From: an uncultured SAR116 cluster alpha proteobacterium
GTDB lineage: Bacteria > Pseudomonadota > Alphaproteobacteria > Puniceispirillales > Marisalimonadaceae
Reading direction: 5' to 3'
Assembly (NCBI GenBank): GCA_902533695.1
Contig: CACAMV010000005.1
Location: 1-56,266 of the forward strand
Length of the DNA: 56,266 nucleotides
Shown: one piece after another, positions 1 to 56,266 of the stretch
How positions within the stretch are numbered: position 1 is the first letter of the stretch
Layout of the letters: each line of letters opens with the position of its first letter
Made by a program: the position numbers and the translations under genes
The notes under the pieces: generated by a model
Told to the model about the DNA's origin: nothing
The model's input: the letters and a program-made list of their open reading frames with translations, nothing else
Database searches by the model: none

Positions 1-649
1 TTTGAAGTGAATAAAATTTTTTGTCATTAAACTTTATCTTTTTCCAAGATTCTTTTGGATCATTTTGATACAATTTTAAGTTTAATAATTTATTAGTTTC
101 TTCATAAACCCAATCCAATCGATTATTTAATTTTAATTTTTCAATAATCATTGGGTATATGATTGATAAATATTGGACATCATTTAATGCATAATTTATT
201 TGTTTTTCATTTAGAGGTCTTAATGACCAATCAAGTTTTTGAAAATTTTTGTTTATTGAAATTTTGCAAAAATTAAATACTAATTTTTCATAGCTTAACT
301 GTTCATCTAAACCTAGTAATGATGAAGCTAGTTGTGTATCAAAAATATTTACAGGTAATGTTTTAAATAAATTATAAAAAATTTCTAAATCTTGGCGTGG
401 AGCATGAAAAACTTTAACTATTTCTTCATTTAGTAACAATTCAGATAAGGGTTGAAGATTTTTTACCTTTATTGCATCAATTATTATAGCTTCATCTCTA
501 GTTGCTATTTGGATTAGACATAACTTTGCAAAAAAAGTTTTTTCTCTTACAAATTCAGTATCTATTGTAATATAATCAAAATCATTACAATTCTTACAAA
601 ATTCACTAACTTCCTTATCGGTAATTAATGGTTTTTTAAATAGTTTCAT
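1..649 (-). CDS. rnd: Ribonuclease D, C-terminus cut by window edge
   Basis: RNase D is a 3'-5' exoribonuclease that trims tRNA and other stable RNA precursors in the cytoplasm. Reading the minus strand from the ATG at 649 gives at least 216 residues with no stop before the window edge. The DEDDy nuclease signature is visible: Asp30 and Glu32 in IDTEF, Asp87 in HAPRQDLEIF, and Tyr/Asp in YALNDVQYL, preceded by the RNase D-typical DWSLRP. The C-terminal HRDC region, if present, lies outside the window. It is divergent from the eipB-like gene, with about 60 bases between the two starts. The family call is firm. Whether the gene is intact cannot be seen. Confidence 0.93.
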   Translation of the reverse strand, partial: MKLFKKPLITDKEVSEFCKNCNDFDYITIDTEFVREKTFFAKLCLIQIATRDEAIIIDAIKVKNLQPLSELLLNEEIVKVFHAPRQDLEIFYNLFKTLPVNIFDTQLASSLLGLDEQLSYEKLVFNFCKISINKNFQKLDWSLRPLNEKQINYALNDVQYLSIIYPMIIEKLKLNNRLDWVYEETNKLLNLKLYQNDPKESWKKIKFNDKKFYSLQ

Positions 650-659
650 TTACTTTACT

Positions 660-686
660 TTGATTTTTTTATTTTTAGGGTATAAT
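660..686 (+). promoter_or_regulatory. Candidate promoter for eipB-like gene
   Basis: There is a perfect TATAAT at 681-686 and a weak TTGATT at 660-665 with a 15-base spacer, which is a little short. It sits just upstream of the AAGGAG ribosome binding site of the next gene, giving a leader of roughly 17 bases. The -10 is convincing; the -35 is not. Confidence 0.4.
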
Positions 687-709
687 TAATATATTTTAAA
701 GGAGAAATT

Positions 710-1486
710 TTGAAGTATTTTTTTACTTTGTTTATTTTTTTAATAAGTTTAAATAAACTATATGCATCTACATTAATTTCTCACAAGGCTTACTATAATT
801 TAACTCTTGAAAAATCAGATAGAAATTCTTTACTAGAAAGTGGTAGTGGGCAATCTACATATTTTTTAAAGAAGTCTTGCAGTGGTTGGTCTTTAAAAGA
901 AAATTTAATTTTATCTTTTAATCTAAATAACAATAAATCTGCAAACACCTTTTCAAGATTCCAAACATTTGAAGATTTTGCAAGTAAAAATTTTAGCTTT
1001 GAACATTATGATAAGAGCGAGTTAAGTGGTATAATAAATTATCAAGGTTTTGTAAGAAAAGAAAAACAGAATGTTAGAGGAATTTTGATAGATAATAAAA
1101 AAAGTATCATTGAATTTGATAATAAAATTTTGTTTCCAACTGAACATTTAATTAAATTAATAAAATCTGCTAAAAATAAAAAAACATTTTTTCATTCAAA
1201 TGTTTTTTTTGGATCTAGTAAAGAGAATCTAGTGAAAAAAGTTTCTGCATTTATTGGTAAAGAAAAAAATGCTTCAAAAGTGATTTCAAACATTATTAAA
1301 CAAAAAGTATGGCCAATAAGACTTGCTTTTTTTAATTTAAACTCCAATAAGTCAAGTCCGGAGGCTGAGATATCTATAGAGCTTGATGAGAACGGAGTTA
1401 TACATAATTATGAAGTTGATTACGGTGATTATTCTATGATTGCATTGTTAGAAAAGATAGAAAAAATTAAAGAGGATGTTTGTTGA
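710..1486 (+). CDS. eipB: EipB-like (DUF1849) periplasmic envelope integrity protein
   Basis: The 258-residue protein has a Sec signal peptide (about residues 1-19, hydrophobic run ending LYAS) followed by a mostly beta-strand body with the DUF1849 pattern (HKAYYNLTL near the start, CSGW, then SFEHYD and LFPTEH). EipB of Brucella is a periplasmic beta-spiral protein needed for envelope integrity, with a conserved disulfide between an N-terminal and a C-terminal cysteine. Here the mature protein has Cys57 (KKSCSGW) and Cys258, the very last residue, matching that layout. The start is a TTG at 710, chosen because AAGGAG lies just upstream at about 699-704. It ends 2 bases from rpmG, which converges on it. 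The call is from pattern memory. Confidence 0.72.
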   Translation: MKYFFTLFIFLISLNKLYASTLISHKAYYNLTLEKSDRNSLLESGSGQSTYFLKKSCSGWSLKENLILSFNLNNNKSANTFSRFQTFEDFASKNFSFEHYDKSELSGIINYQGFVRKEKQNVRGILIDNKKSIIEFDNKILFPTEHLIKLIKSAKNKKTFFHSNVFFGSSKENLVKKVSAFIGKEKNASKVISNIIKQKVWPIRLAFFNLNSNKSSPEAEISIELDENGVIHNYEVDYGDYSMIALLEKIEKIKEDVC

Positions 1487-1488
1487 TC

Positions 1489-1656
1489 TTATTTAATTTT
1501 GGCTTCTTTAAAAATGACATGTTTACGTACCTTAGGGTCGTATTTTTTTAATTCCAATTTTTCAGGCTTAGTTCGTGGATTTTTTTTTGTGACATAATAA
1601 AAACCAGTTTCAGCGCTGCTAACTAATTTTATTTGTAATGTTGCTGGTTTAGCCAT
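1489..1656 (-). CDS. rpmG: 50S ribosomal protein L33
   Basis: This is a short gene of 55 residues read from the ATG at 1656 to TAA at 1489. It begins [20 protein letters not shown], carries the basic central segment (VTKKNPRTK) and ends [18 protein letters not shown], the standard L33 pattern. L33 is a small protein of the large ribosomal subunit near the E site. The four zinc-binding cysteines of some L33 proteins are absent, so this is the zinc-independent type, as expected in Alphaproteobacteria. It follows rnr on the same strand, the usual alphaproteobacterial order. Confidence 0.95.
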
Positions 1657-1702
1657 ATTTCACTTTTATAATGTTTTATCTAAAAGTCAAGAAATCAAAA
1701 TT

Positions 1703-3643
1703 TTAAATTACCTTTATGAAATTTAATGACAATTTACCATTAAAAATGTCCACTTCTTTAACTGAAACCATTAATTTGAGACCTAATTTAAAATATAAGC
1801 CATTATTTTTACCTCTCAGGGTCTCCTTTTGTTCGTTAAATATATAACTATCCCTAGGTAAATTTTTTTTTGGAATCAACCCTTCAACAAGGTTATTATC
1901 AAATGTTATAAAAATACCAAATTTTTTTATTGATATAACATTACCAATGTATGTTTTATTAATGTTTTTGGAATAAATGTGAGCTGATAATCTATCAAAT
2001 GTAATTCTTTCTGCTTTCAAAGATTTTCTTTCTGTAGATGAAATATGATCACAAATATTTTTTAACTCACTTTTTTCCAAATTTTCTTTTAAGTCTTTTT
2101 TTTCAATTATCTGTGTCAAAATTCTATGAATTAATAAATCTGAGTATCTTCTAATTGGAGATGTAAAATGTACATAATTTTTAATTCCTAAGCCGAAATG
2201 ACTATTTTTGATATTGGTATATTTTGCTTGAGATTGTGCTCTTAATATAAGGTTATTTATTAAATAACAATTTTCGTCATTTTGTGTTCTTTCAATTAAA
2301 GCATTAAAGCTTTTGGTGCTTATAGGATTATTTGTAAAAATTTTATTGTGAGGTTTGCCTATGGATTTCAGAAAATTGTTAATTTTTTCTTGAGATGGTT
2401 TTTCATGAACTCTGTAGACATTATTGAGTTTAAATTTATCTATTTCTTCTGCAGCACAAACGTTAGCTAATACCATTATTTCTTCAATTAATTTATGACT
2501 TTCAAGAGGAATTAAATTTATTAATTTCATTGCATCTCCTTTTTCATCAAATAAAACTTTTTTCTCATTAGATTTTAAATTTAAAGCGCCTCTATTCTTA
2601 CTATTTATCTTTAAAATTCTGAAAACGTTGTAGAGGTTTTCTAAGGTTGAAATTAATTGATTTTGTTTCTTTGTTTTTGAATGAAAGTTATTATCAATAT
2701 GAATCTGAACTTCATGATATGTAAATCTTTTTTTAGATTTAATTATAGATTTAAAAAATTTATGAGATAATTTCTTACCTTCATTAGAAATTATAATTTC
2801 AACAGATAGACAAAATCTTTTTTTATTTTCTTTTAAAGAGCAGATGTCATTTGAAACAATTTCAGGTAACATTGGTATTACCATGTTGGGAAAATAAATA
2901 GAATTACCTCTTTTTTTTGCTTTTTTATCAAGCTTAGAGTTTTCTTTTATGAAAAAAGATACATCAGCAATTGAAACAATAATTTTCCAATTTTTATTAC
3001 TTAATTTCTCTGCATAAACTGCATCATCAAAATCTTTTGCATCATCACCATCTATTGTGATAATCGGGAGATTTTGTAAATCTTGTCTAAGGGTGTTAGG
3101 TGTATTTGAATTTAATTTCCTACTCTCATCTAAATCTTTATTTGAAAATTCATGATCAATGTCTAATTCATTAATAGCTAATTGAGAGAAAATATTTACA
3201 TTTTTTAATGGACCAAAAATATTTATTAATTCACACTCTAGGAATGAAGTTTTTAAAATATTTTTAGATAGTATTGGCCTAGCCTTAACAATCGAATTTA
3301 TTTTAATTTTATTTTTAAATTTGTATTTAATATTTGAATTTAGAGAAAAATAAATTTTGTCTTTATTTTTAGTTAAATTCTTTATTGTTATAGAATGACA
3401 ATTTTTCTCTAAAATTATTCCAAAGAAAGAAACTTCAACTTTAATCTTTTTAAGTATTTTTATATTTGTTATTTTATTATATTTTTTTTTAATTAATGCT
3501 GATACTATGTCACCGGTACTAAAAACAATGTTTTTTTTATTATAATTAATTTTAATTATTTCAGTATTATTGTTATAAATTTGAGCTGTTGCATTCCCAT
3601 CATGGTCAATATGTAAAATTTTTAGGTTACAATTTTTAAACAT
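1703..3643 (-). CDS. rnr: Ribonuclease R (RNB family), short N-terminus
   Basis: RNase R is a processive 3'-5' exoribonuclease that degrades structured RNA, including rRNA and trans-translated mRNA. The 646-residue protein has an OB/cold-shock-like region (about 65-150), the RNB catalytic domain (about 185-510) with the metal-binding Asp cluster Asp198, Asp204, Asp206 and Asp207 in IDGDDAKDFDDAVY, the RNB signature HFTSPIRRYSDLLIHR, and a C-terminal S1 domain (about 560-646). Spacing of the Asp cluster matches E. coli RNase R, but the cluster sits about 74 residues earlier, so the N-terminal winged-helix segment is missing. The gene follows topA by 20 bases and is probably co-transcribed with it. 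Confidence 0.93.
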   Translation of the reverse strand: MFKNCNLKILHIDHDGNATAQIYNNNTEIIKINYNKKNIVFSTGDIVSALIKKKYNKITNIKILKKIKVEVSFFGIILEKNCHSITIKNLTKNKDKIYFSLNSNIKYKFKNKIKINSIVKARPILSKNILKTSFLECELINIFGPLKNVNIFSQLAINELDIDHEFSNKDLDESRKLNSNTPNTLRQDLQNLPIITIDGDDAKDFDDAVYAEKLSNKNWKIIVSIADVSFFIKENSKLDKKAKKRGNSIYFPNMVIPMLPEIVSNDICSLKENKKRFCLSVEIIISNEGKKLSHKFFKSIIKSKKRFTYHEVQIHIDNNFHSKTKKQNQLISTLENLYNVFRILKINSKNRGALNLKSNEKKVLFDEKGDAMKLINLIPLESHKLIEEIMVLANVCAAEEIDKFKLNNVYRVHEKPSQEKINNFLKSIGKPHNKIFTNNPISTKSFNALIERTQNDENCYLINNLILRAQSQAKYTNIKNSHFGLGIKNYVHFTSPIRRYSDLLIHRILTQIIEKKDLKENLEKSELKNICDHISSTERKSLKAERITFDRLSAHIYSKNINKTYIGNVISIKKFGIFITFDNNLVEGLIPKKNLPRDSYIFNEQKETLRGKNNGLYFKLGLKLMVSVKEVDIFNGKLSLNFIKVI

Positions 3644-3663
3644 ATTTTTAATGATAGTTTATT

Positions 3664-6156
3664 TTATTTTTTTTTTGACCTTAATTTTTTTTTTTCAATT
3701 AACCCTAATGCTTCTTCAAGAGTTATTTCATCGATAGCAAAAGACTTGGGAAGTGTTGCTCTAATTTTATTCCATTCTACGTATGGCCCAAACCTTCCCG
3801 ACTTAGCAAAAATCTCACCACTTCCTTCAGGATGATTTCCTAATGAGCGTCCAAAGTTTTTATTATTTTCTGCAATTAAAATAACTGCATGATTAATTCC
3901 AATATTAATAACTGTTTCATCTGCTGGCAGGCTAATAAAATTGATGTCGTATTTAAGATAGGGTCCATATCTTCCTATGCCTGCATAAATATCTTTTGAA
4001 GTTTCTGGATGCACTCCAACCTTTCTTGGTAAAGATAATAAAGCTAGAGCCTTTTTAAGATTAATGGTTTTAAGATTAACAAGTTTTGGGATACTTATTC
4101 TTTTTGGTTTTTTACTATCTCCTAATTGTAAATAAATTCCATAAGGTCCTTTTTTTATTAATACATCTAATCCTGAAACTGGATCTACCCCAAGAACTCC
4201 ATCATTTTCAGGAATAAAAGATTCATTTTCTTCAAATTCTTCAGATTTATTGTTTCCAATTTGTCTAGTGAACTTACAATCAGGATAATTTGAACATCCT
4301 ATAAATGCACCATATTTACCTATTTCTAATCCCAATTTACCATTAGAGCATGTCGGGCAAGTTTTATTTGAATTAGAAACACCTTCTTTTGCAGCTATCA
4401 ATTTAGGAAAAAACAAGTCATATAGCTCTTTTTCAATAGCTTTATTTATCTTTTCTCTTTCTAATTCAGACATCTTATCTAAATGAATTTTAAAGTCATT
4501 CCAAAAATCATTTAATAAATTAATATAATTAAGTTTGCCATCTGACACTTTATCTAGATCTTTTTCAAGCTCAGCAGAAAAATCATATTGAATATATTTA
4601 CCAAAAAAATTGTTTAAAAATGCTGTTAATATCCTTCCTCTCTCTAAAGGTAAATGTTTTCCTTTTTCTTTTATCATGTAGTTTCTATCAATTAGAGTTC
4701 GAATAATTGAAGCATATGTGGAAGGTCTACCAATGCCCAATTCTTCCATTTTTTTTATTAAACTAGCATCAGTGAATCTGGAAGGTGGTTGGGTAAAATG
4801 TTGTTCAGTGTCAACTTTTATTAAGTTTAGTTTTTCTCCTTCTAATAAATTAGGTAAAATTTTTTCTTCTTTTTTATCTCGATATATGTAAAAGCCAGGA
4901 AAAAAAATTTGAGAGCCGTTTGCTCTAAAGGTGATTGAATTTTCTTCTGAGGAAATATCTACTGTAGTTTCATCTAACGCCATAGATTCCATTTGACTAG
5001 ACATAGTACGTTTCCAAATAAGTTCGTAAAGTTTAAATTGTTCGCCATCTAAATAAGAACTCAAAGAATCTGGGTCTCGTGAAATATCAGTAGGTCTAAT
5101 TGCCTCATGAGCTTCTTGGGCATTGGCAGCTTTGGACTTATAAAATCTTTGTTTTTCAGGTATGTAATTTTCACCATGTCTAATGACTATTTCATTTCTA
5201 AGTTTTTCAATAGCTAGTGCACTTAATTGAACTCCATCAGTTCTCATATAAGTTATAAGTCCAGTTGTTTCTGATCCAATATTTATTCCTTCATACAATT
5301 TTTGAGCAATTCTCATTGTTCTAGATGCTCCAAAACTTAATTTGTTTGAAGCTTCTTGTTGAAGAGTTGATGTAGTAAATGGGGGTAGTGGATTTCTTTT
5401 AACTCTCTTTTTTTGTACTTTAGTAATTTTAAATTTACATTTTTTAATATCAAGTTGTGCTGTTTGCACTTGTTCTTCAGATTTTAAATCCATTTTCTGT
5501 AATTTTTTGTTATCTATGACAATTAATCTTGCTAAAAATTTTTCATCCTGAGAATTTGAAAATAAGCATGAAATTGACCAGTATTCTTCTACGTTAAATT
5601 TCTCAATTTCTATTTCTCTTTCACAAATTAATTTTAATGCAACAGATTGCACTCTTCCAGCTGATTTAGATTTAGGCAGTTTACGCCATAAAATCGGAGA
5701 AATTTTGAATCCTACAAGGTAATCTAGTGCCCTTCTGGCTTTATAAGCATCAACCAATTCATCATTAATTTTTCTAGGATTGCTCATAGCTTCTAAAACT
5801 GCTGCTTTGGTTATTTCATTAAAAACTACTCTATGAATATTTTTTTGAACCAAAGAATTTTTATTTTCTAGAAATTCTTTTAAGTGCCAACTTATTGCTT
5901 CTCCCTCTCGATCAGGGTCAGTGGCGAGTATTAGTGTGTCAGCAAGTTTTATTTGAGAGGTTATTTCTTTTAAGACTTTATCTTTTTTTCTATCTAATTC
6001 CCAGGACATTTTAAAGTTTTCTTCAGGAACAACTGATCCATCCTTATTTATCAAATCTCTAATATGACCTACTGAAGCGATCACCTTATAATCTTTCCCA
6101 AGATATTTGTTGATTGTTTGGGCTTTTGCTGGTGATTCTACTACAACAAGTTTCAT
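3664..6156 (-). CDS. topA: DNA topoisomerase I (type IA)
   Basis: TopA relaxes negative supercoils through a 5'-phosphotyrosine intermediate. The 830-residue protein opens with the Toprim domain (VVVESPAKAQTINKYLG, then ATDPDREGEAISWHL). The catalytic Tyr303 lies in GLITYMRTDG. The C-terminus keeps one four-cysteine zinc finger (CPTC with CSNYPDC, about 605-635) followed by short repeats of the KKGPYGIYLQLG/SGRFGPYVEW type, as in alphaproteobacterial TopA, which have fewer zinc fingers than E. coli TopA. It sits between plsY and rnr; the dprA gene that often separates plsY and topA in this class is missing. Confidence 0.96.
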   Translation of the reverse strand: MKLVVVESPAKAQTINKYLGKDYKVIASVGHIRDLINKDGSVVPEENFKMSWELDRKKDKVLKEITSQIKLADTLILATDPDREGEAISWHLKEFLENKNSLVQKNIHRVVFNEITKAAVLEAMSNPRKINDELVDAYKARRALDYLVGFKISPILWRKLPKSKSAGRVQSVALKLICEREIEIEKFNVEEYWSISCLFSNSQDEKFLARLIVIDNKKLQKMDLKSEEQVQTAQLDIKKCKFKITKVQKKRVKRNPLPPFTTSTLQQEASNKLSFGASRTMRIAQKLYEGINIGSETTGLITYMRTDGVQLSALAIEKLRNEIVIRHGENYIPEKQRFYKSKAANAQEAHEAIRPTDISRDPDSLSSYLDGEQFKLYELIWKRTMSSQMESMALDETTVDISSEENSITFRANGSQIFFPGFYIYRDKKEEKILPNLLEGEKLNLIKVDTEQHFTQPPSRFTDASLIKKMEELGIGRPSTYASIIRTLIDRNYMIKEKGKHLPLERGRILTAFLNNFFGKYIQYDFSAELEKDLDKVSDGKLNYINLLNDFWNDFKIHLDKMSELEREKINKAIEKELYDLFFPKLIAAKEGVSNSNKTCPTCSNGKLGLEIGKYGAFIGCSNYPDCKFTRQIGNNKSEEFEENESFIPENDGVLGVDPVSGLDVLIKKGPYGIYLQLGDSKKPKRISIPKLVNLKTINLKKALALLSLPRKVGVHPETSKDIYAGIGRYGPYLKYDINFISLPADETVINIGINHAVILIAENNKNFGRSLGNHPEGSGEIFAKSGRFGPYVEWNKIRATLPKSFAIDEITLEEALGLIEKKKLRSKKK

Positions 6157-6215
6157 GTATACTCCAAAGATAAATTATTTCTTGCCATTAGCATTAGTAA
6201 AAAAAATTTTCAATA

Positions 6216-6869
6216 TTATTTTTTAAATTTGGGTTCTTCTTTTTTAATTAACCTTTTTACATTATCCAAATGTCTTAGGAAAACAATAAAGTTAATTGCC
6301 AAAGAGGCTAAACAAATTGAGATTTCTTTTTGAGATAGAAATAACAAAAATGGAATGATGAAAAAGGAAATTAGAGATGACAATGAGCTAATTCTAGAAA
6401 TTAAAAATATCAATGACCAAACTAAAATTATGAAAGACCCAATTAGATAATCGAAAGACATGATTACTCCAAATCCTGTTGCAACACCTTTCCCTCCTTT
6501 AAATTTTAGCCAAATTGGAAAGCAATGACCAATTATAGAAAAAAAACCAACAAATGAAATTATTGTAGATTTCATTTGTAAAATATAAGGGTAAAGGTCA
6601 GTTTGATCGAATTTTTGCAAAAAAATTAAAACTATAAGAATTGAAAAAAATCCCTTAAACCCATCCAAAATTAAGGTAAAAAAAGCAAGTCCTTTTTTAC
6701 CTGTTCTAAGAACATTTGTAGCGCCAATATTTCCGCTACCTATATTTCTTATATCTTCAAAACCAAATAATTTTGTTATCAAAAGTCCAAATGGGATTGA
6801 CCCTAAAACATAACCAAATATAATACATGCTAAAATTATGAAGACTAACTCTAAATTAAAACTATACAT
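6216..6869 (-). CDS. plsY: Glycerol-3-phosphate acyltransferase PlsY
   Basis: PlsY is an inner-membrane enzyme that acylates glycerol 3-phosphate using acyl phosphate, the first step of phospholipid synthesis. The 217-residue protein is strongly hydrophobic with five or so membrane segments. It shows the three family motifs: GSIPFGLLITKLFG with IRNIGSGNIGATNVLR, then GHCFPIWLKFKGGKGVATGFG, and a C-terminal FLRHLDNVKRL. Its start overlaps the end of pyrC by 8 bases, indicating a pyrB-pyrC-plsY operon. Confidence 0.95.
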   Translation of the reverse strand: MYSFNLELVFIILACIIFGYVLGSIPFGLLITKLFGFEDIRNIGSGNIGATNVLRTGKKGLAFFTLILDGFKGFFSILIVLIFLQKFDQTDLYPYILQMKSTIISFVGFFSIIGHCFPIWLKFKGGKGVATGFGVIMSFDYLIGSFIILVWSLIFLISRISSLSSLISFFIIPFLLFLSQKEISICLASLAINFIVFLRHLDNVKRLIKKEEPKFKK

Positions 6870-8208
6870 ATTCTAGATCTTTGAAATCTTCATCTTCATA
6901 AATTAAATTTCCTTTGATAAATGTAGCTATATTTGTACCTTGTACAGGAATACCATGAAAGGGGGTAGGTCCAATCTCAAGGTTATGTTGTTTAATAATT
7001 TGGGACTTACTTAAACTAATAATTATAAAAGATGCATCAGATCCAATACTTATCATATGAGATTCTAGGTTGAGAATTTTTTTAGGATTAGAAATAACAC
7101 ATTTTAATACATTTTTTAATGAAATATATCCTTGATTGACAAGGTTTAGTGATAAAGGTAACAACGTTTCTAATCCAGATGCTCCTGTAGAAGCAGATGA
7201 AAAAGGGAGAATTTTTGTATCATTTGAATGAGATTGATGATCGGATGTAATTGTATCAATAGTTCCATCACATATGGCCTCCAAAACAGCTAATCTATCA
7301 TTCTCACTTCTTAGAGGAGGAGATAATTTGTATGAGGTGTTATATGAAGATAATTCATGCTCATTAAGATAAAAATATGGAGGTGAAGTATCACAGCTGA
7401 TTTTAACTCCATCTGCTTTCGCTTTTTTAATTACGTCTATACTTTCTTTAGTAGAAACATGTGAAACGTGATAATGAACATTTGTTAATTTTGCAAGTCT
7501 TATATCTCTCTCTATAATTATTACTTCTGCACATGCAGGTATTCCTACTAGACCTAGTCTGGTTGACATTTCACTTTCATTCATTTCTCCTCTAATTGTC
7601 GTATTAGATGAATCAGTAAGACCAGCAAGAAATTGATCTTCAGCATGTTGTATAACTGGTTTATTTAACATAGAAGCATAACTCATAACTCTACGCATAA
7701 CTAGGGAGTCTTGAATGCAGTTCACTCCATTACTAAATCCTAAAGACCCTATTTCTGACATAAGTCCCAGTTCTGCAATTTTATGTCCATCAAGATTTAG
7801 TGTTGCTGCACCATAAGCAAAAATATCAACTAAGTTAATTTTTTTTGAATTTTCATAAAGATGTTCAATTGTAGCTGGATTATCTAGCGATGGCTTAAGG
7901 TTTGGAAGAGTTATCAAAGACAATATTCCTGATTTCGCAGCAACCATTTGAATTTTCTTTAGGTTCTCAATACTTGAATCATTAATATTTACTCTCATAT
8001 CAATTATGCCAGGACACATTATTAGACCGTCGCATTGAAAAATCCTGGTTTTTTGTTTATCAAATTTACTTTTATCAATTTTCTTTTTTATAAGTTCAAT
8101 TCTACCATTTGTCACTAAAACATCGTAAATATCATCAGTATTGGAGTTACTTTCAAGATTTAACCATCTGATTGATTTCAATAGATAATTTGAGCTTAAG
8201 TTATTCAT
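6862..8208 (-). CDS. pyrC: Dihydroorotase homologue, probably non-catalytic (PyrC'-type)
   Basis: The 448-residue amidohydrolase-fold protein is of the class I dihydroorotase type and lies directly behind pyrB, overlapping it by 8 bases. Active dihydroorotases bind zinc through an HxH after the first strand (PGLIDxHVH); here the segment is CPGIIDMRVNINDS, so both histidines are gone. The usual FSDDG ligand loop is GFSNGVNCIQDS. Later His and Asp positions (HAEDQF, HVSHVST, SDHQSH) remain. In Pseudomonas a similar inactive homologue (PyrC'/PyrX) is needed to assemble the aspartate carbamoyltransferase complex. By analogy this protein is likely structural, and a separate active dihydroorotase should exist elsewhere. 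The family is certain; inactivity is inference from missing ligands. Confidence 0.85.
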   Translation of the reverse strand: MNNLSSNYLLKSIRWLNLESNSNTDDIYDVLVTNGRIELIKKKIDKSKFDKQKTRIFQCDGLIMCPGIIDMRVNINDSSIENLKKIQMVAAKSGILSLITLPNLKPSLDNPATIEHLYENSKKINLVDIFAYGAATLNLDGHKIAELGLMSEIGSLGFSNGVNCIQDSLVMRRVMSYASMLNKPVIQHAEDQFLAGLTDSSNTTIRGEMNESEMSTRLGLVGIPACAEVIIIERDIRLAKLTNVHYHVSHVSTKESIDVIKKAKADGVKISCDTSPPYFYLNEHELSSYNTSYKLSPPLRSENDRLAVLEAICDGTIDTITSDHQSHSNDTKILPFSSASTGASGLETLLPLSLNLVNQGYISLKNVLKCVISNPKKILNLESHMISIGSDASFIIISLSKSQIIKQHNLEIGPTPFHGIPVQGTNIATFIKGNLIYEDEDFKDLEYV

Positions 8209-9172
8209 TTAAATTGTTCTTAAAATTTAAAGCCTCTATTGTTGCTATTCTGATAGCCACACCAATTTCAACTTGCATTTTAATTAGACTTTTTTCTTCG
8301 TCATCTGCGAGCGAAGAGGCAATTTCAACACCTCTATTCATAGGGCCAGGATGCATTATTACAGCATTAGGGTTAGCTAATTTTAATTTTTCATTATTCA
8401 AACCATAATAATGGAAATATTCGCTTTTTGAAGGGGTCTCACTTCCTGACATTCTTTCATTTTGAAGTCTAAGCAACATCACGACATTTGCTCCTTTAAT
8501 TCCATCTATTAGGTTGTCAAAACATTGCACGCCTAAATTTTTTAAACCACTAGGCATTAAAGTAGGTGGAGCAATACACCTTACCTTAGCCCCCAGAGTA
8601 TTAAGAAGATGAATATTTGATCTAGCTACTCGACTATTAGCTATATCTCCGCAAATAGCAATTTCTAGACCTTCTATTCTACCCAATCGTCTTCTTATTG
8701 TTAGTGCATCTAATAATGCTTGGGTTGGGTGTTCGTGTCTACCATCACCTGCATTTACAATACTACAGTTTAGATATTCAGAAAAAAGTTTTGGAGCTCC
8801 GCTTTCAGGGTGTCTTACAATTATTAAATTTGGTTTCATTGCACTCAATGTATTAGCAGTGTCGAGCAAACTTTCACCTTTTTTTATTGACGATTTATCA
8901 ACTGAGATATTAATTACTTCTGCGCCAAGCCTTCTACCTGCAAGTTCAAAGGAAACTCTTGTTCTCGTAGAGTTTTCAAAAAACACATTTAAAATTAAAT
9001 AACCACATAGATTTTTTTTAATTTTCGAAATTTCAATATCTGCAAAATAATTAGCCCTGTTAAGTAGAGATAAAATCTCTATTTTGCTCATACCTTCAAT
9101 TGCTATTAGATGAGGAGAAGATAAATTTGCTATTGGTGGAGCAGTATTATTAATTGGATTTATAGATACCAT
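8201..9172 (-). CDS. pyrB: Aspartate carbamoyltransferase catalytic subunit
   Basis: PyrB makes N-carbamoyl-aspartate from carbamoyl phosphate and aspartate, the committed step of pyrimidine synthesis. The 323-residue protein has the carbamoyl phosphate site FFENSTRTRVSFELA, the HPTQALLDALTI motif, KxxS-type loop KSSIKKGESLLDT, and the C-terminal MHPGPMNRGVEI that binds aspartate. No pyrI regulatory subunit is present nearby, which fits the dodecamer-forming class that uses a dihydroorotase-like partner. The start ATG at 9172 is 9 bases downstream of the ruvX stop, and the 3' end overlaps pyrC. Confidence 0.96.
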   Translation of the reverse strand: MVSINPINNTAPPIANLSSPHLIAIEGMSKIEILSLLNRANYFADIEISKIKKNLCGYLILNVFFENSTRTRVSFELAGRRLGAEVINISVDKSSIKKGESLLDTANTLSAMKPNLIIVRHPESGAPKLFSEYLNCSIVNAGDGRHEHPTQALLDALTIRRRLGRIEGLEIAICGDIANSRVARSNIHLLNTLGAKVRCIAPPTLMPSGLKNLGVQCFDNLIDGIKGANVVMLLRLQNERMSGSETPSKSEYFHYYGLNNEKLKLANPNAVIMHPGPMNRGVEIASSLADDEEKSLIKMQVEIGVAIRIATIEALNFKNNLNE

Positions 9173-9181
9173 TAAAGTGAT

Positions 9182-9652
9182 TTAATACTCTTTTTTTTTG
9201 AATCTGTCTAGCGCAGATTGCAATATCCAACTTGCAGCATGTTTATCAATTACTTTAGATCTTTTTTTTCTGCTTAAGTTTTGTTTAATCATTATCTTTT
9301 CAACAGCTTGAGATGACAATCTTTCATCTTGCAAAAAAACAGGAATATCCTTAACGTTTAAAAAACTTTTTACAAAAGACATTACAGACTGACATCTAGG
9401 GCCCTTCGAACCATTCATATTTAAGGGCCACCCAAAAACCAATCCCTTTATACAATATTCGTTTATTATATTAAGTATTTTGAAGAAATCATGTTTTTGG
9501 TTCGTTTTTTTAATTGTTTCTAATGGTGTTGCCACAATTAACTTTTCATCACTGATTGCAATCCCAATGTTTTTTGAACCATGATCTAAACCTAGTATCC
9601 TATTTTTATGTTTTATTAAAGATAAAAACTCTTCAGACTTGCAGATGGGCAT
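9182..9652 (-). CDS. ruvX: RuvX/YqgF family pre-16S rRNA nuclease
   Basis: This is a 156-residue RNase H-fold nuclease. E. coli YqgF is needed for 5'-end maturation of 16S rRNA, and the family was first named a putative Holliday junction resolvase. Acidic metal ligands are in place: Asp in ILGLDHGSKNIGIAI, Glu in FLQDERLSS, and Asp in VIDKHAASWILQ. The VFGWPLNMNGSKGP motif is also typical. It heads the pyrB-pyrC-plsY run, 9 bases upstream of pyrB, and is divergent from gatC. Confidence 0.93.
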   Translation of the reverse strand: MPICKSEEFLSLIKHKNRILGLDHGSKNIGIAISDEKLIVATPLETIKKTNQKHDFFKILNIINEYCIKGLVFGWPLNMNGSKGPRCQSVMSFVKSFLNVKDIPVFLQDERLSSQAVEKIMIKQNLSRKKRSKVIDKHAASWILQSALDRFKKKEY

Positions 9653-9700
9653 AACTGATGCTATCAGAAACTATTGGAAATAGAAATAAATGAAAAATTT

Positions 9701-10000
9701 ATGAATAATGAAAACAAAATAAATTCGTCATCATTAGCAAAATTGGCGCGTTTAGCTAGATTAGAAATTAATAAAGATTCAGAAGATAATTTGATTAAAG
9801 ATTTAAATGAAATTATTGGCTTTATTGATCAATTGAATGAAGTTAATACAGACAATGTACATCCTCTTAGTTCTGTAACTGGTCATGAATTGCCATTAAG
9901 AAAAGATGAAGTTATCGACGGAGACATTAATGAAAAAATCTTAGAAAATGCTCCTGAACAAATAAGTGGCTATTTTGTTGTCCCAAAAGTAGTTGAATAG
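9701..10000 (+). CDS. gatC: Asp-tRNA(Asn)/Glu-tRNA(Gln) amidotransferase subunit C
   Basis: GatC stabilises the GatA-GatB complex that converts Glu-tRNA(Gln), and often Asp-tRNA(Asn), to the amidated forms. The protein has the family pattern SLAKLARLARLEI near the start, the central FIDQLNEVNTDNVHPLSSV and the terminal YFVVPKVVE. I chose the ATG at 9701 (99 residues) because it matches usual GatC length; an in-frame TTG at 9674 would add nine residues and neither has a good ribosome binding site. gatA follows after 9 bases. Confidence 0.92.
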   Translation: MNNENKINSSSLAKLARLARLEINKDSEDNLIKDLNEIIGFIDQLNEVNTDNVHPLSSVTGHELPLRKDEVIDGDINEKILENAPEQISGYFVVPKVVE

Positions 10001-10009
10001 TTATTTAGT

Positions 10010-11473
10010 ATGTCTGAATTATTAAGATTAAATGTCTCTCAAGTTTTAGAAGGTATAAGAAAAAAAGAATTTTCTGCAGTAGAGTTAACTAGATGTTATT
10101 TAGATAGAATCGAGAAAACAAAAGTTCTTAATATGTATTTAGAAGTTTCTGCTGATAGAGCCATTAAAATGGCTCAAATAGCAGACGAAAAATACAAAAA
10201 TAATACTGCAAGATTATTAGAAGGAATACCTATTGGTGTAAAAGATATGTTTTGTACAGAGAGCATAAAAACTACTGCTTCATCAAAAATATTAGAAAAC
10301 TTTGTGCCAACTTATGAAAGCACAGTTTCTAAAAAATTATGGGAGGAAGGTGCTATTAACCTTGGTAAGCTGTCATGTGATGAATTTGCAATGGGATCAA
10401 GCAATGAGACAGCTGCAAAAGGCAATGTAATAAATCCCTGGAGATCTGAAGAAAAAAGATCACCTGGAGGATCTTCTGGGGGATCTGCTGCTGCTGTAGC
10501 TTCGAAATCTGCATTGTGTGCTATAGGAACTGATACTGGAGGTTCAATAAGACAACCTGCAGCTTTTTGTGGAATAGTTGGAATGAAACCAACTTATGGT
10601 CGTTGCTCAAGATGGGGGATTATTGCATTTGCTTCTTCACTAGATCAAGCAGGTCCATTAACAAGGAATATAAGTGATTCTGCAACAATGTTAAAAGTAA
10701 TGGCTGGTCATGATCCAAAAGATTCAACCTCTTCATTAGAAAATGTACCCAATTTTAATGACTTTTTAGATAAAGGAGTTAAAGGTTTAAAAATTGGGAT
10801 TCCAAAAGAATATGATAGAAAAGGTATTTCTGAAGAAATCTTGAAGTCAAAAGAAAAAGTAATTGATTTTTTTAAACAAAATGGCGCCGAAATTGTTAAC
10901 GTTTCTCTTCCTTTAACTAAATACGCTTTATCAGTTTATTATATTGTCGCACCAGCAGAAGCATCCAGTAATTTAGCAAGATATGACGGAGTAAGGTATG
11001 GATTAAGGGTTGATGGAGATAGTCTTGATATCATGTATGAAAAAACCAGGGGCGTTGGTTTTGGTGATGAAGTCAAAAGAAGAATAATGATTGGAACTTA
11101 TGTACTTTCATCTGGATATTATGATGCTTATTACTTAAAAGCTCAAAAAGTTAGGAGATTAATTAAAAATGAATTCGATGAAGTTTTTAAAAAAGTAAAT
11201 TATATTCTGACACCAACCACTCCAACAACTTCATTTAAATTGGGAAGCACACAGGATTTACTTACAATGTACTTGAATGATGTATTTACTGTTCCTGCTT
11301 CACTTGCGGGAATTCCAGGAATATCTGTTCCAGTTGATTTAGATAAAAACGGCCTGCCAATAGGGGTTCAAATTTTGGGCAAACCATTTGATGAAGGGGG
11401 CATTTTTCAAGTTGGGAAGGTAATAGAAGATAGTGCTAATTTTGATTTATTTTCTGAAGGAAGCTATAAGTGA
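10010..11473 (+). CDS. gatA: Asp-tRNA(Asn)/Glu-tRNA(Gln) amidotransferase subunit A
   Basis: GatA is the amidase subunit that frees ammonia from glutamine for tRNA-dependent amidation. The 487-residue protein carries the amidase-signature Ser-cisSer-Lys triad: Lys78 in IPIGVKDMF, Ser in [14 protein letters not shown], and Ser in [12 protein letters not shown]. The length is normal for the family. Its TGA stop overlaps the GTG start of gatB, so translation is probably coupled. Presence of gatCAB implies that glutaminyl-tRNA is made indirectly in this organism. Confidence 0.97.
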
Positions 11474-12942
11474 GAGATAAAAATAATATTAAGCCAGGAC
11501 AGATTCAAGGTCAAAAAAATCTATGGGAAATGGTTATAGGTTTAGAAATTCATGCCCAGATTTCTAGTAATTCAAAGTTATTTTCTGGTGCATCAGCTCA
11601 ATTTGGTAAACAGGCGAATGAAAATGTTTCACTGGTTGATGCTGCCATGCCAGGTATGTTACCAGTAATAAATGAATACTGCATAAAACAAGCAATAAAA
11701 TCTGGACATGCATTAAATGCAAAAATTAATAAATTTTCAGTATTTGATAGAAAAAATTATTTTTATGCTGATCTACCTCAAGGCTATCAGATTAGTCAAT
11801 ATAAATCTCCAATTGTTGGACAGGGTAGTATCAAAATTAATGATTTTGAAAACAATGAAAAAATTGTTGGAATAGAAAGGTTGCACCTTGAACAAGATGC
11901 CGGAAAGTCATTACATGATCAACATCCTAGCAAATCTTTTATCGATTTAAACAGAACAGGTGTAGCCTTGATGGAAATAGTATCAAAACCAGATTTGAGA
12001 TCACCAGAAGAAGCAGCTTCATATGTAAAAAAGATAAGATCAATCCTTAGATATGTTAGAAGTTGTGATGGTAATATGGAAGAGGGTTCCTTGAGAGCTG
12101 ACTGCAATGTTTCTGTAAGAAGATTGGGTGAAGAATTTGGTACAAGATGTGAAATTAAAAACCTTAATTCTACAAAATTTATTACCCAAGCTATCCAATA
12201 TGAGGCAGAGAGACAAGTTGAAATTTTAGAAGAAGGTGGAAAAATTAATCAAGAAACTAGATTGTTTGACACTTCTACAGGACAAACTAGATCTATGAGA
12301 AACAAAGAGGATGCTCATGATTATAGATATTTTCCAGATCCAGATCTTTTACCTCTTGAACTGGAAGAAACTTTAATTAATAAAATTAAAGATGAACTGC
12401 CTGAATTACCTGACAAGTTATCTGAACGGTTAATAAATGAATATAAAATTACACCTTATGATGCTGCTGTAATAGTAGAAGAAAGAGAATTTGCAGATTA
12501 TTATGAGATAGCTGCTCAGGATAGAGACGGAAAATTAGTTGCTAATTGGATGATTACAGAATTGTTTGGAGCAATAAAAAAAGAAAATTTAAGTTTTAAT
12601 GATAATCCTGTTCCGCCTCAAAATCTTAACGAATTAGTTTTTTTAATAGAAAATAATACAATCTCAGGAAAAATAGCAAAAGAAGTATTTTTACAAATGA
12701 TGAAAACTTCAAAAAAACCAAAAGATATAGTTAAAGAAAAAGGTCTTGAACAAGTAACTGATGATAGTGTTATAGAAGGTTATATTGATAGTGTAATAAA
12801 TGATAATAGAGATAAAGTAGAAGAGTATTTGAATGGAAAAGACAAACTTTTTGGTTTTTTTGTTGGTCAAGTAATGAAAGTTTCACAAGGAAAAGCTAAT
12901 CCTAATTTAGTTAACCAGTTGCTTAAAAGTAAACTCAAATAA
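11470..12942 (+). CDS. gatB: Asp-tRNA(Asn)/Glu-tRNA(Gln) amidotransferase subunit B
   Basis: GatB activates the tRNA-bound carboxylate with ATP and binds the misacylated tRNA. The 490-residue protein has the cradle-domain signatures [33 protein letters not shown] and [15 protein letters not shown], and a YqeY-like C-terminal tail (about 385-490) ending in [15 protein letters not shown]. Translation starts at GTG 11470 inside the gatA stop (GTGA). Gene order gatC-gatA-gatB with tight spacing marks a single operon. Confidence 0.97.
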
Positions 12943-13008
12943 TTTTTTTTTAAAAATATTCTATTAAATTAATTTTTAAAAGTTAGTTCTCTAATTAAAG
13001 ATATAAAT

Positions 13009-13986
13009 ATGAAAAAGAATAGGCTTGGAAGAACAGATTTAAGGGTTTCACGAATCGTATTGGGTGGAGGTTGGGTAGGTGGTCTATTTATTGATCCTGA
13101 TTTTAGTGTTATGGAAAAAGCACTGGTTCAATCAGTTGATTCAGGAATAAACTGGATAGATACTGCAGAAAGCTATGGTGAGGGGCAATCAGAAAAAAAT
13201 ATAGGGTTATTATTATCTACTATAAAAGATAAAAAAATTTATATTTCGTCAAAAGCCAGATTGAAACCAAACGGTTCAGAAACTATTTTTTCACAATTAG
13301 ATAGAAAGATAGATGAATCTCTAGAAAGGTTGAATATTAGTTATATTGACGTTTATCAATTACATAATCGAATAGAAAAATTTGGTACAAACAAACATTT
13401 TTCTGCGCGAGAAATAACTCAAAGAAAAGGTGTTTTGGACTCAATGGAAAAATTTAAGTCTGAGGGAAGAATTAAGCATATTGGTATCACTGCTTTAGGT
13501 GATTTAGAATCTATTAAAGAAGTAATATCAACAAATGGTTTTGATACAGCTCAAATATATTATAATCTGCTTAATCCCAGTGCTCAGTTTAAAAAAACGG
13601 GTCAATGGGATGATCATGATTTTTCTGGAATAATAGACCAATGTTTAAAAAATGATATGGGTATAATGTGTATTAGAATTTTTGCAGCTGGATATTTAGC
13701 AACAGATGTTAGGCATGGTAGAGAAATATCAGTCACTCATGGTATTAATCAACTTGAACAAAAAAGAAGAATAGAAAAATTATTTGAAATCATAAAAAAG
13801 GATAAAGCTTCTCGAGCACAAATTGCGCTTAGATTTGGTTTGTCGAATAAAAATTTGTCATGTATTGTAACTGGTTTATCAAAAATTGAACATTTAGATC
13901 AAATTCTAGAAGCTGAGTGTTTAGGTTCTTTAGACGAAGAAATTCTTGAAAAAATTAATTTTCTTCATAAATCAAATTTTAGTTAA
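13009..13986 (+). CDS. Aldo/keto reductase
   Basis: The 325-residue TIM-barrel oxidoreductase has the AKR catalytic tetrad in order: Asp in NWIDTAESYG, Tyr in the same segment, Lys in YISSKARLK and His in DVYQLHNRI. AKRs reduce carbonyls with NADPH, or oxidise sugars and alcohols. The start MKKNRLGRTDLRVSRIVLGG is typical of the subgroup containing sugar dehydrogenases and stress-related reductases. The substrate cannot be told. It lies downstream of gatB after about 65 AT-rich bases, and the PanE-like gene follows after 21 bases. Confidence 0.88.
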   Translation: MKKNRLGRTDLRVSRIVLGGGWVGGLFIDPDFSVMEKALVQSVDSGINWIDTAESYGEGQSEKNIGLLLSTIKDKKIYISSKARLKPNGSETIFSQLDRKIDESLERLNISYIDVYQLHNRIEKFGTNKHFSAREITQRKGVLDSMEKFKSEGRIKHIGITALGDLESIKEVISTNGFDTAQIYYNLLNPSAQFKKTGQWDDHDFSGIIDQCLKNDMGIMCIRIFAAGYLATDVRHGREISVTHGINQLEQKRRIEKLFEIIKKDKASRAQIALRFGLSNKNLSCIVTGLSKIEHLDQILEAECLGSLDEEILEKINFLHKSNFS

Positions 13987-14007
13987 ATATTTTTATGGTG
14001 ATTTAAA

Positions 14008-14919
14008 ATGAGAATATTAGTTATAGGAGCTGGAGGTATAGGTGGATTTTTTGGATCTCATTTACATGCTGTTGGTGAGGATGTAACTTTTTTAGTTAGA
14101 GAAAAAAAGAAAGATATTCTTGAAAAAAAAGGAATACAGATAAAAAGTCCCATTGGAGATCTCTTAATTCAACCAAATACAATTACTAAACATGAATTAA
14201 CAAAAACTTATGATATAATTTTGTTAACATGTAAATCATACAATTTACATGAAGTAATTGATGATTTGGCGCCATTAAAAAGTAATGGGATTATAATTCC
14301 ATTTTTAAACGGACAGACTCACCTCAAAAAACTTGATATTAATTTTAACAAAAAAAGTATTTATGGAGGAGTTGCGTATATAAGTTCTAATGTTGATGAA
14401 GATGGTGTAATTGAGCATGTCGGAAAGAATAATAAAATAACTTTTGGTTCAAGGATTGGAGAAAACTCTGAACTAATCAAAGATTTTTATAATAGGTGTC
14501 TTAAAACAAAATTTGATACTTCCTTAAGTGATAATATTGACCAAGATGTTTGGGAAAAATGGATTTTTATTGCAACAGTTGCTGGTGTAACGACATTGTT
14601 TAAAACAAGTCTTGATAGTGTGAATAAATCAAAAGAAGGAATAAAGTTTATCTTGGATCTTTTTCAGGAATGTTGTCAAATTTCCAAATTGAATGGCTTT
14701 GAAATTAGAGAGGAAGTTAAAAATATTCATGAAGCATTTTTTATTAATCCAAATTCCAAAGTTAAAGCTTCAATGTTAATAGACATGGAGAGAAAATCTA
14801 TGACTGAGCATGAACATATATTTAAGGAGTTTATTAATTTAGGAAATTTAAAAAATTATAATCCTGTATTTTTAAATATAATTTATCTAAATATGCTTGT
14901 ATACGAAAATACATTTTAG
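14008..14919 (+). CDS. 2-dehydropantoate 2-reductase family protein (PanE/ApbA)
   Basis: The 303-residue protein begins with the NADPH-binding motif MRILVIGAGGIGGFFGSHL and continues with the ketopantoate reductase pattern: Lys in LTCKSYNL and Lys in DVWEKWIFIATVAGVTTL, at the usual catalytic positions. The canonical enzyme makes pantoate for coenzyme A synthesis, but many family members act on other 2-keto acids, so I leave the symbol empty. It lies 21 bases after the aldo/keto reductase and may be co-transcribed. Confidence 0.8.
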   Translation: MRILVIGAGGIGGFFGSHLHAVGEDVTFLVREKKKDILEKKGIQIKSPIGDLLIQPNTITKHELTKTYDIILLTCKSYNLHEVIDDLAPLKSNGIIIPFLNGQTHLKKLDINFNKKSIYGGVAYISSNVDEDGVIEHVGKNNKITFGSRIGENSELIKDFYNRCLKTKFDTSLSDNIDQDVWEKWIFIATVAGVTTLFKTSLDSVNKSKEGIKFILDLFQECCQISKLNGFEIREEVKNIHEAFFINPNSKVKASMLIDMERKSMTEHEHIFKEFINLGNLKNYNPVFLNIIYLNMLVYENTF

Positions 14920-14927
14920 AACGAAAT

Positions 14928-15098
14928 TTATTTCACCCTTTTTTGTAAATTAAATTCTTTGTTTATATCATTTCTATAAACTTCAATTAATTCAGTTCTT
15001 GAAAAGTTTTCAATGTCTTTATTTTTTGTAATAAATTGTTGATTAGGTAAATGCATCGCTACTTTAAAAAAAACTGTTAATAGTGAAACTGGATCCAT
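14928..15098 (-). CDS. Small hypothetical protein, 56 residues
   Basis: A short minus-strand ORF begins at ATG 15098 (MDPVSLLTVFFKVAMHLPNQ) and ends with a basic, polar tail (NLQKRVK). It fills most of the 219-base gap between panE and the aspartate dehydrogenase gene and stops 8 bases from the converging panE-like gene. I do not recognise a family. There is no clear ribosome binding site, so coding status rests only on the open frame, residue composition and its fit in the gap. It would be read after the aspartate dehydrogenase gene. Confidence 0.35.
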   Translation of the reverse strand: MDPVSLLTVFFKVAMHLPNQQFITKNKDIENFSRTELIEVYRNDINKEFNLQKRVK

Positions 15099-15138
15099 AA
15101 ATACAAAAGAGCAAATATTATGCCATTTTTTTACTTTT

Positions 15139-15939
15139 TTAGGTGCTGGGCTTAAGTGAAGATACCATGCCTCTCAGACATGCGATGACACTTAAAGCAG
15201 TTATCTTTCCGGTTCCAGGATTTTCTTTAGATTGAATATTTTCAATTTTAATTTCAAAATCTGAGCTATCAGATTTTACAAAAACCTGATGTGTATTTCT
15301 TGTTAGTTTTGGATCTGCCCATATTTCTAAACTTGTTTTGTCAGGACCAATACCTGCTAAACCAACTGCTGCTGCAACGTTAACATTTGCAGGAAAAGCT
15401 TTTGCTCCTTCAGATGCTGAACCTTTAAATATTTTCTTAGAACGAGATAAATTTTCTAATATTATTTTTTTTTCTAAAACAAATTTTGCTTTCTTTAATG
15501 CATTTGGTGGTTTTTTTGTAATCATTGTAACAGAAAAAATTTCACCTTCAGAAGCAGCTCTCAAACCATCTAATCCAAGAATTGCTCCAGATGCTAATAT
15601 AATTTGGGTATTATATTTATTTGCATTTTTAACTGATTCAAAATTGTCTAATATTCCCGAACCACTTATGGTTATAAGTTTATTTTTGTTCAGTAAACAG
15701 TGTAGCAAAATGTTTTTAAAGGCTATTTTTGGAGCACAATCAATAATAACATCACATTTTTTGCATAAATCTTCTAAACCAAGAACTTCAGGTTTTATTT
15801 TAAATGAAGATATTTTTTTTAAAATTTTTTCCTTAGTTCTAGAAGTAATCCCCACTAGCTTAAAATTTTCAACTCCTTGATCAATTCTTTTGCCAACATC
15901 AAAACCAATAGAACCAAATCCAACTATTCCAACTTTCAT
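15139..15939 (-). CDS. nadX: L-aspartate dehydrogenase
   Basis: The 266-residue enzyme is of the NAD(P)-dependent L-aspartate dehydrogenase family (aspartate to iminoaspartate/oxaloacetate plus ammonia), which can feed NAD synthesis or amino-acid breakdown. It starts with a Rossmann motif MKVGIVGFGSIGFDVGKRI. Family blocks seen are VIDCAPKIAFKNI, ASGAILGLDGLRAASEG, GSASEGAKAFPANVNVAAA, and the catalytic-type His in TRNTHQVFVKSD, ending NPGTGKITALSVIACLRGM. It follows the gamma-glutamyltransferase gene by 12 bases, suggesting a two-gene amino-acid catabolic operon. No nadA or nadC is near. Confidence 0.85.
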   Translation of the reverse strand: MKVGIVGFGSIGFDVGKRIDQGVENFKLVGITSRTKEKILKKISSFKIKPEVLGLEDLCKKCDVIIDCAPKIAFKNILLHCLLNKNKLITISGSGILDNFESVKNANKYNTQIILASGAILGLDGLRAASEGEIFSVTMITKKPPNALKKAKFVLEKKIILENLSRSKKIFKGSASEGAKAFPANVNVAAAVGLAGIGPDKTSLEIWADPKLTRNTHQVFVKSDSSDFEIKIENIQSKENPGTGKITALSVIACLRGMVSSLKPST

Positions 15940-15951
15940 TTTTTTTAAACT

Positions 15952-17760
15952 CTATCTTCCAATTGCATAACCTTGCATAAATCTTGGGTTGGCTCCAGCT
16001 TTTAATATTCCATCTTCTATGGATGCTGCTGTCATCCTTCCTAATGACCATTCATCTTCTACAACAACATTGTGACCCTTAGAAATTAGATTTTTTATTG
16101 TTTTTTTTGGAAATCTGGATTCTAGAAATAAGCTCCCAATATCAGTTTCTCTTGGATAGAAAGAATTTGGAAAATGAGCTGTATTAAAACCAGGTGCATC
16201 AATGCACTCTTGTAAGTTTAAATCAAAGTGGACATGTCTTAAGAAAAAATGAAGTGACCATTGGTCCTGTTGATCTCCACCTGGTGTTCCAAATACCATA
16301 TATGGTTTTCCATCTTTTAATGCAAGTGATGGAGAAAGAGTTGTTCTAGGTCTTTTCCCTGGTGCGAGGCTGGCTGGTGAATTTTCGTCTAACCAAAACA
16401 TTTGAGCTCTATTGGACAAACAAAAGCCAAGTTCAGGGATGATTGGCGAACTTTGTAACCATCCACCACTTGGAGTGGCTGTAACCATATTTCCCCATTT
16501 GTCTATAATATCAAAATGTGTAGTATCACCTGATGTTGATCCTAAAATATTTGTTTTTGTTTCTTCAAACTTTGCTGATGTTGGCTCTCCTATATCAAAT
16601 TTAGAAAAAGACTCGTCAGTTTGTCCTTTCCTTCTAACAATTACTGGTCCACCAAAGTTCGGGATATTTCCTGGTATGACATCCAACGATGCATTCTGAG
16701 ATATCAGTCTAGACCTTTCTTGATTATACTCATCACTCAAAAGAATTTCTTTTGGAACATCAACAAAATTTGGATCGCCAAAAAATGCTTCTCTATCTGC
16801 AAAAGCCAACTTTGTAGATTCAATAATAAAATGAACAAACTCAGGAGATGTTAAAGTATAATTTTCAAGGTTAAAATTTTTTAAGATAGCCAGTTGCTGT
16901 AAAAAACATGGTCCTTGCCCCCAAAAATCTGTTTTAAAAAGAGTATAATTTTTATAATTATATGATACAGGGTTTTCTTCAGTAGCTGACCAGTTTGCCA
17001 AGTCTTCAGCTTCTAACAAACCATTATTTTTATTCATAGTCGTATCTAGAAAATAATTATTTCTACAAAATTTGTTGATTGAAGTTGCTACAAAACCAGT
17101 TTTCCAAATTTTTCTGGCATGCTCAATCTGCTTTTCTCTATTTGAAGAATGTTTTTCAGAATCTTGCAAAATTTTTAAGTAAGTTTTTGCCATAGTCTCA
17201 TTCTTAAATAAACAACCAGACTTGGGTAATTGGTTGTCTGGTAAATAAATATTTGCTGACGTTTTCCAGTCTTCTAAAAATAAATCTTTAACTGAATTTA
17301 TGGTATTTACTATGTTTGGAACAAGAGGGTATCCGTTTGTTGCTATAGAGATAGCAGGTTCCAAGACATCTTTCAATTTTTTTGATCCATACTTCAATAA
17401 TAAAAGCATCCATGCATCAAATGCTCCCGGAACAACTGCTGACAAAAGGCCACTTCCAGGAACAATTTTTAATCCAAGGTTTCTATAAAAAGAAATTTTA
17501 GCTTTTTGAGGTGCAACACCTTGTCCACAAATAACTATAGGGTTTTTGTTTGCTGGGGCTAATATTATTGGAACTTCACCTCCGGGTCCGTTTAGGTGGG
17601 GTTCTACAACTTGCAATGCGAACCCTGTAGCAACAGCAGCATCAAATGCATTACCATTTTTTTCCAATATGGACATGCCTACAGTTGATGCTATCCAATG
17701 AGTTGAGGTTACGACACCAAAGTTTCCTTTTATTTCAGGTCTAGTAGTAAAGTTACCCAA
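15952..17760 (-). CDS. ggt: Gamma-glutamyltransferase family protein
   Basis: The 602-residue Ntn-hydrolase is predicted to self-cleave before Thr413 in SGDTTHFDIID, giving a large subunit of about 412 residues and a small one of about 190. The family hydrolyses or transfers the gamma-glutamyl group of glutathione and related compounds. N-terminal blocks (NGNAFDAAVATGFALQVVEPH, GPGG) and the small-subunit GTPGGDQQ fit. There is no signal peptide, so it is probably cytoplasmic, unlike periplasmic E. coli Ggt. The nearby aspartate dehydrogenase gene suggests amino-acid salvage. Confidence 0.88.
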   Translation of the reverse strand: MGNFTTRPEIKGNFGVVTSTHWIASTVGMSILEKNGNAFDAAVATGFALQVVEPHLNGPGGEVPIILAPANKNPIVICGQGVAPQKAKISFYRNLGLKIVPGSGLLSAVVPGAFDAWMLLLLKYGSKKLKDVLEPAISIATNGYPLVPNIVNTINSVKDLFLEDWKTSANIYLPDNQLPKSGCLFKNETMAKTYLKILQDSEKHSSNREKQIEHARKIWKTGFVATSINKFCRNNYFLDTTMNKNNGLLEAEDLANWSATEENPVSYNYKNYTLFKTDFWGQGPCFLQQLAILKNFNLENYTLTSPEFVHFIIESTKLAFADREAFFGDPNFVDVPKEILLSDEYNQERSRLISQNASLDVIPGNIPNFGGPVIVRRKGQTDESFSKFDIGEPTSAKFEETKTNILGSTSGDTTHFDIIDKWGNMVTATPSGGWLQSSPIIPELGFCLSNRAQMFWLDENSPASLAPGKRPRTTLSPSLALKDGKPYMVFGTPGGDQQDQWSLHFFLRHVHFDLNLQECIDAPGFNTAHFPNSFYPRETDIGSLFLESRFPKKTIKNLISKGHNVVVEDEWSLGRMTAASIEDGILKAGANPRFMQGYAIGR

Positions 17761-17835
17761 TTTATTACCTATAAAATTTTTTAGATGTTAAATGCTTAAA
17801 TACTGTACATTTTTTTTTCAAACTTTCCAAAAAAA

Positions 17836-17867
17836 TTGACTTAAAAAATTTTTTTAAACACTATATT
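17836..17867 (+). promoter_or_regulatory. Candidate promoter upstream of small membrane ORF
   Basis: TTGACT at 17836-17841 is followed by TATATT at 17862-17867 with a 20-base spacer, longer than ideal. A CACTAT at 17859-17864 would give 17. It lies upstream of a strong GGAGG at 17889-17893, so some transcript is likely to start here. Confidence 0.35.
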
Positions 17868-17886
17868 AATTATTAAACTAAAACAA

Positions 17887-18117
17887 TTGGAGGAAAAATG
17901 TTATTTAACAATATCAATTATTTCAGTTTTATTTCCATTTTATCAAGATGCAAAAAGAGGTAGCAATTTTGCTCAGTTTTATGTGCCTATTTCTGTTTTA
18001 GCTCTTTCTTTACCCTTATTATTTATGGAGAGTACAGTTAGAATTATTATAGCTATAATTATGATTTCTTTTAGTTTTTTCTATTTCTACAAACTTTTTA
18101 CAAAAAAGAGTTCTTAA
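17887..18117 (+). CDS. Small membrane protein, start uncertain, possibly frameshifted
   Basis: The frame from TTG 17887 encodes 76 residues with two hydrophobic segments (about 7-17 and 33-72), a short basic loop (DAKRGSNF) and a charged tail (KLFTKKSS). I do not recognise a family. The TTG lies inside the strong ribosome binding site TTGGAGGAAAAATG; that site is ideally placed for the ATG at 17898, but the ATG frame stops after 21 codons. Losing one base just after the ATG would join it to the long frame. So the gene is either started unusually, shifted, or decaying. It ends 1 base from the convergent SDR gene. Confidence 0.45.
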   Translation: MEEKCYLTISIISVLFPFYQDAKRGSNFAQFYVPISVLALSLPLLFMESTVRIIIAIIMISFSFFYFYKLFTKKSS

Positions 18118-18118
18118 T

Positions 18119-18958
18119 TTAAGATAAATTTAAATTCAAAAGTCTATTGCTCTCTTCCCAGAGTTTTTCTGCATTATGCATATTTTTTGAAAAAATACTT
18201 GAAGCACTGATTTCTTCTTTGTAAAAGTATTCTCCTGAAATCTTGTTATTTTTTTTATTAATTAAATAAAGCAAAGTTTTAGTTCCTTCATCAAGGTTTA
18301 TTGCAGCAAATTTCATTGCAAGACCCAATATAAATTTAAAAATAAAATGGTTGTTTTTTCCAAAATCTGTTTTTACAAAACCTGGATGAAGACAATTCAC
18401 ATAGATTTTTTTTTTTACTAATAACTTACTTAATTTTCTAGTGAATAATAAATTACATAGTTTAGATTTTTTGTATGCAACCCATCCATTATATTTTGTG
18501 TTCATTTGAAGATCATTAAAATCGAGATCAACTCCCCAATGTGCACCACTACTAATATTAATTATTTGAGCTCCTTTATTTATAAGGTTTTTTTTAAGCA
18601 AAAGAATGGTTAGACAAAAGTAACCCATATGGTTGAGAGCAAAAGTTTTCTCAATATTTTCTTTACTATACTGCTTTGTAAAATAGATAGCACCAGCATT
18701 ATTAATCAAATAATCAATTTTAAAAATTTTATTTGTATTTACCAAGCTGTTTATTTCTTTGATTGAAGAAAGGTCACATTGTAAAAAACTAATATTATTG
18801 TTTTTTGAAAATTGTTTAAGTTTGTCAATCGCATGATTACCTTTAATTTTATTACGACTTACAATTAAAACTCTATTGTTATGATCTTTAGCAATATGTT
18901 TAATACAATTGTAACCAATCCCACTTGAACCACCTGTAACAAGAAAGTTTTTTATCAT
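18119..18958 (-). CDS. Short-chain dehydrogenase/reductase, retinol-dehydrogenase-like
   Basis: The 279-residue protein is a classical-type SDR: nucleotide-binding TGGSSGIGYN at the start, NNAG in YLINNAGAIYF, catalytic Ser in NISSGAHWG and the YxxxK pair in VAYKKSKL. Overall pattern (HWGVDLDFNDLQ, LHPGFVKTDFG) is that of the retinol dehydrogenase/protochlorophyllide reductase-like group; the substrate is unknown. Its start overlaps the end of thiE by 4 bases, so it is the third gene of the riboswitch-controlled thiM-thiE operon. A role in thiamine metabolism is not established. Confidence 0.85.
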   Translation of the reverse strand: MIKNFLVTGGSSGIGYNCIKHIAKDHNNRVLIVSRNKIKGNHAIDKLKQFSKNNNISFLQCDLSSIKEINSLVNTNKIFKIDYLINNAGAIYFTKQYSKENIEKTFALNHMGYFCLTILLLKKNLINKGAQIINISSGAHWGVDLDFNDLQMNTKYNGWVAYKKSKLCNLLFTRKLSKLLVKKKIYVNCLHPGFVKTDFGKNNHFIFKFILGLAMKFAAINLDEGTKTLLYLINKKNNKISGEYFYKEEISASSIFSKNMHNAEKLWEESNRLLNLNLS

Positions 18959-19635
18959 TTTTTTGCTATTTTTTTTAATTTTTTTAATAAATCTAGATTA
19001 TTTTGTTTTTGTAGTAATTCAGAAATTATAGCAACCCCTGAAACACCAAGGTTAAATAACCTTTTTGTATTTTCAATTTTTATTCCACCAATTGCGATTA
19101 CAGGAAGATTGGTTTTTAAAATTATTGATTGCAATTGTGATTCTCCAATTGGTTTTGAAGCGTCATGTTTTGAAGGGGTTTGATAAATTGGTCCTACACC
19201 TAGATAATCAACACAGCTAGGGACTTTCTTCATTTGAGAGATATTAGTAATTGAAAGCCCTAATTTCATTTTTTGTCCTATTATTTCTTTAGCTTTATGA
19301 GGACAAATATCTTCTTGACCAATATGTAAAATGTCCACAACATCTTTTGTTTGATAAGCTAATCTGGGGTTATCATTAAGACAAAGTTTGCAATTAGTAT
19401 TTTCTATAACGTTACTGATTTTATATATCATTCTAACAATATCTAAATCTTGAGTTTTTTTGCACCTTAACTGGAAAACATCGAGACCATTTTTGGCGAA
19501 ATCTTTAACGATTCTAATGAGGGTATCTTCTCTGTTTTCATTATTATGCATAAGTTGAGGGTGAATATTTTCAATACCGGCAATAAAATAAGTATTATAT
19601 TTAAATTTTTGAAATCTTAATTTCTTCATTAACAT
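18955..19635 (-). CDS. thiE: Thiamine-phosphate synthase
   Basis: ThiE joins hydroxymethylpyrimidine diphosphate and hydroxyethylthiazole phosphate to form thiamine phosphate. Family blocks: FQLRCKKT, LCLNDNPRLAYQ, ILHIGQED, LGLSITN, DYLGVGPIYQTPSKHDA and PVIAIGGI. The frame is open to 19698, but I prefer the start at 19635 (MLMKKL, 226 residues), or 19629, because it gives a normal length and a smaller overlap with thiM (35 bases). It is distinguished from the relative TenI by the intact pyrophosphate-site residues and by thiM as neighbour. Confidence 0.9.
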   Translation of the reverse strand: MLMKKLRFQKFKYNTYFIAGIENIHPQLMHNNENREDTLIRIVKDFAKNGLDVFQLRCKKTQDLDIVRMIYKISNVIENTNCKLCLNDNPRLAYQTKDVVDILHIGQEDICPHKAKEIIGQKMKLGLSITNISQMKKVPSCVDYLGVGPIYQTPSKHDASKPIGESQLQSIILKTNLPVIAIGGIKIENTKRLFNLGVSGVAIISELLQKQNNLDLLKKLKKIAKK

Positions 19636-20419
19636 ATTTTGGTGATATATTATATAGGGTATCCAAAAATTTTGTTTTAAGACTTCCTGGTCCTTCACAA
19701 TTATTGCAGGCTATTTCAGCTGCTAAAGAGTATATACCCATAACATTAGCTGTTGATGACATTCTTTCTTGATTGGTTGTCAAACCTGCACCTATTAAAC
19801 ATGTCAATGCACATCCAGTAGCAGTTACTTTTGTCATCATTATATTTCCGCCATGAATACTCAAAGTTTTGGTTCCATCTGTTACGTAATCAACTTCTCC
19901 TGTGACTGCAACTAAAATTTGATACTGAGATGCAATTGATTTTGCCGCATCAAGTGCTTCATTAGAAGAGGAGGTGCTATCAACTCCTTTGCCGCCCTCT
20001 TCGTTATTAGAAATAGAAATGATTTCTGATGCATTCCCTCGAAGAACTGTCGGTTTAAGTTTCAATAACTCAGATGCATTTTTATTTCTAAACTGACTGG
20101 CACCAGCCCCAACCGGATCCAAAACCCAAGGTATTTCATACTTATTAGCTTCATTGGCAACTTTTATTGCACATTCTTGCCAATATTTATCAAAAGTACC
20201 TATATTTATTGTTAAAGCACCATTAATTGATTTGCATATTTGAGAAAAAGATTCAGCTTCTTCTATAGCATGAGCCATTGCTGGAGATGCTCCAAAAGCT
20301 AATAATGCATTTGCAGCTATATCCATGGAAACGAAATTACTAATATTCCAAATTAATGGAGAGTTTTTTCGAATTTGACTAAGAGTCTCACCAGGATTTG
20401 TGTCAGACAAAAAATTCAT
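19601..20419 (-). CDS. thiM: Hydroxyethylthiazole kinase
   Basis: ThiM phosphorylates the thiazole moiety, a salvage step in thiamine synthesis. The 272-residue protein has PLIWNISNFVSMDIAANALLAFGASPAMAHA at its start (normally beginning with TNxVxxNxTAN), PWVLDPVGAGAS, and the nucleotide-binding, catalytic Cys region VTATGCALTCLIGA. It is the first gene behind the TPP riboswitch, whose 3' end carries the ribosome binding site for this ATG. No thiC, thiD or thiG is in the window, so this locus alone supports salvage rather than de novo synthesis. Confidence 0.95.
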   Translation of the reverse strand: MNFLSDTNPGETLSQIRKNSPLIWNISNFVSMDIAANALLAFGASPAMAHAIEEAESFSQICKSINGALTINIGTFDKYWQECAIKVANEANKYEIPWVLDPVGAGASQFRNKNASELLKLKPTVLRGNASEIISISNNEEGGKGVDSTSSSNEALDAAKSIASQYQILVAVTGEVDYVTDGTKTLSIHGGNIMMTKVTATGCALTCLIGAGLTTNQERMSSTANVMGIYSLAAEIACNNCEGPGSLKTKFLDTLYNISPKYVNEEIKISKI

Positions 20420-20422
20420 TTT

Positions 20423-20495
20423 CTCCCTCCGCCAGCATTATCTAGTTCAGGTTATATGGGTATTTCTCAGCAATGTAATTAATGCACCCCAGTTT
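20423..20495 (-). promoter_or_regulatory. TPP riboswitch (THI element)
   Basis: On the minus strand the leader of thiM contains the conserved TPP aptamer blocks in order: ACTGGGGTGC, then CTGAGA with AATACCC, then AACCTGAACTAGATAATGCTGGCG and GGAGGGA. The CTGAGA core binds the pyrimidine and the TAATGCTGGCG arm the pyrophosphate. The final GGAGG lies six bases from the thiM ATG, so the aptamer's closing helix overlaps the ribosome binding site; control is therefore likely at translation. No terminator hairpin is seen between aptamer and start. Confidence 0.95.
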
Positions 20496-20651
20496 TAATT
20501 ATAATAGTTAAGTTTTACATTAAATTCAAATTTAATAATTATTTTTAAAATAATTTCTTTTAAAAGTAGATTATTGTTTAAATTATTATTTTTTAAAACT
20601 AACATTTTAATTTATGAAAGTGACAATGAGTATTGTTGATAAGGGAAATAA

Positions 20652-20680
20652 TTGATTTTTTATATAAATTAAAGTATTAA
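20652..20680 (+). promoter_or_regulatory. Candidate promoter of the signalling cassette
   Basis: TTGATT at 20652-20657 and TATTAA at 20675-20680 are separated by 17 bases, about 58 bases before the ATG at 20739. The intervening leader ends in a GAAGGA ribosome binding site at about 20728-20733. The region 20496-20651 is very AT-rich and holds no recognisable gene. Confidence 0.38.
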
Positions 20681-20738
20681 ATTATAAAAATTGTTTTCAA
20701 AATTTTATTTAATCAAAATTCTTTTTTGAAGGAATATT

Positions 20739-21518
20739 ATGCTTATTAATCATGGTGTTAGAGGGTCATTACCACGTGCTAATAATAATTTTGGAGTATA
20801 CGGTGGAAATACTATATGTGTTGAATTAAAATCTTCTGATGTTCAGTTGATTTTTGATTGTGGAACTGGTTTTTCTAAAGTTAAATTCACTAAAGATACC
20901 CCAACCATAATTTTATTTTCACATTTTCATCATGATCATATTCAAGGTTTTCCATTTAATGAGTTTTTAACAAATGGAAAAAAAATTTTTATTTCCAGTG
21001 CGATTTGTTCAAAAAAAGAATTAAAAAATATTTTACAGCAATATCTTAGTCCACCATATTTCCCAGTTAACTTTATTGAATTAAATAAATTTTTTGAGTT
21101 TGTAGATTTTAAAGATTTAGTTAAATCATTTAAAGATTTCAATATTGAAAGTTTTAATCTTAATCATCCAGGAGGTTGTTCGGGATACAGTGTTTTGATA
21201 AATGGTAAAAAGTTTTGTACTTTACTTGATAATGAATATCAAGATCAACAATTTCAAGATTTGAAAACTTTTTGTAAAAATTCTGAAGTAGTAATTTGGG
21301 ATGGTATGTATTTAGATGAAGAACTAATTGATAAAAAAGGTTGGGGACATTCTTCAATAGAGCAAGGTTTAAAATTTTTAGATAAAGTTGATTTTAGTAA
21401 ACTAATGATATCTCATCATTCCCCATCAAGAAATGATTTGTTGTTAGAAAAGATAAGTAAAAAATTTAAAAAATCTAACGTTATAATTGCTGAGGAAGAT
21501 AAGGAGTACAAATTGTAA
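20739..21518 (+). CDS. MBL-fold metallohydrolase, possible cyclic-nucleotide phosphodiesterase
   Basis: The 259-residue metallo-beta-lactamase-fold protein carries HFHHDH at residues 62-67 in SHFHHDHIQG, a later His in NHPGG, Asp in LLDNEYQ and His in ISHHSP, enough for a two-metal site. The N-terminal GVRGSLPRANNNFGVYGGN plus FDCGTGF resembles the RNase Z/class II phosphodiesterase-like branch. It is the first gene of a five-gene unit; its TAA overlaps the ATG of the cyclic-nucleotide-binding gene (TAATG). Next to a cyclase, a role in degrading the cyclic nucleotide is attractive, but that is inference; other phosphodiester or lactone substrates are possible. Confidence 0.82.
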   Translation: MLINHGVRGSLPRANNNFGVYGGNTICVELKSSDVQLIFDCGTGFSKVKFTKDTPTIILFSHFHHDHIQGFPFNEFLTNGKKIFISSAICSKKELKNILQQYLSPPYFPVNFIELNKFFEFVDFKDLVKSFKDFNIESFNLNHPGGCSGYSVLINGKKFCTLLDNEYQDQQFQDLKTFCKNSEVVIWDGMYLDEELIDKKGWGHSSIEQGLKFLDKVDFSKLMISHHSPSRNDLLLEKISKKFKKSNVIIAEEDKEYKL

Positions 21519-21862
21519 TGGAAAAACAGAGTTTTAATGAAAATCAAAAAGTTTTCAATGTTGGAGATGCACCTGACAAAATGTACCTTTTAGTTAAGGG
21601 TAAAGTTGGTATCTTTTTACCTACTAACGAAACAAAGGAGCCAAATTTTATTATTGAAGAAATGGAATTATTTGGTGAAATGGGTTGTATTGAAAATGAA
21701 CTTAGGATGGCAACAGCAAGATGTTTAGAGCAATCAGAAGTGATTTCTATAACTAAAAAAGAGTTTGATGACAGGGTAAATAATTCAGATGTTTTTATTA
21801 AGGGTTGTGTTAATGCCTTATCTTATAGATTAAGACAACTTGATAAAAAAATGCAAAAATAA
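21518..21862 (+). CDS. Stand-alone cyclic nucleotide-binding domain protein
   Basis: The 114-residue protein is a single CRP/PKA-type cNMP-binding beta-barrel without DNA-binding domain, kinase or channel attached. The phosphate-binding cassette is intact: Phe52-Gly53-Glu54 (LFGEMG) and Arg63 with Ala65-Thr66 (LRMATAR), the Glu and Arg that hold ribose and phosphate in PKA and CRP. The C-terminal helix (YRLRQLDKKMQK) could interact with a partner. It sits between an MBL hydrolase and a kinase gene, starting at 21518 by TAATG coupling with an upstream AAGGAG. As there is no effector domain, it may act as an adaptor or sink. Confidence 0.85.
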   Translation: MEKQSFNENQKVFNVGDAPDKMYLLVKGKVGIFLPTNETKEPNFIIEEMELFGEMGCIENELRMATARCLEQSEVISITKKEFDDRVNNSDVFIKGCVNALSYRLRQLDKKMQK

Positions 21863-21885
21863 CTTTATTTGTTGTGGAGACATAG

Positions 21886-24800
21886 ATGCAAATAGACATT
21901 GATTTAGCCAAAAGCCTTATAGAGGCGTTTAATCATGAAGAAACGGGAATACTTTTATGGGATAAAGACGATAAATTAATTTTTAGAAACATAGACATTG
22001 AGAAAAGGTTCGTAAGGCTAAAAGTTCCTTTTGAGATTGGTAAAACTTTTTTTCAAAGAATGGATTTAATTAAAAAAAGTAAAATTTTACCTCTTGAAGT
22101 TCAAAAAATTAGAATAAAAAATTATCAATTAGCTAAGTCAAAAAAAGAACCACAAGAGATGGTGATCAAAGGTCCAACTAATAGGTGGATACAAGTTAAA
22201 GATACAATTACACCGTCTGGCAATATTTTAACTTTATTAACAAATGTAACTAAGATAGTTGAACAAGAAGAGGAAAGAAAAAGGTTGGTCAATGCGATAC
22301 AAAATGTTCCTATAGGCATTATGTTTTGGGATGAAAATGACAATCTAATTTCTAACAATGAAAAATCCAAAGATGTATTTCGTTCAATGGATATGCCTTT
22401 GATAGATAAGGGCACGAACTTTAAAGATATGCTCAACAAAAATGTTGAAGCTGGGGCATATTTGCTGGATGAAGGAGTTACAAAAGATCAATATATTAAA
22501 AAAAGGATAAAGGATAGAAAAAAATTAAAAATTTCTTCTAATGAACAAACTTATAAAGATGGAAGCACAATGCTCGTTAATCAAATAAGATTAGAAGATG
22601 GATGTTTGATGCAGTTATTTACTGATATTTCTGAAGTAAAGAAAAAAGATGAAGAATTACAAAGATTAAGTGTAGCAATTGAGAGTGTTCCAAGCGGTAT
22701 TCATTTTTGGGATGAAGATAATAAGCTTATTTTAGCTAATAAGATGGCCAGAGATTTACATAAGTCATGGGATTTTCCATTTAAATTAGAAAAAGGAGTA
22801 AAATACGAAGATTTATATCGATCTTTAATTTCTCATAAAGTATTTGATAGCCCAAAAGGAATGAACTTGGATGAAATTGTCAATGAAAGATTAAGAAATA
22901 GAAATGAAATCACAAGTGGGTCAAGAGAGATTGAATTAAATAATGGAAGTACTTTTGTTGCTAGTGAAATAAGAGTTGATGATGGATCTGTGTTAAGTAT
23001 TTTTAGTGATATCAGTGAAATTAAACAAAGAGAAAAGGAGTATAAGTTAGTAAGTGATGCGCTTAATACTTTACCACATGGTGCTACCTTATGGGATAAA
23101 GAAGATAAATTGATTATGGCTAATACTTTTGCTTATGAGATTTGGAAAGCTGGTGGAATTAATTTGAATCCTGGAGATTCATATGCTCATTATCTTGATC
23201 TTCAAAGAAAACACAAATTTGTCAATTTTGGTGAAATGGATAAAACAGCCCAAGAACATTATTATGGAAAAGTTTTAAAAAGCAGGAAAGAACTTAAAGA
23301 TGAAATGACTTTTGTTACCCCACCTTTTTATAATGGATCAATATGGCAATCTACTTCAACAAGGTTAAGTAACGGAGGAATATTTTCGTTATTAACGAAT
23401 GTCACTGAAATTAAACAAAAAGAAAATGATCTACAGCAATTATTAGATACTGTCGATCAAGTTCCAACAATAATTCTTCTGTGGGATAAGAATCACAAAT
23501 TAATTCATTCAAATGAAATGGCAAAGTCAAATGCTAAAAATAGACTAAACATTGAATTAAAGGACGGAATAACTAGAAAAGAATATGTAATGTATATAAT
23601 TAAAAGTGGACTACTAGAAGCTCCTGAGGGAATGAGTGTTGATGAATTTATCGATCAAAGAGAAAAGGAAATTAATAACTTTAAAGATAAACAAAGATTT
23701 GAGACAACATTCACTGACGGTGTTACTTTTGCAGGTTTGTTTAACAAATTTCCAGATGGAAGTTATATACAAATTTTTGATGATATAACGGATTTAAAAG
23801 GAAAAGAAAATCAAGCAAGGTTAGCAGAAAAGAGACTTCAAGATGCCATAGACAGTATGCCTCATGGAATATCATTATGGGATAAAGATGATGTTTTGGT
23901 TTTAAATAATAAGTATGCTTATGAGATTCATAAAAAAGCGGGAATTGATAATTATTTGCCTGGAATCACTTTTGAAGAACAAATAAAAGCACATAAGGAA
24001 AAAAACTTTTTAAAATTTGATAATCAAGAAGAAAAAAATAAGTATTTTGAAAGTGCTTTTAAAAACAGAAAAGCTTTTACTGGAACAAGGACATTAGAAG
24101 TACCTCAATTCTATGATAATTCATTCTGGACTGCCACCTATACAAGATTAGAAGACAATAGTGTTTTTTCAATTTTTTCAAATATAACTGAACTCAAAAA
24201 TAGAGAAAAAGAGTTAAGAAAAACGATAACACAGTTAGATGATGAAAAACAAAAAGCTAATGCTGCTAACAAAACAAAAAGTCAATTTTTAGCCAATATG
24301 TCGCATGAATTAAGAACACCATTAAATGCAATAATTGGATTAACAGAAATGTTGAAAGAAGATGCAACTGACGATGGTTTGGATGATTTTGTTGAGCCAT
24401 TAGATAGAGTATTTAATGCTGGAAAGCATTTATTGACTCTCATTAATGACGTTCTTGATTTGTCAAAAATTGAAGCAGGTAAAATTGATTTGTTTAATGA
24501 AACTTTTGAACTGAGACCAGTTATTGATGATATAATGAAAACTTCAGATCCATTGGCATCCAAAAATGGCAACAAACTAATGTTAAGTTATGATGAAAAA
24601 ATTGATCAGATAACTTCGGATCAAACAAGAATAAAACAGGTCATTTTAAATTTAATTTCAAATGCTTGTAAATTTACTGAAAAAGGAACAATTACACTTT
24701 CTTTTAAAAAGAAAAACAGGACATTTATTAGGAATGGTAAAAAAATTAGTTTAGGAGATTTAATAACAATTGACATTTCCGATACGGGTATTGGAATGAC

Positions 24801-25833
24801 TCAAGATCAGGTAGATAAATTATTCAACTCCTTTGTTCAAGCTGATAGTTCAACAACAAGGAAATATGGTGGAACAGGACTAGGATTAACTATTTCAAAA
24901 CAACTTGCAATTATGATGGGTGGTGATGTAACTGTAAAAAGTACAATCAATGAAGGAACAATATTTACTTTTACTTTTCTAGCTGATTATCGCGATGCAT
25001 CAGAGGATACAAAAAATAAAAAGACTAACGAAAGCTCCTTAATCAAGAATGTTGTTTCTATTGAAAATCAAAATATAATTGAAAATAAAAAAGCTAAAAC
25101 TATTTTAGTTATTGATGATGATCCAACAGTTAGTGAACTAATTAAAAGACAACTTACAAAAGATGCATCTTATAACGTTCTAATAGCAAGTAATGGTAAG
25201 GATGGTTTAAAGTTGGCAAGAGAAGTTAAACCAAACTTAATCACTTTAGATATTTTAATGCCTGAAATGGATGGATGGTCAGTGTTAAGAACATTAAAGG
25301 CTGATCCAGAAGTGTCAAACATTCCAGTTATAATGGCTTCTATATTAGATGAGAAAAACAAAGGATTTTCTCTAGGGGCATCAGATTTTGTATCTAAACC
25401 TATTGAGAAAGAAAATTTGTTAAAATCAATTCAAAATTTAATTGGTAAAAGTGAAAACTTAAAAATTTGTATCATAGAAGATGATGAAAATTTAAGATTT
25501 ACGATAAAAGAACTTCTTCAAAAACAAGGAAACACAGTAATTGAAGCGAAAAATGGTAAAGTAGGAATAGAATTGTTAGAAAATGAAGAAACTTTGCCGG
25601 ATTTAATACTTCTTGATTTGATAATGCCTGAAATGAATGGATTTGAATTTTTAAACACGATAAAAGGAACAAAATTAAAAACTATTCCCGTCTTAGTTTT
25701 AACAGGGGCAGATTTAAATGATGAAGATATTAAGTTTTTAAGAGGAGAAACTGAAAAGATTCTGCAAAAAACTGATGATACAGTATTGAGCATTACTGAA
25801 GAAATTAATAAAGTAATTAAATTAGCAGGATAA
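21886..25833 (+). CDS. Soluble hybrid histidine kinase with six PAS-like repeats and two receivers
   Basis: The 1315-residue protein has no membrane segments. Six related PAS-like units of about 115-130 residues begin at motifs such as [60 protein letters not shown] and [12 protein letters not shown], each ending near a [FL][ST]DIxEIK-like segment (PAS_7 style). A HisKA domain with His807 ([12 protein letters not shown]) and an ATPase domain ([22 protein letters not shown]) follow, then two receiver domains with phosphoacceptors Asp1122 ([10 protein letters not shown]) and Asp1244 ([10 protein letters not shown]). The ligand is unknown. A single-domain regulator starts 3 bases downstream, so the phosphate could flow H-D-(H)-D to it or to the cyclase. 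Confidence 0.92.
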
Positions 25834-25836
25834 AAA

Positions 25837-26199
25837 ATGACTAAGATTTTGTACGTAGAAGACAATGAAGATAATGTTTATATGCTTTCAAGACGATTAA
25901 AAAGGAAAGGTTTTGAAATTATTATAGCAACTGATGGTGAAATGGGAGTACAAATGGCTGAGTCAGAAAAGCCAGATCTAATTTTAATGGATTTAAGTTT
26001 ACCAAAAATGGATGGATGGACAGCTACTAAAACGATAAAAAGTAATGAAAACTTGAAATCTATTCCTATCATTGCTCTATCAGCACATGCCATGGATGAG
26101 CACAAACAAAGAGCAATGGATTCTGGATGTAATGATTATGATACAAAACCTGTAGATATAAATAGGTTATTAGATAAAATAAATAACCATCTAAACTAG
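25837..26199 (+). CDS. Single-domain response regulator (DivK/CheY-like)
   Basis: The 120-residue receiver domain has acidic pocket Glu8-Asp9 (YVEDNEDN), phosphoacceptor Asp52 (ILMDLSLPKMDGW), switch Ser (ALSAHAM) and Lys in DTKPVDI. There is no output domain. Its start follows the hybrid kinase stop by 3 bases and the cyclase gene begins 4 bases after it. The likely partner is the upstream kinase; it may shuttle phosphate or act allosterically as DivK does. Confidence 0.92.
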   Translation: MTKILYVEDNEDNVYMLSRRLKRKGFEIIIATDGEMGVQMAESEKPDLILMDLSLPKMDGWTATKTIKSNENLKSIPIIALSAHAMDEHKQRAMDSGCNDYDTKPVDINRLLDKINNHLN

Positions 26200-26203
26200 T
26201 TGA

Positions 26204-27244
26204 ATGATAAATAAAGAAGAAGCAAATATATTAATCGTTGACGATATTGAGGACAATCGTTTTACTCTTGAAAGAAGATTAAAAAGAGATGGATATAAAA
26301 ACATTTTTTCCGTTGATGGTGGATCGGCTGCATTAGACGAAGTTAAAAAAATAAGTTTTGATCTCATACTTCTAGACTTAATGATGCCAGATGTGAGTGG
26401 TTTAGACGTTTTAAAAAGTTTAAAAGGTAATCCTATTTTTAGAATAATACCCGTAATTATGGTTACAGCATCTGATGAAATCGAAACTGCCGCGGAGTGT
26501 ATTAAAAATGGAGCAGATGATTTTATCACCAAACCTTTCAATGGTACTCTTTTGAAAGCTAGGGTAGATGCTTGTCTTGAGAAAAAGCGTCTTAGAGATA
26601 GTGAAGAGTTGTACCTAGGTAAAGTTGAGAGCGATAAAAGAAAATCACAGCAAATTCTTAAAACAGTTATGCCAACTTCTGTGGCAAATGAATTACAAAG
26701 CTCAGGTTTTGTAAGATCAAGAAGGTATGATGAAGTTGCAATCCTAATATGTGATTTAGTTGGTTTTACATCTTTTTGCGAAAAAAATGATCCTGAATTG
26801 GTGGTAGAGACTTTGCAAGGCTTAGTTGAAAAATTTGAAATAGCTTTTAAAAATTATAATTTAGAAAAAATTAAAACTGTTGGTGACGCGATCTTAGCTG
26901 TTTCGGGTTTATCTTCAATGGATGACCCTTCAGTTAAAAATTGTGTGGATTGTAGTTATGAATTAAAAAGCATTGCAAACTCCTACTCAATGCCATGGGA
27001 TCTTCATATTGGTATACATTTTGGTTCTTTGGTAGCTGGGACGGTTGGAAAAAATACAGTCCAATATGATATACTTGGAAAGAGCGTAAATCTTGCCTTT
27101 AATATATGTGACATGTCTGAGCCAAATCAGATTCTAATTTCAACGGATGCATGGATGACTGCCAGGAGTGAGATTAATGTTAACTCAGTAGGTTTGAAAA
27201 AATTAAAAAGTGGTCAAGAAATTGAAATATTAGAGTGTAAATAG
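26204..27244 (+). CDS. Receiver-class III adenylyl/guanylyl cyclase fusion
   Basis: The 346-residue protein joins a receiver domain (about 8-125; Asp58 in LLDLMMPDVSG, Lys in TKPFNG), a helical linker (about 128-165) and a class III cyclase domain (about 175-340). Metal-binding Asp184 (ICDLVGFT) and Asp228 (KTVGDAIL) are present. Adenine-selecting residues look intact: Lys in EKIKTVGD and Asp289 in QYDILG, so ATP is the likelier substrate. The transition-state Asn296 is kept, but the usual Arg four residues later is Asn300 (SVNLAFNICD), which may lower activity. It closes the cassette 1 base from a convergent gene. Confidence 0.9.
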   Translation: MINKEEANILIVDDIEDNRFTLERRLKRDGYKNIFSVDGGSAALDEVKKISFDLILLDLMMPDVSGLDVLKSLKGNPIFRIIPVIMVTASDEIETAAECIKNGADDFITKPFNGTLLKARVDACLEKKRLRDSEELYLGKVESDKRKSQQILKTVMPTSVANELQSSGFVRSRRYDEVAILICDLVGFTSFCEKNDPELVVETLQGLVEKFEIAFKNYNLEKIKTVGDAILAVSGLSSMDDPSVKNCVDCSYELKSIANSYSMPWDLHIGIHFGSLVAGTVGKNTVQYDILGKSVNLAFNICDMSEPNQILISTDAWMTARSEINVNSVGLKKLKSGQEIEILECK

Positions 27245-27245
27245 T

Positions 27246-28067
27246 TTACCAGTCTTTTTCAAAATCATGAGAGTAACAAAATCTTTTAATTGGTGTTGCT
27301 TCGCCTCTTGGCTCAAGAGCAACTGGGTTTAATTTTAAATCGTCTACTCCTCTAGCCAATTGTGTTTCAAAAAAGGGCCATTGTTTTAAATCTCCCTTAA
27401 CATTTGTAGGAGAAAACCTCATAGTAATGCCGCATCTTCTTCGATCAGATTTGTTAGGGTCAGACCCATGAAGAAGTGCATCATTGTGGAGAGAAATTTC
27501 TCCAGCTTTAAGGTCCATATATACTATTTTTTTTTCATCTATCTGATCATTTGATACTTCTTGGTCTAAAACATAATCTTTTGAATCGTTTGTATGATGT
27601 GAAAAACTGCCAGCTCCTTTTTTATGACTTCCTGAAACTACTTTCATAGCGCCGTTTTCAATATCTGTATCATATACAGCCAACCAAACTGTTACGGCAT
27701 TTGCAGGATTTAATGGCCAATATTGTGCATCTTGATGCCATGGGACAATTGATCCTGAATTTGGTTCTTTATGAAAAAACTGCCCTCCCCATTGTACAAA
27801 GTTTGGACCAAGTATGTCTTCAACATAATCTAATATTTCAGGTGTTCTGCAAAGGTTGTAAAATTTTTTGCTTGCTTTATGCCACATATTTGTTTTATTT
27901 ATGTCAATATCCTTTGGTAATCTAGAGCTTAATTCTTCAAAGAAATCATGAAGGTCTTTAGCGGCTTCATGTGAAAAAACAGGAAGATTTTTTACATAAC
28001 CACATTCTTGATATTGCTTCTTTTCTTTATCATTAAGTCTTCTTATTTCTTTATGAATTTTAAACAT
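27246..28067 (-). CDS. Phytanoyl-CoA dioxygenase family protein
   Basis: This 273-residue Fe(II)/2-oxoglutarate oxygenase has the HxD pair in PWHQDAQYWP and the distal His in SLHNDALLHGSDPN, followed by the 2-oxoglutarate-binding Arg region (RRRCGITMRFSP). The family hydroxylates diverse substrates, including acyl-CoAs, ectoine and phosphonates, so the substrate is open. It is last of a three-gene run with an RraA-like protein and glucokinase (gap of 17 bases). Confidence 0.88.
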   Translation of the reverse strand: MFKIHKEIRRLNDKEKKQYQECGYVKNLPVFSHEAAKDLHDFFEELSSRLPKDIDINKTNMWHKASKKFYNLCRTPEILDYVEDILGPNFVQWGGQFFHKEPNSGSIVPWHQDAQYWPLNPANAVTVWLAVYDTDIENGAMKVVSGSHKKGAGSFSHHTNDSKDYVLDQEVSNDQIDEKKIVYMDLKAGEISLHNDALLHGSDPNKSDRRRCGITMRFSPTNVKGDLKQWPFFETQLARGVDDLKLNPVALEPRGEATPIKRFCYSHDFEKDW

Positions 28068-28084
28068 CTTGTACTCACCAAAAT

Positions 28085-28801
28085 CTATAGAAATTTTTCA
28101 GCATTAGCTTTTGACCATGCAATTTTTAATTTTTCTATATCGAAATCATCTTTTTTTGAGGCTTCTATAATATGACTTTCTTTTTTTTGCATAAACTGAA
28201 TAGCCCTTGGAAGCATTTCTAATGATTCAGAAGGTACTTTAATTGCTCCATGTTGGTCAGCATGAATTATATCTCCATCTTTTATATTTAATCCACAAAT
28301 ATTAACATCAACTCCAAATTCTACTACATGCACATAAGCATGGCTTGGTCCTATAGCACTTGCTAAAACCATATAGTTTTTATCAATTTCATCAAGATCT
28401 CTTAATAAACCATTAGTTAAGGTACCTGCTAGTCCAAGACCTTTATGAATGGAAACATTCACTTCCCCCCAAAAAGATCCAATTATTTTAGGCCAGTCTG
28501 TATCTTCTATAACGCAAAAATTTCTAACTTCTTGGTTTAAGGGTTTATGCGCTATATACTCGTAATATTTAACTCTTAAATTACTTGCTTCGTCAGGTGT
28601 TAATGAAGAAGGTCCAGATGCTTTTATTTTTGCTGTTCTAGCAATACCTATGACCGGTTTAAGTTTAGGATTTGAAGATACAAAAGGCATTTTAGTAAAG
28701 TCATCTAAAGATCTATCTCCTCTATATATATCCAAAGCATTAGAAATTGTTGGGGTATCAACGCTTATGAGAATATCTGCAATCTTTTTTGTGATGATCA
28801 T
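28085..28801 (-). CDS. RraA-like / HMG aldolase family protein
   Basis: The 238-residue protein has the RraA/4-hydroxy-4-methyl-2-oxoglutarate aldolase fold pattern: the Arg-Asp pair in TNGLLRDLDEI and the KDGDIIHADQHGAIKVP loop. Members are either divalent-metal aldolases/decarboxylases for 4-carboxy-2-oxo acids or the RNase E inhibitor RraA; the extra N-terminal region here (about 100 residues before the core) fits the enzyme type. It is two bases downstream of glk and 17 bases before the dioxygenase gene, so its substrate may be linked to a hydroxylated acid made by that oxygenase. Confidence 0.78.
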   Translation of the reverse strand: MIITKKIADILISVDTPTISNALDIYRGDRSLDDFTKMPFVSSNPKLKPVIGIARTAKIKASGPSSLTPDEASNLRVKYYEYIAHKPLNQEVRNFCVIEDTDWPKIIGSFWGEVNVSIHKGLGLAGTLTNGLLRDLDEIDKNYMVLASAIGPSHAYVHVVEFGVDVNICGLNIKDGDIIHADQHGAIKVPSESLEMLPRAIQFMQKKESHIIEASKKDDFDIEKLKIAWSKANAEKFL

Positions 28802-28803
28802 TT

Positions 28804-29817
28804 TTATATATTATATATAGTTCTATATTTTGCAAAATATTTGTCATGGAAACATATGGAGGCTCCCTTTAGAGCATTATTTTCGTCTCGAGAAAAGAAT
28901 ATTGGGACCTTATCTACATAATCTTCATAATTTCCTTTATTTTTTAAATTGTGAAAAAAATTACTTTGATAAAGTAAAGTATATAATTTATTAATAATTC
29001 CGCCAGCAATGATAACGCCCTTCTGACATCCATTAATCAAAATATAATTAGAAATTGCAGTTCCTAAAATTGAAAACATCAATTTTACTGATTCTTTTGC
29101 AATTTTATCATCCTTTAAAGCAAGTTCTCCAATTTTACTCGAATCTAAATTTGAAAAATTAATTCTATGTTTATAATTTTCAAATTTGTAAATATTTTGT
29201 AAGCCTCTTCCACTAACAACATCTTCAAAAGACACATAACTTTTTTCTTTTAAAAGAAATTCTAATAATTCAATTTCAATTTTATTTTGAGGAGAAAAAT
29301 TTACATTTCCACCTTCTCCTTCAATTGGAATAACATAATTGTTAAAACTTGTTAAAGTACAAACTCCTAATCCTGTGCCAGGTCCTGAGACTAATAGATT
29401 TGTATCATTTAAAGGAGTTCCTTTTTTAATTAATGTTAAATTAAATTTGTTAAGAAATTCTTTTGAATAATTGGTTTTGTTTGACTTAAAAAAATCAACA
29501 AAACTTAATCCTTGTGCAACAAAATCATTAATAGCTAAAAGAGATTTTACCCTGAACTTTTTTGAAAGTTCAATTTTTTCAAATTGCCAATTGTTGTTCG
29601 TTAATTTAACCGTGTTGCTTCCGCATGGTCCAGCAACTGATAAAACCATGTTATCTATTTTTAATTTATTAGTTTTTATATAAAAATTAAGAGCATCATC
29701 AATACTTTTATAATTTTTACATTTAAGATGAGTTATACAGTGAATTTTAGAACTTAGATTTTTTTGAAAACCAAATCTTGCATTTGTTCCGCCAATATCA
29801 GCGACTAGTAAATTCAT
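28804..29817 (-). CDS. glk: Glucokinase
   Basis: The 337-residue hexokinase-fold protein has the phosphate-1 motif LLVADIGGTNARFGF, the LSVAGPCG segment, TNNNWQF, AINDFVAQGLS (catalytic Asp), SGPGTGLGVC and the sugar-binding Glu in EGEGGNVNF, all typical of the E. coli-type Glk family. It phosphorylates glucose with ATP in the cytoplasm. It is the first gene of the three-gene minus-strand run, with a divergent GST start 67 bases away. Confidence 0.9.
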   Translation of the reverse strand: MNLLVADIGGTNARFGFQKNLSSKIHCITHLKCKNYKSIDDALNFYIKTNKLKIDNMVLSVAGPCGSNTVKLTNNNWQFEKIELSKKFRVKSLLAINDFVAQGLSFVDFFKSNKTNYSKEFLNKFNLTLIKKGTPLNDTNLLVSGPGTGLGVCTLTSFNNYVIPIEGEGGNVNFSPQNKIEIELLEFLLKEKSYVSFEDVVSGRGLQNIYKFENYKHRINFSNLDSSKIGELALKDDKIAKESVKLMFSILGTAISNYILINGCQKGVIIAGGIINKLYTLLYQSNFFHNLKNKGNYEDYVDKVPIFFSRDENNALKGASICFHDKYFAKYRTIYNI

Positions 29818-29884
29818 AAAAATTAGCTTTTCTAAATAAAAAATTTAAAATAGGGTTATATTATTATATTAACGGAGAAACTCA

Positions 29885-30574
29885 ATGTTAAAATTCTATT
29901 ATAATACTGGACCTAACCCTATGAAGGTTGCCCTTTTTCTTGAGGAATCAGGTTTAGAATTTCAAGCTATACCTGTTGATACAAGAAGGGGGGATCAGCA
30001 TAAAGATGAATATCTTCAAATTAATCCTAACGCAAAAGCTCCAACTATAATTGATAATGATATTACAGTTTTTGATAGTAATGCCATATTATTATATTTA
30101 GGAGAAAAAACAGATAAGTTTCTTCCTGATAATTCATTAGAATCTAAAAGTAAACTTTATTCATGGCTAATGTTTGTAGCTACTGGTATTGGTCCATATT
30201 CTGGACAATCAGTTCATTTTCAGCATATGGCGCCAGAAAAGTTAAAATATGCTATAAATCGATATACTTTTGAAGCAGAAAGACATTATGATATTTTAAA
30301 TGCAAGACTTAATAAAAATCGATTTATGCTTGGAAATACTTATACAATAGTTGATATGGCAGTTTGGGGTTGGACTCGAATGATAGAAAAAGTAATAGCA
30401 CCAGGTGAATTAGAAAAAAGACATAATCTGAAACGTTTGATGGATGAAATAAACCAAAGACCAGCTAGCCAAAGAGCAGAAAATATTGCAAGTTCAAATG
30501 AACATAATTTCAAAATGGAAATTGATGAAGAGGCAAGCAAATATATGTTTCCGCAAAATGAAAGATTAAAATGA
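29885..30574 (+). CDS. Glutathione S-transferase family protein
   Basis: The 229-residue protein has a thioredoxin-fold N-terminal domain (MLKFYYNTGPNPMKVALFLEES; glutathione gamma-glutamyl-binding Asp-Ser in VFDSNAILLYL) and an all-helical C-terminal domain. The Asn near the start instead of Ser/Tyr, followed by PNP, resembles the YfcG/YghU nu-class disulfide-bond oxidoreductases. A good ribosome binding site (GGAG at about 29874) lies 7 bases before the ATG. It converges on the DUF4174 gene. Confidence 0.87.
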   Translation: MLKFYYNTGPNPMKVALFLEESGLEFQAIPVDTRRGDQHKDEYLQINPNAKAPTIIDNDITVFDSNAILLYLGEKTDKFLPDNSLESKSKLYSWLMFVATGIGPYSGQSVHFQHMAPEKLKYAINRYTFEAERHYDILNARLNKNRFMLGNTYTIVDMAVWGWTRMIEKVIAPGELEKRHNLKRLMDEINQRPASQRAENIASSNEHNFKMEIDEEASKYMFPQNERLK

Positions 30575-30584
30575 ATTAACGTGT

Positions 30585-31010
30585 TTAGTTACAATTTAAT
30601 TTTTTGGAAAACATCTCTGATTGTCTGATTGGCATGGAATCAATGATTTCGTGAATATTTTTTAATAAAGAGCTATTTTCTGAATAAGCTTTTGCTAACC
30701 CATCATATCCTATAAGCCAAATACCAAATTTGTCTTCGAATCTTTTCGGAATTTTTAAAGCTCTAAGGTCAGACTTTATTATAGATATTAATTTTAAATT
30801 TCTATCTTGGTTTTCGCAACGATATAAGTTAAAAAATATTTTCACTTTATTAATTAACGCATCATTTTTATTTTTTGCTATCAACAGTAAGATTCTTTTT
30901 TCCCATACAAATCCTTTTAAAATACCATCAAGTTCCTTACCATTGCATTGTGCATTAATTATTAATAAAGTGCTTAATATTAACAATTTTATTTTTAATT
31001 TTATCTTCAT
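30585..31010 (-). CDS. Secreted DUF4174-like protein
   Basis: The 141-residue protein has an N-terminal signal sequence (about 1-24, cleavage near NAQC). The mature part shows the DUF4174 pattern: an FVWEKRILLLIA strand near the start, FGIWLIGYDGLAKAYS, and the terminal IDSMPIRQSEMF. The fold is thioredoxin-like without redox cysteines at the active site. A lipobox is not convincing because Gln precedes the cysteine. The function is unknown. Confidence 0.7.
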   Translation of the reverse strand: MKIKLKIKLLILSTLLIINAQCNGKELDGILKGFVWEKRILLLIAKNKNDALINKVKIFFNLYRCENQDRNLKLISIIKSDLRALKIPKRFEDKFGIWLIGYDGLAKAYSENSSLLKNIHEIIDSMPIRQSEMFSKKLNCN

Positions 31011-31131
31011 TTCATTAACATAACTTGATTATTTTATATTTAAAATATTTTTGGTATGATTATTGAATAGATATACAGTTTAGTTTCGAAAAATAATTAA
31101 AATGATTTTTTAAAATTCAATTGGTACAAAG

Positions 31132-32058
31132 ATGCAAGATTGGGATACAAGAATTGAAAATTTAAAGGCTAATATAGCCAATGCCAGAAAGAAATGGATT
31201 TTACCTTATGTAGATGAGGTAATTGAAATAAAGGAAGATGAAAAAAAATTAAAAAAAACTGAAGAGCTCCAGGATTCAAAAGTATTAGATAATGAAGAAG
31301 TGTCTAAGAATGAAGTTTTAGAAAATTCAAAACCCCTTAACGAGTTATCTCAGAATAAAGAAAAAGAAGAACTTAATGCTAAGTTAGATGAAAAAGATAC
31401 TTCCAAGTTGTTAAATGAAATAGAAAAGGCAAACTCGGTTCCTGAATCAACTGTGAAGAATCAGACTACTGATGAGGCGATTATTGAAGAAGTAGATATC
31501 GCTAATGAAGAGGTCAAGGTAGAAGGTGAGGGTATGAAGGAGTATGCAATCACTTCTGATGACATTCAAAAAGAGCTATCTAAAATAGATGAAACAAAGT
31601 CTTCTGATACCGTTAATGAAGAGGTCAAGGTAGAAGGTGAGGATATGAAGGAGTATGCAATCACTTCTGATGACATTCAAAAAGAGCTATCTACAATAGA
31701 TGAAACAAAGTCTTCTGATGAACTGAAGGATGAAGTTGAACAAGTTCAAAAAAAGAAAAAAGCATTAGATAAAACAAAAAAAACAAATACAAGAAAAGGA
31801 AAAAATAAATTAAATCAAGTTAAGCCTGATATAGTTGACACTGAGCTTGCGCAATTAGAATCAATTAATGAAAATGATCTTTCAGAAGAGCAAGAGGATA
31901 GAATGTACGAATTGAGAAGAATTAGAGCACAAAGAAACCTTCAAAAAGAAAATCAAGCTGAATTTGATATAGAATTAAAAAAAGCTGATGAGGAGATAAG
32001 CGCTTTAAAATCAGAACTTGGTGAAAAGCCTAAATTACCAAAGGGATATGTAGAGTAA
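31132..32058 (+). CDS. Acidic coiled-coil-rich protein with tandem repeat, unknown function
   Basis: The 308-residue hydrophilic protein has no signal peptide or membrane segment. The N-terminus (QDWDTRIENLKANIANARKKW) is followed by a low-complexity Glu/Lys/Asp/Ser region, a 37-residue tandem duplication (residues about 125-198; motif MKEYAITSDDIQKEL), a Lys-rich stretch (QKKKKALDKTKKTNTRKGK) and a charged helical C-terminus (about 240-308) likely to form a coiled coil. I do not recognise a family. The acidic-then-basic layout suggests a scaffold or nucleic-acid/protein-binding tail. No partner gene is evident. Confidence 0.8.
   Translation: MQDWDTRIENLKANIANARKKWILPYVDEVIEIKEDEKKLKKTEELQDSKVLDNEEVSKNEVLENSKPLNELSQNKEKEELNAKLDEKDTSKLLNEIEKANSVPESTVKNQTTDEAIIEEVDIANEEVKVEGEGMKEYAITSDDIQKELSKIDETKSSDTVNEEVKVEGEDMKEYAITSDDIQKELSTIDETKSSDELKDEVEQVQKKKKALDKTKKTNTRKGKNKLNQVKPDIVDTELAQLESINENDLSEEQEDRMYELRRIRAQRNLQKENQAEFDIELKKADEEISALKSELGEKPKLPKGYVE
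31504..31719 (+). repeat. 111-bp tandem direct repeat, two copies
   Basis: Copy one spans 31504-31614 and copy two 31615-31719 (105 of 111 bases), in frame within the acidic protein gene. Only two mismatches are visible (GGT/GAT and AAA/ACA codons), both changing the residue. This marks a very recent duplication or ongoing copy-number change, typical for replication slippage in a disordered region. Confidence 0.93.
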
Positions 32059-32081
32059 ATTTATAATCAAAAATTCAATTT

Positions 32082-32684
32082 TTAATCATTTAAACATCTA
32101 TATAATGTTTCTTTTAAACATTTGAAGTACATTTTGTTTGCAATCAGTTTTTCTTGATTTGTCATAAGGTTTTCAATCATTTGAACATTTTTTTCTGCTC
32201 CAATTAAATTTTGATCTAATGCTAATCTCCACCAAAAATGTGCTTTTGAATTACTTTTTTTTGTTCCTATTCCTTTAAAGTATATATTTCCTAAATTCAT
32301 CTTTGATGAAGCATGACCCAATAAAGCTGCTTTTTTGTAAGAATCTAAAGCTAATCCAAGGTTTTTTTCTGTTCCAATTCCTTTTTCATAAGAATGAGCA
32401 AGAGCGTAATTTGCCAGCATATTGTTTTGCTTTGCAGAGAGAAAAAACCAATTGAAAGCTTCATTTTCATTTTTTCTAGTTCCTAATCCATTTTTAAGCA
32501 TTATCGCATAATTGTACTGAGCTTTGGAATAACCCAAATTTGCAAAGTAACTAAAGAAATAGATAGCTGTTTTGTAATCTTTGTTTTTTAATGCTAAGTA
32601 ACCTTGTTGAAGATCATTAGCTATTGCAGAATTATTAAAAAGCAAAAAAGATAAACATAATAATGTTTTTAAAATTATTTTCAC
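32082..32684 (-). CDS. Secreted Sel1-like repeat protein
   Basis: The 200-residue protein has a signal peptide (about 1-22, cleavage after NNSAIA) and four Sel1/TPR-like repeats of about 36 residues (for example AQYNYAIMLKNGLGTRKNENEAFNWFFLSAKQ, seen here as AIMLKNGLGT, AHSYEKGIGT and GNIYFKGIGT). Such solenoids bind other proteins in the periplasm. The C-terminal tail holds two cysteines (FKCLKETLYRCLND), possibly a disulfide. The upstream stretch 32685-32900 has no recognisable gene. Confidence 0.87.
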   Translation of the reverse strand: MKIILKTLLCLSFLLFNNSAIANDLQQGYLALKNKDYKTAIYFFSYFANLGYSKAQYNYAIMLKNGLGTRKNENEAFNWFFLSAKQNNMLANYALAHSYEKGIGTEKNLGLALDSYKKAALLGHASSKMNLGNIYFKGIGTKKSNSKAHFWWRLALDQNLIGAEKNVQMIENLMTNQEKLIANKMYFKCLKETLYRCLND

Positions 32685-32900
32685 GATATTTCCTAGTTAG
32701 ATTATCTACAATAAGACAAGACAACAAAAATGTCTAAAATTAATCAAAATTCATTTAATGTTTTGATTTTCAAAAAGATACATGGCTGAAAACATGAGAA
32801 AAGCACTTTTTAACAATTTTGAGCAAAGAATTATATACATAAATAAATGTTTAGCTATATTTCTAGTCAAACTTTTGAATTTAATTTTTTAAAAATTTAA

Positions 32901-33086
32901 TTAGTTTGATTTAATGTTTAATGTATTCTTGTTCAAAATTGAGTTCATTTTTTCAATTTTTGGACTTATAATATTAATTAATTTATCTACTTCCTCTGAG
33001 TAATCAAAGGTTCTAACTTTAACAATTTCATAAATCATGTCATCAAATTGTTTTTTAAGCTCGTTATTTTTTTTAATATTTGACAT
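32901..33086 (-). CDS. Small hypothetical helical protein
   Basis: The 61-residue protein starting MSNIKKNNELKKQFDDMIYE is predicted all-helical, with charged repeats. I chose the ATG at 33086 because AGAGGT lies five bases upstream; the frame is open to 33119. A perfect TATAAT on the minus strand lies at 33102-33107, very close to the ribosome binding site. No family is recognised. It is divergent from selO. Confidence 0.6.
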   Translation of the reverse strand: MSNIKKNNELKKQFDDMIYEIVKVRTFDYSEEVDKLINIISPKIEKMNSILNKNTLNIKSN

Positions 33087-33170
33087 TTTTACCTCTTTTT
33101 TATTATAAGCAAGAAACATACCAACATGTTTAAAAAATATAAAAAAGTTTTATAACCGAAATTAAATTTT

Positions 33171-34622
33171 ATGAAAAATCCGGGTTTTAATTTTAAAAAT
33201 ACTTATACTTCTCTTCCAGAGATTTTTTTTAAAGAAATTAGACCTTGTGTTGTAAAAAAACCTGAGATTATTCTTCTAAATGAAGATTTGGCTAAAGAAA
33301 TGGAAATAAATTTTTCTTTAATAAAATCAGACGAAAGGGCTATGTTGTTGTCTGGAAATAAAACCTTGCCAAGTATGAAAACATTTGCACAAGCATATTC
33401 AGGTCACCAGTTTGGCTATTTTACTAATCTTGGAGATGGGCGTGCATTGATGTTAGGAGAACATTTAACTAAATCTGGTTTACGTTTAGACATCCAATTT
33501 AAAGGATCTGGAAAGACACCGTTTTCAAGACATGGAGATGGAAAAGCCGTTTTGGGACCAATGTTAAGAGAATATGTCGTAAGTGAGGCTATGAATGCCC
33601 TTAATATCCCAACTACAAGGAGTTTGTCGGTGGTAAAAACAAGTGAAGTTGTTTTTAGAGAGTCTCCTCAAGCAGGAGCAGTTCTTACAAGGGTAGCTTC
33701 ATCTCATATAAGAGTAGGCACTTTCCAATTTGCTGCTGCATCCAGAGAAAAAATGTTTTTAAAAGCGCTCTTAAATTATACTGTTAATAGACATTACCCT
33801 GAGTTAAATACTTCAAATAATAAAGCCTTAGAGTTCTTAAAAAATGTGATGAATAATCAAATTAATTTAATTACAAATTGGATGAGAGTAGGTTTTGTTC
33901 ATGGAGTTATGAATACAGATAATATGACAATATCTGGTGAAACAATAGATTATGGGCCATGTGCGTTTGTAGATAATTATCATCCCAAAACTGTTTACAG
34001 CTCTGTAGATCATGATGGGAGATATGCTTTTGAAAACCAGCCAATTATTGCACAGTGGAATTTAGCAAGATTTGCTGAAACTCTATTATCACTAATTGAT
34101 GAAAATCCAAACAAAGCACTAAAACAAGCTGAAGAAATTATTAAGTTGTTCCCTGCACTTTATAAAGAATCTTGGCTCAAAATGATGAAGTGTAAACTTG
34201 GATTGTTTAATGAAAATTTTAATGATGAAAAGTTAATTTTAGAATTGTTAGATTGGATGACAAGTGCCTCAGCTGATTATACAAATACATTTAAAGATAT
34301 AGAGTCAGAAAATTTTGAAAATGAGATTTACAAAAATTTGAAGTTTAAAAATTGGCATAAAAAATTAAAAGAAAGAAAAAATCTTAATAAGAGATCAACT
34401 TCTGAATCTTTAAAAATAATGAAAGAAAATAATCCATATGTAATTCCAAGGAACCATAATCTTGAATTTGCTTTGAAAGAAGCTGATCAAGGCAATTATT
34501 CTCATTTAAAAAAATTGATCTCAGTTATAAAAAAGCCATATAAAATAGATAAAGTATCAAAGAAATATACTTTGCCACCTCTTAATTCGGAAAAAATTTT
34601 ACAAACTTTTTGCGGAACATAA
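33171..34622 (+). CDS. selO: SelO/YdiU protein adenylyltransferase
   Basis: SelO is a pseudokinase-fold enzyme that transfers AMP to Ser, Thr or Tyr of target proteins and is linked to redox control. The 483-residue protein shows the family blocks AYSGHQFGYFTNLGDGRALMLGE, LDIQFKGSGKTPFSRHGDGKAVLGPMLREY (ATP site Lys and Arg), and VHGVMNTDNMTISGETIDYGPCAFVD (catalytic-loop Asn and Asp). It ends TFCGT; the penultimate-region cysteine corresponds to the conserved C-terminal Cys-x-x motif where animals have Sec. The length is normal for bacteria. Confidence 0.95.
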   Translation: MKNPGFNFKNTYTSLPEIFFKEIRPCVVKKPEIILLNEDLAKEMEINFSLIKSDERAMLLSGNKTLPSMKTFAQAYSGHQFGYFTNLGDGRALMLGEHLTKSGLRLDIQFKGSGKTPFSRHGDGKAVLGPMLREYVVSEAMNALNIPTTRSLSVVKTSEVVFRESPQAGAVLTRVASSHIRVGTFQFAAASREKMFLKALLNYTVNRHYPELNTSNNKALEFLKNVMNNQINLITNWMRVGFVHGVMNTDNMTISGETIDYGPCAFVDNYHPKTVYSSVDHDGRYAFENQPIIAQWNLARFAETLLSLIDENPNKALKQAEEIIKLFPALYKESWLKMMKCKLGLFNENFNDEKLILELLDWMTSASADYTNTFKDIESENFENEIYKNLKFKNWHKKLKERKNLNKRSTSESLKIMKENNPYVIPRNHNLEFALKEADQGNYSHLKKLISVIKKPYKIDKVSKKYTLPPLNSEKILQTFCGT

Positions 34623-34660
34623 AAATTAAATAATAGAATTTTATTTAAAAATAAAAAACT

Positions 34661-35575
34661 TTAAAAGAAATTTTTTCCAAGTTTAACATTTGAAAAAATT
34701 ACCAATGCGTAAAAGCTTGCATTTTTAGGATCAAATGTTTGAAAATCAATTGATATAGCTTTATTTAAGTCAATTTTATAATTTTTAAATTCTTTCTTTC
34801 TTTTATCCTCTTTCTTCATTACCATTGGCAATGTAATATATTTAATATGTAATTTATTACAATTTTTCCCACCTAAAGAAAAAGAAAAAAATTGTTCCTT
34901 TTTCCAAAACTTATCATACAAGTTTAAAATTGAAGATGGAGAATATTGACGGTACCCATGCGTTAAATACTTCCACAAACAAGAAGCAGATGGGACCATA
35001 TGAATTTGAAGAAAGGGTTTTGATTGTTGATTAACATAATTTTGAATATTTTTAAAAAACAAATTGTCATTTTCAAAATGTTCAACTGCACTTTGAGTAA
35101 ACAAAAAATTTTTGTTCTTTATAACGCTTAAAATATCGTCTGAATTTAGAACTCTAAAGTGAATGTTTGCTTTTTGTCTATTTTCCCATTCTTGAAAACT
35201 TTGAATATCACAGCCAAGATATGAAAAATTTTTGATTAAATTTTCGAGCATTATTCCATATCTTCCTCTTCCACAACCGACTTCAATTGCAGAAATTTTG
35301 CCTCCCAATAATTTTGTGACTTTTTTCCAAGGAAAATTTAACCAAAAAATATCACAGGATCTTCTTGACGGACTTGAACAAGGGTTAGTTTGTGACAAAA
35401 GTGAAGTTAGTGTTTTAGTGTTTAACTCTAAATTATACCAAAAATGTTCTTCACATTTTTGGAAATTTAAATTATTAAAATAATTTGAAATTAACCATAT
35501 TATCTTTTGAAATAAATTTAGTTTATTGTCGCCGTTATACATTAAATTAAACCTGAACATTTCGTTAAAAAACAA
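34661..35575 (-). CDS. Class I SAM-dependent methyltransferase
   Basis: The 304-residue protein has a motif I glycine loop (AIEVGCGRGRYGIML) at about residues 97-111, an acidic motif II (YLGCDIQSFQEW) and FTQSAVEHF as motif IV-like. The N-terminal 95 residues and the basic C-terminal third have no recognisable motif. The substrate is unknown; the general pattern resembles methyltransferases of surface-sugar or small-molecule pathways. It converges on selO with 38 bases between, and lies alone. Confidence 0.72.
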   Translation of the reverse strand: MFFNEMFRFNLMYNGDNKLNLFQKIIWLISNYFNNLNFQKCEEHFWYNLELNTKTLTSLLSQTNPCSSPSRRSCDIFWLNFPWKKVTKLLGGKISAIEVGCGRGRYGIMLENLIKNFSYLGCDIQSFQEWENRQKANIHFRVLNSDDILSVIKNKNFLFTQSAVEHFENDNLFFKNIQNYVNQQSKPFLQIHMVPSASCLWKYLTHGYRQYSPSSILNLYDKFWKKEQFFSFSLGGKNCNKLHIKYITLPMVMKKEDKRKKEFKNYKIDLNKAISIDFQTFDPKNASFYALVIFSNVKLGKNFF

Positions 35576-35755
35576 AATTAATAAATAGAAACCTCAATAA
35601 TATTATCTAATTTAAAACTTAAAAAATTCCAAAGTTTTCATAACATATTTCCTAATTAAATATAACTTAAAAAATTTAAAAAGTTTAACTCTTAAAATCA
35701 AAATAAATTAATTTGATAAATATAAAAAATAATAATAATGTAATTTTTAAAATGA

Positions 35756-35780
35756 AATAGTTGTAAGAAAACTAACTATT
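35756..35780. other. Short inverted repeat before the GcvT-like gene
   Basis: AATAGTT at 35756-35762 and AACTATT at 35774-35780 form a 7-bp inverted repeat with an 11-base loop, just before the AGAGAGG ribosome binding site of the gene at 35800. It could be an operator or weak leader hairpin. The rest of the gap 35576-35755 is AT-rich with no feature I can name, and no glycine riboswitch blocks are visible. Confidence 0.25.
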
Positions 35781-35799
35781 AGATGAGAGAGGTATTTTA

Positions 35800-37158
35800 A
35801 TGGGGCAAGAATTTGATTATGATAAAATAAAACATATAACTTCGGTAGACCAATCTGATAGATTAGTACCTTATAATTTAAGACAAAGTGGACCAACAAA
35901 GGTAGAGATGCTGATTTCAACAAGGGTGAGAAAGTCTCCTTATTGGCATTTATCAATGAAAGCAGGTTGCTGGAGAGCAACTGTTTATAATCGGATTTAT
36001 CATCCAAGGGGTTATGTTAAACCTGAGGATGGTGGAGCTATGGTTGAATATGAAGCAATAAAAAATCATGTTACAATGTGGAATGTAGCTGTTGAGAGAC
36101 AAATTAGCGTTAAGGGTCCCGATGCAGAAAAATTTGTTGACTATGTTATAACTAGAGATGCAACAAAAATTTCACCAATGAGAGGTAGATATGTGATCCT
36201 ATGTAATTCTTATGGTGGAGTATTAAATGACCCTATATTATTAAGAATATCTGAGGACGAATTTTGGTTTAGCTTATCTGATAGTGATATAGGTCTTTAT
36301 CTTCAAGGTGTTAATTGTGATAACAGATTTAATGTTGAAATACATGAAATAGATGTATCTCCAGTTCAAATTCAAGGCCCAAAGTCTAAAGATTTGATGA
36401 AAGATTTGTGTGGAGACGAAGTTGATTTTGACAATATGCCTTTTTATGGACTTGCTGAAGCATCTGTTGGTGGAAGAAAATGTGTAATATCTCAAACAGG
36501 ATTTTCTGGAGAAGCTGGATATGAAATATATTTAAGAAATTCTACATTATATGCTGAAGATATATGGAATACAGTTTTAGATAAAGGAAAAAAGCATAAC
36601 CTAATGGTCATAGCTCCTGCTCATCACAGGAGAATACAAGCTGGGATATTATCTTGGGGACAGGATATGGATCAACAACATAATCCTTTTCAATGTAATT
36701 TAGGATATCAAGTTTCTTTATCTGGTAAAGGAAAATGGAATAAAAAAACCGATTACATAGGTAAAAGAGTTTTAGAAGAAATGAAAAGTGATCTACAAAA
36801 TGGTAAAAAACCTTATAAATTACAACTTGTAGGTTTTGAACTAGGTGGAAAACCAATAGAGGAATATTCTCCAGATTTTTGGCTAATTTCTAGCAAAGAT
36901 AGAGGTGATCCTATTGGTTTTGTTACATCACCATGGTATCACCCAGAGAAAAAACAAAACATTGCAATGGGTTATGTTCCTTTTGATGGCAATCTTAATA
37001 AAAATGGATTTCCAAAAGGCAAAATTGGATCAGAATATAAGATTCATTTACCAGAAAAATATTCAGACGTGCCAAATAAGCCTGTAGATGCTGTAGTGGT
37101 AGATGTTCCTTTTACAGACTCCTATAATCCAAATACTAGAGAGGTTGTAAAAGGATAA
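35800..37158 (+). CDS. GcvT-family methyltransferase, DmdA-like
   Basis: The 452-residue aminomethyltransferase-fold protein uses folate in known relatives. Its blocks resemble the DMSP demethylase DmdA as much as GcvT: STRVRKSPYW, TVYNRIYHPRGY, MWNVAVERQISVKGPDAE, GGVLNDPILLRI, SDSDIGLYLQGV, SPVQIQGPKSKDLM and QTGFSGEAGYEIYL. It is longer than DmdA (about 370) with an extra C-terminal segment. SoxB starts 41 bases later, so it is probably co-transcribed with sarcosine oxidase and may move a methyl group from a methylated amine or sulfonium compound to tetrahydrofolate. The substrate is not decided. A ribosome binding site AGAGAGG precedes the ATG. Confidence 0.82.
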   Translation: MGQEFDYDKIKHITSVDQSDRLVPYNLRQSGPTKVEMLISTRVRKSPYWHLSMKAGCWRATVYNRIYHPRGYVKPEDGGAMVEYEAIKNHVTMWNVAVERQISVKGPDAEKFVDYVITRDATKISPMRGRYVILCNSYGGVLNDPILLRISEDEFWFSLSDSDIGLYLQGVNCDNRFNVEIHEIDVSPVQIQGPKSKDLMKDLCGDEVDFDNMPFYGLAEASVGGRKCVISQTGFSGEAGYEIYLRNSTLYAEDIWNTVLDKGKKHNLMVIAPAHHRRIQAGILSWGQDMDQQHNPFQCNLGYQVSLSGKGKWNKKTDYIGKRVLEEMKSDLQNGKKPYKLQLVGFELGGKPIEEYSPDFWLISSKDRGDPIGFVTSPWYHPEKKQNIAMGYVPFDGNLNKNGFPKGKIGSEYKIHLPEKYSDVPNKPVDAVVVDVPFTDSYNPNTREVVKG

Positions 37159-37199
37159 CAATTTAAAGTTTTTTAAAGGGTGTTAAATAATTTAATGAA

Positions 37200-38474
37200 A
37201 TGACATTGATTGATAACAAAAATAAAGAAAAATATTCAATTTTTTCAATAATTAGAAATTCTTTTACCAATCATAAAAAATGGCAAATTGCATGGAAAAA
37301 CCCTGTCCCAAAGAAAAATTATGATGTTATCATAGTAGGTGGAGGTGGGCATGGTCTTGCATCAGCTTATTATCTTGCCTCAGTTCATGGTGTTAAAAAT
37401 GTAGCAGTAATTGAGAAAGGATGGATTGGTGGAGGAAATACGGGAAGAAATACAACTATAATTAGGTCAAACTATTTATGGGATGAATCAGCTGCTATTT
37501 ATGAACATTCTCTAAAGCTTTGGGAAAATCTTAGTCAAGAATTAAATTTTAATGTGATGTTTAGTCAAAGGGGTGTTCTTACGATTGCCCATAGTGAACA
37601 TGAATTAAAAGAAATGTCTAGAAGGGTACATGCTATTAATCTAAATGGAATTGACTCTGAAATTCTTTCTCCAAGTGAAATAAAAAAATTTGTTCCAATA
37701 ATAAATATAGATCAATCCTTAAGATATCCTATTATGGGAGGTTTTCTTCAAAAAAGAGGTGGAACTGCACGCCATGATGCAGTGGCATGGGGATATGCGA
37801 GAGCATGTGATAGTTATGGTGTAGATATTATTCAAAATTGTGAACTTAAAAATATCATTTGTAAAAAGAATAAAATTGTAAGTATAGAAACCACACTTGG
37901 TAAAATTAATACTTCTAAGTTAGGTGTAGTTGTAGCTGGTCACTCTAGCGTTATTGCAGATAAAGTTGGAATTAAACTTCCAATTCAAAGTAGACCATTA
38001 CAAGCTCTAGTTTCAGAACCTGTTAAACCTATTTTAGATACAGTTATAATGTCTAACGCGGTACACATGTACATAAGTCAGTCTGACAAAGGAGAAATGG
38101 TACTTGGAGCAGGTGTTGACAAGTATAATTCTTATGCTCAAAAAGGATCTTTTCCTGTTACTCAGCAAATGATAGCTTCTGCGATTGAATTATTTCCTAT
38201 TCTTTCAAGATTAAGAATGTTGAGACATTGGGGAGGTATAGTAGACACTTGTCCAGATGCATCCCCAATAATTTCTAAGACAGAAATTGAAGGACTGTTT
38301 TTTAATTGTGGTTGGGGTACTGGTGGGTTTAAAGCTACCCCAGGAAGCGGACATGTTTTTGCTGACCTTCTTGCGAATGATAGACCTAATGAAATCGCAA
38401 AACCATTTTCTTTGGATCGTTTTGAAAAGGGTGTTTTGATAGATGAACATGGAGCGGCTGGTGTTGCTCATTAA
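37200..38474 (+). CDS. soxB: Sarcosine oxidase beta subunit
   Basis: SoxB carries the sarcosine-oxidising flavin of heterotetrameric sarcosine oxidase (sarcosine to glycine plus 5,10-methylene-THF and hydrogen peroxide). The 424-residue protein has the FAD motif DVIIVGGGGHGLASAYYLA, then FLQKRGGTARHDAVAWG with His192 at the covalent FMN position, and the C-terminal FFNCGWGTGGFKATPGSG. It is followed by soxD after 22 bases. Confidence 0.95.
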   Translation: MTLIDNKNKEKYSIFSIIRNSFTNHKKWQIAWKNPVPKKNYDVIIVGGGGHGLASAYYLASVHGVKNVAVIEKGWIGGGNTGRNTTIIRSNYLWDESAAIYEHSLKLWENLSQELNFNVMFSQRGVLTIAHSEHELKEMSRRVHAINLNGIDSEILSPSEIKKFVPIINIDQSLRYPIMGGFLQKRGGTARHDAVAWGYARACDSYGVDIIQNCELKNIICKKNKIVSIETTLGKINTSKLGVVVAGHSSVIADKVGIKLPIQSRPLQALVSEPVKPILDTVIMSNAVHMYISQSDKGEMVLGAGVDKYNSYAQKGSFPVTQQMIASAIELFPILSRLRMLRHWGGIVDTCPDASPIISKTEIEGLFFNCGWGTGGFKATPGSGHVFADLLANDRPNEIAKPFSLDRFEKGVLIDEHGAAGVAH

Positions 38475-38496
38475 AAAAAACCTGTTGTAGAAAAAA

Positions 38497-38862
38497 ATGT
38501 TAAATATTGAATGTCCATATTGTGGTTTAAGAGATGAAATAGAATTTTCATGTGGTGGAGAGGCTCATATTGTCAGACCTAATAAATGTCATGGCTTATC
38601 TAATAAAGAATGGTCAGAATATTTGTTTTCAAGATACAATCCAAAAGGAATTTTTATTGAAAGATGGGTTCACTCTAGTGGATGTAGAAGATGGTTTAAT
38701 TTGGTTAGAAATACCATTACAAATGAAATTTATGAAATCTATAAAATGGGAGAAAATCCAAAGTCAAAAGAGGGGAAAATAGCATTCAAAAAAAATTGGA
38801 GAGGTTCACATAAAGATGAATTTAATAACTTGGAAAAAATTAATGTCAAAAAAAAGAATTGA
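38497..38862 (+). CDS. soxD: Sarcosine oxidase delta subunit
   Basis: SoxD is the small zinc-binding subunit. The 121-residue protein begins MLNIECPYCGLRDEIEF with two zinc cysteines, and has a later His/Cys set (ERWVHSSGCRRWFNL), the standard SoxD pattern. The 3' end overlaps the soxA start region by about 20 bases. Confidence 0.95.
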   Translation: MLNIECPYCGLRDEIEFSCGGEAHIVRPNKCHGLSNKEWSEYLFSRYNPKGIFIERWVHSSGCRRWFNLVRNTITNEIYEIYKMGENPKSKEGKIAFKKNWRGSHKDEFNNLEKINVKKKN

Positions 38863-41854
38863 TAATTTTGTTACAAATTACAACAAAAAGGTTTTCTTTA
38901 ATTTTGACGGGAAAAAACTTAGTGGTTTTGAGGGTGAAAGTTTAGCAAGTGCTTTGATCGCTAATGATATTAAATTAATTGGCAGATCTTTTAAATATCA
39001 TCGTCCCAGAGGAATAATGGCATTAGGATCAGAAGAGCCAAACGCTCTTGTAAGAATTCATAAGAATGATAGAATTGAACCAAATATTCAGGCCACAAAA
39101 GTTAAGATTTTTGATGGTCTCGTTTCTCAAAGTCAAAATAGATGGCCAAATTTAAAATACGACTTAGGTAAAGTTATATCTTTTTTTTCTAGGTTACTTC
39201 CTGCTGGTTTTTATTACAAAACCTTTATGTGGCCTAACTTTATGTGGAAAACCTATGAATATTTTATTAGAAGGTTAGCAGGTCATGGCAAAGCATCAGA
39301 TGTTCATGAAGATCCAGATAAATATGAACATATTCATTTTCATGTGGATGTAATTATTGTTGGCGCAGGTCCAACTGGTTTGGTTTCAACTTTATTAACA
39401 GCGCAGTCAGGATTAAAAACACTTTTAGTTGATGAAAACAATTACTTTGGTGGATGTTTACTTTATGAAAATGATATAAAAATAAATTCTTTAGAAGGCA
39501 AAGTATGGGCTTACAAAATATCAAAAAAACTTAAAAAAATGCCTAATGTTACTTTATTGAATAACAGTACAGTTTTTGGATATCATGATCACAATTATAT
39601 AACTATAGCTGAGGAATGTTCTAATTATTCAGTTGATGAATATTTAACTTTTCCTAGACAGAGATTGTGGAAAGTACGAGCAAAGAAAGTTATTTTAGCT
39701 CAAGGTCTAATCGAGAGACCTTTAATTATGTCTGGTAATGATTTACCAGGTGTAATGTTGTCTGGTTCTGTGAGAGGATATATTAATAATTATGGCGTCC
39801 TTCCAGGTGATGAAGTTTTAATTTGCACTAACAACGATGATGCTTATAGAACAGCTTTAACTCTTCATAATGTTGGGGCAAAAGTAAAATATGTCTTAGA
39901 TATAAGAGCTAAAGCAAAAGGAAAAATTATTGAATCTGTAAAAAACCTTGGAATTGAAGTTTTATTTGGTTACGGCATTGCATCTGTTAATGGTAATAGA
40001 GAAGTAAAAAATGTAGAAATTGGACCTTTGTCAGAAGCTGGTAGTTCAATAATAGAAAAGACCAAAAAAATTAAAGTTAATTTAGTAGCTGTTTCTGGCG
40101 GTTGGACACCATCAGTTCATTTATTTAGTCAATCTGGTGGAAAATTGATCTGGGACAAAAAGTATTTTTGTTTTAAGCCTAGTATTCATGTTCAGGAAGA
40201 AATGACCATTGGTGGCACCGATGGTAGTTTTGATATTAAAAAGTCAATCGATGAAACCATTGGAAAAACTAAAACTTTATTAAAACAATTTGGAATAAGA
40301 ACTTTTAAAAAAGTTAATTTAAAGATTGAAGCTCCATCACTTTCAAATGAAATAAGGTCAATTTGGCGTTTACCAAATGAACAGGGAAAAAAAACTTCAG
40401 ATAAAGCATTCGTTGACTTTCAAAATGATGTTCTTACTTCAGACATACTGCTAGCTTCAAATGAAGGTTATAATTCTATAGAACATTTAAAACGTTACAC
40501 AACTTTAGGAATGGGGACTGATCAAGGTAAAACATCAAATATGGCAGGTATTGGCATTTTATCAAACAAACTGTCAAAAAATATTGAAGAAATAGGAACT
40601 ACTACTTATAGATACCCATATACTCCAGTTACATTTGGAACAATAGCGGGAAACGATATTAAATCTCTTTTTGATCCTGTTAGATTAACAAAGATAGATC
40701 CTTGGCATAGATTAAATCACGCTAAATATGAACATGTCGGACAGTGGATGAGAGCGTGGTATTATCCTCAAAAAAATGAAAACTTTAGAGATGCAGTTAA
40801 CAGGGAGGTTTATAATACAAGGCAAAGTGCTGGTATCCTTGACGCTTCTACTCTTGGAAAGATAGATATAAAAGGGTCAGACGTAAGAAAATTTTTGAAT
40901 ATGATTTATACTAATGACTGGTCTTCAATTAAGAAAGGACAATGTAAATATGGGTTGATGTTAAAAGAAGATGGGATGGTTATGGATGACGGAGTTACTT
41001 CCTGTATAAATGATAATCATTTTCACATGACTACTACTACAACTGGTGCGCCTGTTGTTATGTCTTGGATGGAAGAGTGGTTGCAAACGGAATGGCCAAA
41101 TTTGGATGTCTTTTTAACCTCAGTTACTGAACAGTGGTCAGTCATCTCAATTGCTGGTCCAAAATCGAGAGATATTTTAAAGGCATCAAATTGTAATGTT
41201 AATTTGAATGAAAAAATCTTTCCTATGATGACATTTAAAGATGGATTGATAGATAATGTTCCAGCTAGAATCTTTCGTATATCTTTTACAGGTGAATTGT
41301 CTTATGAGATTAATGTACCTTCAAAACATGGTTTACGTATTTGGCAAAAAATTTTAAAAAATGGCGAGGACTTTGGTTTAATGCCTTATGGAACTGAGGC
41401 GATGCATGTTTTAAGAGCTGAAAAAGGTTTCATAATCGTAGGACAAGAGACTGACGGTTCAGTCAACCCAGTGGATTTAGGAATGGATTGGATTATTTCA
41501 AAGAAAAAAAATGATTTTATCGGGAAAAGGTCATTAGCGATAACTTCATCAACTAACGATAGAAAACAGCTGGTAGGTATTTTTACAGATGATCCAAATA
41601 AAGTGCTTCCTGAGGGGGCTCATGCTGTTGAAAGTTCAAAAGAAAAAACTCCTGTAAAAATGATAGGTCATATCACTTCATCTTATTTTTCTCCAAATTG
41701 TAATAGGTCTATTGCATTAGGATTAATTAAAAATGGTCATTCAAAATTTGGGGACACTATTTATTTTCCACTTTTAGACAAAGATGTTGTTTCTGCTAAA
41801 ATAGTTAAACCCTGTTTTTTTGACTCTAAAGGAGAAAGAATTAATGGGTTATAG
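38843..41854 (+). CDS. soxA: Sarcosine oxidase alpha subunit
   Basis: SoxA holds NAD+ and the folate site that captures the one-carbon unit. The protein (1003 residues from ATG 38843) has an N-terminal ferredoxin-like domain (FNFDGKKLSGFEGESLASAL, SFKYHRPRG), a nucleotide-binding domain (VIIVGAGPTGLVSTLL), and a C-terminal GcvT-like domain from about residue 620. The frame is open to 38816, but the start MSKKRIDNFVTNYNKK fits the family and reduces overlap with soxD. The 3' end overlaps soxG by 11 bases. Confidence 0.95.
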   Translation: MSKKRIDNFVTNYNKKVFFNFDGKKLSGFEGESLASALIANDIKLIGRSFKYHRPRGIMALGSEEPNALVRIHKNDRIEPNIQATKVKIFDGLVSQSQNRWPNLKYDLGKVISFFSRLLPAGFYYKTFMWPNFMWKTYEYFIRRLAGHGKASDVHEDPDKYEHIHFHVDVIIVGAGPTGLVSTLLTAQSGLKTLLVDENNYFGGCLLYENDIKINSLEGKVWAYKISKKLKKMPNVTLLNNSTVFGYHDHNYITIAEECSNYSVDEYLTFPRQRLWKVRAKKVILAQGLIERPLIMSGNDLPGVMLSGSVRGYINNYGVLPGDEVLICTNNDDAYRTALTLHNVGAKVKYVLDIRAKAKGKIIESVKNLGIEVLFGYGIASVNGNREVKNVEIGPLSEAGSSIIEKTKKIKVNLVAVSGGWTPSVHLFSQSGGKLIWDKKYFCFKPSIHVQEEMTIGGTDGSFDIKKSIDETIGKTKTLLKQFGIRTFKKVNLKIEAPSLSNEIRSIWRLPNEQGKKTSDKAFVDFQNDVLTSDILLASNEGYNSIEHLKRYTTLGMGTDQGKTSNMAGIGILSNKLSKNIEEIGTTTYRYPYTPVTFGTIAGNDIKSLFDPVRLTKIDPWHRLNHAKYEHVGQWMRAWYYPQKNENFRDAVNREVYNTRQSAGILDASTLGKIDIKGSDVRKFLNMIYTNDWSSIKKGQCKYGLMLKEDGMVMDDGVTSCINDNHFHMTTTTTGAPVVMSWMEEWLQTEWPNLDVFLTSVTEQWSVISIAGPKSRDILKASNCNVNLNEKIFPMMTFKDGLIDNVPARIFRISFTGELSYEINVPSKHGLRIWQKILKNGEDFGLMPYGTEAMHVLRAEKGFIIVGQETDGSVNPVDLGMDWIISKKKNDFIGKRSLAITSSTNDRKQLVGIFTDDPNKVLPEGAHAVESSKEKTPVKMIGHITSSYFSPNCNRSIALGLIKNGHSKFGDTIYFPLLDKDVVSAKIVKPCFFDSKGERINGL

Positions 41855-42461
41855 TTATTTAAATTTAAAAGATAAGAAAGTTTTAAACTCAACAAGTTGC
41901 TTTAAGAAAGAGCAAATTCTTTCTAAGAATAAAGATATTGGTATTACAATAAATTACCACAATAACATTAATATATTTAATATAAGAGGTAATTATAAGA
42001 TTTCAGATTTTCAAATGTTAGTAAATGAGAATTTCAAATATAAGGTCCCAAGTAGTATTGGAAGATTTAATCAAAATAAAATATCTTTTTTATTAAACTT
42101 AGGTCCTGATGAACTCTTATTTATCTCATTAGGCTCTAATTTAACCACAATAGAAAAATTAGAGAAAAATCTTAAGAGAATACAATTAACTATCACAAAA
42201 GTTTCAGATCAATATGAAATGTTAAATTTGACTGGAAAAAAAGTAAGATGGATTTTATCAAAAGGTTGTCCGATAAACTTAGATAAAAATTTCACTGTAC
42301 CTGGTTTGTGCTTTCAAACTATTTTAGGTCATTCTAACGTTATTCTTTTTTGCAAAGAAGAAAACTCTTTTTCATTGTTAATTTTATCAAGTTATTTAGA
42401 TTATGTTATTAATTGGTTAAAAGTTTCTAGTCATGAACATGGATACAAAATTTTTAATTAA
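41844..42461 (+). CDS. soxG: Sarcosine oxidase gamma subunit
   Basis: SoxG is the small GcvT-like structural subunit of heterotetrameric sarcosine oxidase. The 205-residue protein is the most divergent of the four but is placed exactly after soxA and keeps the family ends (LLNLGPDELLFISL, KLSKGCPINLD-like GCPINLDKNF, GLCFQTILGHSNVILF). Start ATG 41844 is chosen over 41820 because AAAGGAGA lies upstream at 41828-41835. Its TAA shares the palindrome TTAA with the stop of the convergent gene. Confidence 0.87.
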   Translation: MGYSYLNLKDKKVLNSTSCFKKEQILSKNKDIGITINYHNNINIFNIRGNYKISDFQMLVNENFKYKVPSSIGRFNQNKISFLLNLGPDELLFISLGSNLTTIEKLEKNLKRIQLTITKVSDQYEMLNLTGKKVRWILSKGCPINLDKNFTVPGLCFQTILGHSNVILFCKEENSFSLLILSSYLDYVINWLKVSSHEHGYKIFN

Positions 42462-44893
42462 ACTCTAATTTTTTTATTTTCTGGATCATAAGGACTTTCA
42501 GTTATGACAATGCATTTATAATTTTTTCCAAGAATATTTATTTCTAATTCTTTACCTAACTGATTATGTTCAGGGCTAATCATTGCTAATGCAATAGATT
42601 TATTTATTCTATGGCCAAATCCACCGCTTGTTGCTCTACCAACTAAATTTCCTTTAAAATAGATAGGATTATTCCCCAAAGGATCAGCATCATCAACGTC
42701 TTTTATCTCCAAAGTAACAAAATCATTTGAAAATCCATTGGCTTGCCAATCTGCAAGTCCATTTCTTCCAATAAAATCGCCTTTATTATTAGAAACAAAC
42801 CTATCTAGTCCAGACTCTAGTGCAGAATATTCTATAGAAAGTTCTCTACCCGGCAATCTATAAGATTTTTCTAATCTCAATGAGTCCATTGCTCTTATAC
42901 CAAATGGTTTTAAATTTAAGTCACTCCCTTTTTTAAATAATAAATCGAAAATGTGATTTTGGTACTCAATTGGATGATGTAATTCCCAGCCTAATTCTCC
43001 TACAAAATTTACTCTCATCGCAAAAACTGGAGCTGAACCAACTTCTATATTTTGAGCTGAAAGCCAAGGAAAATATTCATTTTCTAAATTTGCTGAAGTA
43101 CATTTTTTGATTAATTTTCTGCTCTTTGGTCCTGCGACTACCAATACTCCCATTGAATTAGTTATATCTTCAAATTTAACATCTTCATGATTTAGTACAT
43201 TTTTTAATATCCAGTCATGATCTAGACGCGTGAAAACTCCTGCTGATACTATGTAAAAAGAATTTTCACTTTCTCTGGTAATTGTAAACTCTGAATGAAC
43301 CCCTCCCTTTGAAGTAAGTGAGTGACATAAAGAGATTCTACCTATTTTTTGGGGCAATTTATTTGCAACAAATCTATTTAGAAAATTTTCTGCATCAGGA
43401 CCGGAAATTCTACATTTTGCAAAACCACTTAAGTCTAATATACCTACATTTTCAGAAACATTTTTTGCTTCATTACCAACATAAGGATGATATTTAGATC
43501 TTCTAAATGACCAATCATCTTCTTGATTAATAATATTAGGAGAAAACCAATTTGCTCTTTCCCAACCAAATGACGAACCAAAAATACCTCCCATGGTTTT
43601 TAACTTTTCATAGCATGGAGATGTTTTTAAAGGTCTTCCAGCAGGTCTTTCTTCATCAGGATAATGAACAGTAAAAACATTTGCATAAGCTTCTTCATTT
43701 TTTTCAATCAGATAATTTTTCGTAGCGTAATCTCCGAACCTTCTTGGATCCACCCCTAACATATCTATCGTTGGTTCACCATTGACAATCCATTCTGCTA
43801 ATTGCCAACCAGCGCCCCCTGCTGCAGTAACACCAAAAGAATGCCCTTCATTAATCCAAAAATTTTTTAAACCCCATGCTGGACCAATGATTGGACTTCC
43901 ATCAGGTGTATATGCAATTGCTCCATTATATGCTTTTTTCATACCCATTTCTCCAAAAATGGGAACGCGTTTGATTGCAGATTCTATGTGGACAGAAATT
44001 CTATCCAGATCCTCTTGAAACAATTCAAACTCACTATCTTTATTCGGTCCATCAATATAACAAGCAGGAGCACCCGTTTCATATGGTCCAAGTAGCAATC
44101 CTCCAGCTTCTTCTCTCATATACCAAGATGAATCAGAATCTCTTAATACACCCATTTCTGGTAAATTTTTTTCATGTCTCTCTAAAATTTTTCGATGTTG
44201 TTCCATGACAATAAATTGATGTTCAACTGGAATGACAGGAATATCGAGACCAACCATTTTTCCAGTTTTTCTGGCAAAATTTCCAGTACAGGAAATTATA
44301 TGATCACACTCCACCTCACCTTGAGAGGTTTCAACGGTCCAAGTTCCATCTTTATTATTTATTATGTTGATCACTTCAGTATTAATTATAATTTCAGCTC
44401 CTTTATCTCTCGCACCTTTTGCTAAAGCTTGTGTAAGATCAGCAGGTTGAATGTATCCATCTTCAGGATGTCTAATTGCTCCAATCAATCCATCTTTAGA
44501 ACAAAATGGCCAAATTTCTTGTACCTGATCCGGTGTTAGTTTCTCAACACTTACACCTATTGTTTCAGCTACACCTTTATATTGAAGATATTCATCCATT
44601 CTATCTCTTGTAGTAGCTAGTCTTATATTAGAAACCTTTCTAAAACCAACATCCATATTTGTTTCATTTTGCAGCTCTTGATAAAATTTAACTGAATATT
44701 TGTGTATTTGTCCTACTGAATAAGACATATTAAATAAAGGTAATAGTCCAGCAGCATGCCATGTTGATCCTGAAGTTAACATTTTCCTTTCAAATAAAAT
44801 ACAATCATTCCAACCTTTTGCTGCAAGGTGATATAATGTTGAAACGCCAACTACTCCACCCCCTATAACTACTGCTTTGACTTTAGACTTCAA
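42458..44893 (-). CDS. Dimethylglycine dehydrogenase-like FAD/GcvT fusion protein
   Basis: The 811-residue protein joins a DAO-type FAD domain (about 1-390; VVIGGGVVGVSTLYHL) with an FAO linker and a GcvT-like C-terminal folate domain (about 430-805). His46 in SGSTWHAAGLLP matches the covalent flavin His of dimethylglycine/sarcosine dehydrogenase. Such enzymes demethylate dimethylglycine or sarcosine, giving methylene-THF. It converges on soxG, and together with it would convert dimethylglycine through sarcosine to glycine. Substrate choice between dimethylglycine, sarcosine and related methylamines is not resolved. Confidence 0.9.
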   Translation of the reverse strand: MKSKVKAVVIGGGVVGVSTLYHLAAKGWNDCILFERKMLTSGSTWHAAGLLPLFNMSYSVGQIHKYSVKFYQELQNETNMDVGFRKVSNIRLATTRDRMDEYLQYKGVAETIGVSVEKLTPDQVQEIWPFCSKDGLIGAIRHPEDGYIQPADLTQALAKGARDKGAEIIINTEVINIINNKDGTWTVETSQGEVECDHIISCTGNFARKTGKMVGLDIPVIPVEHQFIVMEQHRKILERHEKNLPEMGVLRDSDSSWYMREEAGGLLLGPYETGAPACYIDGPNKDSEFELFQEDLDRISVHIESAIKRVPIFGEMGMKKAYNGAIAYTPDGSPIIGPAWGLKNFWINEGHSFGVTAAGGAGWQLAEWIVNGEPTIDMLGVDPRRFGDYATKNYLIEKNEEAYANVFTVHYPDEERPAGRPLKTSPCYEKLKTMGGIFGSSFGWERANWFSPNIINQEDDWSFRRSKYHPYVGNEAKNVSENVGILDLSGFAKCRISGPDAENFLNRFVANKLPQKIGRISLCHSLTSKGGVHSEFTITRESENSFYIVSAGVFTRLDHDWILKNVLNHEDVKFEDITNSMGVLVVAGPKSRKLIKKCTSANLENEYFPWLSAQNIEVGSAPVFAMRVNFVGELGWELHHPIEYQNHIFDLLFKKGSDLNLKPFGIRAMDSLRLEKSYRLPGRELSIEYSALESGLDRFVSNNKGDFIGRNGLADWQANGFSNDFVTLEIKDVDDADPLGNNPIYFKGNLVGRATSGGFGHRINKSIALAMISPEHNQLGKELEINILGKNYKCIVITESPYDPENKKIRV

Positions 44894-44971
44894 TTTGTTC
44901 TCCTCAATAATAAAAAATTTTGACTAAATTAAATTAAATAATATCATTGTATTACAGGGTTTAAAAATTAA

Positions 44972-45679
44972 TTAATTTTTTTGACTAATATCCCATCTTT
45001 TTTTTAAATAACTGCACGTATCGCATGAAATGGAACCTTTAGGATATTCTTCTGCTTTCAATAAATTTGTAGCCTCAATTAGCACCTGAGAAACCCAAGC
45101 ATCATTACATTCAATTTTAATGAGATGCGATTCAAACTTTAAAACTTGATTAAACATTGATTCATTTTTAAGGCCATTATAGTAGAGCAAATAAGCAGTA
45201 TTTGAGACTTTAAAACCATTTTTACGAAATAACCATTGATACATCTCTAACTGCCTTTTATAACTTTTAGGATAGTCAAATCTATTCCAAACATCCTCCC
45301 AATCAAACTTGTTTTTAGAAGTGGTTTTAACATCTGATAAAATTAATTCACCATCAGGTTTCTCCCAAACGTCATCGACTGCACCATAGAAATTAACATT
45401 AATATCCGGATCTATATATGAAATACCTTGAAAATTATTTCTCCATCTGTCCATATCTGGGTGTTTAAAAGGGACGGCATCTATATTGTGTTTTATAAAA
45501 AGAGGATGTGGTTTCTGTTTTTTTCTATACTGGTCGAATTCATTTTTACACAAATTGTCTACTGCAATATTTAAAGTAAATGGAAGCATATTTAGTCTAA
45601 CTTTGTATTTGTAAGTTAATACAAAGCATCTTTTACAATTTAGATATTGCTCAACTGCTGATCTACTTAATTTTAACAT
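44972..45679 (-). CDS. PD-(D/E)XK nuclease with probable Fe-S cluster (Cas4/RecB-like)
   Basis: The 235-residue protein has the PD-(D/E)XK core: Asp in FYGAVDDVWEK and the D-x-K triad in LILSDVKTTSKN, with QLEMYQWLF as the following Gln motif. Cysteines at both ends (NCKRC near residue 14-17 and CDTC near 222) are arranged like the 4Fe-4S clusters of Cas4 and AddB. No cas genes or repeats are near, so it is likely a free-standing DNA-repair or processing nuclease. It stands alone, with a wrecked helicase gene downstream on the other strand. Confidence 0.82.
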   Translation of the reverse strand: MLKLSRSAVEQYLNCKRCFVLTYKYKVRLNMLPFTLNIAVDNLCKNEFDQYRKKQKPHPLFIKHNIDAVPFKHPDMDRWRNNFQGISYIDPDINVNFYGAVDDVWEKPDGELILSDVKTTSKNKFDWEDVWNRFDYPKSYKRQLEMYQWLFRKNGFKVSNTAYLLYYNGLKNESMFNQVLKFESHLIKIECNDAWVSQVLIEATNLLKAEEYPKGSISCDTCSYLKKRWDISQKN

Positions 45680-45902
45680 TAAAAAAATCCTTTTAATTAT
45701 ATAAATTAAAAAATATTAATATTACAAAATTAAAATACACAAATAAATTGATAAGTAAAATAATGTAAGAGTTAAAGTAGTTTTAAAATCATTGCAAAAT
45801 TGATTTGTCCAATAATAAACATTTTACTATAAAATTCGTCTACAAAGATATAATTGTACCTGTTTTATAAGGTTTTAATTAGATGATTGAAGGGGAAACT
45901 GA
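45680..45902. other. AT-rich gap without recognisable gene
   Basis: I see nothing decisive here: AT-rich sequence with scattered short stop-broken frames. It lies between the nuclease gene start and the helicase remnant, and could hold the decayed N-terminal part of that remnant, but I could not recover readable protein. Confidence 0.5.
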
Positions 45903-46212
45903 TTTTTAACATATAATAATATTATTGTAGTTGCTCCATATAACAATCAAGTTAATGGTCTTTTTGACAAGTTGCTTGATGATTTAAGGATTGGAACTGT
46001 AGATAAATTTCAAGGTCAAGAAGCCCCAATTTGTATAATTTCAATGACGTCAAGTTCAATTAACGAAGTACCGCGAGGTATTTATTTTTTGTTAAGCTCA
46101 AATCGCAGTTTTTATTTTCGTTTCTAAATATATTTTCTTTCCTGAAGCCAAAAGTAAGGGGCAAATGAAGTTACTCAATGATTTTTTTAAATTAAGAAAT
46201 TTTTGTAATTGA
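45903..46212 (+). pseudogene. Remnant of UvrD/AAA_12-type helicase C-terminus
   Basis: One plus-strand frame reads IIVVAPYNNQVNGLFDKL, then LRIGTVDKFQGQEAPICIIS and SSINEVPRGIYFLLSSNR, the last helicase motifs (V and VI area: GTVDKFQGQE) of DNA2/NAM7-like helicases that often carry a RecB nuclease domain. It ends at a stop at 46125. A second frame, shifted by one, gives PEAKSKGQMKLLNDFFKL from 46141 to TGA 46210-46212, the family's typical tail. The SRAK/arginine-finger segment between is lost, and no helicase body is upstream. This is a decayed gene, not a working protein. Confidence 0.8.
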
Positions 46213-46305
46213 TAATTATTTGATAATCAAATATTTTAATAAATGTTTTAAGTAAAAAAATATTTATTCTTATGCAAAAGTCACTAATCATGTAATATTA
46301 TAATT

Positions 46306-47349
46306 ATGAAAGTTTTCAATTTTTCTAAATTGAAATTGCCCGTAATTCAAGCACCTATGGCTGGAGGTTTTAACACACCAGAACTTGCTAGTGCAGTAGC
46401 TAATTCAGGTGGAGTTGGAAGTTTTGGTTTCAGTTTTACTAGCCCAGAAAAAATAGATGAGACATTAGATATTACAAAAAAACTTACTAATGGGTTTATA
46501 AATGCAAATTTTTTTGTATTTAAACCTGTTAGACTTCCAGGAAAAAAAGTTCAAGATGAAGCAATCAAAGCTCTTTCAAATTTAACTTTAAATGAAAAAT
46601 TTGAAATAAATGTTCCTGATAAACCTTTCTATTATGATTTAGAAACGCAAATAGAATCAGCTTTAAAAAATCTCCCTTCAATAATTACATTTCATTTAGG
46701 TATACCCTCATTAACTATAATCGAAAAAATTAAATCATTAGGCATTAAAGTAGGTATTACTGCAACTAATATTGATGAAGCACAAAGCATAGAAAGTGTT
46801 GAAGCGGATTTTATTGTAGCACAAGGTTTCGAAGCTGGTGGACATAGAGGTATTTTTAATCAAGAAAACGTAGATGAAAAACTTAAGTTAGATAATTTGT
46901 TAATCAAATTACTAGAAAATGTTTCTATACCAGTTGTTGCAGCAGGTGGTATTATGGAAGGAAAGGACATTAAACGGGTCATAAAAATTGGTGCGCTAGC
47001 TGTGCAACTTGGAACAGCTTTTTTAACATGTGATGAAGCTGGAACTTCTAAAATACATAAACATTATCTTTTAAATGAACAAAAAAGAAAAACTCAAATT
47101 ACAAAAGCTTTTTCTGGTAGGATGGCTAGAGGCATCAACAATAAATTTATTGAGGAAATGAATGGAAAAAAATTTTTTCCATTCCCTATACAAAATACAA
47201 TTACGATACCATTAAGAAGAGAGTCTCAAATTAAAAATAATGGTGAATTTATAAATCTTTGGGCAGGAACCAACTTTAATAAGGTTAGAAAAGTTTCAGC
47301 TCAAAAATTAATGAAAGAATTAGGCAATGAATTTAAAGCAGAAATTTAG
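46306..47349 (+). CDS. Nitronate monooxygenase / FabK-like flavoprotein
   Basis: The 347-residue TIM-barrel FMN protein starts with LPVIQAPMAGGFNTPELASAVANSGGVGSFG, has the catalytic His in VAQGFEAGGHRG, and the FMN phosphate loops IPVVAAGGIMEGKDI and AVQLGTAFL. It belongs to the nitronate monooxygenase (2-nitropropane dioxygenase) family, which detoxifies propionate-3-nitronate; the alternative is a FabK-type enoyl-ACP reductase, but the AGGHRG His favours the former. It lies alone after the helicase remnant. Confidence 0.85.
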   Translation: MKVFNFSKLKLPVIQAPMAGGFNTPELASAVANSGGVGSFGFSFTSPEKIDETLDITKKLTNGFINANFFVFKPVRLPGKKVQDEAIKALSNLTLNEKFEINVPDKPFYYDLETQIESALKNLPSIITFHLGIPSLTIIEKIKSLGIKVGITATNIDEAQSIESVEADFIVAQGFEAGGHRGIFNQENVDEKLKLDNLLIKLLENVSIPVVAAGGIMEGKDIKRVIKIGALAVQLGTAFLTCDEAGTSKIHKHYLLNEQKRKTQITKAFSGRMARGINNKFIEEMNGKKFFPFPIQNTITIPLRRESQIKNNGEFINLWAGTNFNKVRKVSAQKLMKELGNEFKAEI

Positions 47350-47444
47350 ATTAATTATATAGAAAATCTTATTAATAGATATGGCTACTTTTTGGGTGCA
47401 AACAAAAATATTATCACGTTAAATTATTGATATTTTAACTGTTA

Positions 47445-47536
47445 TGGCGGAGGGAGGGGGATTCGAACCCCCGAGAGGAATTTCTTCCCCTAACGATTTA
47501 GCAAACCGGCGCCTTCAGCCACTCGGCCACCCCTCC
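47445..47536 (-). tRNA. tRNA-Ser (anticodon GCU)
   Basis: On the minus strand a 92-base tRNA runs from GGAGGGG (47536) to the encoded CCA (47445). The acceptor stem pairs GGAGGGG with TCCCTCC (one G-T at the base), there is a T arm GGGGG-TTCGAAT-CCCCC, an anticodon loop TTGCTAA giving GCT, and a long class II variable arm, together typical of tRNA-Ser for AGC/AGU codons. Confidence 0.97.
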
Positions 47537-47703
47537 TACGAAAAATATGAAGTTACCTACTTCACGCCGTATGCACTATTTTGATACGAAAATAATAAAT
47601 TATTTTCAAGTTTAAAATGATTATAGATTAAAAATGTACACAGGTTATTTTATATTAAAATTTAATTATTATATCATGAATATATAATTCAAAGGGTTTT
47701 GTA

Positions 47704-48648
47704 ATGGATCTTATATCAATTATGAGAATTTTCATCACTATTGTAGATAAAGGTTCTTTAGCTGCAGCAGGAAGAGAATTAAATCTTTCTGCTCCTGTCG
47801 TTTCTAAAAGTGTTCATGCCTTAGAAGATAGACTAGGGGCAAGGTTGTTGACCAGGACCACAAGGTCTGTTTCACTTACTGAAGTTGGCCAAGCTTATTT
47901 AGATAGAGCAAGAAGAATAGTTGGTGATGTTGAAGAAGCTGAAGCAGCTATATCTAGTGTTGCCAATGCTCCAAAAGGCCATCTTAGAATTACTGCACCA
48001 AGTACATTTTCATATAGACATATAGCTCCTCATTTGCCTTTATTTAGAACTAGATATCCAGAAGTAGAAGTAGAAATGATTGTTTCTGACAATGAGCTTG
48101 ATTTAGTTGAAAACAACATTGACTTAGCTATCCGAATTGCATTACTGAAAGATAGCTCATTGATTGCACGGAAATTAGCATCAAATCATAGAGCAATGGT
48201 GGCCTCTCCTAGTTATTTAGAAAAAAAAGGTAACCCTTCACATCCGAATGATTTAGCTAAGCATGATATAATTTCATTTAGACCAGGTAGTTCCTACAAT
48301 GAATGGCATTTTTTAATTGAAGATAAGCCAAAGTTGATAATCGCAAAAGGAAGGCTTCAATTAAATCATGGTGATGCTATTTTAAGAGCTTGTATTAATG
48401 GTGGAGGTATAGCAATTTTGTCTAGATTTGTGGTTGGAAGACATATTGCTTCAGGAACTTTGATTTCATTATTAGAGGAATTTTTACAAGAAGATATCCC
48501 GATTTATGCAGTTTATCCTAGCGGTAAACATCTTTCCCCTAAAGTAAGGACGTTTCTTGATTTTTTGATAGAAATTTACGGTCCTATACCATATTGGGAT
48601 GAAGATGGTAATCATAAATCAGATGCAGCACTCAGGGCTGCTTTATAG
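47704..48648 (+). CDS. LysR-family transcriptional regulator
   Basis: The 314-residue protein has the LysR N-terminal winged helix (IMRIFITIVDKGSLAAAGRELNLSAPVVSKSVHALEDRLGARLL) and an effector-binding domain from about residue 90. It falls in the CrgA/DsdC-like group (RTTRSVSLTEVGQAYLDRAR). Its target is unknown; the convergent SDR and the following decarboxylase operon are candidates, as the nearest catabolic genes. It ends directly against the stop of the SDR gene. Confidence 0.92.
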   Translation: MDLISIMRIFITIVDKGSLAAAGRELNLSAPVVSKSVHALEDRLGARLLTRTTRSVSLTEVGQAYLDRARRIVGDVEEAEAAISSVANAPKGHLRITAPSTFSYRHIAPHLPLFRTRYPEVEVEMIVSDNELDLVENNIDLAIRIALLKDSSLIARKLASNHRAMVASPSYLEKKGNPSHPNDLAKHDIISFRPGSSYNEWHFLIEDKPKLIIAKGRLQLNHGDAILRACINGGGIAILSRFVVGRHIASGTLISLLEEFLQEDIPIYAVYPSGKHLSPKVRTFLDFLIEIYGPIPYWDEDGNHKSDAALRAAL

Positions 48649-49395
48649 TTAAGAAAAATAACTTCCCCCATTTATGTGTATGGTTTGTCCAGTTATAAAG
48701 TCTGAATTCTGGTTACACAAATTTTTAATCATAGAAGCGACCTCAATTGGATAGCCTTTTCTGCCTATTGGAGGGCTGGAATGTGATGGATGCACCAGAC
48801 CTGATCCAGCAGAAGGTCCTCTTACAGTGTCAATTAATCCTGGTACAACACAATTAACAGTAATTCCAGTTCCAGCATATTCGATTGCAAGAGCTTTAGT
48901 AAAACCAACAACAGCCATCTTAGAAGATACTACATGACATCGTCCAATTGCTCCAATATGAGCTGACAAACCTCCTAAATTAATGATTCTACCCCAATTA
49001 TTTTTTTTCATTTCTTGAATTACGTATTTACAAGTTAAAAAAACTGCATCTAAGTTTATATTCATTATTTGACGCCAATCTTTAAATGACATTTCTTCAA
49101 ACTTTATAAAATTTCTTTGCGAAGCATTATTTACAAGTATAGAGGTTTCTCCTAAATCTTTAGATGATTTAATAAGGTCTTTGGTAAATTCTTCATTAGT
49201 CAAATCACCAATTTTTATTTTAGCTTCAACTTGATTTGATTTAACATAAGATAATGTCTCTTCTGCACCTGCTTTATCAGTATTAGCATGGATAAGAATA
49301 TTGAAGCCAATTTTTGATAATTCTATGCATGTAGATCGCCCAATATTTTTTGCAGCTCCAGTGACAATCGCCACTTTATTTTTATTATTTGTCAT
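48649..49395 (-). CDS. SDR-family protein lacking the catalytic Tyr
   Basis: The 248-residue protein has the NAD(P) motif VAIVTGAAKNIGRS, NNAS, and the C-terminal INGG of the 3-oxoacyl reductase-like SDR group. At the active site, IINLGGLSAHIG supplies Ser, but the YxxxK position is Val-Val-Ser-Ser-Lys (RCHVVSSKMAV): Lys stays and Tyr is replaced. A similar HV-x-x-K variant occurs in some SDR subfamilies, so it may be a distinct enzyme group rather than dead. It is divergent from the decarboxylase genes by 85 bases. Confidence 0.82.
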   Translation of the reverse strand: MTNNKNKVAIVTGAAKNIGRSTCIELSKIGFNILIHANTDKAGAEETLSYVKSNQVEAKIKIGDLTNEEFTKDLIKSSKDLGETSILVNNASQRNFIKFEEMSFKDWRQIMNINLDAVFLTCKYVIQEMKKNNWGRIINLGGLSAHIGAIGRCHVVSSKMAVVGFTKALAIEYAGTGITVNCVVPGLIDTVRGPSAGSGLVHPSHSSPPIGRKGYPIEVASMIKNLCNQNSDFITGQTIHINGGSYFS

Positions 49396-49480
49396 ATAAA
49401 TTCCTTTTTAAGAAAACAGCATATAGATTATAATAAAAAAATTAATTTCCAAATTGATAATTAAAGAAAAATTGTATTAA

Positions 49481-50038
49481 ATGTATGAAGTTTTAAAATC
49501 TGGGCAATTTATGAAAAAAATAACTAAAGATTGGCGTCACGACATATATGATGTTTTTAAAGAGTTGAATATAACTTTGATTTCACATATCCCTGATGCT
49601 GGCCATACTCCTTTAATTGATTTGTGTGAACAAGATAATGAAATTGATGTCATCACTTTGACCACGGAAGAAGAAGGAGTTGGTTTATCATCTGGAGCTT
49701 GGGCTGGCGGTAAAAAAAGTGCTTTATTAATGCAATCAAGTGGAGTTGGTAATTGTATTAACGCATTAGCATTACCAAATATTTGTAGAATACCTTTTTT
49801 GGCAATTGTGTCCATGAGAGGAGAATGGGGTGAATTTATTCCTTGGCAAGTGCCTATGGGTCAGGGCACTCCAAAAGTTTTAGAGGCAATGGATGTCAAA
49901 GTCTTTAGAGTCGATTATGAGGAAGAGGTGGGTTCAACTGTTTATGCGGCAGCAAAATTTGCATTTAACACTAGAAGGTCTTCAACTGTACTTTTATCTC
50001 AAAAGTTGATAGGTGCGAAACAATTTAAAAATGGATGA
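49481..50038 (+). CDS. TPP-dependent decarboxylase alpha subunit (ComD/phosphonopyruvate decarboxylase-like)
   Basis: The 185-residue protein corresponds to the N-terminal PYR domain of split sulfopyruvate or phosphonopyruvate decarboxylases: ISHIPDAGHTPLIDL, the cofactor-activating Glu in TTEEEGVGLSSGAWAGG, and MQSSGVGNCINAL. The partner PP domain follows in the next gene, 3 bases away. The start ATG 49481 or 49511 (MKKITKDW) is uncertain because neither has a clear ribosome binding site. The substrate (sulfo- or phosphonopyruvate, or another 2-oxo acid) is open. Confidence 0.83.
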   Translation: MYEVLKSGQFMKKITKDWRHDIYDVFKELNITLISHIPDAGHTPLIDLCEQDNEIDVITLTTEEEGVGLSSGAWAGGKKSALLMQSSGVGNCINALALPNICRIPFLAIVSMRGEWGEFIPWQVPMGQGTPKVLEAMDVKVFRVDYEEEVGSTVYAAAKFAFNTRRSSTVLLSQKLIGAKQFKNG

Positions 50039-50041
50039 AAT

Positions 50042-50611
50042 ATGATAGATAGAAGAGCATTTGTACAAAAGTTGTTGAGTGAAAGACAAGATAATTTGCG
50101 AGTAGTTAGTGGACTTGGAACATCAACTTGGGATTTAATGTCTGCTGGAGATGACAAAAGAAATTTTGGTTTTATTGGTGCTATGGGACAAGCTGTTCCA
50201 TTTGCTTTAGGTCTTTCTATTGCAAAACCAGATTTGAAAATTGCAATTATTACAGGCGATGGAGATATGTTGATGAGCTTAGGAATCATGTCCACAATAG
50301 CAAATCATCCTAGTTCAAATCTAACTTTAATTGTGATGGATAACGAATCATATGTTGAAACAGGAAGCCAACCAACTGCAACAGCTGGAAAAACAAACTT
50401 AGAATTAATTGCAAAAGGTTCAGGAATTGAAAATAGCTATACGATAAAAAATCAGATTGACAATAGCAAGGTTTTAAAAACTATTTATGAGGAAGAGGGT
50501 CCCTCAGCAGTAATAGTAAAATGTAAGGCAGTACCAACACCATTAATATTTCCATACTCATTTGATGGTGTAACAGCAATAAACAGATTTATGGAAACAA
50601 CAAAAGATTAA
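50042..50611 (+). CDS. TPP-dependent decarboxylase beta subunit (ComE-like)
   Basis: The 189-residue protein is the TPP-binding (PP) half: FGFIGAMGQAVPFALGL, then ITGDGDMLMSLG with the metal-binding Asn in NHPSSNLTLIVMDNESYVETGSQPT, the classic GDG(D)-N motif and the substrate region of phosphonopyruvate/sulfopyruvate decarboxylases. It is directly downstream of the alpha subunit and 34 bases before an SDR gene, forming a likely three-gene operon. Confidence 0.86.
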   Translation: MIDRRAFVQKLLSERQDNLRVVSGLGTSTWDLMSAGDDKRNFGFIGAMGQAVPFALGLSIAKPDLKIAIITGDGDMLMSLGIMSTIANHPSSNLTLIVMDNESYVETGSQPTATAGKTNLELIAKGSGIENSYTIKNQIDNSKVLKTIYEEEGPSAVIVKCKAVPTPLIFPYSFDGVTAINRFMETTKD

Positions 50612-50645
50612 ATAATCTGTTTTTAATTAGTTTAGTGAGGGTAAA

Positions 50646-51419
50646 ATGTTTAAATTAAATTTACAGAACAAGGTTGTTTTGATTACAGGTGGAAGTGATG
50701 GTTTGGGCTTTGCTTCTGCCAAATTGCTTTCAAATGAGGGAGCAAAAATAGTTATTTGTGGCAGAAGAGCTGAATATCTAGAACAAAAAGCAAACATCAT
50801 TAGAAAAGACACAAAAAATGAAGTAATGAGTATATCATGTGATGTCACAGATCCTAATGATTGTAAAAACTTGATAGAAAAAACAATTTCAAAATTTAAT
50901 AATATAGATGTTTTGGTTAATAATGCGGGAACCTCTGCAGCTAATAATTTTGAAGATGTTAGTGATGATGCCTGGGAGAATGATATCAATCTTAAGTTGA
51001 TGGCTGCTATTAGAATGTGCAGGCTTGTTGTTCCCTTTATGAAAAAAAATAATCGGGGCTCTATAATTAATGCTGCAATAGGAGGAGGAAAAGCACCCAA
51101 TGCAGGAACTCTTCCAACTTCTGTTACTAGAGCAGCTGGAATAAATTTAACTAAATCTTTGGCCAATGAATATGCTGAATTTAACATAAGAGTTAATGCT
51201 ATTTGCATTGGGTTAATTAAAAGTGTTCAGTGGGAAAGAAAAGCACCGGACGGTAATGTTAAAAAATTATATGATGAATTAAGCAAAAAAATTCCTATGG
51301 GCAAAGTTGGAGAGGAGATTGATTATGCTAACCTTGTAGCATTTTTAGCATCTGAAAGGAGTTCCTATATCACTGGCACTGCTATTAATCTAGATGGAGG
51401 ATTATGTCCTGTCGTTTAA
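50646..51419 (+). CDS. SDR-family protein with atypical active site
   Basis: The 257-residue protein keeps the NAD(P) motif VVLITGGSDGLGFASAK, CDVTD and NNAGTSAA, and the SDR C-terminus NLDGGLCPVV. The catalytic triad does not look normal: the Ser block is IINAAIGGGKAP, and YxxxK is replaced by Thr-Ser-Val-Thr-Arg (LPTSVTRAAGINLTK), so Ser, Tyr and Lys are all missing from the expected places. It may use another residue, catalyse a different reaction, or only bind cofactor. It lies in the decarboxylase operon and converges on the sulfolactaldehyde-reductase-like gene. Confidence 0.82.
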   Translation: MFKLNLQNKVVLITGGSDGLGFASAKLLSNEGAKIVICGRRAEYLEQKANIIRKDTKNEVMSISCDVTDPNDCKNLIEKTISKFNNIDVLVNNAGTSAANNFEDVSDDAWENDINLKLMAAIRMCRLVVPFMKKNNRGSIINAAIGGGKAPNAGTLPTSVTRAAGINLTKSLANEYAEFNIRVNAICIGLIKSVQWERKAPDGNVKKLYDELSKKIPMGKVGEEIDYANLVAFLASERSSYITGTAINLDGGLCPVV

Positions 51420-51422
51420 AAA

Positions 51423-52325
51423 TTAAATTCTTGGTGGCTTTATCCCAGCCAATTCGCATGCATAATCTAGTAGTGCACTGAAGTCCTTTTTCGAATATTT
51501 TCCTGATCTTGCTTGACTATATACCGCATGGACAGACGATCCAACTGGCAGGCCAACTCTGAAATTATTTCCTGCTTCAATAGCAAGCCCCATGTCTTTA
51601 TGAGCAAGATCAATTGTAAAGCCTGGTTCAATATCATTTTTTAATACTTTAGACATAAAGTTAACATGAAATTGACCATTGTTCGCAGTAGTGCCTGCAT
51701 TAACTTCTTTAAAAACATCTAAGTTTAATCCCAATTTTTCTGCAAGTGTCAATGCTTCTGCTGTAATTTGAGCGATACTAAGAATTTGAAAGTTATTGAC
51801 CACTTTTGCTCTTATACCAGAGCCTACTTTACCACATCTTATTATACTTGTTCCCATAGAATTCAAAAGAGGTTCAACTTTCTTAAATGCTATCTCATTG
51901 TCACATCCAACCATAAAAAGAGAATCTCCTGATATAGCATGACTTACCAATCTGCCAACGGGAGCGTCAATAAATTCTATGTTATTCATTTTACAAGAAT
52001 CCGCAATTTGGTCAGTTCCTTTTGGTGATATTGTGCTCATATCCATTATTATAGTGCCGTGATTCAAAGATGTAATTATACCGTTTTCACCAATTAAAAC
52101 TTCTTTAACTTGTTCTGTTGCTGGAAGCATAGTAATAACTATTTCTGCATTTTTAATGCAGTCCGAAATATTGTTATTTAATTCACCTCCTATTTCGACA
52201 ACTTTATTCATTTTTTCCCTATCTATGTCATAAACAGACAATTTTATTCCCTTTTTAATTATGTTTGAAGCCATAGGACCTCCCATAGCTCCTAATCCTA
52301 TAAAAGCTATTTTTTTACTCATCAT
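51423..52325 (-). CDS. 3-hydroxyisobutyrate dehydrogenase family, 3-sulfolactaldehyde-reductase-like
   Basis: The 300-residue protein has the Rossmann start IAFIGLGAMGGPMASNI, the substrate block DAPVGRLVSHAISGDSL, the catalytic Lys174 in GSGIRAKVVNN and a C-terminus (IDLAHKDMGLAIEAGNN, VYSQARSGKYSKKDFSALL) very like E. coli YihU, which reduces 3-sulfolactaldehyde. Arg125 in VGRLV matches a position important in YihU, although the adjacent Thr-Ser are Leu-Val. Tartronate semialdehyde or 3-hydroxyisobutyrate activity remains possible. It lies 6 bases downstream of the M20 hydrolase gene. Confidence 0.78.
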   Translation of the reverse strand: MMSKKIAFIGLGAMGGPMASNIIKKGIKLSVYDIDREKMNKVVEIGGELNNNISDCIKNAEIVITMLPATEQVKEVLIGENGIITSLNHGTIIMDMSTISPKGTDQIADSCKMNNIEFIDAPVGRLVSHAISGDSLFMVGCDNEIAFKKVEPLLNSMGTSIIRCGKVGSGIRAKVVNNFQILSIAQITAEALTLAEKLGLNLDVFKEVNAGTTANNGQFHVNFMSKVLKNDIEPGFTIDLAHKDMGLAIEAGNNFRVGLPVGSSVHAVYSQARSGKYSKKDFSALLDYACELAGIKPPRI

Positions 52326-52331
52326 TTTCTC

Positions 52332-53582
52332 CTATTGAAATGCTGCCTCTATCGCAGCGTGCATTAAAACATTTGTACTTGAAGTAGCCCATTCTTTTTT
52401 AATTTCTTCAGATTCATTATGACTGATACCATCAACACATGGACACATTATCATGGCTGTTGGAATTATTGAATTTACAGCACAAGCATCATGACCAGCA
52501 CCAGAAATTATATTCTTATGAGAGTATCCTAGTTTTTTTGCTGATTCTTTTATTAATTTAACACAATTTTTATCAAATGTTATGGGATCAAAACCACCAA
52601 TTTGATTTATTGTGTAATCTATCTTTAAGTTTTCGCACGTTTTTTTTAAAAAATTTTTTAGTTCTAGTTCCATTTTGTCTAATTTTGCATTTTTATGCGA
52701 TCTAAAATCTACAGTAAAGATTGTTTTTCCAGGTATTACATTTCTTGAGTTCGGGAAAACTTCAATATGTCCAACACTTCCAACCACATCGGGCAAATTT
52801 GAAAGGGCAATGTTATTTACTTCTTGTATTATTTTTGACATAGCTAATCCAGCGTCTTTTCTTACATCCATGGGCGTTGTGCCTGTATGTTGTTCAACTC
52901 CTGCTAAGTTTACTTCTAGCCACTTCAAACCTTGACCATGCGTTACAACACCAATATCAACATTTTCATTTTCTAAAATAGGACCTTGTTCAATATGCAA
53001 TTCAAAATAACAATGCATTTTTTGATCACCAACTTTTTCTTTACCCTGCCATCCGATTTTTCTTAACTCATCTTCAAAATTACAACCATCTGCATCTTTT
53101 GTATTTAAAATTTTGTCAACTTCATAAAGTCCAGAATAACCAGAAGATGCCATAAGGGCTGGTGCAAATCGACAACCTTCTTCATTAGTCCAATTAACGA
53201 TCATAATCGGTCTTCTTGTTTTTAAATCTAAATCATTTAATGTTCTTACTATTTCAACACCTGCCAAGACACCTAAAACTCCATCGTATTTTCCGCCTGT
53301 AGGTTGTGTGTCTAAATGGCTTCCTATTACAACAGGAAGTGCTTCATTATCTTCGCCATTTCTTTTGAAAAACATAGATCCAAGCTGATCCACCTTCATC
53401 TCCATTCCTAAATCTTCACACCATTTTTGGAGAATTTTTCTAGCCTGACCATCTTCAGCGGTTAGGGTTTGTCTATTATTACCTCCAGCAACTCCAGGTC
53501 CAATCTTAGACATTTCTATTAGGCTATTCCAAAGCCTATCCTCGTTAATTGATATATTACTATCTAAACTCATAAAATTCAT
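52332..53582 (-). CDS. M20-family N-carbamoyl amino acid hydrolase / allantoate amidohydrolase-like
   Basis: The protein (416 residues from ATG 53582; frame open to TTG 53609) is a di-zinc hydrolase of the hydantoinase/carbamoylase family. Metal ligands: His and Asp in GSHLDTQPTGGKYDGVLG, Glu in NEEGCRF, His in FELHIEQGP and GAGHDA. It cleaves an N-carbamoyl or ureido group from an amino acid or allantoate-like compound. ABM and cytochrome genes lie upstream on the other side of the start; the reductase gene is downstream. In this context it may feed a 3-carbon sulfonate or ureide route. Confidence 0.87.
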   Translation of the reverse strand: MNFMSLDSNISINEDRLWNSLIEMSKIGPGVAGGNNRQTLTAEDGQARKILQKWCEDLGMEMKVDQLGSMFFKRNGEDNEALPVVIGSHLDTQPTGGKYDGVLGVLAGVEIVRTLNDLDLKTRRPIMIVNWTNEEGCRFAPALMASSGYSGLYEVDKILNTKDADGCNFEDELRKIGWQGKEKVGDQKMHCYFELHIEQGPILENENVDIGVVTHGQGLKWLEVNLAGVEQHTGTTPMDVRKDAGLAMSKIIQEVNNIALSNLPDVVGSVGHIEVFPNSRNVIPGKTIFTVDFRSHKNAKLDKMELELKNFLKKTCENLKIDYTINQIGGFDPITFDKNCVKLIKESAKKLGYSHKNIISGAGHDACAVNSIIPTAMIMCPCVDGISHNESEEIKKEWATSSTNVLMHAAIEAAFQ

Positions 53583-53670
53583 TTTGAGGAAATAACTAGC
53601 ATAGGTCAAGTAATGAAAAGATTAATAAAAAATTATTTTTTGTTTAAATCTGATATTTATAAATTATATA

Positions 53671-53676
53671 TATAAT
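53671..53676 (+). promoter_or_regulatory. Candidate -10 element for ABM gene
   Basis: A perfect TATAAT at 53671-53676 lies so close to the ATG at 53682 that transcription would begin about there. This supports translation from the in-frame TTG at 53694, which has GGAG six bases upstream. No convincing -35 is seen. Confidence 0.35.
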
Positions 53677-53693
53677 CATCAATGGAGATAAAA

Positions 53694-53996
53694 TTGTATA
53701 TAGCAATGAATAGATTTAAAATCATTAATGGGGAAGAAGAAATATTTGAGAATATCTGGAAAAATAGAGAAACACACCTTGATAATGTGCCAGGTTTTAA
53801 AAAGTTCAATTTAATAAAGGGTAAAATTGAAGATGAATATACTATTTATGCTTCACATAGTACTTGGGAATCTGAAAATGATTTTATCAATTGGACTAAA
53901 TCTGAATCCTTCAGAGAAGCGCATAAAGATGCAGGAAATCACAAAGGATTATATTTAGGTCATCCTGAGTTTGAAGGGTTTAAAGTAATTCTCTAA
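53694..53996 (+). CDS. ABM-domain monooxygenase, IsdG-like
   Basis: This is a small antibiotic-biosynthesis-monooxygenase-fold protein (100 residues from TTG 53694, beginning MYIAMNRFKI; 104 from ATG 53682). The IsdG haem-degrading triad appears with matching spacing: Asn10, Trp71 and His81 (104-residue numbering) against Asn7, Trp67 and His77 in IsdG. The core has WKNRETHLDNVPGFKKFNL, SHSTWESENDFINW and SFREAHKD. TTG 53694 is preferred because GGAG is six bases upstream and family members begin MYIAMNRF-like. It could be a haem oxygenase; related ABM enzymes with other roles exist. It overlaps cytochrome c' at the stop. Confidence 0.78.
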   Translation: MYIAMNRFKIINGEEEIFENIWKNRETHLDNVPGFKKFNLIKGKIEDEYTIYASHSTWESENDFINWTKSESFREAHKDAGNHKGLYLGHPEFEGFKVIL

Positions 53997-54427
53997 TTTC
54001 GAAATCTTTTGTGACAACTTGAACAAGTTCTTGATAACTCATTAAGCATATTATCTAGATCCTCTAAATTATTTTTATTAATTGAGTTAATCATTTGTAA
54101 TGATATTTTCATAGCATTATCTGAAAACTTCTGAAATAAAGAAAAATTCTCCCAAATTTCTGCACTCGCGTCAGAGTTATTATTAATAGAGGCTTCACTT
54201 CCTTTTGGAAAGTAAGAGGGCATAACTTTGAACCAACTATATAAAAACAAGATATCATTATTTATATATGAATAATTTTTGTTTCTAACATTTTGACTTA
54301 TTTTTCTTATAGATTCTTTTGAATTTTTAAAATTATTTATTCTTTCTTGAATTTTTATTTCATTTGAAAATGCAACATTTAAATAAAGGAATATAAAGAT
54401 AATTGTAAAGAATTTAAATTTAAACAT
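53993..54427 (-). CDS. Cytochrome c' (class II c-type cytochrome)
   Basis: The 144-residue protein has a signal peptide (about 1-21, ending NVAFS), a four-helix body (about 22-125) and a C-terminal haem site CSSCHKRFRN, the class II layout where CxxCH sits at the end. Cytochrome c' proteins bind nitric oxide or carbon monoxide and may detoxify NO. It is periplasmic. The start overlaps the EamA gene by 8 bases; the stop shares bases with the IsdG-like gene. Confidence 0.9.
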   Translation of the reverse strand: MFKFKFFTIIFIFLYLNVAFSNEIKIQERINNFKNSKESIRKISQNVRNKNYSYINNDILFLYSWFKVMPSYFPKGSEASINNNSDASAEIWENFSLFQKFSDNAMKISLQMINSINKNNLEDLDNMLNELSRTCSSCHKRFRN

Positions 54428-55304
54428 GATATTTTTTTTTAAATGGCTGTATGAAATATATCATTAATGTTAATATTACTATTAAACCACCTAAAATCAT
54501 TTGTAGACTTGGAGTTTCTCTAATAAAAAACCATACCCATACTGGGCCTAAAATTGTTTCAAGCAACATTAGTAAACTCACATTTGCGGCTTGAGTAAAT
54601 CTTGTTGCATAAGTTAAAGCTGCAAATGAAAAAGGTAATATTACTAATCCTGAAATTGATATTGCGATCAAATCTCCTGAAAAAATATTATCTTTTTGAA
54701 CGAATAAAATTCCAATTAAACCTGTCAAAAAACCTCCAAAACCAGTAGCTCCTATCGCTGGTATTTTTGGTTTAGATCTTAATAATACAAAGTTTAAACC
54801 TAATGCTGCCGCAGTAAACAAACCACAAACAAGTCCAGTAAGATAATTTCCTTGAGGAGCATTAATAGCATTGTGAGCGTCAAGAAGGGATATAGACACG
54901 CCAACAATTGTAAAGAACGAAGCATAGATCGTTGACTTTTTTACCTTTTCTTTTAATAAATAGTGTGAAAAAAATGCAGCAAATAGAGGAGAAGTTGCAA
55001 CGCATAATAGGATAAGAGTTACGGATGAAATTACTATTCCATAAGTAAAGGTTATGGATCCTAAACCTTGAGAAAGAATAATATAAATACCAGTTTTACT
55101 GAAAATAAGATTAAAATGTTCTCTGTAGGTTTGAATACACAATGTTAAAAAAACTAAAACTAGTCCCATCTGCATTCCTCTCCAGAACAACATTGTCCAA
55201 ACATCCATTTCAGATAATCTCATAAACAATGTATCTGGGGTTATTAACAATGCACCAATTAATGCTATAAGAACTCCTTTTGGTGATTGCTTTATACTCA
55301 TCAA
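54420..55304 (-). CDS. EamA/DMT-family transporter
   Basis: The 294-residue membrane protein has about ten transmembrane helices arranged as two EamA repeats (first ending near LLDAHNA; second LTGLVCGLFTAAALGLNFVLL to IYFIQ). Typical EamA sequences are RGMQMGLVLVF and ETILGPVWVWFFIRETPSLQMILGGLIVI. The family exports or imports amino acids, nucleotide sugars or other metabolites; the substrate is unknown. It is read between the hydrolase gene and cytochrome c', overlapping the latter. Confidence 0.88.
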   Translation of the reverse strand: MMSIKQSPKGVLIALIGALLITPDTLFMRLSEMDVWTMLFWRGMQMGLVLVFLTLCIQTYREHFNLIFSKTGIYIILSQGLGSITFTYGIVISSVTLILLCVATSPLFAAFFSHYLLKEKVKKSTIYASFFTIVGVSISLLDAHNAINAPQGNYLTGLVCGLFTAAALGLNFVLLRSKPKIPAIGATGFGGFLTGLIGILFVQKDNIFSGDLIAISISGLVILPFSFAALTYATRFTQAANVSLLMLLETILGPVWVWFFIRETPSLQMILGGLIVILTLMIYFIQPFKKKYHV

Positions 55305-55310
55305 TCTTAA

Positions 55311-56266
55311 TTATAATGAGTTATAAAAATTTAATAATAATTCACAAACCTTTTTTGGTTGTTCTTGCTGAACCCAGTGACCAGCGTTTTTAACAATATT
55401 AATACCATAAAAATTTTTACAAACGTTTTTTCGCATTTCTTCCAATGCACCAGGTTTTTGATACATTCCCCAATCTTTTTCACCACTTATAAACATTGAA
55501 GGGATATTAATATTTTTTCCATAAAATATTTTTAAATCATCATTCATTTCATTAGAAGTCATACATCTATACCAATTTAAAGATGATTGGAACCCGTTTT
55601 TAAAAAATGTTTCTGTATAGAAACTTAATTCTTCATCATTAAGCCATTTTTCATAATTTTTGTTTTTTGGCTTAAATTTAATTACGCTATCAACCATCGT
55701 ATCATTAAGTTTCATGATATAATATTCAGGAAGTTTAGCTAATTCTTTTGCAGTCCAGGCTTTTAACTTGTGTGGAAAATTTTGTTTCCAATCGGCACTC
55801 TTCGTATGAAAGTAACACCTTAGAAATTGATGAAGTTTTTTTTTGCTTTTCAAATGCATGTCATCATTTGCTTGTTTTGAAGAGTAATACCATTGATAAT
55901 GTTTTCTTGGTACTTGGAGATCTTTCAAGTTTTTGTGAATAGGGTCAGAATTTTTTTTCACATTTATTTTAGGAACTCCAGTATATGGAGCACTCATCAT
56001 AACAACAGATTTAAAAATATCTGGCCTTATTAATGCTGCAGTTCCTGCAACAATTGAACCTGCATCATGGCCTACCAATAAATCAACTTTGTAAATTTTT
56101 AATTTGAACAAAAATGATAAAATATCAATTGTAAGATTAAATAAACTATATTGACGTATATCATCTTCAAAATCTTTTGAGCCACCAACAGTTTTACCGT
56201 AACCTCGTTGATCAGGTGCAATTACTCGAAAGCCTTCCGCAACTAATTTAGGCATGATTTTTCTCC
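55311..56266 (-). CDS. Alpha/beta hydrolase, epoxide-hydrolase-like, N-terminus beyond window
   Basis: The frame from 55311 is open to the window edge. The ATG at 56255 is internal: the family text reads ...MPKLVAEGFRVIAPDQRGYG, where the preceding HGxPE strand, not in the window, is expected. Nucleophile Asp in LLVGHDAGSIVAG (the sharp elbow) and catalytic His in AGHWVQQEQP are present. These acid-nucleophile hydrolases open epoxides or cleave haloacids. The gene precedes the EamA gene by 6 bases. It is a partial gene at the 5' end; frame continuity to the edge supports this. Confidence 0.86.
   Translation of the reverse strand, partial: RKIMPKLVAEGFRVIAPDQRGYGKTVGGSKDFEDDIRQYSLFNLTIDILSFLFKLKIYKVDLLVGHDAGSIVAGTAALIRPDIFKSVVMMSAPYTGVPKINVKKNSDPIHKNLKDLQVPRKHYQWYYSSKQANDDMHLKSKKKLHQFLRCYFHTKSADWKQNFPHKLKAWTAKELAKLPEYYIMKLNDTMVDSVIKFKPKNKNYEKWLNDEELSFYTETFFKNGFQSSLNWYRCMTSNEMNDDLKIFYGKNINIPSMFISGEKDWGMYQKPGALEEMRKNVCKNFYGINIVKNAGHWVQQEQPKKVCELLLNFYNSL

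Follow-up and report, generated by a model that had tools for sequence, protein, structure and literature searches.

The window, by which we mean the whole stretch of 56,266 nucleotides analyzed here, carries a same-strand run of genes that ends with a protein joining a receiver to a class III cyclase homology domain (REC-cyclase). In order along the plus strand, the run encodes an MBL-fold hydrolase (PF12706; 20739..21518), a 114-aa protein made of a lone cyclic-nucleotide-binding (CNB) domain (21518..21862), a hybrid histidine kinase of 1315 aa in which Pfam detects PAS repeats, HisKA, HATPase_c, and two receivers (21886..25833), a 120-aa single-domain receiver protein recognized from its open reading frame and Pfam (25837..26199), and the REC-cyclase itself (26204..27244, plus strand; exact open reading frame bounds, 346 aa plus stop), which is the subject of our finding. 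Thirty-six close relatives of the REC-cyclase were found in named genome records, 30 of them titled SAR116 cluster and 6 under a broader or other title. Since the genome from which the window comes is only 59.56% complete (71 contigs), absences from it prove little.

The receiver of the REC-cyclase (Response_reg, PF00072; residues 9 to 121; 26228..26566, plus strand) scored 99.9 bits, and in a structure search with a whole-protein model it matched CheY-type receivers (Z 23.1). Its acidic pocket, Thr, and Lys are intact: Asp13, Asp14, Asp58, Thr88, and Lys110 are invariant in 31/31 distinct copies. The class III cyclase homology domain (Guanylate_cyc, PF00211; residues 171 to 336; 26714..27211, plus strand) was assigned by Pfam, with 106.4 bits for the window protein against a cutoff of 21.9, and by fold match. 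Modeled alone, this domain has the class III fold (mean pLDDT 74.6, pTM 0.72), and it superposes on Pseudomonas aeruginosa CyaB (3r5g) with Z 24.6 and rmsd 2.1 over 176 aligned residues. It was modeled separately because the whole-protein model was poor at residues 286 to 306 and its fold search listed only receivers; the domain model is itself poor at the arm formed by residues 279 to 289 and in its first 35 residues.

The motif that normally reads VNxAxR in class III cyclases is YDILGKSVNLAFNICD / YDILGKSVNLAFN in the window, with Asn at residue 300 (codon AAT, 27101..27103, plus strand) in place of the transition-state Arg. The first-pass annotation had assigned Asn300 to the Arg position, and alignment with the C2 halves of AC8 (VNLASRM) and AC5 (VNVASRM) bears this out, since Asn300 falls on the Arg of both. 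Asn is present in all 36 SAR116 copies that cover the site, that is, in the window and in 35 of the 36 relatives; the remaining relative (L036) ends at about residue 267 and was left out of every site count. In other class III cyclases, sister REC-cyclases included, the same column holds Arg in 48/48 rows, corresponding to 47 distinct proteins because identical sequences were counted once and one protein still appears twice, as a fragment and whole. Half of these rows (24) have a receiver in the same reading frame and 24 have none that was found.

Broader scans gave a similar picture. Across 398 genomes of the phylum, a motif scan returned 56 rows, of which 13 were set aside as not cyclase-like; the other 43 comprised 39 with Arg, one with Asn (the window), and one each with His, Met, and Leu. 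When the Asn form of the motif was required to follow Asp-Ile, a match was obtained in 1 of 385 genomes of the class, the window's own. In 12 related genomes of the SAR116 family, Asn-type copies keep Asn (11/11) and the other cyclase motifs keep Arg (19/19), as read from 30 de-duplicated rows with loci out of 68 rows. Arg at this site is thus a strong rule with rare exceptions. A literature search over titles and abstract openings, with few subscription papers, returned neither a class III cyclase with an Arg-to-Asn change nor this SAR116 protein. Mutants of the Asn and of the Arg were reportedly studied by Yan et al. in 1997.

Much of the remaining active site is kept. The first-pass annotation held that both metal-binding Asp residues and the adenine-selecting pair are retained, and the alignments agree: metal ligands Asp184 (26753..26755) and Asp228 (26885..26887) are kept in the copies and in the survey alignment, and adenine-selecting Lys224 (26873..26875) and Asp289 (27068..27070) are likewise in place. 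So are Asn296, the ribose-positioning Asn of the transition-state pair (27089..27091), and Lys335, the equivalent of Lys1065 that contacts phosphate (27206..27208; 31/31 distinct copies; all codons on the plus strand). This retention of metal, adenine, ribose, and Lys335 positions fits retained Mg-ATP binding.

A second basic residue has been lost. At position 268 (27005..27007, plus strand), where 37/37 class IIIa-like comparison cyclases have Arg or Lys, His is found in 31/31 distinct SAR116 copies. The position aligns with the Arg of the MRVGIHSG strand in AC5 C1, which, counted from the metal ligand Asp440, we take to be Arg484. Across the full set of 48 comparison rows, 41 have Arg at this position, 1 has Lys, and 6, all of them distant, have Gly; the class IIIa-like set consists of 37 of the 48, two rows of another subclass and nine rows below 65 bits having been left out. 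In the accessible part of one review, Arg1029, Arg484, and Lys1065 are the basic residues that bind the triphosphate and stabilize the transition state (PMC9223806). Two of these three are therefore gone from the SAR116 protein, because the equivalents of Arg1029 (residue 300) and Arg484 (residue 268) are replaced, and only Lys335, the Lys1065 equivalent, is kept.

More generally, 42 columns of the cyclase domain are at least 80% conserved among the 37 class IIIa-like cyclases. Among the 31 distinct SAR116 copies, the residue is retained in at least 95% of copies at 26 of these columns and not at the other 16, several of which differ by mild changes. Besides His268, the marked changes are Trp291 to Leu, Asp293 to Lys or Gln, Pro275 to Ser, and the KGKG loop to KSGQ; apart from Pro275, these changes, with that at Arg268, are ones that the first-pass annotation did not list. 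There are also gains. Close to Lys335, the SAR116 copies have fixed basic residues at 332 (Lys, 31/31) and 333 (Arg or Lys, 31/31), where comparison cyclases have mostly Val or Ile and acidic or neutral residues. This bears on the idea, raised in the first-pass annotation, that an Arg might be supplied from a shifted position: none adjoins residue 300 in the copies, but basic residues are fixed at 332 and 333. In the domain model, Asn300 (domain residue 161) lies on the helix at 154 to 165, His268 (129) on the strand at 127 to 138, and Lys335 (196) in the loop that follows the strand at 187 to 194, which residue 333 ends (spans in domain numbering).

The Asn-type gene is under strong constraint. 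In six close pairs, dN/dS of the cyclase domain was 0.027 to 0.083, and for the receiver it was 0.026 to 0.048 in five of these pairs, the ones that allowed the calculation; synonymous change approaches saturation when more distant copies are compared. Asn300 is encoded by both AAT and AAC across the copies. The substitution is real, old, fixed, and selected. In a tree of 13 Asn-type copies and 48 other rows, the Asn-type copies group in a single clade (100/100 support). Its stem is 1.37 changes per column long, and its neighbors in the tree, joined at a fork with 99/90 support, are REC-cyclases that without exception carry Arg. We also considered whether the cyclase domain alone had undergone a burst of change and found no support for this: in separate single-domain trees (13 + 17 rows), the cyclase-only stem (1.97) and the receiver-only stem (1.20) are both long.

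Orthologues were detected in 36 of the 58 genomes of the window's SAR116 family, among the matches listed (sorted by E value, with orthologues at the top), and none was seen among the listed matches, sorted in the same way, for the other 78 genomes searched in the order. Among the matches listed for the six family genomes that are at least 90% complete, the REC-cyclase is present in five and is lacking from G049.

In the CNB protein, FGE and Arg63 of the phosphate pocket are invariant (16 rows, 14 genes), and in the MBL protein, HFHHDH together with His143, Asp164, and His226, corresponding to HxHxDH and the dinuclear metal ligands, is invariant (13 rows, 12 genes); a gene enters the row counts twice if its genome is covered by two loci. 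The closest solved structure to the CNB protein is a domain of Bd1971, and that domain binds cAMP. The MBL protein gave a weak sequence match to the structure of Bacillus subtilis YhfI (6kns; E 0.009). It shares PF12706, HxHxDH, and further metal ligands with MBL phosphodiesterases of the Rv1339/YhfI type, from which it is distant in sequence. According to the available portions of two reports, the phosphodiesterase Rv1339 is one of the PF12706 MBL enzymes, and YhfI of B. subtilis acts on cAMP and cGMP in preference to cCMP and cUMP (PMC9293780, PMC9117128). From these motifs, the upstream protein is probably a cyclic-nucleotide phosphodiesterase.

The MBL-CNB pair lies directly before the triad of hybrid kinase, lone receiver, and REC-cyclase in the window and at L015, L133, L134, L153, L198, and L199. 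It also occurs with no adjacent REC-cyclase in G049, G050, G051, G052, G058, and G077, the last from another family; G050 and G051 have a REC-cyclase on another contig. Among the matches listed for the 58 family genomes, many of which are incomplete, the MBL gene and the REC-cyclase occur together in 30, the MBL gene alone in 3, and the REC-cyclase alone in 6. At L029 (3117-4282), the pair is downstream of the REC-cyclase, so the pair has moved around the triad.

One genome adds a second cyclase to the run. In G008 (L198:4733-12709), genes on one strand, separated by at most 44 bases or overlapping slightly, encode an Arg-bearing cyclase fused to an abhydrolase, the MBL protein, the CNB protein, the hybrid kinase, the lone receiver, and the Asn-type REC-cyclase, giving two cyclases in one run. 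The Arg-bearing enzyme belongs to a distant subtype (PF00211, 55.7 bits). In G014, the same strand carries an Arg-bearing cyclase/abhydrolase gene two genes farther upstream. No Arg-bearing cyclase gene was found in the operon of the window or in that of L153, which comes from the window's own genus. We considered taking the MBL-CNB pair as proof that the REC-cyclase synthesizes cAMP and dropped the argument, because the pair occurs without an adjacent REC-cyclase and has an Arg-bearing cyclase beside it at L198. With an Arg-bearing cyclase in or near the run, as in G008 and G014, the pair could serve that enzyme, and the REC-cyclase could act with it.

Several known systems resemble the SAR116 protein in part. 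REC-class III cyclases of other Alphaproteobacteria (L096-L102 and L155; 37 to 45% identity), which stand closest to it in the tree, share its architecture of receiver and cyclase, and at L125, L126, and L129, outside the SAR116 family, the gene order of histidine kinase, receiver, and REC-cyclase is also the same. Unlike the SAR116 copies, however, L096-L102 and L155 all have the Arg, and their other catalytic residues are canonical except at 335 in L100 (Ser) and L155 (Arg). In three other REC-cyclases, the transition-state Asn has become Ile (L159 and L160) or Val (L162); the Arg is kept in all three.

The C1 half of mammalian adenylyl cyclases has the class III fold, keeps its metal ligands, and has the Arg replaced (His in AC5, Lys in AC8, Leu in AC9), as in SAR116. 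In contrast to the SAR116 protein, in which Arg484 has become His and the Asn is kept, and which is not known to depend on a partner, C1 keeps Arg484, has the Asn replaced in AC5 and AC8, and works only with C2. The mycobacterial class III cyclases Rv1900c and Ma1120 also have an unusual transition-state pair: in the available parts of the sources, the Asn is replaced in both, and Ma1120 is said to retain the Arg (PMC4886424, PMC4215837). SAR116 is the reverse, with the Asn kept and the Arg replaced. Three further cyclase-like proteins have lost the Arg and kept the metal ligands (L194, Met; L195, Leu; L196, His), and L196 also has His at 268; these differ from SAR116 in architecture, and L194 and L195 keep Arg268 but lose Lys335. 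A phosphate-binding Arg of Cya2 is often replaced in Bacteroidetes cyclase-like proteins, according to a passage that does not state which Arg is meant (PMC4886424). The absence of the Asn from Ma1120 and Rv1900c, and of the Arg from L194, L195, and L196, means that catalytic residues of the class III family are replaceable in nature.

Our preferred interpretation is that this signaling protein, with most of a cAMP-making active site, probably represents a weakened or idle cyclase that has been maintained for a different purpose. More specifically, we consider the chances about evenly balanced that it is a cyclase homologue that is switched by its receiver and binds Mg-ATP but turns little or none of it over. 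It would be the output protein of a SAR116 two-component operon composed of the hybrid kinase, the lone receiver, and the receiver-cyclase. Arg300 changed to Asn and Arg268 to His in an ancestor shared by the members of one SAR116 family, and both changes have been held since. We infer that the cyclase domain may still dimerize and bind Mg-ATP between its two copies, in an arrangement set by receiver phosphorylation, and that cAMP would be made very slowly or not at all. The output of such a dormant or pseudo-cyclase switch would then be a shape or a partner, with no burst of cAMP. Near-absent turnover together with Mg-ATP binding is suggested because two of the three triphosphate residues are lost and the metal, adenine, and ribose residues are held. 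A receiver-driven mechanism has a parallel in DgcR-type REC-GGDEF diguanylate cyclases, which also consist of a receiver, an extended helix, and then a cyclase output, although the output family and the product differ. There, in the accessible text, phosphorylation of a receiver on an extended helix may shift the coiled coil (PMC8041772). By analogy, a receiver on a long helix could set how two cyclase domains meet.

The first-pass annotation had left a choice between low basal activity that needs activation by the receiver and outright loss of cyclase function. The loss of the second triphosphate Arg weighs the evidence somewhat toward loss or near-loss, simple decay is ruled out by dN/dS, and the domain architecture suggests possible activation by the receiver. 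Some observations count against a nearly silent protein. Strong constraint on the other catalytic residues is equally expected of an active enzyme, the basic gains at 332 and 333 may compensate for the losses, position 268 is not absolutely Arg across class III cyclases, and the receiver stem is also long. A probable cAMP phosphodiesterase and a cAMP-receptor-like domain directly upstream suggest that a cyclic nucleotide is made there; this is a weak counterargument, because the pair also occurs without a REC-cyclase.

The next best reading is that the protein is a working but weak adenylyl cyclase, which we regard as possible, though on the unlikely side. Asn300 and His268 would lower basal turnover, receiver phosphorylation would raise activity enough to be of use, the CNB protein would read cAMP, and the MBL protein would remove it. 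Such an enzyme is consistent with the kept catalytic residues and the intact receiver, with the CNB and MBL genes found immediately before the triad in the window and at the six loci named above, and with the MBL gene in 30 of the 36 family genomes that have a REC-cyclase (among the matches listed). Conserved catalytic residues can moreover be replaced: Ma1120 lacks the usual Asn, and, in the available part of the report, inserting Asn lowered its activity (PMC4215837). Against this stand the loss of two of the three triphosphate basic residues and the occurrence of the MBL-CNB pair away from any adjacent REC-cyclase in G049-G052, G058, and G077, together with the three family genomes that have the MBL gene and no REC-cyclase match among those listed. 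The presence of the pair does not show that the REC-cyclase feeds it, because the pair occurs without the REC-cyclase.

A doubtful reading would make the protein a bacterial regulatory pseudo-cyclase under receiver control that still binds Mg-ATP although both of its triphosphate arginines are gone. It would sense ATP, or it would gate a separate Arg-bearing cyclase encoded in its own run (as in G008), and a dedicated phosphodiesterase and a receptor would lie next to it. If true, the protein would correspond, within a two-component system, to the mammalian C1 half. In a related and somewhat less probable version, the protein would be a regulatory half that associates with an Arg-bearing cyclase present in the cell, or gates it, like the mammalian C1 half, which has its metal sites but no Arg. 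An Arg-bearing cyclase does head the run in G008 and lies two genes farther upstream in G014, and Arg is kept in the 19 other cyclase motifs read from the 12 related genomes. The family profile also favored the AC5 C1 construct over AC2 C2 (86.4 versus 62.0 bits). However, the difference was slight in full-length AC5 (C1 83.1 versus C2 78.8 bits), smaller for the Arg-bearing relative L096 (64.4 versus 60.6) and for the window alone (45.3 versus 36.1). The fold comparison also gave a small difference (Z 23.4 and 21.5), so that the lean of the SAR116 family toward C1, the half without Arg, is at most weak. In addition, C1 of AC5 and AC8 has the equivalent of Asn296 replaced (Thr and Asp) and retains the Arg484 that SAR116 has lost; the window and L153 operons lack such a partner gene, and the Arg-bearing cyclase of G008 is of a distant subtype.

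That the lost contacts are made instead by His268, Lys332, and Arg/Lys333, leaving the protein a fully competent cyclase, is quite unlikely: the fixed basic residues and the place of residue 333 at the end of the strand before the Lys335 loop would suit it, but no such case was found in the literature searched (titles and abstract openings). A sequencing artifact or decaying gene, which the incomplete and fragmented assembly might suggest, is scarcely credible and was rejected, given the same residue in 36/36 copies from different genome records and dN/dS far below 1.

Class III cyclases are recognized by a short list of catalytic residues, and proteins without one of these are often written off as dead or overlooked. 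In the present case, an entire bacterial family has exchanged two catalytic residues with the rest of the site under strong selection, and its operon can be tested as a unit. This is a clean natural case in which to ask whether the cyclase fold can signal without, or almost without, catalysis. The finding is also a warning against annotating the SAR116 protein simply as an adenylate cyclase.

Two further features were observed. The hybrid kinase varies in length, from 1315 aa in the window (21886-25833) to 1827 aa in G014 (L199:9824-15307), perhaps through the number of PAS repeats. At L088 (G035:C53), one contig carries the same cyclase gene on both strands in mirror-image positions, a pattern suggestive of a chimera formed during amplification.
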